DNA from: a virus
DNA length: 35,799 bases
Direction: 5' to 3' (one strand)
IMG/VR virus record: IMGVR_UViG_3300030116_000338
Span: 1 to 35,799 of that record
Positions within the stretch are counted from its first letter, which is position 1, and each line of letters opens with the position of its first letter. The notes under the pieces are model-generated. The model was given only the letters and a program-made list of their open reading frames with translations. It was not told the DNA's origin and did not search any database. Position numbers and translations under genes: made by a program. This document shows positions 1 through 35,799 of this stretch, one piece after another.

Positions 1-200
1 ACTACAAAAGTAAAACACATGTCAACCCCTCCCCCGGGGCCTAAAGTTATCCACAGGTTTTGCACAGGTTGTCCAAGGTTGTGGATAACTCTAGTCTGCC
101 TGTGGATAACTTCAGGGTCTGTGGATAGCCTGTGGATAACTTTGGGGTCAACATTGGCACGGAGATTGCATGGGTTGACAAGTGTGTGAGCCTGTGTTGG
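1..200. repeat. Left copy of imperfect terminal direct repeat
   Basis: This stretch recurs at 35602-35799. By eye the two copies differ by six substitutions and one 2-base gap: positions 38-44 read ggcctaa here and tctat in the right copy, with further changes near positions 147, 160, 163 and 164. The copy holds a cluster of DnaA-box-like sites, and none of the differences fall in them. Either the window is a circular genome whose overlapping ends came from slightly different population members, or the phage carries a real short terminal repeat like that of T7. I cannot decide between these from one sequence. Confidence 0.95.
47..139. other. DnaA-box cluster, putative replication origin
   Basis: Four perfect matches to the proteobacterial DnaA box TTATCCACA lie at 47-55 (plus strand) and 80-88, 101-109 and 131-139 (minus strand). 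A one-mismatch copy lies at 120-128. Start-to-start distances are 33, 21, 19 and 11 bases, close to whole helical turns. The sequence cctgtggataactt occurs at 99-112 and again at 129-142. The cluster lies in the non-coding hub between the divergent early and late blocks, beside an AT-rich tract (35430-35600). A single sequence like the E. coli unwinding 13-mer, gatctttttatat, lies at 231-243. Role as an origin, or as a DnaA-responsive control site, is inferred from this arrangement. Confidence 0.7.
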
Positions 201-365
201 TGCCTATAATTGGCACGATTGTTGCTACGCGATCTTTTTATATCACGCGCACACGCGACTAGCACGGAATGACACTGGCAGTCAATAGTCCAAATGTGTG
301 AATATTTACGCTTCACAGCTGGAGTGATCTGTGGTTTCATACACACATGGCGAGACGGGGACCCA
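140..365. promoter_or_regulatory. Non-coding leader upstream of the early genes
   Basis: No convincing gene was found here. A TTGACA at 175-180 and a TATAAT at 205-210 look like promoter elements but are 24 bases apart, too far for a normal sigma70 promoter. The TATAAT is flanked by an inverted repeat, GTGCC at 200-204 and GGCAC at 212-216, which could be an operator over a -10 element. The early block needs a promoter in this area, so this is the best candidate, but it is weak on spacing. Confidence 0.35.
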
Positions 366-638
366 ATGCCACCCCAAATGAGAATCATTCTTATGACTAC
401 ACTAGACAAAGACACAGCGAAGAACATCGCGGAGATCATGACGACGTATGTGGTATGGGATAGCATCGCAAGTGATGCGCTAGACGATCCGGAGAAGACT
501 AGCGACGACTATCGCCGGTATCGTGCATGGTCATACGAGGCAGTAATAGAACTTGCGGACATCTACGGTATCGAGTTGCCTACAATCACACTCGCTAGGC
601 GATACCTGCGAGACGACTACCGACAAGACGCGGCATAG
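366..638 (+). CDS. Early hypothetical protein
   Basis: An acidic 90-residue protein of unknown function, probably the first gene of the early block. The frame is open from an ATG at 294, but that start has no ribosome binding site. The ATG at 366 has gggga just upstream (357-361), and a further ATG lies at 393, so the protein could be 81-90 residues. The C-terminal half, with YRRYRAWSYEAVIELADIYG, looks helical. No signal peptide or membrane segment is visible. It is followed after nine bases by a small membrane-protein gene. Position in the leading cluster of tiny genes suggests an early host-interaction role, but the sequence itself shows no function. Confidence 0.6.
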   Translation: MPPQMRIILMTTLDKDTAKNIAEIMTTYVVWDSIASDALDDPEKTSDDYRRYRAWSYEAVIELADIYGIELPTITLARRYLRDDYRQDAA

Positions 639-647
639 GGGGCAGAC

Positions 648-749
648 ATGGGACCGTTATTAGTATTCTTCTTTATCGTAGCCACATCGGTGGGCATGGG
701 CGCACTGATAGGATACGAGGCAGGAAAAAACAGTTTAGACAGGAGTTGA
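648..749 (+). CDS. Small single-pass membrane protein (33 aa)
   Basis: A 33-residue protein with one hydrophobic stretch (LLVFFFIVATSVGMGALIG, about residues 4-22) followed by GYEAGKN and a charged tail. A purine-rich gggggc lies eight bases before the ATG. Its layout, membrane helix then G-Y-E-x-G and a basic residue, is repeated in the 35-residue protein at 1458-1565, so the two may be paralogues. Function unknown; inner-membrane location inferred from the helix. Confidence 0.6.
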   Translation: MGPLLVFFFIVATSVGMGALIGYEAGKNSLDRS

Positions 750-774
750 CTAATCGCAGGGGATTCGCTAGAGT
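746..774 (+). promoter_or_regulatory. Possible sigma70 promoter
   Basis: TTGACT at 746-751 and TAGAGT at 769-774 are separated by 17 bases. The -35 matches five of six consensus bases and the -10 four of six. It lies in the 69-base gap before the gene at 819. Moderate match only. Confidence 0.35.
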
Positions 775-818
775 CCTCTGCAGTGAGTCAACACACGAGC
801 CACAGGAGGGCTTAAGAC

Positions 819-1058
819 ATGAGCTACAGAGTAACAAATAAGCACATCGAGTGTTCATTAGACTACCTTAACGACCGTATAGGCAAAAAGGACGGGGAAG
901 TTGGAAGTATTGAGACGTACGGTAACAACGTTGTCCAGTTAGTAAACGAGAGCGGCGGTATTAGGGTATTGGCCTACACTAGCACCAAACGTGAAGCGTA
1001 CGACGCAATACAAGCGATGACCAACTTTCACGTACACACACAGGAGAAACTAGCATGA
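819..1058 (+). CDS. Conserved phage hypothetical protein (NKH family type)
   Basis: A 79-residue soluble protein starting MSYRVTNKHIECSLDYLNDR, with VNESGGIRVL in the middle and a TKREAYDAIQAM segment near the end. This pattern (xRxTNKHLE, then RLN, then a GG-containing strand, then a KRE helix) recurs in small proteins of many tailed phages, from memory and without a known function. The start is supported by aggagg at 804-809. The stop overlaps the ATG of the next gene in an ATGA. Function unknown. Confidence 0.75.
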   Translation: MSYRVTNKHIECSLDYLNDRIGKKDGEVGSIETYGNNVVQLVNESGGIRVLAYTSTKREAYDAIQAMTNFHVHTQEKLA

Positions 1059-1231
1059 ACAACGTAATACAAGAGTATCTTGCACTGGTAGAACGTACGG
1101 TATACCATAGCGACCTAGACGCATTTGACGCGCTAGAGCAGTTGGAGGAGGATTACCCAGAGTTGGCAGACTTGGTCTATCAATCGGCTGGTCCTCTGGC
1201 CTACGACATACAAAACAACGAGGTGATCTAA
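1055..1231 (+). CDS. Small acidic hypothetical protein (58 aa)
   Basis: A 58-residue acidic protein with DLDAFDALEQLEEDYPELAD in the centre, probably all helical. A strong aggaga site sits at 1042-1047. The gene overlaps its neighbours at both ends: ATGA with the gene before and TAATG with the gene after. This indicates translational coupling. It has no cysteine, signal peptide or membrane segment. I do not recognise it. Confidence 0.7.
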   Translation: MNNVIQEYLALVERTVYHSDLDAFDALEQLEEDYPELADLVYQSAGPLAYDIQNNEVI

Positions 1232-1455
1232 TGACATTCGGACGCTACACAATTTGGTACAACCACGAGTCTCACGTCTGGGAAATCTACGACGGCAACA
1301 AAGGTTACATGTTCCCAGAGTACACCATCAACAACTACTCACGGCTCCTGTGCGGTCTACGGGACCGCTTGGGATTCCTAGACACTGACAAGAACCACCG
1401 GAGGTTTTGGCGTGTGATGCGATGGTGGGACAGACTACGACACGGGAGGCGCTAG
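1231..1455 (+). CDS. Aromatic-rich small hypothetical protein
   Basis: A 74-residue protein rich in W and Y in its first half (GRYTIWYNHESHVWEIYDG) and strongly basic at the end (RRFWRVMRWWDRLRHGRR). The C-terminal tail could bind nucleic acid or the membrane surface as an amphipathic basic helix; this is inference. It begins in the TAATG shared with the gene before it and ends two bases before the next ATG. Function unknown. Confidence 0.65.
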   Translation: MTFGRYTIWYNHESHVWEIYDGNKGYMFPEYTINNYSRLLCGLRDRLGFLDTDKNHRRFWRVMRWWDRLRHGRR

Positions 1456-1457
1456 AC

Positions 1458-1565
1458 ATGGAAACGCTGATAACTGTAGCACTGATGGGGTCCTGCTTCG
1501 GCTTTGGCTGGATAGTCGGACACGCCACAGGATACGAGAGAGGACGAGACGAATGGCCACGATGA
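1458..1565 (+). CDS. Small single-pass membrane protein (35 aa)
   Basis: A 35-residue protein with a glycine-containing membrane segment (about residues 3-21, ITVALMGSCFGFGWIVG) followed by GYERGRD and a short charged tail. It resembles the 33-residue protein at 648-749 in length, layout and the G-Y-E-x-G motif after the helix. It overlaps the next gene by 13 bases. Function unknown. Confidence 0.6.
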   Translation: METLITVALMGSCFGFGWIVGHATGYERGRDEWPR

Positions 1566-1825
1566 CACTAGAGGAGGACGCTAGACGCTACGTGGAGGCC
1601 CTACGGTCTCCAGCGAACGCATGGGGCCGACACATGGTGCCTTTCAAATGGAAAAACAGGGAGGGTAAACTAGTGGAGGACTGTACAACCACGGACAGCT
1701 GGCGGTCCTACATGGGCAGACGTTACGGTACACAGGAGACGGACAGAGCGATACAGGAAGCACTAGGCCAGTCGTTTACCCATAGGGGCACGACGTGGTT
1801 TTATGACGGCACGGAGGAGGACTAG
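1553..1825 (+). CDS. Early hypothetical protein (90 aa)
   Basis: A 90-residue, mixed-charge, soluble protein. Features include LEEDARRYVEALRSPANAWG near the start, a central RSYMGRRYG segment, and an acidic end (GTEED). There are no cysteine pairs and no membrane helix. The ATG has gagagg about ten bases upstream, and the gene overlaps the preceding small membrane-protein gene by 13 bases. I do not recognise the family. Confidence 0.65.
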   Translation: MATMTLEEDARRYVEALRSPANAWGRHMVPFKWKNREGKLVEDCTTTDSWRSYMGRRYGTQETDRAIQEALGQSFTHRGTTWFYDGTEED

Positions 1826-1829
1826 AGAC

Positions 1830-1964
1830 ATGACAGAGCTACAATGCGCCACTAAATCAGAGTTTTATGAAGCAATCCAGAGGTTGTACGATATGACGCT
1901 ACCGTTTACAGCGTACACAGACAGCCTCACGATCACACTAGACAACAAACTAGAGAGGGACTAG
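1830..1964 (+). CDS. Small hypothetical protein (44 aa)
   Basis: A 44-residue protein, too short for a usual gene-finding cutoff. It fits the pattern of its neighbours: the ATG follows the previous stop by only a few bases in the context actagagacATG, with ggaggact upstream. The translation is balanced and soluble, with FYEAIQRLYDMTLPFTAYT in the middle. The next gene starts two bases after its stop. Function unknown. Confidence 0.5.
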   Translation: MTELQCATKSEFYEAIQRLYDMTLPFTAYTDSLTITLDNKLERD

Positions 1965-1966
1965 AG

Positions 1967-2065
1967 ATGTTTGAGAACTGGCAACCATGGTGGGATGTGT
2001 TGCTCCTGCTGTCAACTTTTGGTATACTCACGCTTTGGTTATACATTAAAGGAGAATTAGACTAA
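1967..2065 (+). CDS. Small single-pass membrane protein (32 aa)
   Basis: A 32-residue peptide. A tryptophan-rich N-terminus (ENWQPWWD) precedes a hydrophobic helix (VLLLLSTFGILTLWLYI, about residues 11-27) and a short charged tail. It begins two bases after the preceding stop and shares a TAATG with the following gene. The Trp-rich interfacial segment plus one helix suggests insertion in the inner membrane. Function unknown. Confidence 0.5.
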   Translation: MFENWQPWWDVLLLLSTFGILTLWLYIKGELD

Positions 2066-2220
2066 TGACTAGAGAAACATGGGAGATGTGGGCAGACGAG
2101 TATCAGGAGTACTACGAGGACGAGACTCCGGTATATCCAGACGATCTGGAGGAGTGGAAGAAGGAGGAGCAGAAGGTAATAGACGAGGTCATACAGGCCA
2201 TACAGGGGTTGAGACAGTGA
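2065..2220 (+). CDS. Highly acidic small hypothetical protein (51 aa)
   Basis: A 51-residue protein dominated by glutamate, aspartate and aromatic residues (DEYQEYYEDETPVYPDDLEE) followed by a basic-acidic helix. Such acidic small phage proteins sometimes mimic DNA or bind host regulators; that is only an analogy. An aggaga site lies at 2050-2055. Start and stop overlap both neighbours (TAATG and GTGA). Confidence 0.6.
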   Translation: MTRETWEMWADEYQEYYEDETPVYPDDLEEWKKEEQKVIDEVIQAIQGLRQ

Positions 2221-2342
2221 AAAAACTAGTGACAGGGGTTATGGTATTGTTCCTAGCTCCAGTGTGGATACCTGTACTCCTGTACATGGGGTTTATGTTC
2301 ATGGTGTACAATTTCGATAAACTAGACGAGAACGGAAGGTAA
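2217..2342 (+). CDS. Small membrane protein with GTG start (41 aa)
   Basis: A 41-residue protein with a basic N-terminus (MKKL when the GTG is read as Met), one long hydrophobic stretch (VMVLFLAPVWIPVLLYMGFM, about residues 8-27) and an acidic-polar tail. The frame is open further upstream, but that part overlaps the better-supported gene at 2065-2220. The GTG at 2217, in a GTGA overlap with ggggtt upstream, is the likely start. Function unknown. Confidence 0.6.
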   Translation: MKKLVTGVMVLFLAPVWIPVLLYMGFMFMVYNFDKLDENGR

Positions 2343-2345
2343 TAC

Positions 2346-2570
2346 ATGACGTTTGAGGAATATGAGCAGGGGTACTACTCTGGCGACTCTGAGGACCCCT
2401 CAGGGCCTCCAGAGGACCCAGAAACACACGCCATGCTGGAACATCTGGTAGAATTTGAAACAGAAATGTTCCGTATGGACTGCAGGAGACGACTTAAGGG
2501 GTTGACATACAAACAACTGGAGACACTTCTGGTTGAATTACATGGAGGAGAATGGAGAGATGCGTTGTAA
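2346..2570 (+). CDS. Acidic hypothetical protein (74 aa)
   Basis: A 74-residue protein with a very acidic, proline-containing first third (SGDSEDPSGPPEDPETH) and a helical remainder with RRRLKGLTYKQLETLLVEL. It starts three bases after the previous stop, with ggaaggt upstream. It overlaps the zinc-ribbon gene that follows. Function unknown. Confidence 0.65.
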   Translation: MTFEEYEQGYYSGDSEDPSGPPEDPETHAMLEHLVEFETEMFRMDCRRRLKGLTYKQLETLLVELHGGEWRDAL

Positions 2571-2751
2571 GGCTTGCGATAGAATACTAGAGGAATCAGA
2601 ACTGACAAGGAAGGACACACATGGTAATTTTCTTGATCTCTGCGGTATTTGTCTTTCTGCTACTGCTTCTTCGGGAATAGACACAGAAACTATGGAATAT
2701 TACCAATATGAGGTATTTACAGAGGACAAAGATTATGATACCCTCTTCTAA
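2560..2751 (+). CDS. Small zinc-ribbon protein
   Basis: A 63-residue protein with two cysteine pairs, CKAC at residues 3-6 and CGIC about 30 residues later, the spacing of a zinc ribbon. The second half is acidic with tyrosines (MEYYQYEVFTEDKDYD). I chose ATG 2560 because ggaggag ends nine bases upstream; ATG 2542 would add six residues. Small ribbons of this kind occur in early regions of marine podoviruses and could bind RNA polymerase or nucleic acid, but nothing here shows which. Confidence 0.65.
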   Translation: MRCKACDRILEESELTRKDTHGNFLDLCGICLSATASSGIDTETMEYYQYEVFTEDKDYDTLF

Positions 2752-2753
2752 AG

Positions 2754-2767
2754 TATACTTAAGTATA
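2754..2767. promoter_or_regulatory. Perfect palindrome, possible operator
   Basis: TATACTTAAGTATA is a perfect 14-base palindrome in the 61-base gap between two early genes, with a further TATATACT running on to 2773. It is all A+T in its outer halves and could be an operator or a -10 region. No good -35 is found 17 bases upstream of either TATACT. Confidence 0.35.
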
Positions 2768-2812
2768 TATACTAAAGAAGAAGCAGTAGTAGTTACTACA
2801 GGAGTATAACTT

Positions 2813-3064
2813 ATGTTAATCGACGAGAAATCAATCTATGAGGTCACAGGCGGCGACTACTCCGTCTACTGCCTAGGCTACACGCAGGCCAGAACAGTGA
2901 CCAATGACATCATGAGACGCGACCCTTGGGGTGGTATACCCTTTGTGATACGCAAGGACCTTGAGCTATCTCTGGACGACCGTGGCAATGTAGTCATGAC
3001 CAAGTCCACACTGGACAAGATCCTATTCATAGCCAGTGACGAACTACCGGAGGGTGACGAGTGA
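2813..3064 (+). CDS. Early hypothetical protein (83 aa)
   Basis: An 83-residue, slightly acidic soluble protein. Its start is clear, with ggag at 2801-2804 eight bases before the ATG, and it follows the longest gap of the early region. The middle (IMRRDPWGGIPFVIRKDLEL) looks like a strand-rich core. Its stop overlaps the GTG of the next gene. The following gene also ends with acidic residues, and the two are probably co-translated. I do not recognise it. Confidence 0.65.
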   Translation: MLIDEKSIYEVTGGDYSVYCLGYTQARTVTNDIMRRDPWGGIPFVIRKDLELSLDDRGNVVMTKSTLDKILFIASDELPEGDE

Positions 3065-3261
3065 ACAGGTACATAGTACACGTAATGTATAAAAAGGCGT
3101 ATGCCATGGACGTGTTGGCAGACAATGAGGAGGAAGCACGAGCAAGAGCAGAGATAGAAGCGCCTGAGAGGATTGTAAACGGCAGTACACGACTGAAGCA
3201 CCTTGAGTACGAGGTTTACGACATATTTGAAATGAGCAGTGACACAGACGAGGAGGACTAA
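3061..3261 (+). CDS. Early hypothetical protein with GTG start (66 aa)
   Basis: A 66-residue protein beginning at GTG in the GTGA overlap with the previous gene, with ggagggtg upstream. It has a beta-alpha-beta look: a strand (YIVHVMYKKAYAMDV), a charged helix (NEEEARARAEIEA), then strands and an acidic end (SSDTDEED). Small early phage proteins of this layout are common and uncharacterised. Confidence 0.6.
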   Translation: MNRYIVHVMYKKAYAMDVLADNEEEARARAEIEAPERIVNGSTRLKHLEYEVYDIFEMSSDTDEED

Positions 3262-3262
3262 A

Positions 3263-3412
3263 GTGAACGAGCAGGAACTAGAGCAGTGGCTACGGGACAA
3301 CCCGTGGAAAGCTAACGTGATCTATCCTGCTGGGGGTATAGGGTTTATGATGTTCATTATGTACACCTGTATGCAGATCATAGATTCTTTTTTGACAGGT
3401 AGTTTCATATAG
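3263..3412 (+). CDS. Small membrane protein (49 aa)
   Basis: A 49-residue protein from a GTG at 3263, with ggagg a few bases upstream. A polar helix (NEQELEQWLRDNPWKA) is followed by a methionine-rich hydrophobic segment (about residues 19-40, VIYPAGGIGFMMFIMYTCMQ). Its 3' end contains the -35 element of the promoter at 3392-3420. It is the last member of the tiny-gene cluster before the replication genes. Confidence 0.55.
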   Translation: MNEQELEQWLRDNPWKANVIYPAGGIGFMMFIMYTCMQIIDSFLTGSFI

Positions 3413-3420
3413 TGTATACT
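3392..3420 (+). promoter_or_regulatory. Sigma70 promoter for the replication genes
   Basis: TTGACA (3392-3397), a 17-base spacer and TATACT (3415-3420): the -35 is a perfect consensus match and the -10 matches five of six. Transcription would start near 3427, about 50 bases before the single-stranded DNA-binding protein gene. It is one of four promoters of nearly identical design in the window. Confidence 0.85.
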
Positions 3421-3477
3421 ATTAGTATGTTCTGGGAAAAGTCCAGAGCTAAAACCAAAACCAACGGAGATTATTCC

Positions 3478-3855
3478 ATGACAGCAACAACAGTAGAAGG
3501 CGTAGTTAACTTCAGCAACTTGACCACCCATGACGTATTTAACGGTCAGGACACTGGAGCCTACTCCATGACAATCACATTGTCAGAAGACGATGCTGCG
3601 GAGCTTGCAGCCAACGGTGTCAAGATCAAGGACTACCAAGGCAACAAGCAACGCAAGTTCAAGTCAAAGTACGAGATCAAGCGTTTCGACGCAGAGGGTA
3701 ACCCCTACACCGGAGAAGTACCATACAACTCCAAAGTACGCCTAAAGTACAAGCTGGGACAGCCTCACCCAGTGCATGGCGTAGCGACCTACCTTGAGGC
3801 GGTCAAAGTCTTAGAAGAAGCAGAAATGACTACGGCTGATGCCGCAGACTTCTAA
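3478..3855 (+). CDS. Putative single-stranded DNA-binding protein (gp2.5-like)
   Basis: A 125-residue protein likely to coat single-stranded DNA during phage replication. ATG 3478, with ggaga seven bases upstream, is preferred over the in-frame opening at 3412, which lies inside the promoter. The middle is rich in strands and basic residues (YQGNKQRKFKSKYEIKRF). The C-terminus is acidic and ends in phenylalanine (EEAEMTTADAADF), the type of tail T7 gp2.5 uses to contact polymerase and helicase. The gene lies directly before the primase-helicase, overlapping it by 17 bases. The assignment rests on size, tail and position; I see no diagnostic motif, so confidence is moderate. Confidence 0.65.
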   Translation: MTATTVEGVVNFSNLTTHDVFNGQDTGAYSMTITLSEDDAAELAANGVKIKDYQGNKQRKFKSKYEIKRFDAEGNPYTGEVPYNSKVRLKYKLGQPHPVHGVATYLEAVKVLEEAEMTTADAADF

Positions 3856-5452
3856 GTTCCTCAGACACGAGAGTTGTCCGGAGTGCGGTTCTTCGGACGC
3901 TCTCGCTATCTACAGCGACGGCGGTCAACACTGTTTTGCCGCCGGTTGTGACTATCACGTCCATGGTGGAGACCAAGGCATGACCTCAGAATTACCTAAG
4001 GCCAAGCCCCTGAATTTCAAGGGAGTGGTCTCAAGCATACCCCAACGGCGCATATCTCAGGACACCTGTGGGCGCTACGGGGTCACCGTGGAGTATTCTT
4101 CCACAGGTGAAATAGAGAAGCACTACTACCCCTACTACGACCTGTCTACGGGTGACCTGTGCGCGGCAAAGGTACGCGAGGTCAAGACCAAAGGGTTCAT
4201 GTCCATGGGGGACGTAGGCAACGTCGGATTCTTCGGGCAACAGCAGTGTAATAGGAACACCTTCATCACGATTACTGAGGGCGAACTAGACGCCTTGGCA
4301 ATCTACGAGATGTCAGGCAAACAATGGGACGTGGTGTCGCTTCGGTCAGGCGCGAGTAACGCCGCCAAGGAGATCAAGGCCCAGCTGGAGTGGCTCGAAG
4401 GGTACGACACAGTGGTACTCTGCTTTGATAATGACAAGGCAGGAGACGAAGCAGTAGAGCAGGTCAAAGACCTATTTAGTCCTGACAAGCTCAAGATCTG
4501 TAAGCTGCCGCTAAAGGACGCCAGTGACATGCTCATGGCAAACAGGGTCAAAGACTTTACGCAACACTGGTGGAACGCGAAGGTCTACAGACCCGACGGT
4601 ATCGTCGCCGGTACTGACACATGGGACAAGCTGGTAGAAAAGAGAAACGTCAAGTCAATACCTTATCCATGGGAGGGACTGAATCACATCACAAGAGGAC
4701 ACAGGCCCTATGAACTCGTCACGATCACTAGCGGCAGTGGTATGGGAAAGTCCCAATTTATCAGAGAAATCGAGTATGATCTTCTACGCCGATGCGAAGG
4801 CAATATTGGAGTCTTGGCGCTTGAGGAGGATTTGGCCCGAACAACGCTTGGTATCATGTCGGTGGCGGCAAACAGGCCCCTTCACTTGGAAGAGGACACG
4901 CCTGTGGACGAACTTCGACCGTTTTGGGAGACCACACTGGGAACAGGACGTTACTACCTATTTGACCATTGGGGGTCAACGTCGGCTGATAACCTGCTCG
5001 CCCGTGTTCGCTACATGGCAAAAGCACTTGACTGCCGGTACGTCATACTGGACCACCTGTCCATCGTCGTCAGTTCTCAGGAGTCAGGGGACGAACGGAA
5101 GGCCATTGACGAAATCATGACCAAGTTACGGACTCTGGTGGCTGAGACGGGCATCTGTCTGTTTCTCGTGTCACACCTCCGGAGATCCCAAGGCAAGGCC
5201 CATGAGGACGGCGCTCAGATCAGCTTGGGTGAACTCAGAGGTAGTCAAGCCATTGCCCAGTTGTCAGACATAGTCATCGGTATGGAACGGGATCAGCAAC
5301 ACGAGAATGAAGACGTGAGAAACACAACTACAGTCCGCGTGTTGAAAAACAGGTACACGGGCGAAACCGGACCTGCCTGTTGGCTGGCCTATGATCGTTC
5401 CACAGGTCGTCTGTCGGAAGTCGCTAATCCACACATAGGGGACGACTTTTGA
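3839..5452 (+). CDS. T7-like primase-helicase
   Basis: A 537-residue bifunctional protein, close in length to T7 gp4 (566). An N-terminal zinc-binding primase domain has C13, C16, C32 and C37. A Toprim domain follows, with TEGELDALA (about 146-154) and CFDNDKAGDEA (about 195-205). The RecA-like helicase domain has Walker A GSGMGKS at 299-305 (K304), a Walker B-like VILDHLSIV, and RGSQAIAQLSDIVIG. It should unwind DNA as a ring at the fork and lay down primers for the polymerase encoded next. Its start overlaps the ssb-like gene by 17 bases, and its stop overlaps the polymerase start (TTGA). An internal start at 3980 may give a helicase-only form. Confidence 0.95.
   Translation: MPQTSKFLRHESCPECGSSDALAIYSDGGQHCFAAGCDYHVHGGDQGMTSELPKAKPLNFKGVVSSIPQRRISQDTCGRYGVTVEYSSTGEIEKHYYPYYDLSTGDLCAAKVREVKTKGFMSMGDVGNVGFFGQQQCNRNTFITITEGELDALAIYEMSGKQWDVVSLRSGASNAAKEIKAQLEWLEGYDTVVLCFDNDKAGDEAVEQVKDLFSPDKLKICKLPLKDASDMLMANRVKDFTQHWWNAKVYRPDGIVAGTDTWDKLVEKRNVKSIPYPWEGLNHITRGHRPYELVTITSGSGMGKSQFIREIEYDLLRRCEGNIGVLALEEDLARTTLGIMSVAANRPLHLEEDTPVDELRPFWETTLGTGRYYLFDHWGSTSADNLLARVRYMAKALDCRYVILDHLSIVVSSQESGDERKAIDEIMTKLRTLVAETGICLFLVSHLRRSQGKAHEDGAQISLGELRGSQAIAQLSDIVIGMERDQQHENEDVRNTTTVRVLKNRYTGETGPACWLAYDRSTGRLSEVANPHIGDDF
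3968..3982 (+). promoter_or_regulatory. Possible internal translation start (helicase-only form)
   Basis: GGAG at 3968-3971 stands eight bases before an in-frame ATG at 3980, which is Met48 of the primase-helicase and lies just past the zinc-binding cysteines. T7 gene 4 is known to make a shorter 4B protein without the zinc domain from such an internal start. A product of 490 residues would keep the Toprim and helicase domains. Inferred by analogy. Confidence 0.5.
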
Positions 5453-7080
5453 TTTACCTTGACTTGGAAGCCGACGGTTTGAACCCTACGCGCATCTGGT
5501 GTGTCGTGACACGGGAAAACGGAGTAAACACTGTACATAAGGACCCAGACACCCTCTGTAAGGCTCTAGAAGGCTCTGTGAGCGTCGTAGGCCACAACCT
5601 GATAGGTTACGACCTCCCAGTGCTAAAACGTCTCTGGGGCGTTTCTGTGGCCCCTGAGCGCATAGTGGATACTTTGGTGTTGTCACGCTTGTATGACCCA
5701 AGTCGTGCCGGTGGACACTCCCTGAAGGTCTGGGGTGAGCTTCTGGGCTTCCCCAAAGGTGACCACGACGACTGGTCCTGCCTATCTACTGCTATGATTG
5801 AGTACTGTGAGCGTGACACAGAGGTCACAGAGGCCGTACACAAGCAGTTAGTTAGGGACATGGCAGGGTTCGACCAGCGGTCCATCGACTTGGAACACAA
5901 AGTGCAGTACGCTGTACAACAACAGGAGAGAAACGGATGGTTACTTGACCAAGAGTTAGCTCATGACCTTTTAGCAACATTTAAGGAGAGAATGAATGAA
6001 ATTGAAGAGGAATTACAGGAGAAGTTCCCCCCTATCATACATCAAAGGTGGTCTGAAAAGACAGGCAAACGCCTTAAGGATAGAGTCGAGATATTCAATG
6101 TTGGTTCTAGACAGCAAATTGCGAGGCGCTTATCGACGCTTGGTGTTGTCTTTCAGAAAGTTACGGAGAAAGGGAATCCCATTGTTGACGAGGCTGTACT
6201 AGACACCATTGACCTGCCAGAGGCTAGGTCCATTAGTGAGTACTTGATGCTACAAAAGAGATACGCACAGGTCCACTCATGGCTAGAACATGTGCAGGAC
6301 GACGGAAGAGTTCATGGCCGTGTCATTAGCAACGGTGCAGTCACTGGACGCATGACCCACCAGAGTCCCAACATGGCTCAGGTCCCAGCAAGCCACAGCC
6401 CCTACGGGCATGAGTGTCGCTCCTGCTGGACTGTACCTAAAGGGAAGGCTTTGGTTGGCTTCGACGCTTCTGGGTTGGAACTTAGAATGCTGGCACATTA
6501 CATGGACGATAAGGAGTTTACCAATGTCCTCCTCACCGAAGATATACACACAAGAAATCAACTGGCTGCGGGGCTGGAAACAAGACCTCAAGCTAAGACT
6601 TTCATCTACGCTTTCCTCTACGGAGCAGGAGATGCAAAAATTGGAACCATCGTTGGAGGAAGCGCAAAGGACGGCGCAGATCTTAAACGACGATTTCTAT
6701 CAAATACACCTTCTCTTGAAAGTCTACGAGACCGCGTTGCTAGAGCATCTGGGCGAGGCTATCTCACAGGACTTGACGGACGTAGACTTAGAGTTCGATC
6801 TGAACATGCTGCACTGAATACACTACTTCAGGCGGCAGGGGCTATCGTGATGAAGCAAGCTCTGGTTACTTTGGACGACTACGCACGACAGTGGAAACTT
6901 GACTATAAATTCATAGGTAACATACATGACGAAGTACAATCGGAGGTGGCTGCAGACCAAGCAGAGAAGTATGGTTGGCTCGCAGTGGAGTGCCTCAAGG
7001 CGGCAGGCGTGGAGTTCAACCTCCGATGTCCCCTTGACGGAGAATACAAAGTTGGAACAACGTGGGCAGAGACCCACTGA
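5449..7080 (+). CDS. Family A DNA polymerase (T7-like)
   Basis: A 543-residue replicative polymerase with an intact 3'-5' exonuclease domain. Exo I has D5 and E7, the same positions as in T7; Exo II is GHNLIGYDLPVL; Exo III is YCERDTEV. Polymerase motif A is GFDASGLELR (D339), motif B has R379, K383 and Y387, and motif C is HDE (D494). Y387 corresponds to T7 Tyr526 (position 762 in E. coli Pol I numbering). It is about 160 residues shorter than T7 gp5, so the thioredoxin-binding insert is probably reduced or absent. The start must be TTG 5449: no ATG or GTG lies between the upstream in-frame stop at 5425 and Exo I. Confidence 0.96.
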   Translation: MIYLDLEADGLNPTRIWCVVTRENGVNTVHKDPDTLCKALEGSVSVVGHNLIGYDLPVLKRLWGVSVAPERIVDTLVLSRLYDPSRAGGHSLKVWGELLGFPKGDHDDWSCLSTAMIEYCERDTEVTEAVHKQLVRDMAGFDQRSIDLEHKVQYAVQQQERNGWLLDQELAHDLLATFKERMNEIEEELQEKFPPIIHQRWSEKTGKRLKDRVEIFNVGSRQQIARRLSTLGVVFQKVTEKGNPIVDEAVLDTIDLPEARSISEYLMLQKRYAQVHSWLEHVQDDGRVHGRVISNGAVTGRMTHQSPNMAQVPASHSPYGHECRSCWTVPKGKALVGFDASGLELRMLAHYMDDKEFTNVLLTEDIHTRNQLAAGLETRPQAKTFIYAFLYGAGDAKIGTIVGGSAKDGADLKRRFLSNTPSLESLRDRVARASGRGYLTGLDGRRLRVRSEHAALNTLLQAAGAIVMKQALVTLDDYARQWKLDYKFIGNIHDEVQSEVAADQAEKYGWLAVECLKAAGVEFNLRCPLDGEYKVGTTWAETH

Positions 7081-7089
7081 GGCAGACGT

Positions 7090-7956
7090 ATGAAAAGCGT
7101 GTACACATTGGTAGACGACATCTACAAACTAATGGAGACGAAAGAAGTAGCAGAAGGCGTGGACCTAGAGTCTGCTATTGATCTCTTCGGCGAAAACGTC
7201 AAGGACCTCATGCGTAAGGAGTTTGGTGAGAAGCGAAGCGACAACCGCAAGCTACGTATGTCCAACATTGGGCGCGAGGACAGGTATCTCTGGAACGTCT
7301 ACAATGACGTAGAGAAGTCTGACGACATACAAGGTCACACCTATGTCAAGTTCCTCTACGGTCACCTCATTGAGGAGATGCTCCTGTTCCTAACTAGAGC
7401 CGCAGGTCATGAGGTAACCGATGAACAGAAAAAGTGTGAAGTTAACGGCATTACAGGTTCGATGGACTGTAAAATCAACGGTATTGTTACTGACGTTAAG
7501 AGTGTGTCAACTTATGGGTTTAGGAAATTCAAAGATGGTACACTGGCTTATGACGACCCATTTGGCTACGTGGCTCAAATTAAAGGATACGCATATTCAG
7601 AAGGTGCTTCTAAATTTGGATGGTTAGCCATGGACAAGCAGAACGGTCACTTGACGTACCTCCTGTACGATCAGGACGACACTCAGGCTCCTGTCTATGA
7701 TCTCATTAGCTATGACATACGGGAGCGCATTGACCACGTAAAAAAGCTAGTGGAGCATCCAACCCCGCCCGACGTATGCTACGGCACTATCGACGATGGA
7801 AAGAGTGGGAACCAGAAACTCGCCGTCGGATGCTCCTACTGTTCCTACAAAAAGGTATGTTGGCCTACCGTTCGCGCCTTCGCCTACTCCTCAGGTCCAA
7901 GATATTTAACGGAGGTTATCAATGAGCCGAAGGTCCCAGAGATCACGCTTTCGTAG
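7090..7956 (+). CDS. PD-(D/E)XK exonuclease with putative Fe-S cysteines
   Basis: A 288-residue nuclease of the RecB/Cas4-like type. Core residues in order are H92 in YGHLIEE, D126 in GSMDCK, D135 and K137 in TDVKS, and the Q-x3-Y motif in AQIKGYAY. Near the C-terminus C248, C251 and C257 form C-x2-C-x5-C, the spacing seen in iron-sulfur nucleases such as AddB, with C230 or an upstream cysteine as possible fourth ligand. In T7-like phages an exonuclease in this position degrades host DNA and processes phage intermediates. It starts ten bases after the polymerase stop and overlaps the endonuclease gene by 35 bases. The nuclease fold is well supported; Fe-S binding is inferred. Confidence 0.85.
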   Translation: MKSVYTLVDDIYKLMETKEVAEGVDLESAIDLFGENVKDLMRKEFGEKRSDNRKLRMSNIGREDRYLWNVYNDVEKSDDIQGHTYVKFLYGHLIEEMLLFLTRAAGHEVTDEQKKCEVNGITGSMDCKINGIVTDVKSVSTYGFRKFKDGTLAYDDPFGYVAQIKGYAYSEGASKFGWLAMDKQNGHLTYLLYDQDDTQAPVYDLISYDIRERIDHVKKLVEHPTPPDVCYGTIDDGKSGNQKLAVGCSYCSYKKVCWPTVRAFAYSSGPRYLTEVINEPKVPEITLS

Positions 7957-8311
7957 CACATTTGAAGAAGACGTTTCTAAATTACTAAAAGGTTTTGACT
8001 ATGAACCCTTCACCGTCCCCTACACTATTCAGCGCAGTTATCGTCCTGATTTTGTTCACAGCGCCTCTGGTGTTCTCGTGGAATGTAAGGGGTACTTTAG
8101 AGACGGAGACACCAAGAAGTACACCAGTATCAGAGATAGTCTGCCAGCAGGACAAGAGCTAGTGTTTGTCCTCATGCAGCCCAACAAAAGGATACGCAAG
8201 GGGGCTAAAATGACTATGTCAGAATGGTGTGACAAAGAGGGAATATTGTGGTATACTATAGAGACACTACAGGAGTTGATTGACCATGTCGCTAACACTA
8301 GAGGAAGTTAA
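7922..8311 (+). CDS. Endonuclease I, Holliday-junction resolvase (T7 gp3-like)
   Basis: A 129-residue protein aligning by eye with T7 endonuclease I (149 residues). The catalytic set E20, D55, E65 and K67 of T7 corresponds to E15 (in FRSTFEEDVSK), D43 (in RPDF), and E54 and K56 (in VECKG). The family cuts branched DNA and helps break down host DNA and resolve replication intermediates before packaging. ggagg six bases before ATG 7922 fixes the start, which lies inside the exonuclease gene. The tail overlaps the next small gene, and a promoter lies within its 3' part. Confidence 0.92.
   Translation: MSRRSQRSRFRSTFEEDVSKLLKGFDYEPFTVPYTIQRSYRPDFVHSASGVLVECKGYFRDGDTKKYTSIRDSLPAGQELVFVLMQPNKRIRKGAKMTMSEWCDKEGILWYTIETLQELIDHVANTRGS
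8229..8257 (+). promoter_or_regulatory. Sigma70 promoter inside the endonuclease gene
   Basis: GTGACA at 8229-8234, a 17-base spacer and TATACT at 8252-8257, preceded by TGG as an extended -10. It would start transcription about 20-25 bases before the gene at 8286 and serve the DUF3310, lipoprotein and ribonucleotide reductase genes. It lies within coding sequence, so its function needs a transcript start. Confidence 0.7.
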
Positions 8312-8462
8312 GGAACGCCTCTTGAAAACCTTTGACCCAGACGACCTACTGGAGGCCCTACAGATAACCTCAGAGCAGATACTGGAAAGGTTTGAGGACA
8401 AGCTAATCAACAGACTGGATGTGTTTGAACAAGAGCTAGAGGAGGAAGAGAATGAGTATTGA
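8286..8462 (+). CDS. Small acidic helical protein (58 aa)
   Basis: A 58-residue, strongly acidic protein that looks entirely helical (LEEVKERLLKTFDPDDLLEA, then a heptad-like stretch ending EQELEEEENEY). aggag at 8271-8275 supports ATG 8286, and a TTG six bases earlier is less likely. It overlaps the endonuclease end and the DUF3310 start. A protein-protein contact role is plausible, but I do not recognise the family. Confidence 0.6.
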   Translation: MSLTLEEVKERLLKTFDPDDLLEALQITSEQILERFEDKLINRLDVFEQELEEEENEY

Positions 8463-8748
8463 TGACGCGACTCCCGAAGAGTGGGACACAGTTAGAGCAT
8501 TGAACAACCTGTCCATTAGGAAGCCGAAGCAGGTAGACCCTGTGGAGCAACCTGACCACTACAACAAGGGAGCAATCGAAGCCATTGAAGCAATCAAAGC
8601 GTCCATGCCAGCGAACGAGTTTAACGGTTATCTTAAGGGCAACGCACTAAAGTACCTCTGGCGCTATGACTACAAGGGTAAGCCCGTGGAGGACCTACGC
8701 AAGTGCCGTTGGTACATCGACAGGCTTATTAAGGAGATAAACCAGTGA
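8452..8748 (+). CDS. DUF3310-family protein
   Basis: A 98-residue protein with the pattern of DUF3310, a phage family sometimes labelled nucleotide kinase. The signature is in the second half: PDHYNKGAIEAIEAI, then GYLKGNALKYLWRYDYKG, then DLRKCRWYIDRLI. The family is widespread in tailed phages next to nucleotide and replication genes, with no firmly established activity. Here it lies two genes before a ribonucleotide reductase, which fits a link to nucleotide supply. It starts inside the preceding gene and its stop shares GTGA with the lipoprotein gene. Confidence 0.85.
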   Translation: MSIDDATPEEWDTVRALNNLSIRKPKQVDPVEQPDHYNKGAIEAIEAIKASMPANEFNGYLKGNALKYLWRYDYKGKPVEDLRKCRWYIDRLIKEINQ

Positions 8749-8942
8749 AACGACTACTTCTGCTGCTTTTTCTGTCTGGCTGTGTGACTGAGCCTGACAC
8801 AAGGGTCTGTGCTGACTACGGTTCGTACACGTTTGTAAAAGAAAAGTGTATACCTATGTACGGTGCTTTGATTTGTGCAGACGAAGAAGTAACAAAAGTG
8901 TTTTGCAAAAGATATTTTGAAGACGAAGAAAAGGAAGATTAA
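8745..8942 (+). CDS. Small cysteine-rich lipoprotein
   Basis: A 65-residue protein with a lipoprotein signal: basic start, leucine run, and lipobox LSGC with C13 as the lipidated residue. Four further cysteines (22, 35, 44, 54) could form two disulfides in the periplasm. It starts at GTG in a GTGA overlap with the DUF3310 gene and ends in the TAATG of nrdJ. Phage lipoproteins are known both as outer spanins and as superinfection blockers. Early position and lack of a proline-rich segment argue against a spanin, so exclusion of other phages is the better guess. This remains inference. Confidence 0.75.
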   Translation: MKRLLLLLFLSGCVTEPDTRVCADYGSYTFVKEKCIPMYGALICADEEVTKVFCKRYFEDEEKED

Positions 8943-10813
8943 TGGACGCATATCAACAATACATTCACAAGTCACGGTACGCTCGTTACCTGCCAGAGGA
9001 ACAGCGACGGGAGACTTGGGAAGAAACAGTAAACCGATACCTAAACTACTGGTGTGACCGTGTAGAACTTAATGAGTTTGATCAAGCAGAGATCTTTCAG
9101 TCTATCCACGAGTTAGACGTAATGCCCTCCATGCGGGCACTTATGACTGCAGGAGAAGCTCTAGACCGTGACAATGTCGCTGGGTTTAACTGCTCCTACT
9201 TACCTATCGACCACCCCAAAGCGTTTGACGAAATGATGTACGTCCTGATGTGCGGTACAGGCGTAGGCTTCAGCGTTGAACGTCAGTACGTATCAAAGCT
9301 ACCTGAAGTAGCGGAGGACTTTCATGACACCGATACCGTTATACACGTCGCCGACTCTAAGATTGGCTGGGCTAAAGCCTACAGAGAACTTATTAGCTTG
9401 TTGTATTCGGGTCAGCTTCCAAAGTGGGACGTATCTGGAGTACGACCTGCAGGGGCAACCCTTAAAACTTTCGGAGGTAGAGCGTCTGGTCCAGAACCTC
9501 TTGTCGATCTCTTTAAATTTACCACCGAAGTCTTTCGGGAGGCTGCTGGACGTAAGCTCTCTTCCATTGAGTGCCACGATCTCTGCTGTAAGATTGCACA
9601 GATCGTTGTCGTCGGGGGAGTTCGCAGGTCCGCTCTCATCAGTCTGTCTAACCTCACTGACGATAGACTCCGACGATGTAAGTCAGGCCAATGGTGGCAA
9701 GACAATCCTCAGCGCGGTCTAGCCAACAATAGCGCGTGTTACACAGAGAAGCCAGACTTTGAGGCGTTTTTAAATGAGTGGAAAAGTTTATATGAGTCCC
9801 GCTCCGGAGAACGAGGTATGTTCTCTAGAGTCGCAAGTCAAAAGCAAGCTGCAAAGAACGAGCGACGAGATGCTACCTATGATTTTGGAACTAATCCATG
9901 TAGCGAGATCATCCTCCGACCCTATCAGTTCTGTAATCTATCAGAAGTTGTTGTCAGGGCAACCGATGACCTTTCAGACCTCAAACGAAAAGTACGTGTT
10001 GCGGCTATCCTTGGGACTCTTCAGGCTACCCTGACAGACTTCCGCTACTTACGCAAAGTATGGCAGAACAACACAGAGGAAGAGGCTTTGTTGGGCGTGA
10101 GCCTTACAGGTATCATGGACCACCCTGTGCTGTCAGGAAGAGGAGACAAAGATGAATTACGAGACTGGCTGGAAACGCTTAAAGGAGAGTGTGTTTCTAC
10201 TAATGCTATTTGGGCTGACAGGCTTGGCATCAATCGTAGCACTGCTATTACTGCTGTTAAGCCCTCTGGTACTGTTAGTCAGCTGGTTGATAGCGCTTCG
10301 GGGATACATCCAAGGTATTCGGAGCAGTACATCCGACGGGTCAGAGCAGATGCAAGAGACCCCCTCTGTCAAGTCTTAGAGGCCGCAGGAGTGCCCGTAG
10401 AGGACGACGTAATGTCGCCCACTACCAAGGTATTCTCCTTCCCTATAAAATCCCCTGAGGGAGCCGTGGTAGCCTCTGAGATGGGTGCAATGGAACAACT
10501 TGAGCTATGGGAGATTTATCAGGATCACTGGTGTGAACACAAGCCGTCCATGACGTGTTACTACCGTGACGATGAGTTTCTTGAGGTAGGCCAATGGTTG
10601 TACAACAAGTTCGACAAGATAAGTGGAGTCTCGTTCCTCCCTTATTCCGAACATACGTACCAACAGGCCCCTTATGAACCCATAGACTTAGAGACCTATG
10701 AGAAGCTGAAGAAGGAGTTTCCTGAGTCCATCGACTGGACAATCTCAGAAGACTCCGACATGACAGAAGGGTCTCAACAGTTAGCCTGCACGGGCAACAA
10801 CTGTGAGTTGTAA
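8942..10813 (+). CDS. nrdJ: Adenosylcobalamin-dependent ribonucleotide reductase, class II
   Basis: A 623-residue monomeric-type class II reductase that makes deoxyribonucleotides from ribonucleotides using adenosylcobalamin. It follows Lactobacillus leichmannii RTPR (739 residues). C84 (in GFNCSYLP) matches C119. C320 in NPCSE, with N318 and E322, matches C408, and C331 matches C419, the thiyl-radical cysteine. The C-terminal pair C616/C621 (CTGNNC) matches C731/C736, which re-reduce the active site. The enzyme has no oxygen-dependent radical subunit but needs host cobalamin. It ends a short co-directional cassette and is followed by a terminator. Such reductases mark marine podoviruses of the Cobavirus kind. 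Confidence 0.96.
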   Translation: MDAYQQYIHKSRYARYLPEEQRRETWEETVNRYLNYWCDRVELNEFDQAEIFQSIHELDVMPSMRALMTAGEALDRDNVAGFNCSYLPIDHPKAFDEMMYVLMCGTGVGFSVERQYVSKLPEVAEDFHDTDTVIHVADSKIGWAKAYRELISLLYSGQLPKWDVSGVRPAGATLKTFGGRASGPEPLVDLFKFTTEVFREAAGRKLSSIECHDLCCKIAQIVVVGGVRRSALISLSNLTDDRLRRCKSGQWWQDNPQRGLANNSACYTEKPDFEAFLNEWKSLYESRSGERGMFSRVASQKQAAKNERRDATYDFGTNPCSEIILRPYQFCNLSEVVVRATDDLSDLKRKVRVAAILGTLQATLTDFRYLRKVWQNNTEEEALLGVSLTGIMDHPVLSGRGDKDELRDWLETLKGECVSTNAIWADRLGINRSTAITAVKPSGTVSQLVDSASGIHPRYSEQYIRRVRADARDPLCQVLEAAGVPVEDDVMSPTTKVFSFPIKSPEGAVVASEMGAMEQLELWEIYQDHWCEHKPSMTCYYRDDEFLEVGQWLYNKFDKISGVSFLPYSEHTYQQAPYEPIDLETYEKLKKEFPESIDWTISEDSDMTEGSQQLACTGNNCEL

Positions 10814-10818
10814 CTTAC

Positions 10819-10837
10819 GGGGCTTCGGCCCCTTTTT
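10819..10837 (+). terminator. Rho-independent terminator after nrdJ
   Basis: GGGGC, a TTCG tetraloop and GCCCC form a five-pair hairpin at 10819-10832, followed by five T at 10833-10837. The UUCG loop closed by C-G is exceptionally stable. It acts on the plus strand only; the reverse strand has no T-run. Confidence 0.93.
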
Positions 10838-10852
10838 CAACAAGGCGTACAT

Positions 10853-10987
10853 ATGAATATCAAACGTGACATCGAGATCCGCATAAAGGTTCTTGAAAGC
10901 AAGTTAACTAAGTCCATACCTGCTGCTCGCAACAACGAGATACGTGGTGAGATCATGGGTCTAAAGTGGGTGCTAGAGCGTATCTAG
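10853..10987 (+). CDS. Small basic hypothetical protein after the terminator (44 aa)
   Basis: A 44-residue helical protein (NIKRDIEIRIKVLESKLTKS, later NNEIRGEIMGLKWVLERI). It begins 16 bases after the nrdJ terminator, with aagg upstream, so it needs read-through or another promoter. Its TAG stop and the stop of the convergent late gene overlap in CTAG at 10984-10987. Coding status rests on clean codons and its fit between the neighbours; function unknown. Confidence 0.55.
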   Translation: MNIKRDIEIRIKVLESKLTKSIPAARNNEIRGEIMGLKWVLERI

Positions 10988-12657
10988 CGCTCTTCTTCTC
11001 TAATCCGGTTCCCAGTAAGCATACCTGCACCAGTAGTTACTGCGGCGGTGTCTGCTATGTTTCTTGCAACTGTTGCTCTGTCTTTTGCGGTCACAGGCGC
11101 TTGATAGTCACGCATGACTCGACGCTGGTAAGCTAGTAGACTTTCTCTGGGTTCACGTTTGATTCCAGTACGCTTTTCCATTTCTCGTACTGCTTTCTCT
11201 TCCGTTTTACCTTCTGCTGTCTTTCTTTTCTTGGTCTTGATACCACCGCCTTGACCTATCTTGATCTTCTGAATCGGAGCGACGTTTAACAAGAAATTGC
11301 CGCCGGGAGGTGTAATGCCGAACATGTCGTGACCGTCGTGTACTAGCCCATAGAGGTCCTTGTTTTTGGTATCAACGACCACTACTTGACCTACCCCACC
11401 TAGCTCCTGTGCCTCTGAGATGTACCCTGTTTTAAGTCGAAGTACGCCGTCCTGTATCTCCTCAACTTGAGCAGGACGTACTTTCATCTTTGGCATCTTA
11501 GTTGTTTTTGCTTTCTCTACTGCCTCAAACACGGGCTTCTGGTTTTTGCCTCCAGACAAACCCCTTTGGCTTTTCTTCATGTAAGAGAGATAGCTCTTGA
11601 ACAGATCATAACCGTTTGTGCCTCTGAGATTTTCTGGCAAGAAGCGAGCAATCTTTGGTACGTTCTGAGTGTTGAACATGGTTGACAATTCAAGGATCTC
11701 TTTGTACTGCTCTTTGGTCAGTTCGTCTGTTTTATAGATAGCCTTCATGTCGTCAATTCTGGTTTGGTTTGACATGATACGGGAGGCCAGAGAAGATGTC
11801 TTACCAGAGAGGCCCACGGACTGCTCCCCTAGCGTACTAGAACCCGCCCTTGGGTTCCTAACGACAACCGTAGTTGGTTTACCACGGCCCATGACGTTTT
11901 GAGCCTGAATTACCGTCTCCATCATGTCGTCAGCTATTTCATCAGGTATGTCGAAATCTGAAGTCAAGCCTCTTTTGATTTCTAAAGGATTGTCGGAAGT
12001 AGTAGTCAGCCGTGTTTCAACCTGATTCAGTGGACTTATGTCTGAGAGAGTTTCGCCAAAATCACTTCTGTTCTCTTGTTGCGCCCTCATGTACACATTA
12101 GCTTGCATATTGCCTTGTGATATGTTAGGGTCGGCTTCTACAAATTCTTTGACTCTACGTTCGCCTGTGCCTTTGACTCTGGCATTTGCGGCGGCCTGAG
12201 GACTTAACATCTGTCTAGCCGCATCAGGCACAGCACCTAAAGATTCTTTACCAAAGACATACATCTGCCCTAAGGGGCTTCTTTGATAAAAACGGTCTAA
12301 GTAGGTAGGCACGTTTTCAACAACAGCGTTTAACGTACGACTAGCCAGCGGTCCTGCCTTGGCTAACAAACCAGCACCTACAATGTTTGCAGGGGTTCTT
12401 GCTTCGTTTAGAACAAAGTTAGGCACAGCCATAACGTCCATTGTTGTTGTTTCTGTAGGACCAAAAGCATTAGGCCCTCCTCGCATACGATCAACAACGA
12501 TTTCGTTAGAGTCTAAGACATCAGCACCGCCAACAGGACTAAACAAAGATCCTACGGCTTGCTTTAGATTTTCAGTACGCTGTTGTTCAGACCTGCGTTG
12601 TTCTTCGCTTCGACCTTCTCTTAAAGCCCTGTTTAACTCAAGGATATCACTGCTCAT
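10984..12657 (-). CDS. Putative internal virion / ejection protein (557 aa)
   Basis: The last gene of the late block, 557 residues. The frame opens at 12684, but ATG 12657, with ggag seven bases upstream, is the better start and overlaps the previous gene by 11 bases. The N-terminus is a charged helix (RALREGRSEEQRRSEQQRT). The rest is mixed, with a lysine-rich patch near the end (KTKKRKTAEGKTEEK). No catalytic motif or membrane helix is obvious. Podoviruses place their internal core (ejection) proteins at this point in the late order, so that role is inferred from position, size and composition. Confidence 0.6.
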   Translation of the reverse strand: MSSDILELNRALREGRSEEQRRSEQQRTENLKQAVGSLFSPVGGADVLDSNEIVVDRMRGGPNAFGPTETTTMDVMAVPNFVLNEARTPANIVGAGLLAKAGPLASRTLNAVVENVPTYLDRFYQRSPLGQMYVFGKESLGAVPDAARQMLSPQAAANARVKGTGERRVKEFVEADPNISQGNMQANVYMRAQQENRSDFGETLSDISPLNQVETRLTTTSDNPLEIKRGLTSDFDIPDEIADDMMETVIQAQNVMGRGKPTTVVVRNPRAGSSTLGEQSVGLSGKTSSLASRIMSNQTRIDDMKAIYKTDELTKEQYKEILELSTMFNTQNVPKIARFLPENLRGTNGYDLFKSYLSYMKKSQRGLSGGKNQKPVFEAVEKAKTTKMPKMKVRPAQVEEIQDGVLRLKTGYISEAQELGGVGQVVVVDTKNKDLYGLVHDGHDMFGITPPGGNFLLNVAPIQKIKIGQGGGIKTKKRKTAEGKTEEKAVREMEKRTGIKREPRESLLAYQRRVMRDYQAPVTAKDRATVARNIADTAAVTTGAGMLTGNRIREEER

Positions 12658-14248
12658 TCTCAGGCTCCTCGTTGATGTCCGCAAGCATCTGAGCTAACAT
12701 AACTTTGTCAGCCCGTAGCGTAGCTAGAGTTTCTGCCGTTACGTTACCGCTGTTAATCATCTTGTCCGTAGCCCGAATCAGTTCTCTGACGACCTCCCTT
12801 CTTCTTCTTTTTCGGGTCATTCGGGCAACACCCATGCCTACACCAGCACCGCCTATGATCTGCCCAAGTACTGGGAAGCCAGCCAAGGCTGACGCTCCAG
12901 CACCTGCCGTAGCGGCGATAGCGAGAGGAGTAGTAGGAAAACGTAGGCCAGACACGTCTTCAATGCCTTTCATCGTACGGCCAACCATTGTCTGGTTTAT
13001 CGCCTTGCCTGCCTTAACATCGAGCAAATTCTTGGCTCTGAACAACATAGACATACCGTTGATGAGTCGGTAGGCTTCGTCATCAGGCATCAACTTAAGA
13101 AACGCTTGATTCAACTCGTCCCTTACGTACTTACCTGCTACTTCTTTTGCGTTAGCTAAGTCAGGATTCTCAAGTCCTGCCGTAGGCTTCTTACGGAATA
13201 TCTGCTTGTCAAGGGCCCGTCGAACTTCAAGGATGTCTCTGGCTGTAATGTTGCCTTTTTTTGCTCGTTCTTGGAGTCTTTTGACAGCCGTATCAATAAA
13301 CAGATCCACTTTTTTCTGTGCGTCGGGCATCAACTCAACGTAATCATCAAGGTCGTGGAAGCCAGCCTTGAGTTCTTCCAAAGAGTCAGTTAGGTCTTGT
13401 ACCTGAGTCGCGGGGTTCTTAGACCTGTTAATGTAGCTTTGAAGATCAGCCTCGTGTTTAGCTAGTTGACCGTCTACAACCTTTGCATTTACCGCTGGGT
13501 TACGGTCGCCTTTGTAGTCTGGCAGTGTCTGAAGGTAGTCAATCACAGTTTCTTCAGACGGCGAGTGCATGTACACGTTGCGATTCAATGCCCCTACAGG
13601 CTCCACAGTTCCCGGTGCCTTGACGTAGTCCTCAGGTAGTAGGCTGTCTGCAATAGCCTTACGTTCTTCTTCCAGACGCGATTCTGTAGCCATTCTGGTG
13701 GCCTGAACACGGACAGGTGTTGGAACACCGGGAACCTTTGGAGTTGGTGTCTTACCTAAGGTTCCTATGTTCAGGAGCATTTCAGCAGTAGTGGCCTCCT
13801 CTGGATACGCCTGAGCTAACTCACCTAGCTTCTCTACGCCACGTTTGATGTCAGAAGCTTCGTACGACTCTGAGACAAACTCTTGAAGGGCCTCAGGAGC
13901 ATACCTCTTGTAGGCTTCTCCTGCTACTGCTCCTGCTGTCTCTCCTGCTGCACCGACACCGGCTGCAAGTGTAGTAGCCGCCTTAAAACCGCTAGGCATT
14001 CTTTCGAGACCTTCAGCAAGACCTCTGTAACGCTCACGAGTCTCCCTGAAACGCTCAGGTGTTTCTGCAATCATCTCACGTATGCTTTCAGGTTCACGGG
14101 GAGTAGGAGGAGTTACAGTAAAGGTTTCTCCGTTAACAATACCAATGACTTCTCCAGTCGCTTTGTTGGTAGCAGTCTTGAGCGGCAACCATTGTTCACC
14201 GTCCCAGTATATTTTCTGTCCTGTCTGTGGATTAGTCGCTGTCTTCAT
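12647..14248 (-). CDS. Putative internal virion protein with hydrophobic segments (533 aa)
   Basis: A 533-residue protein. Its first 45 residues carry a duplicated short motif (TATNPQTGQKIYW and TATNKATGEVIGI). Then come charged helices (ERFRETRERYRGLAEGLERM), an alanine-glycine-rich segment (TTLAAGVGAAGETAGAVAGE), and near residues 440-475 a long glycine-alanine stretch (AIAATAGAGASALAGF) followed by KRRRREVV. Alternating amphipathic and hydrophobic parts are typical of podovirus ejection proteins that cross the host envelope. No lytic transglycosylase motif was seen. It starts four bases after the stop of the gene before. Confidence 0.6.
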   Translation of the reverse strand: MKTATNPQTGQKIYWDGEQWLPLKTATNKATGEVIGIVNGETFTVTPPTPREPESIREMIAETPERFRETRERYRGLAEGLERMPSGFKAATTLAAGVGAAGETAGAVAGEAYKRYAPEALQEFVSESYEASDIKRGVEKLGELAQAYPEEATTAEMLLNIGTLGKTPTPKVPGVPTPVRVQATRMATESRLEEERKAIADSLLPEDYVKAPGTVEPVGALNRNVYMHSPSEETVIDYLQTLPDYKGDRNPAVNAKVVDGQLAKHEADLQSYINRSKNPATQVQDLTDSLEELKAGFHDLDDYVELMPDAQKKVDLFIDTAVKRLQERAKKGNITARDILEVRRALDKQIFRKKPTAGLENPDLANAKEVAGKYVRDELNQAFLKLMPDDEAYRLINGMSMLFRAKNLLDVKAGKAINQTMVGRTMKGIEDVSGLRFPTTPLAIAATAGAGASALAGFPVLGQIIGGAGVGMGVARMTRKRRRREVVRELIRATDKMINSGNVTAETLATLRADKVMLAQMLADINEEPENEQ

Positions 14249-14251
14249 GTT

Positions 14252-15493
14252 TTATTGATCCAATTCAAAACCTTCGGGAAGTACTGCTTCTGCTTCTTCT
14301 GGCTCCTCTGGCATGGTTATAGGCATGTACACAGTCATGTTGTTTTCGCCCAAACGTTTAGCAGTAGAAGCTCTCACTGTGTTGTATAGTTCTACGGTCT
14401 TAGCCATAGCACGTCGTCGGATCTTCAACAAATTTAAAAGAGCTTCTTGTTGTTGTGTAATGTCTGCACCAGCGCCGATCTTAGCGTACTCACGGTCAGC
14501 ATCTGACAAACCTGTGCCTGCACCGAAGTCTTTAATTTGTTCAGCAACAATCTTAGAAGCTTCAGCAATGTAGTTTTCAGCACTAGTAACTTGCGGATCA
14601 TAGGGCAATCCGATAAGTTCGGCAAAACGTCTGAGGTTTAACTCCACGTTAGCCGCAAGTCCTGTAGGCATCCCGCCCTCAAGACGTGCTGTTTGTCGAT
14701 CCAAAATAGCAATCTGGTCTCTAGCGTTCGTTGCTTTTTCGTGTAATTTGATAAAGCCTTCCACATTAGCCTCTGCCATTTTTTCAGCACCGACCTGCTG
14801 GCTAGTGTCTACAATCTGCTGTACAACATTTGGAGCCTTACGTACCAACCCTAGCTCACTGGCTTTAACGTACTTGTTAGTTTGTTCGTTATAGACTAAA
14901 CCAAAGTCATTGATGTTAACAGCCTTAATGTTGCCATCTACGTCCTGCCAAGCCTCTAGCTTACCTGTGCGGCCTTTGAGCAAAGCGTCTGCTTCTTCGG
15001 CTGAAACAGGACCCATAGCGGTAATCTGAGCAGGAGTAAACCCAGCCATCTTTAGACGTGCTTTGATGACCTGCGGGTTGTCCAGAGGTAACTGCTCAAT
15101 CTGAAACTCTCGTACGTCCTTGCTGATAGCTCTCAGTTCGTCCATGTCCGTAGTAGCTCGTGCAGTCGCCGCTTGGTCTGTAAGACCTGCTCCTTCTGCT
15201 GCTTTTGCTACTTGTTCTTGGAAGGCGCTTAACTGGGCTTGTGCTGCTCCTTGTGCTTGCAACTTACGTGCTGCTTCTGCAAATTTTACAGCGTTTTCCA
15301 TGTCTCCTTGAGACTGATAAAACTTAGCTAGTTGTTGAAGACCTTGCGGCGTATTAGTGTCTATATCGGCCATCATACGTTGTTGTGCTGCTTGACGAGG
15401 TCTTGCCCCAAGTTGCTGGGCAGCAGTAAACAGCCCCTGTTGGTACGAAGGCTGTAGAAGTCCTTGTAAAAACTGTTGTGAAAACTTAGCCAT
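14252..15493 (-). CDS. Putative internal virion protein (413 aa)
   Basis: A 413-residue, helix-rich protein starting MAKFSQQFLQGLLQPSY. ggag about eight bases before ATG 15493 supports this start over the open frame to 15547. The first 150 residues are alanine-glutamine-rich (AAQQLGARPRQAAQQR, later LQAQGAAQAQLSAFQEQV). A later part (VNLRRF-type helices and LSDADREYAKIGAG) is strongly helical, and the end is acidic. The segment DFGAGTGLSDADREYAKIG is of a kind seen in virion proteins of marine podoviruses. Position among the tail and core genes suggests a core or ejection protein; no enzyme motif is visible. Confidence 0.6.
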   Translation of the reverse strand: MAKFSQQFLQGLLQPSYQQGLFTAAQQLGARPRQAAQQRMMADIDTNTPQGLQQLAKFYQSQGDMENAVKFAEAARKLQAQGAAQAQLSAFQEQVAKAAEGAGLTDQAATARATTDMDELRAISKDVREFQIEQLPLDNPQVIKARLKMAGFTPAQITAMGPVSAEEADALLKGRTGKLEAWQDVDGNIKAVNINDFGLVYNEQTNKYVKASELGLVRKAPNVVQQIVDTSQQVGAEKMAEANVEGFIKLHEKATNARDQIAILDRQTARLEGGMPTGLAANVELNLRRFAELIGLPYDPQVTSAENYIAEASKIVAEQIKDFGAGTGLSDADREYAKIGAGADITQQQEALLNLLKIRRRAMAKTVELYNTVRASTAKRLGENNMTVYMPITMPEEPEEAEAVLPEGFELDQ

Positions 15494-15506
15494 TATTAAC
15501 TCCCAA

Positions 15507-16628
15507 TTAACCGAAGATGCGGAACAAACCGCCACCGGACGGATCAAGCCCCACTACGTCATCTAGAAACTCAGAAAAAGATTTACCGGTGCCTAATACT
15601 CCGCCACCGCCGGTTGCTCCTCCAGTTCCCCCAACAAACGTAGGCTTTAACGCTTGTGACAACAAGCCTGTACCTATCTGACCCATGAGATTGGCTTGAC
15701 CAATACCTGAAGATAGTAGTGCCTCAAGGCCACTCATTTCTGCTTCTCCGAAGAGGCCAGCGCCTTCTAGTTGACCACGCTGGGCAAGTTGTGCTGTAGT
15801 CATTGCAGGCTGTGTAGCGGCAATAAGCTGTGCCTGAGGTACGTAACCAGCGGACAATAACTGACCACCTAGTTGAGCCTGTTGTGCTTGCTCTGCTTGC
15901 GCTTGTTGCATTGCAGCCAACATTGCCCTACTTCTTGCTTCTTCTTGTGCCTGAGCTTGCGCTAACAACTCAGGAGTAGCTCCGCCGTACGCCGCTGAAC
16001 TAACACCAAGTCTTCCCTGTGCTGCCAGCCTTTCTTCCAAAGCTAAACGCTGTCGCTCTTCTTCAGGACGTTGTGCGGCTCTCATGCGCTCAAAGATAGC
16101 CTGTTCACGTTCCTGCGTAGGAGTCATGGCCTGTCCGTAGAACTGCCCTGCTCCGCCTAAGAGTTGACGTTGTAAAGCCTGTTCTTCTGGAGACACAGCT
16201 AAAGTAGTGCCGCCTTCTGGACCTACACCCATCATGCCGCCAGTAGCAGTAGTCACAGTAAACGGTCTAAATTCTGTTTGGGTCAAGCCTTGACGTGCAA
16301 CGTCAGAAGCTTCGCGTCTAGCGCGTTCACCAATATCTCCAAGACGTTGATACGCTTGTTGTGCTAACAAAGCGCCGCCAAGACCACCCAAAGCTTGTTG
16401 ACCTCCTGTACTACCCAAGAAGTCGCCTATGCCACCAAAAAGTCCGCTTAGGAATCCTTGGTCTTGTCCTGCAGTTTCAGGAGGCATGGCGGGTACACTA
16501 AAGGGTGTATAACCATAGTCAGCAGGGTTTGTTATTGTTGACCCTAAAGTTTGAAAAACACCGCCCATGTCTTTTATTTCTGTTTCATAAGGCGAAGACG
16601 GAGTTATGCCTATTATTCCATTACTCAT
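15507..16628 (-). CDS. Putative internal virion / tail protein (373 aa)
   Basis: A 373-residue, glycine-, alanine- and glutamine-rich protein. It contains a glycine-rich stretch near residues 60-90 (GFLSGLFGGIGDFLGSTGG), long polar helices (AQAQAQEEARSRAMLAAMQQ), and a glycine-rich C-terminus (FVGGTGGATGGGGVLGTG). The start shares ATGA with the tail gene before it. The composition resembles small internal virion proteins of T7-like phages, which sit just after the tail tube genes. Function inferred only from place and composition. Confidence 0.6.
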   Translation of the reverse strand: MSNGIIGITPSSPYETEIKDMGGVFQTLGSTITNPADYGYTPFSVPAMPPETAGQDQGFLSGLFGGIGDFLGSTGGQQALGGLGGALLAQQAYQRLGDIGERARREASDVARQGLTQTEFRPFTVTTATGGMMGVGPEGGTTLAVSPEEQALQRQLLGGAGQFYGQAMTPTQEREQAIFERMRAAQRPEEERQRLALEERLAAQGRLGVSSAAYGGATPELLAQAQAQEEARSRAMLAAMQQAQAEQAQQAQLGGQLLSAGYVPQAQLIAATQPAMTTAQLAQRGQLEGAGLFGEAEMSGLEALLSSGIGQANLMGQIGTGLLSQALKPTFVGGTGGATGGGGVLGTGKSFSEFLDDVVGLDPSGGGLFRIFG

Positions 16629-18163
16629 AATGTTTTACCTATTAGCGCAAGTAGGTTAATTTCTTGTAATGACAGAGCAAAGCCATTGATGTCGGACTCA
16701 AGACCTACAACAACAGTTGTACCGCTGCCTACAGCATTCAAGCTGCGTTGGTTAGTAAGTTCACCACCAGTAAACTCTGATAGTGGACTAGAGTTAGTAC
16801 CAAATTCGTTGACGTTGAAGAAGGCAGGTTGTTGGTTACCTACCGTAAATTCTGTGGTTCTGTAAGACGTACCAAAGTCATACGCAAACTTCATAAATAC
16901 CGTAGCACTGTTTGCACCTACCAATGTTGGCTTGATTTTCTTAAGAATCTTAAGACGAGATACGTCACCAAATGTCAAACTAGGGCTAAAGTATTTAAAA
17001 CGATAAGAGCTTCCGTTGTCTGAGTAGTCTTTGTACTCACCGATGCCGTCTGTTGTTCCTACGTACAACGTACCGTTAGTCAGTCTTTCGTAAGCAGTAA
17101 ACACAGAACCGGGCCAACGTGTTACCCTGTATGATCCGTCTTCTAGCGTTCCCCTAACGTCAAAACAGAATGTTGTGTTTTGTCCTACAAATGTCAACAA
17201 ATAAAAGTTTTCTTCAGGGCTGTAAATAGTCCTAAAAAACTCTGTCTCTCCTTGTATTAATCCAATAATGTCTTTTGTAATTGTACGTGACAGTGTACTA
17301 ATCGGCATTGACTTTTCTTGTATGGTTCTGCCAAAGCTACGCAGACCAGTGTGTGACAAGAAGATAACGTCTGTACCTGTATGCTGTACAGTGTCTCTGT
17401 CAACACAGCCTACGCCTGCAACAGTATCCATAAGGGACATTGTTGCTGGTGCTTCTGCTCCTTGGTACACAACAATACTGTGTTGCCCAAAGATAATCAA
17501 CATTCCGTTATGTGCTGCTAGTGCAACAATCTCGTCGTAACCGTCAGGCCATACCTTAGAGATATCAATTCTGCCGCTTGTACCGCCAGACCAGTTATGG
17601 CCGATCAACAAGTCAGACCAGTAAACAGTAGACTTGTTGTTAGTAAAGTCAGCAGTCCAAAGCCGACCATACGCGGCAATGACCTCGTTACCATACATGG
17701 TAGACGCAACGCCTGCCGCACCGGATACACTACTAAGAGTCTCTACTGAGCCTGAAGCGTTGCTATACACCAAAGGCTGAAAACCACGCTGAAAGAAATA
17801 GATGCTGTCATTAAAATCAACCATCTTCCAGTTGTCAGCAGTGATTGTGTAACTACCGGGCGTTTCATCAACTAACGTAGTTGTGCCGCTAATGATTTTG
17901 TTGTTGCCTACAGAGAATATCTTGCTGTTACCAGCGTTGTCTCTGAACTCTCTAATAGCACGTAGAGCCGCAGTACCAAGCACAGTCTTGTTTGTAGTAA
18001 TAACGTCATAGCCCTTACGTGCCGCAATACGACCACGCTTGTCAATGACTGCATTATCTGCAATCTCAGCAAACGACGGGTCTTGAGCCAGCGGAGAATC
18101 TTCGGTGTTGATACCTTTGAAAGCTGGAGCTACAAGATTAATACTGCGTAGTTCTTGTGCCAT
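16625..18163 (-). CDS. Tail tubular protein B-like (nozzle) protein
   Basis: A 512-residue protein following the short tail gene, in the order of T7 genes 11 and 12. Near the N-terminus it has INLVAPAFKGINTEDSPLAQD and later AEIADNAVIDKRGRIAARKG, the typical opening of phage nozzle or tail tubular B-like proteins in marine podoviruses. It then continues as strand-rich, propeller-like sequence with many aromatic and glycine residues. Part of it (TAYERLTNGTLYVGTTDGIG) is repeated-strand in character. It probably forms the distal tail tube through which DNA leaves. It starts just after the previous stop and ends in an ATGA overlap. Confidence 0.75.
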   Translation of the reverse strand: MAQELRSINLVAPAFKGINTEDSPLAQDPSFAEIADNAVIDKRGRIAARKGYDVITTNKTVLGTAALRAIREFRDNAGNSKIFSVGNNKIISGTTTLVDETPGSYTITADNWKMVDFNDSIYFFQRGFQPLVYSNASGSVETLSSVSGAAGVASTMYGNEVIAAYGRLWTADFTNNKSTVYWSDLLIGHNWSGGTSGRIDISKVWPDGYDEIVALAAHNGMLIIFGQHSIVVYQGAEAPATMSLMDTVAGVGCVDRDTVQHTGTDVIFLSHTGLRSFGRTIQEKSMPISTLSRTITKDIIGLIQGETEFFRTIYSPEENFYLLTFVGQNTTFCFDVRGTLEDGSYRVTRWPGSVFTAYERLTNGTLYVGTTDGIGEYKDYSDNGSSYRFKYFSPSLTFGDVSRLKILKKIKPTLVGANSATVFMKFAYDFGTSYRTTEFTVGNQQPAFFNVNEFGTNSSPLSEFTGGELTNQRSLNAVGSGTTVVVGLESDINGFALSLQEINLLALIGKTL

Positions 18164-18164
18164 A

Positions 18165-18812
18165 TTAGATAGTCCTAAAGATCATCTCTTCTGGGTGCTT
18201 TGCCGCATCAATGGCAATAGCGTCTGATAGGTACTTGTCAGCAATAGCAAAGTACTCAGCAGTAGAAGTACCCCCTGTCTCACCACGCTCTCGTGCCAGC
18301 AAAGCAACAGCAAGATGAATCACAGGCTTTTCTGGTACTAATAATTCAGTGCCGTCTAATGTTAGTTCTGTTTGTCGCTTAACCACATCAAAACGAAGAC
18401 TGTACACACCATCAGGCTTAGGATTAACAAGGATCTGAGTGTCGCCGTTAGAGTCTAGACCATTAAATGTGTAGTACTTGGGCGCACCAGATACTTCATC
18501 AGAAACGTAAATGTTATCGTTAAACCAGTCTTTTGTCTGATAACCCATAAAGCAGTTCTGAGTGTCGTTTATTGCAGTCATTACTTTTACGTCGTCACCA
18601 CAGCCTGTTAGTGAGTACAGGTTATCGTCAGCAACTGTGCTAATAACAACTGTGTCACGCAGTGCAGACCAGTCAGCTGCTTGTTCAACAATAGTCTTAG
18701 CGTCGTTGATAAAGTCACCAGCCATCTTAGAGTAAGTGCTGTCAGTTACACTGTTAACTTCTTCTTCACGCAAACGGCGCAATACGTTGTTCATAATGTT
18801 AAGGTACGTCAT
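18165..18812 (-). CDS. Tail tubular protein A-like protein (gp11-like)
   Basis: A 215-residue protein with the opening helix pattern of T7 gp11-type tail tubular A proteins: YLNIMNNVLRRLREEEVNSV, then YSKMAGDFINDAKTIVEQAADW. A strand-rich middle and a final helical part (KPVIHLAVALLARERGETGG) follow. It should form the ring joining the portal to the nozzle. Its gene is separated from the portal by the capsid and fibre genes, unlike in T7. It shares ATGA with the repeat-protein gene upstream. Confidence 0.75.
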   Translation of the reverse strand: MTYLNIMNNVLRRLREEEVNSVTDSTYSKMAGDFINDAKTIVEQAADWSALRDTVVISTVADDNLYSLTGCGDDVKVMTAINDTQNCFMGYQTKDWFNDNIYVSDEVSGAPKYYTFNGLDSNGDTQILVNPKPDGVYSLRFDVVKRQTELTLDGTELLVPEKPVIHLAVALLARERGETGGTSTAEYFAIADKYLSDAIAIDAAKHPEEMIFRTI

Positions 18813-21805
18813 ACCAACATTCCCTTAATTAGTTTGTCTAAGTTTTGTTGTGATACAGGTTTTTGCTGTATTTCTTGTATTGGAGAACGCTGGTACCCTA
18901 GTCCTTTAAACTCTTGTTTTTGAAAAGGTCTTATTTCAGGCTTAGACAACATAGCCAACTGTTGTTGTGCTAGTTGTTGTTGTTGTTGTCCAAGGCCAAA
19001 CAATCCGCCTAAAGTCCCTAACCCAAGTTGGCCAAGCCCTTCACCTAAGCCTTCTAACGCTCCTTCTAAGCCCCCAACTTGTTGACCAAGTCCTTCAAGG
19101 CCACCCATAAGGCCGCCTACCTGCTCTCCAAGACCTGCAACTTGTTCTTCTGTTCGTGTTGCGGTTTCTTCGATAAGCTCTTGCATAGCTGACTCTCTAG
19201 TAAGAGCGCCTTCTTGAAGAGCTTCGAAATTAACATTAACTAAAAGGCTAAGGTCTTCAAGATCAAGCCCTAGTTCATTAAGCCTGTCTTGAGTGCGTTC
19301 ATCAAGATTTTCAAGATTACCGCCTACGTTAATTAAATCTTCTGCAATGTCTGCTACTTCATCTGTTAACGTACCAAGTTGACCGCCAAGTTCTGCTCTT
19401 TCTTCTTCAGCTGCTTCGAGTTGCTCTGCAGTGCTTTGTTGATAAGCTTCTAGATCACCAGAAAGAGACTCTTGAACTTCTCCTATTAATGCTGTAACTT
19501 CTTCTTGAGTTACAGAGGCAGGAAACTCAATACCGTTAATAGCCTGAGAAACAATTTCAGTTACGTCACTAGAGGTTAATCCTTCTGGTTGTGCTTCTAG
19601 CTGCGCCTGAATAATTTCAAGGACTTGTTCTGCAGTTACGCCTTCTGGAAACTGAATGTCGCTAATAGCTGTATTAACAATATCTTGTACTTCGTCAGTG
19701 GACAAAGTATCTATTTCAGGAAATTGAATGTTGCCGATAGCTTCACTAACGATTCGGTCTACGTCTTCTACACTAATGCCTTCAGGAAATTGAATACCAC
19801 TAACAGCAGTATCAACGATCTGTTGAACTTCTTCTGAAGTCATACCTTCTGGAATAACAATTCCACTAATAGCTTGATTAACTATTTCTTGAACCTGCTC
19901 TGGGCTAGTACCTGCGGGAATACCAGCAATAGCTTCATTGACAATATTACTGACTTCTTCAGTAGTAATACCCTGCGGTATTTCAATAGCACTTACAGCA
20001 CCGTTAACAATTTCTTGTACTTGCTCTTGTGTTAAAGTATCTGCTTCAGGAATAGTACTAATTGCGTTATTAACAATTTGTTCAATTTGTTCTGGAGTCA
20101 GTGTCTCTGGTTGTTCTAGTCCAGCCAGTTCACTTGCTACTACTTGCTGTATTTGCTCTACAGTTAAAGCATCTTGTGCTTCAAACTCAGACCTATATTC
20201 TTCCATGTAGTCATTAAACAAATCCTGAATAACTGAAGCTTCTAACCCTGTAGCTTCTTGAATTGTATCAGCAAGTATGTCTTCTTCTGCGGCTCCTCCT
20301 TCAACTTCGTCAAATATATCTGTTGCGCCAATAATTCCCGGATCAAAAATAGAACCGCCTTCGCCTTCACCGCCAACTCCTGCTCTTGTTTCCTCAAACA
20401 ACTGATCAACAGCGTCTACTGTTGTTTGTGCCGCGTCGTATAACCACTCAGGAACATCAGGCAAAACCGAAGCAATTTGTGAAACTAAAGTTTGACCCTC
20501 GTTAATAGTTGCGCCTAATTCAGTAGCATAAGTAAACCACTCGTTAGCAGAGACGCCGCTTGAATTTACTATATTACCAGCCGAATCTCTTACAATCTGA
20601 CCTATAACATTGCCGTCTGCGTCTAAAAGCTGATCTGTTGTGGTGGTGTTAACAACGTCTCCGACTTGCCCAAACACTCCACTTTCTCTTAAAGCGTCCA
20701 TTGCTGTGTTGCTTAAAAAAGACGTGGCAGCCGCCCGCAAAGCACCTTCAGGATCTATTTGTCCTGTTGTTAAAAGCTGTGTCGCTGCGTTCACGATAGA
20801 AGAAGCAGTAGCGTTTGCGGCTAAAGCTGCTGACGATCCTGCAAGAGCATTAGGAGCCAAAGCATTGGCTATTGCTGGCGTTCCAACTACGCTAAGAGCA
20901 ACTGCAAAACCTAATTTAGCAATGTCTCCTATGTTTATACTGTCGTCTATTTTATTTGTTTTAACGTAAGCAGAACCATTCCATTTAAAAGTATCGCCGT
21001 CACTGTTATACATAGTGCCGTCTACGCCATACTTAGCTAAAAGCGCTTGGTTTTCTTCAGAATTGACCCAACGATCATAAGCGGAAGATTGTTCTTGCAT
21101 TCTTTCGCCGTATAACTCTGTATAATCAGCTTGAGCATCGTCACCATACTGAGTAAGATCTTCACCTTCAAGAATCATTAACTCATCTTCAGTCAATGAA
21201 CCGGTGTACTCATCCCAGTTGCCTACATCATAATCGCCAGACTGAAGAAGCTGTTCTCGTTCAGTCATGTAAGCAAGATAGTTATCAAAGTCACCAAAGG
21301 CTTGCTTAAGCATCTGAGAGCCTTCGGCATTGAAGTACTCACGTAATTCCGCTTCTGTTACTTGTGTAGAGTCACCCCTTGCGTATAGTGCGTTAGGATT
21401 AGCATCACCTCGCTCGACGCCTTTAAAAAATGTAAACGTACTAATGCCTTCGGGTTCTGGAGGTATAGGCGCTTGTTTTGGAGGATCTCCTTTTACTGGC
21501 CCAGCATCTGGTGGAGGCGCAGGCGCAGGAGTTGGTACTGGGGCATTAGGGTCAAACGGCCCAGTTTCACCGGGTTGAGTTTTGGTCGGATCAGAGGTAG
21601 GTATGCCAGTAGGCTCTGTTTGAGTTGTAGTCGTAGTAGGCTCTTCTTTGACAATAACATCGCCTGTTGGACTAGGCGTTATAGTGTCGTCAGGCATTGT
21701 AAGCATACCACCATCAGTAGACGGAGCGCTAACAGGCATGTAACCAACGGGAGTAAACTCAAAGAACTCCCCATTTATTTCTACAATGTCGCCGTAACTT
21801 GCCAT
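18809..21805 (-). CDS. Large repeat-containing structural protein (998 aa)
   Basis: A 998-residue protein of unusual build. Residues 25-110 are threonine-proline-rich and disordered-looking. A hydrophobic alanine-rich segment lies near 300-345 (GFAVALSVVGTPAIANALAP). Residues 546-787 hold eleven degenerate 22-residue repeats of the type G-(M/I/V)-T-x-E-x-V-x-x-I-V-x-x-A-(I/V)-x-x-I-x-x-P-E. Long coiled-coil helices follow, then a glycine-leucine-rich zone (GLGEQVGGLMGGLEGLGQQV) and a glutamine run. Such a rod could be a tail needle, fibre or ejection protein; no named family is evident. It directly follows the holin-like gene and precedes the tail tube genes. Lower G+C than the early genes by eye. 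Confidence 0.75.
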   Translation of the reverse strand: MASYGDIVEINGEFFEFTPVGYMPVSAPSTDGGMLTMPDDTITPSPTGDVIVKEEPTTTTTQTEPTGIPTSDPTKTQPGETGPFDPNAPVPTPAPAPPPDAGPVKGDPPKQAPIPPEPEGISTFTFFKGVERGDANPNALYARGDSTQVTEAELREYFNAEGSQMLKQAFGDFDNYLAYMTEREQLLQSGDYDVGNWDEYTGSLTEDELMILEGEDLTQYGDDAQADYTELYGERMQEQSSAYDRWVNSEENQALLAKYGVDGTMYNSDGDTFKWNGSAYVKTNKIDDSINIGDIAKLGFAVALSVVGTPAIANALAPNALAGSSAALAANATASSIVNAATQLLTTGQIDPEGALRAAATSFLSNTAMDALRESGVFGQVGDVVNTTTTDQLLDADGNVIGQIVRDSAGNIVNSSGVSANEWFTYATELGATINEGQTLVSQIASVLPDVPEWLYDAAQTTVDAVDQLFEETRAGVGGEGEGGSIFDPGIIGATDIFDEVEGGAAEEDILADTIQEATGLEASVIQDLFNDYMEEYRSEFEAQDALTVEQIQQVVASELAGLEQPETLTPEQIEQIVNNAISTIPEADTLTQEQVQEIVNGAVSAIEIPQGITTEEVSNIVNEAIAGIPAGTSPEQVQEIVNQAISGIVIPEGMTSEEVQQIVDTAVSGIQFPEGISVEDVDRIVSEAIGNIQFPEIDTLSTDEVQDIVNTAISDIQFPEGVTAEQVLEIIQAQLEAQPEGLTSSDVTEIVSQAINGIEFPASVTQEEVTALIGEVQESLSGDLEAYQQSTAEQLEAAEEERAELGGQLGTLTDEVADIAEDLINVGGNLENLDERTQDRLNELGLDLEDLSLLVNVNFEALQEGALTRESAMQELIEETATRTEEQVAGLGEQVGGLMGGLEGLGQQVGGLEGALEGLGEGLGQLGLGTLGGLFGLGQQQQQLAQQQLAMLSKPEIRPFQKQEFKGLGYQRSPIQEIQQKPVSQQNLDKLIKGMLV
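19445..20170 (-). repeat. Eleven 22-residue coding repeats
   Basis: Eleven consecutive units of 20-24 residues, mostly 22 (about 66 bases), with the core (E/D)-x-V-x-x-I-V-x-x-A-(I/V) and ending in PE or PA. They are clearly related in protein but diverged in DNA, so they are old rather than a recent slippage product. The period of 22 equals two hendecads, as in right-handed coiled coils. Confidence 0.85.
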
Positions 21806-22150
21806 TTACTTTTTCCAGTTAGCTAAACCACGAATACCAAATGATGCCGCTACAGCAGCCCCTAAGAAGCCTTTGTACCACTCAGGCATTGCGTCTAGTG
21901 CTTCAAACCCAGACATTACGACAGGAACCATTGATGGAAAAAACGCAAGAACACATGGCACAGAAAACAAAATAGTAAACCACTCGTCTTTCCATGAACT
22001 GTTTGCGTTACTTGCGTTGATGTTTTCCCAGTTAGCGTCCTGCTGTATAGCTACCATTTTACGCTCGTGAACGGCTTTCTTTTCTTCTGCTTTGCGTTCA
22101 AAGTGTCCAGTAACTAAAGATGCTAATGGGCCGATAAGTTGCTGAATCAT
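21806..22150 (-). CDS. Holin-like membrane protein (GTA holin 3TM type)
   Basis: A 114-residue protein. A charged N-terminal helix (HFERKAEEKKAVHERKMVAI) is followed by SWKDEWFTILFSVPCVLAFF, another hydrophobic part (MVPVVMSGFEAL) and a last helix (FLGAAVAASFGIRGLANW). The W-K-D-E-W plus hydrophobic pattern is that of the three-helix holin family first seen in gene transfer agents. A holin forms holes in the inner membrane at lysis time. It shares ATGA with the small membrane-protein gene before it, and the repeat-protein gene follows its stop directly. The peptidoglycan enzyme lies far away at 34703-35053. Confidence 0.75.
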   Translation of the reverse strand: MIQQLIGPLASLVTGHFERKAEEKKAVHERKMVAIQQDANWENINASNANSSWKDEWFTILFSVPCVLAFFPSMVPVVMSGFEALDAMPEWYKGFLGAAVAASFGIRGLANWKK

Positions 22151-22332
22151 CGAAAATACTCTGCAACAACAATACTAGCTATAATAAAAGGATAAATAGA
22201 CAGAACCATTTTCTCTAACTTGTCAAACCTTTTGACACCTGAATCAAGCTGACGTTGAATCATTTCATAGCGAATAAGACATTCTCTTTCATGGCCTTCA
22301 AGCCTTGCTAATAATTCTTCTGTTCTACTCAT
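22147..22332 (-). CDS. Small C-tail membrane protein, possible lysis accessory (61 aa)
   Basis: A 61-residue protein with a charged helical N-terminal part (TEELLARLEGHERECLIRYEM) and one C-terminal membrane helix (MVLSIYPFIIASIVVAEYF, about residues 42-60). It is wedged by ATGA overlaps between two other membrane-protein genes, next to the holin-like gene. A role in lysis control, such as an antiholin or spanin partner, is plausible from position only. Confidence 0.6.
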   Translation of the reverse strand: MSRTEELLARLEGHERECLIRYEMIQRQLDSGVKRFDKLEKMVLSIYPFIIASIVVAEYFR

Positions 22333-22796
22333 CCTTTAATTTCCTTTATTACCGCCGAAACTAAACCAAAAGTTATTACTGAGAACACTATGCCAAATAA
22401 AGTCAACAACATATTTTCTTTTAACTCTTGTTGTCGATATATGGTGTCCTGTCTTTCTTGTACTATCTTTCTTTTTAACTCACGAAACTCACGTAAGCCG
22501 TCGTCACCATAGGCGTACCGAATCATTAACATGATTTCTCGTTGTTGTTCTTGTATTTTTTTCTTTCGTGCAAAAGCTTTTACTGCTTCTGCTTCTACAC
22601 TTTTACTAAAAACTACTTTTTTAAACGGTGATACTTTGGATGCTTTCTGCTCTTGATAAAGAACATCACTAGCATGTCCGTACCATGTTGCGATTTGCCC
22701 CATAGTGTCTTCAACACTGCGACCTGCTTGTACCATTCCTTGAATCATGGCAAAAGCTTTAGTTGCCCCAGCTATTGCTGTTATGGGGTCAATCAT
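22329..22796 (-). CDS. Coiled-coil protein with C-terminal membrane helix (155 aa)
   Basis: A 155-residue protein starting MIDPITAIAGATKAFAMIQG, an opening I associate with small proteins in marine phage genomes. The frame is open to 22844, but ATG 22796 falls just after the previous stop and avoids a 48-base overlap. The N-terminal half is helical with glycine-alanine content. A long charged coiled coil follows (KKIQEQQREIMLMIRY and RELKRKIVQERQDTIY). A C-terminal membrane helix (MLLTLFGIVFSVITFGLVSAV) ends it. The layout resembles an inner-membrane-anchored spanin or virion protein with reversed polarity. Function unknown. Confidence 0.65.
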   Translation of the reverse strand: MIDPITAIAGATKAFAMIQGMVQAGRSVEDTMGQIATWYGHASDVLYQEQKASKVSPFKKVVFSKSVEAEAVKAFARKKKIQEQQREIMLMIRYAYGDDGLREFRELKRKIVQERQDTIYRQQELKENMLLTLFGIVFSVITFGLVSAVIKEIKG

Positions 22797-22797
22797 T

Positions 22798-23091
22798 TTA
22801 CCAAGGCATACCGTCAGCAGTAGTAGGATTCTTCTGCGCTTCAATATCTGCCGCTAGAGCCTCCTCAATTGCGCTCTGGTCAACGACAGCCCAAACCCAG
22901 CCTAGTACGTCAGACTCAGTTAAATTGTCATAGGCGACGAATGAGGGGTCAGAAGCGTCGGGTTCAAAGCCTGCTGTGCCGTAAGAGGAAGCAGAGTAGT
23001 CTCCGTCTACTGAATCTACACGCCAGTGTGCGACTGTAACACCACCGTCTGATAGGTTGCGCTCAAGGTTTGCGATGGTCCATGTAGCCAT
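22798..23091 (-). CDS. Marine-phage conserved hypothetical protein (97 aa)
   Basis: A 97-residue, acidic, tryptophan-containing protein with ATWTIANLERNLSDGGVTVA at the start, then HWRVDSVDGDYSASSYGT, and an acidic helix (DQSAIEEALAADIEAQKNP) at the end. This combination recurs next to tail fibre genes of marine cyano- and podoviruses, from memory and with no known function. It lies in a run of small genes after the fibre gene and precedes the possible lysis cassette. A virion accessory role is a guess. Confidence 0.7.
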   Translation of the reverse strand: MATWTIANLERNLSDGGVTVAHWRVDSVDGDYSASSYGTAGFEPDASDPSFVAYDNLTESDVLGWVWAVVDQSAIEEALAADIEAQKNPTTADGMPW

Positions 23092-23102
23092 TGGTTTTCT
23101 CC

Positions 23103-23315
23103 TTAGCTAAATACTGCGTTGCAGATAGCTTGTACGTTAGAAGGCTCTGATGACCAGTCGTCGCCAGAGTTGATTACGTGACGGTGATAGCCGGTCGATC
23201 CAATCTGTACGCCATCCTCCATCACTTTAGTCGCGGTGCGTACTTGAACAGAGGTTGTTCCGTCTACGGTTACTACTTCGATTTTGTCTGCTAGTGTTTC
23301 TTTAGTTAGTGACAT
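23103..23315 (-). CDS. Small hypothetical protein after the tail fibre (70 aa)
   Basis: A 70-residue strand-rich protein (KIEVVTVDGTTSVQVRTATK, then YHRHVINSGDDWSSEP) with aggaga upstream of its ATG. Similar short proteins often follow fibre genes in marine phages and may help fibre folding or bind at the fibre. Neither is shown here. It sits 47 bases after the fibre stop and 11 bases before the next gene. Confidence 0.65.
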   Translation of the reverse strand: MSLTKETLADKIEVVTVDGTTSVQVRTATKVMEDGVQIGSTGYHRHVINSGDDWSSEPSNVQAICNAVFS

Positions 23316-23362
23316 TGTTGTCTCCTGTTAGTCCAGCCCCAGAGTCCACTGAGGCTATTAGG

Positions 23363-26300
23363 TTAAGATACAAAATAAGTAATTGTGGCAAAAACATCAG
23401 CAGATCCAGAAGTAACATCTTGAACTTTTACTTGAACGTCTGCTGAATTATCTACGGTTTGCCGCAAAGTTAAATTAGCGGTAGCAGATGTTGTAGAAGC
23501 CACAACTCCAGAACAATCAGCAGCCAGATCAAATCTATCTAATCGTGCGGCACCTTGCGACTGTCCTGTTGTTCCAGATCCTGCTGTAAACGGAAGTCCA
23601 CGAATAAATAAATTATTTGCTCCAGTCATTCCAGTTGTATTTATATCATCAATCCGAACATTAACAGTTACTTGTCTACCTACTTTTGTATAAGAGCCTA
23701 CGGCAGTTGTAGCTGTTCCCGTGTTGCCACCAGTAGATGCGTCGGCAATAACTGGATTCCACGTTCCTTCTTCATAGTCATCCAGCTTGTTAGCCGCCGC
23801 AGTACCGCCGAGGTACGCACCGCCTGACAGGTAGAGGTCTTTGAAGCGTGAGTTAGCGACACCTAGACTAATCGCATTGTCGTTAACTGTTCCATCATCT
23901 ACACAAGGGCTAATTGCATTGCTACCATCAAAGAATCGCAATTTATGGTCGCCCTTGCCTATAAGCATATCTCCAGCAAAAACACCAATATTGCCGATTG
24001 TAGAGCCGTCTTTGCGGAACTCTGCAATACTGCCGTCAGAAGTTGTGCGGTTAAGAGTTAACGCAACTGCGCCACTGCGAGTTCCTACAACGTGGCCGTC
24101 TTGTCTTAATTCGCAACCCACGGTCGCACTTGTCGAAGCAGTTTTTCCTACTAAAACCTGCCCGCTACTGCTTATGCGCACTGCGTGACTGGGTGTTACG
24201 CTTGTGCTGGAACCGCTTACCACTTGTCCTGTAGTGTAAAAATCCAAATGCCCTGAGTTATCAAACTTGATAACAGACGTGCCACCGTAAGCTCCTTGCG
24301 TATAGGTGCCTTCTGTACTTGATGGAGTTCCGTTGAAGATTTGATAAAAATGCCTAACACCTGAAAACTCACCATGAGCAAATCGGAATCCGCGATCCGT
24401 AGATGATGGGCCTAAAAACAATGTTGAAATAACGTCTTCATCAACTTGCTTTTGTACTGCGAGACCGTTATTAACACAGGAGTCAGGGTCAGTGGTTCCA
24501 ATTCCGACATTTCCGTTGCTGGAAATGCGCATTCTTTCGGTACCGGTTACTGTCGTATGGTTAGCCGCCGTGAAGAACTGCAACACTGTTGCCGCATTGA
24601 ATAAACCTGTAGAGCCGCCGATAGAGATACGGTTTTCGTCAGAATCAGCATACCCAAGAATACCTGCGTAACCCTCTTCATCCTTGTCATGCTGACGGAA
24701 AGTAAGCCCCATGTATTGCACAGCATTGTCTGTGTCGTCTGATTGAAGTCTTAGCTGGCCGTAGCTGTTAGTTGTAGAGCTAACAAAACGATGAGACGGC
24801 GAGAATGTACCGATGCCTACGTTGCCGCTGGAGGCGATGCGCATATGTTCAGTATTATTTGCATAAAAACGCATTGAGTTTCCAGAACTATCGTATTCAA
24901 CACGTCCTGCGTCAGGATCAGAAGATGCTCCAAAATCAAGACGCAATACGGAGTCACCTTGTATACGCACAATAGAGTTACTTGATCCGCCGTCTATAAC
25001 TAATTTTTGATTTGGAGAAGCCGTACCAATACCTACGTTACCCGCAGAGTCGATGCGCATGGCTTCACTAGACGTTGTAGTGCCTGTAAGCTTTGTCTTA
25101 AATACCATACTACACGCAATAGTACTTAAGGCGCCTTCACCGGCCATGATAGACAGATCATTAATAGAACCTTGCTCCTGTCCTATAACATGATGTACCG
25201 CAGTACCGTCTGTAATAAACTCCAGCAGTGCGCCTTCTTCGCCTGTATCGTTGTTTACATCGCCTTGAATTGTTACTTTAGCTTCTCCGTTGGACGCTAC
25301 GTGTAGCAAAGAAGATGGAGAATTCGTACCGATACCTACGTTGCCGCTGGCGTCAATGCGCATGCGCTCGCCTACGTTCCCTGTAGTAAAGCGCAGTTCG
25401 CCAGAGGCTCGGCTAGTACCGACAGTCATCAAGTTATCTGTGCTGTTATATTGAACAAAAGCAGAACTGTTGTCTGCTACGTCTCCAAAGCGAAGCTGAC
25501 CGTTTGAGCTGTTAGGAGACAGGATTGATATACCTGAGTTGCCGTTATTTTCAACGACTAATGTATTAGCATCGGAAGGAGCAGTAGCGCCGGAGTTGCC
25601 TTCAGAGATTGTAGCAATTCCATCAACAGTCAAACCATCAGCAACCACTGTGCCAGTTACGTCGATGCCTGTGGAGGTGGTGGAGAGCTTCTTAGCATTA
25701 TCGTAATAAAGCTCTACAGTACCGTTTTCAACTGCATTTATACTTAACTCATCTGTAGCCGCGTTATAAACTCTAAATTGGTTTGTTGATAAACGTAATC
25801 CGCCAGATCCTGCATCTTTAATATGGCTATTAGAACCATCATGAAAAATCTCTAGGTCAGTACCAGCACCAAAGACAGCCTTGTCGTTGTCGCCAAAGGT
25901 CATGTTGCCTGAAGTAACAAAACTAGTGCCAGTAATAGTTGTACCTGTAATAGCACCAGCAGAAGAACCGCCAATAGTTACACCATCAATCGTACCGCCG
26001 TTAATGTCAGCAGTATCAGCCACAAGGCTGTCAATGTTGGCTGTGCCGTCAATAAAGAGGTCATTCCACTCTGCGCCGGATGCACCTAAGTTATAAGTGT
26101 CGTCAGCAGAAGGAATAAGGTTAGAAGCAATGTCTGCCGTAACGGTTACAGTATCTGTAGCGGCGTTGCCCAGAACTGTATTGCCGTTGACAGTAAGCCC
26201 GTCAATAGTAACGGTGCCTGTGAATGTGGGACTTGCGGCGTCTGCCTTGGTAGCGATTGCAGTTGAAATTGCGTCAAACTCTGTTTCAAACTCCGAACCA

Positions 26301-26377
26301 CGGATGATCTTGCCAGAGTCACCAGATGGCAATGAGTCCTTTGCCGCAAAGTCAGTGGTCTTTGAATAATTGGACAT
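23363..26377 (-). CDS. Tail fibre protein with GNVGIGT repeats
   Basis: A 1004-residue fibre-like protein. The N-terminus (SLPSGDSGKIIRGSEFETEF) is the typical tail-attachment opening of marine phage fibres. Repeats follow with the pattern (M/V)-R-I-x-x-x-G-(N/Q)-V-x-(I/V)-G near residues 339, 440, 512, 616 and 733, the last one degenerate. The C-terminal 200 residues include LDDYEEGTWNPVI and a glycine-, serine- and threonine-rich strand region. No intramolecular chaperone motif is visible. It should recognise the host surface. Its gene follows the terminator placed after the capsid gene. Confidence 0.9.
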   Translation of the reverse strand: MSNYSKTTDFAAKDSLPSGDSGKIIRGSEFETEFDAISTAIATKADAASPTFTGTVTIDGLTVNGNTVLGNAATDTVTVTADIASNLIPSADDTYNLGASGAEWNDLFIDGTANIDSLVADTADINGGTIDGVTIGGSSAGAITGTTITGTSFVTSGNMTFGDNDKAVFGAGTDLEIFHDGSNSHIKDAGSGGLRLSTNQFRVYNAATDELSINAVENGTVELYYDNAKKLSTTSTGIDVTGTVVADGLTVDGIATISEGNSGATAPSDANTLVVENNGNSGISILSPNSSNGQLRFGDVADNSSAFVQYNSTDNLMTVGTSRASGELRFTTGNVGERMRIDASGNVGIGTNSPSSLLHVASNGEAKVTIQGDVNNDTGEEGALLEFITDGTAVHHVIGQEQGSINDLSIMAGEGALSTIACSMVFKTKLTGTTTSSEAMRIDSAGNVGIGTASPNQKLVIDGGSSNSIVRIQGDSVLRLDFGASSDPDAGRVEYDSSGNSMRFYANNTEHMRIASSGNVGIGTFSPSHRFVSSTTNSYGQLRLQSDDTDNAVQYMGLTFRQHDKDEEGYAGILGYADSDENRISIGGSTGLFNAATVLQFFTAANHTTVTGTERMRISSNGNVGIGTTDPDSCVNNGLAVQKQVDEDVISTLFLGPSSTDRGFRFAHGEFSGVRHFYQIFNGTPSSTEGTYTQGAYGGTSVIKFDNSGHLDFYTTGQVVSGSSTSVTPSHAVRISSSGQVLVGKTASTSATVGCELRQDGHVVGTRSGAVALTLNRTTSDGSIAEFRKDGSTIGNIGVFAGDMLIGKGDHKLRFFDGSNAISPCVDDGTVNDNAISLGVANSRFKDLYLSGGAYLGGTAAANKLDDYEEGTWNPVIADASTGGNTGTATTAVGSYTKVGRQVTVNVRIDDINTTGMTGANNLFIRGLPFTAGSGTTGQSQGAARLDRFDLAADCSGVVASTTSATANLTLRQTVDNSADVQVKVQDVTSGSADVFATITYFVS
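24179..25363 (-). repeat. Five GNVGIGT-type coding repeats in the fibre
   Basis: Copies of an M-R-I-x-x-x-G-N-V-G-I-G-T motif begin at about 25363, 25060, 24844, 24532 and 24181 on the minus strand, spaced 216-351 bases apart. The DNA around the motif (atgcgcat followed by glycine-asparagine codons) is similar enough to allow recombination and domain exchange between copies. Confidence 0.85.
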
Positions 26378-26402
26378 GGCTAAGTTTCCTCTTGCCTAGC
26401 TA

Positions 26403-26436
26403 AATCAAAATAAGAAAGGGGGCCATGAAGACCCCC
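26403..26436 (-). terminator. Intrinsic terminator after the capsid gene
   Basis: On the minus strand, GGGGGTC, loop TTCAT and GGCCCCC form a seven-pair stem (one G-T pair), followed by the T-rich run TTTCTTATTTTGATTT. It begins ten bases after the major capsid stop. T7 has its terminator in the same place, just after gene 10. Fibre and tail genes downstream would depend on read-through. Confidence 0.85.
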
Positions 26437-26445
26437 GGAAGGTTC

Positions 26446-27423
26446 TTATGCAGATGGAACTGCTAGAACGAAGCCAGCTTCTGGACGGTATACTTCAACA
26501 CCGTACAGGCAGTCAGCAGTGTACAGAGTTGAGAGGTACTCCTGCTTGTACTGAGTCTGTGAACGTACAGACATCTGCTCCGCAAGGACGATAGCGTCAC
26601 GATGGAAGAGCATAGCAGCACGAGTGTCAACAGAAGATGCAGTGTTTTGAGCCGCAGTCTCAATAGTTGCACAGTTAGCTGAAACGTAAACGTCTACACC
26701 GTAGAGATTACCGATGAGACCAGACTGGACTGACTGACCAGATACGAAGTCAGAAGACACGTAGCGGTCGATGCCCATGATGGCGTTACGAGTTGCAGGT
26801 GGGATAACGAGTACACGATCTTCCATTGGGACGTTGTTGTCGTCCAACTTCTGGATCATGTCACGGAAGAACGCATCAGTAAACTCGTCGCCAGCTACAA
26901 GAGTGTCATCAGTGTACTGAGTAGTTGTACCGTTGTCGTTAAAGAAACATCCGCTGTGCTGATAGTCGGTTGGAGCCGCGCTGAATACAACAGCACCACC
27001 GTCACCAAAGCCAGTACCACACGCGTGAAGATCAGTGTCGATCTTAGTAGCAAGAGCGTAACCAGCGTCTTCAGTGTAGAACTGACGAAGGCTAGAAAGA
27101 GCCTGTACTTCAACGATGTCTTCGATGAGACGTGAGTACTCAAAGTGACGGTCGATGTCTACAGTCAATTCGCCTTCAGTGTTGGCAATGATAGTAACAG
27201 CAGTGTCAGCAGCTTTCGCGTTAGCGTCACCACGAACAGGCTTAGGAATGTGAAGCTTGTCGCCTTTCTTGCCTGTCATTGCAATCTTCTTGACAAGAGG
27301 AGCCATTTTCAGGTTCTTTTGGTAAGCAGCAATGATCTCATCACTCCAGATTTCTGGAATAAAAGTAGCCGCTTCAGTCTTCGCAGTATTACCAGCTGCG
27401 CCCGGATAAGTTGCAGTAGCCAT
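26446..27423 (-). CDS. Major capsid protein
   Basis: A 325-residue capsid protein of T7-like type. The N-terminal part has EAATFIPEIWSDEIIAAYQK and then LKMAPLVKKIAMTGKKGDKL. A later part (YSRLIEDIVEVQALSSLRQF) is the conserved spine-helix region, and the end includes LYGVEVYRPEAGFVLAVPSA. aggag seven bases before the ATG is a strong ribosome binding site, fitting the most abundant protein. The gene follows the scaffold by 14 bases and is followed by an intrinsic terminator. HK97-like fold is inferred from family resemblance. Confidence 0.92.
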   Translation of the reverse strand: MATATYPGAAGNTAKTEAATFIPEIWSDEIIAAYQKNLKMAPLVKKIAMTGKKGDKLHIPKPVRGDANAKAADTAVTIIANTEGELTVDIDRHFEYSRLIEDIVEVQALSSLRQFYTEDAGYALATKIDTDLHACGTGFGDGGAVVFSAAPTDYQHSGCFFNDNGTTTQYTDDTLVAGDEFTDAFFRDMIQKLDDNNVPMEDRVLVIPPATRNAIMGIDRYVSSDFVSGQSVQSGLIGNLYGVDVYVSANCATIETAAQNTASSVDTRAAMLFHRDAIVLAEQMSVRSQTQYKQEYLSTLYTADCLYGVEVYRPEAGFVLAVPSA

Positions 27424-27437
27424 GTCAATCTCCTAGA

Positions 27438-28244
27438 TTATTTGACTCGACCCTCTGCGTAGGCTGTCAGTATTTCTTCTGACAATGCTTGATAACGCTC
27501 GGGGTCTGTTTTCATTAGTTTAATAATGTCGGCCCTGCGATATACCTTCTTACGACTACCTTCAGCACTGCCTCGTGCATTACCTGTATTAGCCGCCTTC
27601 AGTGTCTGCTTACGTGCCTGTTTTTCAACTTGGGCGGTTTGCTGTGCAACTGTTTTACGTTCTTTCCAGAGTGTAAACAGTTCATCAGCAGAGTCAGCAT
27701 CGTACTGTTGGTCAGCCGCTACAAACAACTGAGTCCTAATCTTTGAAGCTTTAATCCATTCTGCAAATTTGGGATCACCAAGGATCTCTTGCATATCTGG
27801 ATGTTTGTTATTTAGAGCAGCCAAAGCAGCTTGTTTCTTATAATCTGCCGTGTACTGTTCTGCTTCACGTATCTTAGGATGATTCTCAATTGCACGGTTG
27901 ACAGCCGCTTGAGGATCTGTAAAATAGTCTATATCGTCTTCAGGCTCAACATGTTGTAGTTGAGGTGCTGATTGTGTTTGACTACTAATGTAATCATCCA
28001 CGACTTTACGAAGTTCACCTACTTCAGAAGACTGACGACCAAGGAGCTTTTCAGCCTCTTGGTGCATTTTAACTACGTCTTCTAAAGACTTACCTTGATA
28101 CTTCTCTGGTAAGCTTGATTCTTGAGGTTGCTCAACTTTTGCTGTTGCTTCTTGTTGAATCTCTTCTTCTTGTACTTCGTTTTGTTCAATGGCGTCCACG
28201 TTTTCCTCTTCAGGTTGTGGATCAATCATCATTGCTCTTGACAT
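27438..28244 (-). CDS. Capsid scaffolding protein
   Basis: A 268-residue, acidic, helix-rich protein placed directly before the capsid gene. The opening is rich in glutamate and glutamine (NEVQEEEIQQEATAKVEQPQ). It then carries LPEKYQGKSLEDVVKMHQEA, a motif common in phage scaffolds, followed by KLLGRQSSEVGELRKVVDDY. The C-terminus has a basic patch (RGSAEGSRKKVYRRADII) that probably contacts the capsid shell. It should guide procapsid assembly and then leave. ggag lies eight bases before the ATG. Confidence 0.88.
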   Translation of the reverse strand: MSRAMMIDPQPEEENVDAIEQNEVQEEEIQQEATAKVEQPQESSLPEKYQGKSLEDVVKMHQEAEKLLGRQSSEVGELRKVVDDYISSQTQSAPQLQHVEPEDDIDYFTDPQAAVNRAIENHPKIREAEQYTADYKKQAALAALNNKHPDMQEILGDPKFAEWIKASKIRTQLFVAADQQYDADSADELFTLWKERKTVAQQTAQVEKQARKQTLKAANTGNARGSAEGSRKKVYRRADIIKLMKTDPERYQALSEEILTAYAEGRVK

Positions 28245-28265
28245 TATTAAACTCCGTGATTGTTA

Positions 28266-28487
28266 TCATTGTGGAGACTTCTTTCTACCTGCTTTTTCGT
28301 GTTCTTTCACCCACTTCATGTGACGACCGGGAAAGTCCCCTGACGCACCCTCAAGATGAAATGACGGGGCAGATACCATCTTTGTAGCGTTGGCACCGCA
28401 ACCGCACCTACTGGTTGTAGTACCACTCTTTACAAATTCTTCAAAAACATGTCCGTTTGTACAACGGAAATCATATATTTTATACAT
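28266..28487 (-). CDS. FmdB-type zinc-ribbon protein
   Basis: A 73-residue protein with the single zinc ribbon of the FmdB family: C-x3-H in FRCTNGHVFE, then CGCGANATKMVSAPSFHLEG, with a basic C-terminus (KWVKEHEKAGRKKS). FmdB-like proteins occur in many marine phages near head genes; their role is not known. It overlaps the small gene before it and precedes the scaffold gene by 21 bases. Confidence 0.8.
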   Translation of the reverse strand: MYKIYDFRCTNGHVFEEFVKSGTTTSRCGCGANATKMVSAPSFHLEGASGDFPGRHMKWVKEHEKAGRKKSPQ

Positions 28488-28734
28488 CTACAGGACCTTC
28501 TTCTTCTGCCTCAGCTTGATCTCTGGCAGCTTCTATAGTACCCTGAAGATTAATTACAGTTGCAAAAGCAGCTACTTGACCTTTACGAAAGAAGAGTTCT
28601 TCTACGTCTTTTACAGTCTGAATGTCTGCTAATTGAGTTGCGTTGTTAGATAACTCTTGTAAGAGTTGTTTGAAACCTTCGTGATTGAAGAGTTCGTTGT
28701 AGTTGTCGAAGTAGGTTTCAAGCTCAGGAGTCAT
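28480..28734 (-). CDS. Conserved helical hypothetical protein (84 aa)
   Basis: An 84-residue acidic, helical protein (YFDNYNELFNHEGFKQLLQE, later VEELFFRKGQVAAFATVINL), ending EAEEEGPVDV. Proteins of this type lie between packaging and capsid genes in several marine podoviruses, from memory, without known function. agagga just upstream of the ATG supports the start. It is the first gene after the internal late promoter, so it should be made with the scaffold and capsid proteins. Confidence 0.75.
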   Translation of the reverse strand: MTPELETYFDNYNELFNHEGFKQLLQELSNNATQLADIQTVKDVEELFFRKGQVAAFATVINLQGTIEAARDQAEAEEEGPVDV

Positions 28735-28765
28735 GGTTTCCTCTAAAGTTGTTAACTATAGTTTT

Positions 28766-28794
28766 ATTATAGCACACTTTTTAACAAAAGTCAA
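28766..28794 (-). promoter_or_regulatory. Internal late sigma70 promoter before scaffold and capsid
   Basis: On the minus strand, TTGACT (28794-28789), a 17-base spacer and a perfect TATAAT (28771-28766), preceded by TGC as an extended -10. It overlaps the end of the basic-protein gene at 28791 and would start just before the gene at 28734. With the terminator at 26403-26436 it frames a scaffold-capsid transcript. Confidence 0.88.
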
Positions 28795-29045
28795 GCTTTT
28801 CTTGTGGACTTCCTACGTCTACCTGAAGCTGTCACTGCATGTTTAATTGCTTTAGGTCCTGTCTTACGTCGAGCAGACGAGGCTTTTTCAGCTTTGGTCA
28901 TCTTTGCTGCAACAGCCTTAGGACGACAAGAAGGATAAGGACGTTTACTTTTTTTGGCAGACTTGCGACCACAAGGCTTGCCAGTTTTAACGTCAACCCA
29001 CTCTTCTTTAAACCACTTGGTAAGACCGCCTTTCGTTTTAGCCAT
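28791..29045 (-). CDS. Basic GGLTKWF-type protein (84 aa)
   Basis: An 84-residue, very basic protein: MAKTKGGLTKWFKEEWVDVK, then TGKPCGRKSAKKSKRPYPSC, then lysine- and arginine-rich helices (SARRKTGPKAIKHAV). The GGL-x-x-WF-x-E-x-W-V-D-x-x-x-G-K-P-C-G-R pattern recurs in marine phages and giant viruses, from memory, with no proven role. ATG 29045 is preferred over a GTG three codons earlier. It overlaps the preceding gene by eight bases. DNA binding, for example inside the capsid, is inferred from charge. Confidence 0.8.
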   Translation of the reverse strand: MAKTKGGLTKWFKEEWVDVKTGKPCGRKSAKKSKRPYPSCRPKAVAAKMTKAEKASSARRKTGPKAIKHAVTASGRRRKSTRKA

Positions 29046-29217
29046 AAGTGCCACCGCGTTTTTTGTAGGTCTTAACTAGCCAAGCATTAGCATACGCTGA
29101 GGGGTACACATCAAACTTGCGTTTAGCCTCAGACTTTACCCGCGAATAAAGTGCTTTGTTCTTTACATTTGCAGGTATTGTGCTTTTCTTTTTAGGTTTA
29201 CTTTTTGCCTTTGCCAC
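29038..29217 (-). CDS. Small basic protein with YPSAYAN motif (59 aa)
   Basis: A 59-residue basic protein from a GTG at 29217. A lysine-rich N-terminus (AKAKSKPKKKSTIPANVKNK) precedes the motif LYSRVKSEAKRKFDVYPSAY and then AWLVKTYKKRGGTYG. This YPSAYAN-x-W-x-x-x-x-Y family is frequent in cyanophages and other marine phages, from memory and uncharacterised. It overlaps the genes on both sides (20 and eight bases), which supports coding. Confidence 0.75.
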   Translation of the reverse strand: MAKAKSKPKKKSTIPANVKNKALYSRVKSEAKRKFDVYPSAYANAWLVKTYKKRGGTYG

Positions 29218-29326
29218 GTTTACGTAACTCCTTAAAGTCTGCGCCCGTGATTTTGTTCCTTGGAGCAGCTACACGGGCAATTTTTTTCTGCGCTGGACTG
29301 TAACTTTTTCCTCTAGCTTTTGGCAT
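29198..29326 (-). CDS. Tiny basic protein (42 aa)
   Basis: A 42-residue basic protein: PKARGKSYSPAQKKIARVAA, then PRNKITGADFKELRKRGKGKK. ATG 29326 lies in gtagatATG after a short repeated leader. It overlaps the next gene by 20 bases. Clean codons and coupling to neighbours support it, although it is below usual length cutoffs. Nucleic-acid binding is inferred from charge only. Confidence 0.65.
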   Translation of the reverse strand: MPKARGKSYSPAQKKIARVAAPRNKITGADFKELRKRGKGKK

Positions 29327-29383
29327 ATCTACTTACCTTTTGGCTTTCTTTTGGCACAACTACTTACCTTTTGCTTTAGGCAT
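29327..29383 (-). pseudogene. Repeated leader with a 7-codon remnant
   Basis: On the minus strand an ATG at 29383, overlapping the stop before it as TAATG, begins a 7-codon frame (MPKAKGK). It is followed by a GTGCCAAAAG-like copy and then by the true ATGCCAAAAGC start at 29326. AAAGGTAAGTAG occurs at 29371-29360 and again at 29340-29329, 31 bases apart. This looks like a tandem duplication of the gene's 5' end followed by decay. Confidence 0.5.
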
Positions 29384-29661
29384 TAGTATGACCTTGTCCT
29401 TACTCGACGACCGCCTTGGCCGCTAGTTCGTCGTGCAGGTGCTGCTTTCTTTTTCTTTTTAGCGGGCTTCATTGCTTTGTTCATCTTGTAACCGGGCATA
29501 GCTTTCTCCTTTGCTGTCTTAGACAGGTCTTCAAAATGGAAAAGTTTTACAGACGTTTTTCCGTGAGTTTTACCTGAGTGGAGTGATCCATCAGGCATTT
29601 TGTGTGTAGCACCTGTAAATTCAGTGCCGTCACGTTTATAATGTTTTACACCTTTAGCCAT
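29383..29661 (-). CDS. Basic hypothetical protein (92 aa)
   Basis: A 92-residue basic protein. The first part (KHYKRDGTEFTGATHKMPDG, then SLHSGKTHGKTSVKLFHFED) is strand-like and contains several histidines. The second half is a run of lysine- and arginine-rich sequence (NKAMKPAKKKKKAAPARRTS, ending GRRVRTRSY). The HKMPDG-SLHSGKTH pattern recurs in small head-region proteins of marine phages, from memory. Stop and next ATG overlap (TAATG). Function unknown; DNA or capsid-interior contact is possible. Confidence 0.75.
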   Translation of the reverse strand: MAKGVKHYKRDGTEFTGATHKMPDGSLHSGKTHGKTSVKLFHFEDLSKTAKEKAMPGYKMNKAMKPAKKKKKAAPARRTSGQGGRRVRTRSY

Positions 29662-29665
29662 AGTA

Positions 29666-29932
29666 TTACCATTTTTTGCATGACCAGTATCTAGCTGTTA
29701 GCTTACTGGGTGGGTTAGTGTCGCACTTGTGACGCGCTCTAAACGACTTACGACGTGCGGGTTGATCTTTCTTAATAGTCATCTTGGCGTCACCAAAACG
29801 AATAGTCTTGGTTTTGTCGCCTTCTTTAGCTACTACTACAAACTTCTTAGTAGGATGATTAGGCGTCCGCTTTGGTTTGTTGTACGCGCTTACGCCCGCC
29901 CGTGCTAGTTTTGGGTCCTTGGACTTTGGCAT
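29666..29932 (-). CDS. Basic conserved marine-phage protein (88 aa)
   Basis: An 88-residue basic protein: PKSKDPKLARAGVSAYNKPK, then RTPNHPTKKFVVVAKEGDKT, then KTIRFGDAKMTIK, ending RRKSFRARHKCDTNPPSKLT and ARYWSCKKW. This combination (K-D-P-K-L-x-R-A-G, T-P-x-H-P-x-K, I-R-F-G and K-S-F-x-A-R-H) is widely shared among cyanophages and other marine phages, from memory, and is unassigned. The two cysteines near the end might bind metal with the histidine. It overlaps the coiled-coil gene before it by 74 bases. Confidence 0.8.
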   Translation of the reverse strand: MPKSKDPKLARAGVSAYNKPKRTPNHPTKKFVVVAKEGDKTKTIRFGDAKMTIKKDQPARRKSFRARHKCDTNPPSKLTARYWSCKKW

Positions 29933-30041
29933 TTTGTAATTCCTCTACTTGCTTTGTTAGTGCCTCAATACGGGCTTCCAAAGGCGTTACTATTTGTTGC
30001 ATTCTGTTAAGTAATGATTGAAATTCTCGATCTGTAAACAT
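29859..30041 (-). CDS. Small coiled-coil protein (60 aa)
   Basis: A 60-residue protein with a heptad-like helix (RMQQIVTPLEARIEALTKQV then EELQNAKV) and a basic tail (GGRKRVQQTKADA). agga six bases before the ATG supports the start. Its 3' 74 bases overlap the next gene in another frame, longer than other overlaps here. Probably a trimeric or dimeric structural helper; not recognised. Confidence 0.6.
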   Translation of the reverse strand: MFTDREFQSLLNRMQQIVTPLEARIEALTKQVEELQNAKVQGPKTSTGGRKRVQQTKADA

Positions 30042-30050
30042 GTTTTATCC

Positions 30051-30404
30051 TTAGTTGTAAGGGAACCATTCACCAAACTCACGTATGTACGTAAAGATGG
30101 CTGTTGTGTCAGCAGTGTTTAAAGTAACGGTAGTGCCACCAAACTCATCACCTGCTGTGTTGTACTCTGCTACGTTATAAAACGCAGAAGAAGAAGTTAT
30201 ATTTATGTCGCCTACTATCTTAACTGTGTTGGAAGTAGTCAACTTAACCATAACAGTTTCACGGTCTTTAGGTGTGCTGTTAAGGACAACAGTTACATCA
30301 GCACTACAACGTAGGACTTCAGTACCAGACGTAGTATGATTACTGGTTACTGCATATGGCGTTGCTGTGGCTAAGTCTGCTCTAGACTGTGGTATAAAAC
30401 TCAT
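30051..30404 (-). CDS. Stand-alone copy of the collagen-like protein's C-terminal domain
   Basis: A 117-residue strand-rich protein, paralogous to the C-terminal 110 residues of the collagen-like protein encoded just before it. Shared landmarks are S-R-A-D-L, S-N-H-T-T, D-R-E-T-V, I-V-G-(D/E)-I-N-I, D-E-F-G, D-T-T and E-F-x-E-W. The start is ATG 30404, which overlaps the stop of the preceding gene as TAATG; an open GTG at 30419 would lie inside that gene. It probably sits on the virion surface as head decoration or fibre. Origin by tandem duplication with loss of the collagen stem is inferred. Confidence 0.8.
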   Translation of the reverse strand: MSFIPQSRADLATATPYAVTSNHTTSGTEVLRCSADVTVVLNSTPKDRETVMVKLTTSNTVKIVGDINITSSSAFYNVAEYNTAGDEFGGTTVTLNTADTTAIFTYIREFGEWFPYN

Positions 30405-31096
30405 TAGATAGCCAACCACTCTTTAAATTCTTGAATATACACTAGATGCAGCGTTGTGTCGTCTTGCTCAACAATAATACTTCTAGCACCAAACTCATCG
30501 ACATTGTATTGAGCTATTTCGTAGTACGACATGTTGACAATGTTAATCTCACCTACAATGTCTATTCTATCGTCTGTACGGCAGTTGATAATAACTGTCT
30601 CACGGTCTTGAGGATATTGTCTTAGGTTGATAACTACACCAGATGTAACCTTGAGAATTTCAGAACCACCTGTTGTATGGTTGCTGGAGATAATTTTAGC
30701 AGTAGCATTTTTAAGATCCGCACGACTAGCCATGCTACCCATAGAAATGTTATACACATTGGGTGCCTGAGCCTCGTTAAGGTCCTTTACAGAGCCTGCG
30801 TCTACTTCCTCACCGTTGGTAAGGGTCAACACTAAATGCCCGTCAAAGTCCACTGTGGCGTCCTGAACGCCTACTCCGTCTTCTCCGTCCTTACCATCAG
30901 CGCCATCTTTACCGTCAACACCGTCCTTACCAGATGTACCAGCAGGCCCAGTATCGCCTTTGTCACCCTTTGGTCCTTTTTCACCTGTAGGACCGGAATC
31001 ACCTTTGTCGCCTTTTTCACCACGAATAGCTTCTACTGCTTGAATCTTAGACAGTAGCTTATCGTAGATGGCTGTAAGTTTTAAGTCCACGTTCAT
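30404..31096 (-). CDS. Collagen-like virion protein
   Basis: A 230-residue protein in three parts: an N-terminal helix (LTAIYDKLLSKIQAVEAIRG), 17 uninterrupted G-x-y triplets at residues 26-76 (rich in GEK, GDK, GKD and GAD), and a strand-rich C-terminal domain of about 110 residues. Phage collagen-like repeats form trimeric stalks of fibres or head decorations. The charged triplets (K and D facing each other) would stabilise the triple helix without hydroxyproline. It lies after the portal gene (ATGA overlap), away from the tail fibre, which points to a head fibre. The C-terminal domain is repeated in the next gene. Confidence 0.88.
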   Translation of the reverse strand: MNVDLKLTAIYDKLLSKIQAVEAIRGEKGDKGDSGPTGEKGPKGDKGDTGPAGTSGKDGVDGKDGADGKDGEDGVGVQDATVDFDGHLVLTLTNGEEVDAGSVKDLNEAQAPNVYNISMGSMASRADLKNATAKIISSNHTTGGSEILKVTSGVVINLRQYPQDRETVIINCRTDDRIDIVGEINIVNMSYYEIAQYNVDEFGARSIIVEQDDTTLHLVYIQEFKEWLAI

Positions 31097-33096
31097 TGCT
31101 GATTAAGACGTTGCATCAACATTTGTTCAGCTTCACGAGTTTCGTTGTTCCGCTTTTCTACTTGTTGGTTTCCTTGCTCCTTAGCTTTTACTTCTCGCTC
31201 TTTGAGTAGCGTTTCTGCTACACGCATACGACGCTCAAACTCTCTGTCGTCCTGATCGCCTTCGCGTAGGTTACGTGTAATAGCGTTGATCTTGTCAATC
31301 TCAAGCTCCTGCGGTACTGCCTGAGCCTCAGCAGCCAGTTTAGTAGCCCGTGCGTTAGACTCTTGAGCTTGAGCAGACAATGCTGCTGTCTGTGACTGCT
31401 GGAACTGTAGCTGTGCTTGTTGTGCTGCCATAGCCATCTGCTGTGCTTCTGGGTTAGGTTGCATAGCTTGTTGCATAGCCGCAAGTAGTTCTTCACGGTT
31501 AGACAAGTTCATATTGTCAATGATGCTTTGGATTAGTGTGTTGTACAGCGGTGACTGTCGATCCATAGTCTGTAGTAACTGTACAAGCTGAGTGACTTCG
31601 TATTCACGAGCAATAATACCTAGTGTGCTACTTGCGTTGAACTTGTAGTCAGCAACAGGGTAGTTTTCAGGATCAAACTGCATGTAACGATAAGCAGCTT
31701 TTTTGACAAACGGAAGTAGGAATGACTGTTGGAAGTTAATCAGTGTGCGCTTGTGACGTTTAATAATAGCGCCAAGAGACATACTAATACCAGCGGCAGT
31801 AGCCTCGCCGTTAACCTGACCTGCAATTCCTGCTGAGTCCACGGCTCCTGTTGCTTGTTGTACCATCTGCTGCAAGGCTCCGGCCTGAGCAAAAGTAATT
31901 TGACTGACTTGACCAAAGTTGAAAGGTTGAAGAACTTCACGAGGATCTCCGTTGGTTAAAACCATCTTACCGGGACGTACTTCAGGCTTTGCACCTCGTG
32001 GGAGCCTAGTCGCGTCAATAGCCATCATTGGGTGGATAGTTAGGCTGAGTGCGTCGATTCTAGCTCTTAACTCTGTATCAAGTGCTTTCTGTGAGTTATA
32101 ACCTTTTTCACATACACCACGACCCCAGAAGCGTCCGGGTACTACGTCCCAAGGAAAAGCAACAACAGGACGGTCCTGCATCATGTAAGGGTTTTCTTCA
32201 GCCTTAAGAAGTATACCGCCATTAGCAATTACTACAACGGCCTCTACGTACTTTGACTCAGACCCTTCTTCTTCTATCAGCTCTTCTTCATCGTCGCTTG
32301 TAGCGGCTTTTAGAAGCTCTCTTGGCACTAAACCATAGTACTTAGTCAAACGTACTTTGTCGTCGTTATAAATGGTAAGGTCTTGATCTGGTTCTAGATC
32401 AGTGTCAGGCGCTGCTGGACCAACATAAGTGTCACGATATACACCTTGTTCTTGTAGTAGCTCTACTTGGTGACGGCTTACAAACTCATCAACAGCTACA
32501 CCCATAGCGTCTTCTACAGATGTTGCTACAGGATCAATTAAAAAGTTCTGAGGTAGTACAGGCTTGAGCTTAACTTTAACACGGTCAGTCATGCTAACAC
32601 CAACTGCTTGTAAGTCTCCACCCATAACAGGCTGAGTAGCTGGTGCCATTTCTTTCATTTCTTCAATAACAATTTCACCGACACCTGTACCAAATACAGC
32701 GGCATTAATAAGGCACTCTGCTACTGCTTTACGTACCATGCAGTCTTCAAAGTCTTCTGTTAGTTTGTTGCGTAGAAACAGTACGTCTTGCTTTTGCGTA
32801 TCGCCTAAGTTGTCACTAACGTCAAACCACTTACCACGTCCAAACGTAGCTTCTTCTAGTTCTGCTACATTGGACTCAACAGCTTGTTGTAGTGCAGGAG
32901 AAATAATACGGGAACGCTCAGACCGACGCTCACTGTCAGCAGGATCCCATATTCCACGCCATAGTCTATAATACTCTTCAAAACGTCCTTCATAATTTGA
33001 TTCATAATAATCGCGCCAGTCCTCACATTTAGTAATAACCCAGTCTTCAATGGACTCTTCGATCATCAACGGGTCTGCTTCGTATAGTTCTGCCAT
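31093..33096 (-). CDS. Portal protein
   Basis: A 667-residue portal protein, the size and position expected for a podovirus head-tail connector. Early residues (EDWVITKCEDWRDYYESNYE then EEYYRLWRGIWDP) and the acidic-aromatic helices are typical. A later stretch (VVAFPWDVVPGRFWGRGVCE) and GAVDSAGIAGQVNGEATAAG are conserved portal elements. The C-terminal 130 residues are a glutamine-alanine-rich helix (AQQMAMAAQQAQLQFQQSQT), likely the barrel extending into the capsid. The ring forms the channel for packaging and exit of DNA. It is followed by the collagen-like gene in an ATGA overlap. Confidence 0.92.
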   Translation of the reverse strand: MAELYEADPLMIEESIEDWVITKCEDWRDYYESNYEGRFEEYYRLWRGIWDPADSERRSERSRIISPALQQAVESNVAELEEATFGRGKWFDVSDNLGDTQKQDVLFLRNKLTEDFEDCMVRKAVAECLINAAVFGTGVGEIVIEEMKEMAPATQPVMGGDLQAVGVSMTDRVKVKLKPVLPQNFLIDPVATSVEDAMGVAVDEFVSRHQVELLQEQGVYRDTYVGPAAPDTDLEPDQDLTIYNDDKVRLTKYYGLVPRELLKAATSDDEEELIEEEGSESKYVEAVVVIANGGILLKAEENPYMMQDRPVVAFPWDVVPGRFWGRGVCEKGYNSQKALDTELRARIDALSLTIHPMMAIDATRLPRGAKPEVRPGKMVLTNGDPREVLQPFNFGQVSQITFAQAGALQQMVQQATGAVDSAGIAGQVNGEATAAGISMSLGAIIKRHKRTLINFQQSFLLPFVKKAAYRYMQFDPENYPVADYKFNASSTLGIIAREYEVTQLVQLLQTMDRQSPLYNTLIQSIIDNMNLSNREELLAAMQQAMQPNPEAQQMAMAAQQAQLQFQQSQTAALSAQAQESNARATKLAAEAQAVPQELEIDKINAITRNLREGDQDDREFERRMRVAETLLKEREVKAKEQGNQQVEKRNNETREAEQMLMQRLNQQ

Positions 33097-33097
33097 A

Positions 33098-34351
33098 TTA
33101 GTATCCTGCTACCACGTCTAAAATTTCATGGTCTTCTATTTCGTAGTCGTAGTCGTACGCTACATTAGCCAATTGGTCGATGTACGCTAAAGCGTCTATC
33201 AAATCATCATGGGTTAATGGATCAGGAAACTGAAACAGCTGGTCAAGAAATTTACTGTTCCATTCACCTGTGTTTAAAGTAATGTAGCCATTTTCAAAAC
33301 GACCTTGTAACGCCCACATTACACGATCTGTTTTCTTTTTGTTTCCATGAGTTAGTTCTTCAACTCTAAAAAACATGCCGTATCGCTTCTGCATGTCCAT
33401 CAAAGGAGACATTACAGCTTGTTTAGCAATACCTCTTTCGATTCCAACCGACACGGGACGGTAATCTCTAACGGCCTGAAATATCTTAGCTGCTGTTTCG
33501 TCAAGACTCCATCTGCCATATATGATATTGTCAATATACCAACCATGCTCATTGACCTTAACCACTGCGATCGCTGTGTCGTCAAGCTTGGAGTTTTTAG
33601 TTTTCTTTTTGTTGACTTCTTCAAATCCTGCCAAGTCAACTGCAATGTAATAATCTCCTATTTCTGGCTCATCTTCACTAAACTTAACCCAATCTTCCTT
33701 AAACATTTCTGACCCACGGGCTTCAAACGACGCCATAAACTCTTGACGAAACGCATAAGAAGACATAGACTTTTTAGCAATGTCAATTTCGTCCGGGTCC
33801 AACAATGGATTGTCATAAGAAGTAAAGTGCCACGCACGGTACGTCGGATCATTGCTTAACTCCGCATATTTATAAAGTTCGTAGAAGTGGTTGCGCCCCA
33901 TAGGTGTTCCTATGAACATTGCACAGCCCTTCTGGTCAGCCAATGCAGGTCTAAGGATCTGCTCAAACACCTCTGGCTTCATGTCAGCGTACTCGTCCAT
34001 GACTAGGAACTTGAGGCTGACACCTCGCATTGTCTCTGGTCGGTCAGCACCTTTTAGGCTAATGGTAGCACCGTTGACAAGCTTAATTTGCAAATTATTA
34101 ATGTGACTACCACTAATAACGGGGTGGCCCAGTTCAAGCAAGGTTTGCCACATGATGTCTCTGGCTTGTCCCTGAGTAGGTGCGACGTAAAATACATGGC
34201 CTCTGTCCGCCTGCAATGCGTTAACGATTAACATCCATGCTGCTAACCTAGACTTACCAGTACGTCGCCCAGCAGCTACTATTTTAAATCTTGTGTCGTC
34301 TGCCCAGACATCTTGCTGCCAAGGCAGTAGTTCGATATTGAGATCAGTCAA
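33098..34351 (-). CDS. Terminase large subunit
   Basis: A 417-residue packaging motor. The ATPase domain has Walker A AGRRTGKS at residues 27-34 (K33), Walker B FLVMDEY with D119 and E120, and a GTPMGRNHFY coupling motif. The nuclease domain has YIAVDLAGFEE near residue 230, GIERG, and HDDLIDALAY near the end, giving the acidic metal-binding set. It cuts concatemers and pumps DNA into the procapsid through the portal. The start must be TTG 34351: between the upstream in-frame stop and Walker A there is no ATG or GTG. That TTG lies eight bases inside the preceding gene. Confidence 0.95.
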   Translation of the reverse strand: MTDLNIELLPWQQDVWADDTRFKIVAAGRRTGKSRLAAWMLIVNALQADRGHVFYVAPTQGQARDIMWQTLLELGHPVISGSHINNLQIKLVNGATISLKGADRPETMRGVSLKFLVMDEYADMKPEVFEQILRPALADQKGCAMFIGTPMGRNHFYELYKYAELSNDPTYRAWHFTSYDNPLLDPDEIDIAKKSMSSYAFRQEFMASFEARGSEMFKEDWVKFSEDEPEIGDYYIAVDLAGFEEVNKKKTKNSKLDDTAIAVVKVNEHGWYIDNIIYGRWSLDETAAKIFQAVRDYRPVSVGIERGIAKQAVMSPLMDMQKRYGMFFRVEELTHGNKKKTDRVMWALQGRFENGYITLNTGEWNSKFLDQLFQFPDPLTHDDLIDALAYIDQLANVAYDYDYEIEDHEILDVVAGY

Positions 34352-34703
34352 AGTTACTAAACGCTTGTGGTTGTTCTACTAACTTAAATGTAATTGCTAT
34401 TTCTATGTTTCCAGACGCTTGTGACGCCTGAGCTTTAACAATCTCTCCGTTGTTTAAAACAAAGATAGGCGCATCTGATTGACCACCTAGTATTTCTTTA
34501 TTGCCTGAACCAATACTAGTTCCGTCAAACATATACATTTGATCTACATTAGAACTATTAGTCCACTTTAAATCAACACTGTTAGTAGAACCACCATGAT
34601 TAGCTACAAAAACATAATTGACATATACAACGTAACCACTAGGAATAGTAAACAATGTTGTTAATGTGTTGTTTGTAAGTGTAACGTGCTTTGTATAATA
34701 CAT
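34344..34703 (-). CDS. Putative head decoration or adaptor protein (119 aa)
   Basis: A 119-residue, strand-rich protein (TLTTLFTIPSGYVVYVNYVF, then ANHGGSTNSVDLKWTNSSN, later LGGQSDAPIFVLNNGEIVKA) ending in EIAITFKLVE. Small proteins of this pattern (a TVPSG-type strand followed by a V-x-V-x-N-x-G turn) are frequent near head genes of marine podoviruses. ATG 34703, in a TAATG with the peptidase stop, is chosen over an open GTG at 34715. Virion decoration is a guess from composition and place. Confidence 0.65.
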   Translation of the reverse strand: MYYTKHVTLTNNTLTTLFTIPSGYVVYVNYVFVANHGGSTNSVDLKWTNSSNVDQMYMFDGTSIGSGNKEILGGQSDAPIFVLNNGEIVKAQASQASGNIEIAITFKLVEQPQAFSNFD

Positions 34704-35053
34704 TAGTATGTCCACATAACTGGTGTTGTGCCACGGGTGTCAACGTGGATAAAGTCAGAAGCAACACCTATGCCTGTAAAACCAAGCTTAAGAGCAGCAT
34801 TAACAAGCTTAAGGCGATCAGCAGCGTTTGTTATTTTTATGTCCGCTGCGATCCCTTGGGCATGTGTTCCGGGTACATCTTTCTTTTTTTCTATGGGGTG
34901 CATCGTTGGATGTCGATACCCACTTGTTATTACGAAAGGGAAACCACAGTATGCCCGTAACTCGTCTAACTTCTCTAGAAACTCCATTTCCATGTTGTTG
35001 GTACCGGAGACTTGACAGTCAAACTCTTCTCTTTTGAAGTGCTTAAGACTCAT
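34703..35053 (-). CDS. M15-type peptidase, putative endolysin
   Basis: A 116-residue zinc peptidase of the M15 (D,D-carboxypeptidase/L,D-endopeptidase) type. The metal and catalytic motifs are S-G-Y-R near residue 44, H-x6-D in THAQGIAADI, and FIHVD near the end. It should cleave peptide cross-links of peptidoglycan at lysis. It has no signal peptide, so a holin must release it; a holin-like gene lies 12 kb away at 21806-22150. Its place as the second gene of the late block, inside the packaging genes, is unusual for a lysis enzyme. It overlaps the terS-like gene by 11 bases. Confidence 0.88.
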   Translation of the reverse strand: MSLKHFKREEFDCQVSGTNNMEMEFLEKLDELRAYCGFPFVITSGYRHPTMHPIEKKKDVPGTHAQGIAADIKITNAADRLKLVNAALKLGFTGIGVASDFIHVDTRGTTPVMWTY

Positions 35054-35429
35054 CTTCTACTACTTCTCCTTCGATTATATCTGGAGTTGATACCTCAGCA
35101 GTACCAACCCCTGTAATATTAATTTGTATAGCGTTTCTACCTGTGTCTTTGACTACGTCCTTCTCAAAAGCACCCACGGGTAGTATACGATCCATCACAA
35201 GTTTCCAAGCAGCAGCTTGATTTTTATGATCATTGTCCAAAGCAGCATCAAAAATAGTCTCTAAGACCTTACGAGACTTAGGACTAGCCAACATTCTAGC
35301 CTTGTACTCGTTAATTATCGCTGCGTCACCCTTAGGTCGGCCTACTTGACCCTTGTTTCCGGGTTTTACAGCGGCTACTTCGGACTTTCGGGGTCTGCCA
35401 CGACCTCTTTTTTTAATCTCAGTGGTCAT
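35043..35429 (-). CDS. Putative terminase small subunit with AT-hook motifs
   Basis: A 128-residue protein, first gene of the late block. Two AT-hook-like motifs lie near the N-terminus: RGRGRP at about residues 8-13 and VGRPKG at 29-34. A helical core follows (YKARMLASPKSRKVLETIFD, then NQAAAWKLVMDRILPVGAFE), and the C-terminus is acidic (EGEVVEDES). AT-hooks bind the minor groove of AT-rich DNA, and the AT-rich intergenic tract lies just upstream. Small terminase subunits pick the packaging site; that role is inferred from position just before the other packaging genes. Confidence 0.65.
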   Translation of the reverse strand: MTTEIKKRGRGRPRKSEVAAVKPGNKGQVGRPKGDAAIINEYKARMLASPKSRKVLETIFDAALDNDHKNQAAAWKLVMDRILPVGAFEKDVVKDTGRNAIQINITGVGTAEVSTPDIIEGEVVEDES

Positions 35430-35457
35430 AACTAAAATTATCCCTGTTTATGCCAAT

Positions 35458-35486
35458 AGTATAACATAAGTTTACATAAAAGTCAA
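35458..35486 (-). promoter_or_regulatory. Main late sigma70 promoter
   Basis: On the minus strand, TTGACT (35486-35481), a 17-base spacer and TATACT (35463-35458), with TGT before the -10 as an extended element. Start expected near 35451, about 20 bases before the terS-like ATG at 35429. Nearly the same sequence design as the promoter at 28766-28794, down to the TTGACTTTTGT/TTGACTTTTAT beginning. Confidence 0.88.
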
Positions 35487-35601
35487 GCTATTTTAGAGGT
35501 AAAAGCAGTAGAAGTACAAACATGAGTAAAATCAACAGGTTACACGGGTTTAATTTATGGGTAATTTTCTTAATTTTGACCTATTTTGTGTCTAGGCGGC
35601 T
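35487..35601. other. AT-rich tract beside the DnaA-box repeat
   Basis: Between the late promoter and the right repeat lies a strongly AT-rich stretch, with runs such as taatttatgggtaattttct and taattttgacctattttg. It directly precedes the DnaA-box repeat in the circular order, so it could be the duplex-unwinding part of an origin. Apart from the doubtful 30-codon frame no gene is seen. Confidence 0.4.
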
Positions 35602-35614
35602 ACTACAAAAGTAA
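35522..35614 (+). CDS. Possible 30-residue membrane peptide across the repeat edge
   Basis: A 30-codon frame: basic start (MSKINRLHGF), hydrophobic segment (NLWVIFLILTYFV) and basic end (SRRLLQK). Its last four codons lie inside the right terminal repeat. No clear ribosome binding site is present, and the AT-rich tract may serve as an origin element instead. Reported because the basic-hydrophobic-basic pattern fits the small membrane proteins downstream. Confidence 0.3.
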   Translation: MSKINRLHGFNLWVIFLILTYFVSRRLLQK

Positions 35615-35799
35615 AACACATGTCAACCCCTCCCCCGGTCTATAGTTATCCACAGGTTTTGCACAGGTTGTCCAAGGTTGTGGATAACTCTAGTCTGCCT
35701 GTGGATAACTTCAGGGTCTGTGGATAGCCTGTGGATAACTTTGGGGGCAACATTGGCATGGTTATTGCATGGGTTGACAAGTGTGTGAGCCTGTGTTGG
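35602..35799. repeat. Right copy of imperfect terminal direct repeat
   Basis: This 198-base end repeats positions 1-200 with six substitutions and a two-base gap. DnaA boxes recur at 35646-35654, 35679-35687, 35700-35708 and 35730-35738, with the one-mismatch copy at 35719-35727, all unchanged relative to the left copy. Joining the ends gives one molecule of about 35.6 kb. Confidence 0.95.

Follow-up and report, generated by a model that had tools for sequence, protein, structure and literature searches.

A DnaA-box hub, a candidate replication origin, in a family of small phages and its exchange for sigma-54-consensus arrays in close relatives

The DNA analysed here (the window) comes from a small marine phage and makes up a single IMG/VR record, 35,799 bases long. 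Its plus strand encodes a Gp2.5-like ssDNA-binding protein (3412–3855), a T7-type primase-helicase (3839–5452) and a family A DNA polymerase, PolA (5449–7080). The first-pass annotation had described a T7-type primase-helicase and polymerase in a phage that lacks the T7 RNA polymerase, and both parts of this description held. The two replication genes were found, and PF00940, the RNA polymerase profile, was missing in G000 and its relatives while it matched the control phages CRP-361, HTVC031P and Pasto. The search for a phage-encoded DnaA gave no Bac_DnaA match over the cut-off; a weak match in the relative G025 turned out to be a DEAD/ResIII helicase. An open reading frame of 98 amino acids (8452–8745) showed short-stretch matches to many nucleotide kinase PHROG families and is possibly a minimal or truncated kinase. 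The minus strand carries the terminase large subunit gene terL (33098–34351) and the putative small subunit gene terS (35043–35429). The latter was named by its position, as the left neighbour of the hub in the box-bearing relatives, and matched no PHROG family.

Between terS and the early plus-strand operon lies the region that we call the hub. From left to right it consists of an AT-rich block with a promoter, a C-tract, a variable cassette, which holds the DnaA boxes in the window, and a conserved element. The AT-rich block (35430–35580) is a candidate unwinding element; the 100-bp stretch with the highest AT content in the genome starts at about 35405–35433, across the C-tract from the boxes. 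The AT-rich tract that had been noted beside the boxes is real, but it lies outside the first 200 bases, to which it had been assigned. The block adjoins the boxes, yet it overlaps the terS promoter and is kept in near relatives whether they have boxes or not. This promoter is a predicted sigma-70-type site, TTGACT-17-TATACT with a TG before the second hexamer, directed towards terS (35458–35486, minus strand) and present at the same site in L013. The number of such promoters was near the shuffle mean, and the support for this one comes from its conservation in relatives. The C-tract CCCCTCCCCC (26–35, plus strand) is the constant left border of the cassette and is also present in the freshwater clade described below. 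The form CCCTCCCCC, adjoining the hub, is kept even in that clade and marks the border of cassette recombination. The right border is the element TTGACAARTGTGTGnnCYTRTGTTG (175–199, plus strand). It is kept in about 100 distinct hubs, and its spacing does not suit a sigma-70 promoter.

Within the cassette, exact copies of TTATCCACA, a binding site for the DnaA with which bacteria initiate replication of their chromosome, were found at 47–55 on the plus strand, in the context AAGTTATCCACAGG, and at 80–88, 101–109 and 131–139 on the minus strand. A near match, CTATCCACA, lies at 120–128 (minus strand) and a weak box, TTTTGCACA, at 58–66 (plus strand); the latter fits TTWTNCACA, the E. coli consensus. 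The four perfect boxes and one near match reported at first were recovered by position, with the box at 58 as a sixth, and the near-helical spacing was borne out by start-to-start distances of 11, 22, 21, 19 and 11 bp. Four exact boxes in 95 bp compare with 0 of 1000 first-order Markov sequences that had more than one, and the five boxes with at most one mismatch compare with a maximum of three in 1000 such sequences. Elsewhere in the window genome no exact box was found. At the level of sequence, the cluster was confirmed as a group of genuine DnaA-type sites, with a number and clustering far above chance. The same hub also carries two sigma-54-consensus sites on the plus strand, TGGCACGGAGATTGCA with -24/-12 spacing at 155–170 and TGGCACGATTGTTGCT at 211–226.

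A second copy of the box cluster was found at 35646–35738 when positions 1–200 were aligned with the end of the genome (about 35604–35799), with few differences. The overlap is imperfect, with substitutions and one indel, as is expected when a metagenome assembly mixes strain variants. In IMG/VR the record is labelled linear. The full-length relatives have one hub per genome, their opening points lie at many different places and several have overlapping ends. The end repeat and the varied opening points show that the window has a single hub on a circular map, cut at the point where the map was opened. Two separate end clusters or a terminal repeat were ruled out by this map. Fixed ends with direct terminal repeats were not found; the opening points, taken from contigs and not from virion DNA, varied.

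Other marks of an origin were then sought in the hub. The single GATCT-type 13-mer of the first-pass annotation was rejected: the E. coli-type site at 231–243 carries 2 mismatches, and the genome holds 18 sites of this quality. Nor is it conserved in box-bearing relatives, since L093 reads GATCC there and L013 has no 13-mer. Such 13-mers are not required outside E. coli-like oriCs. A search by eye for a DnaA-trio gave CTACTAC to the left of the C-tract, which was not kept in the marine box-array clade. The GC-skew minimum lies 56 bp from the window hub, and the change there matches the change in gene direction; freshwater genomes with co-directional genes showed no skew switch at the hub. GC skew was discarded as origin evidence, as it is confounded by gene direction.

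To follow the hub in other phages, several hundred loci were gathered by primase, terminase, hub-motif and tandem-box searches. The pattern TTATCCACAGGTTTTGCACAGG used alone matched only 5 contigs, one of them unrelated (L092). A marine box-array clade, with a primase about 86% identical to that of the window, has 7–12 boxes per hub beside terS, with neighbouring boxes usually separated by 11, 12, 22 or 33 bp. When the one-mismatch boxes of this clade with distinct context were compared, 30 of 35 had their mismatch at position 3 or 5, whereas shuffled sequences gave 23 of 92; these are the degenerate positions of TTWTNCACA. The substitutions sit at positions where DnaA is tolerant. Measured from the first base of the C-tract, the context of box 1 follows after 15–21 bp in most box-bearing relatives and about 40–45 bp in a few, and the cluster begins 10–25 bp past the constant C-tract.

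The freshwater clade is more distant (terL about 54% identical) and was sampled by terL, that is, without selecting for boxes. All 43 of its hubs had at least three boxes and 39 of them at least four. The box columns of these hubs were conserved at 0.92 and the other columns at 0.79 (p=3e-5). In four freshwater genomes that were inspected, exact boxes occurred solely in the hub, and across whole genomes of the family they are almost confined to it. The replisome of this clade is another one. In the freshwater genomes checked, neither a DNA polymerase of family A or B nor a DnaB_C helicase was matched, and an AAA_25 helicase-primase is found instead of the T7-type protein; the clade probably relies on the host replicase. 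Its genomes G016–G021 and G025 (loci L557–L566) have the same terminase type as the window phage, and G025 also encodes a Sak4-like annealing protein next to its DEAD/ResIII helicase. In the four inspected genomes the order is helicase-primase, hub, terS, and the genes flanking the hub are co-directional. The place of the hub is constant although the replisome and the direction of the neighbouring genes differ. Since the freshwater clade has boxes without a T7-type replisome or divergent promoters, the boxes track neither of the two. Compared with the earlier alternative that the boxes control divergent promoters, boxes between co-directional genes favour a role at an origin or nearby.

A blind search of the viral collection for two tandem boxes, which did not select for position, assigned 31 of the 118 loci to the family of the window phage, among the matches listed. 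In nearly all of these 31 the cluster lies beside terS. The other 87 listed loci (L202–L319) were not assigned to the family at a 55% identity cut-off, and 27 of them have 5–9 boxes in 300 bp. Clusters of predicted DnaA boxes are thus common among contigs of uncultured viruses. Judged by its occurrence, the box site is a trait of the phage family, since distant relatives whose replisome is another one have it in the same position.

Among the close relatives the picture was different. At least four boxes were present in only 9 of the 51 relatives with a terL 85–97% identical to that of the window, and at least two in 13. The first-pass annotation had suggested a search for boxes at the same place in related genomes and had named a lack of conservation in close relatives as counter-evidence. 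The outcome was divided: the hub keeps its position in related replicons and boxes were found there, but most close relatives lack them. By this distribution the box cassette is optional in the marine clade of the window. As most close relatives share the T7-type replisome and yet have no boxes, the boxes are not tied to this replisome.

Many of the box-less hubs carry the motif TGGCAYG-N4-TTGCW, which corresponds to the -24/-12 core of sigma-54 promoters. It occurs in up to 11 copies per hub, mostly on the plus strand, against an expected 0.001 per hub, and when whole genomes were scanned there were hardly any matches outside the hub. The sigma-54 promoter consensus, TGGCAC/T-G/A ... TTGC with GG-N10-GC spacing, was found in 161 contexts. 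The sites are almost without exception perfect: hubs that carry two or more perfect sites had only 4 one-mismatch sites. Such arrays were seen in L118, L075, L077, L160 and others. Over 99 hubs, boxes and sigma-54-consensus sites were strongly anticorrelated (Spearman -0.71, from related genomes), and only one of the 21 hubs with at least four boxes had a sigma-54 site (Fisher p=4e-12, nominal because the genomes are related). The exchange can be followed in L077 and L082, which are 96.6% identical over 639 bp up to the C-tract and then continue with unrelated cassettes, one with a sigma-54-consensus array and the other with two boxes. By this comparison the C-tract is the exchange point of the cassettes. 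The arrays occur in both orientations, with sites only 21 bp apart, which is unusual for promoters; they may be working promoters, bare sigma-54 binding sites or the sites of another protein. A literature search with partial coverage returned nothing relevant on sigma-54 promoters in phages.

The host was sought by scanning bacterial genomes with the primase, which gave no match, and with terL, which matched three contigs only (L568–L570). These were binned into MAGs of Sphingobacteriales, Verrucomicrobiales and Planctomycetaceae, which belong to three unrelated phyla, and were rejected as hosts because contamination is likely. A tRNA, looked for as a further host clue, was not found.

We propose that the hub is where the phage origin of replication lies and that its firing is assisted by DnaA, a reading to which we give a probability of about 0.5. 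Host DnaA-ATP would assemble on the boxes and help to open the AT-rich block. The phage T7-type primase-helicase would then enter the bubble and work with the phage PolA; the T7 primase-helicase can assemble on ssDNA without a loader. In the freshwater clade, the boxes and the AAA_25 helicase-primase would help to bring the phage DNA to the host replisome, and relatives with sigma-54-consensus arrays would have to open the hub in another way. Since close relatives manage without boxes, the hub can evidently fire in several ways, and DnaA would be no more than one of them. Against the model stand the majority of close relatives with the same replisome but no array, the persistence of the AT-rich block where boxes are lacking, and the lack of any GC-skew sign of replication beyond the effect of gene direction. 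Of the hybrid origin suggested at first, the combination of DnaA-type sites with a T7-type replisome stands, while the tie between the boxes and that replisome does not, given the 43 of 43 freshwater hubs. A more speculative reading, which we regard as doubtful, takes the hub as an exchangeable docking slot for host factors at the phage origin. Between the constant AT-rich promoter block with its C-tract and the early genes, family members would hold either arrayed DnaA boxes or as many as 11 sigma-54-consensus sites. Two unrelated host proteins would thus be recruited for one job, to open or activate the hub, with the window (5 boxes and 2 sigma-54 sites) as a hybrid.

The strongest rival, possible though not the reading we prefer, is that replication is started in the hub by transcription with the host RNA polymerase and that the cassette right of the C-tract, be it DnaA boxes, sigma-54-consensus sites or neither, works as an exchangeable regulator linking early transcription, and with it replication, to host physiology, with DnaA acting as a transcription factor. 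Near relatives share a constant, promoter-bearing AT-rich block but differ in the cassette, and boxes and sigma-54-consensus sites largely exclude each other (1 of the 21 hubs above), as would suit such a role. DnaA is also a known transcription regulator (PMC8203912). The boxes of the freshwater clade, however, are universal (43 of 43) and lie between co-directional genes. The 7–12 boxes of the box-array clade also exceed the number usual at DnaA-controlled promoters.

It is improbable that the boxes merely titrate host DnaA, as datA does, so that the host chromosome no longer initiates and the phage is left with more nucleotides. The high box number in some clades (7–12) and the multiplication of the sink by phage replication would suit this. 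A sink needs no particular position, however, and the strictly kept position and geometry beside terS and the C-tract would be needless for it; moreover, 5 sites make a weak sink and most close relatives have no boxes. It is highly improbable that the repeats belong to a pac or cos site by terS and resemble DnaA boxes only by descent: the cluster is found there in all cases, that is, beside terS and the conserved C-tract, but its substitutions follow the tolerance of DnaA, relatives with about 97% identical terminase lack boxes and no fixed genome end occurs at the hub.

The family bears on the question of how replication starts in virulent phages that combine a T7-type replisome with the lack of an RNA polymerase of their own. 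It offers a natural comparison, with one hub, two replisomes and cassettes of four kinds: those with DnaA boxes, those with sigma-54-consensus arrays, those with both and those with neither. The comparison suggests that a single origin-like site in phages can be served by exchangeable host factors, and it supplies defined fragments for tests.

Origins of phages and plasmids with DnaA boxes are a known kind, P1 oriR and the pSC101 ori being examples. Bacterial oriC and these two share with the hub the clustered, helically spaced boxes beside an AT-rich segment. The window hub differs from them in having no identified RepA-like initiator, iteron or 13-mers, in the phage's own T7-type primase-helicase and polymerase, and in boxes that are dispensable among close relatives. 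T7 and the Autographiviridae share the T7-type primase-helicase, the family A polymerase and the Gp2.5-like ssDNA-binding protein, but the window phage is without the single-subunit RNA polymerase and has a circular map without fixed ends; the T7-type isolates checked (CRP-361, CRP-804, HTVC031P and Pasto) had no box cluster. HMO-2011 and HTVC115P are similar in that no RNA polymerase is annotated and early and structural genes lie on opposite strands, and the window polymerase and primase are each 48% identical to those of HTVC115P. Their genomes are larger (54–55 kb), however, the portal is distant (about 25%) and no DnaA-box cluster was found in the 50 kb scanned of each. For the Pseudomonas phage vB_PseuGesM_254, which has a PolA, Ori-Finder predicted DnaA boxes beside an AT-rich region (PMC11512268); this phage is unrelated and the prediction concerns a single genome without a comparative test. 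The MPP-C cyanopodoviruses lack the DNA polymerase gene, as does the freshwater clade, and use of the host replicase has been proposed for them (PMC9860041), but their replication genes are unrelated and DnaA is unmentioned there. A literature search with partial coverage returned no phage with a comparable conserved DnaA-box hub or sigma-54-site array. What is new here is a DnaA-box hub that is kept across a family with exchanged replisomes and is swapped for sigma-54-consensus arrays in close relatives.
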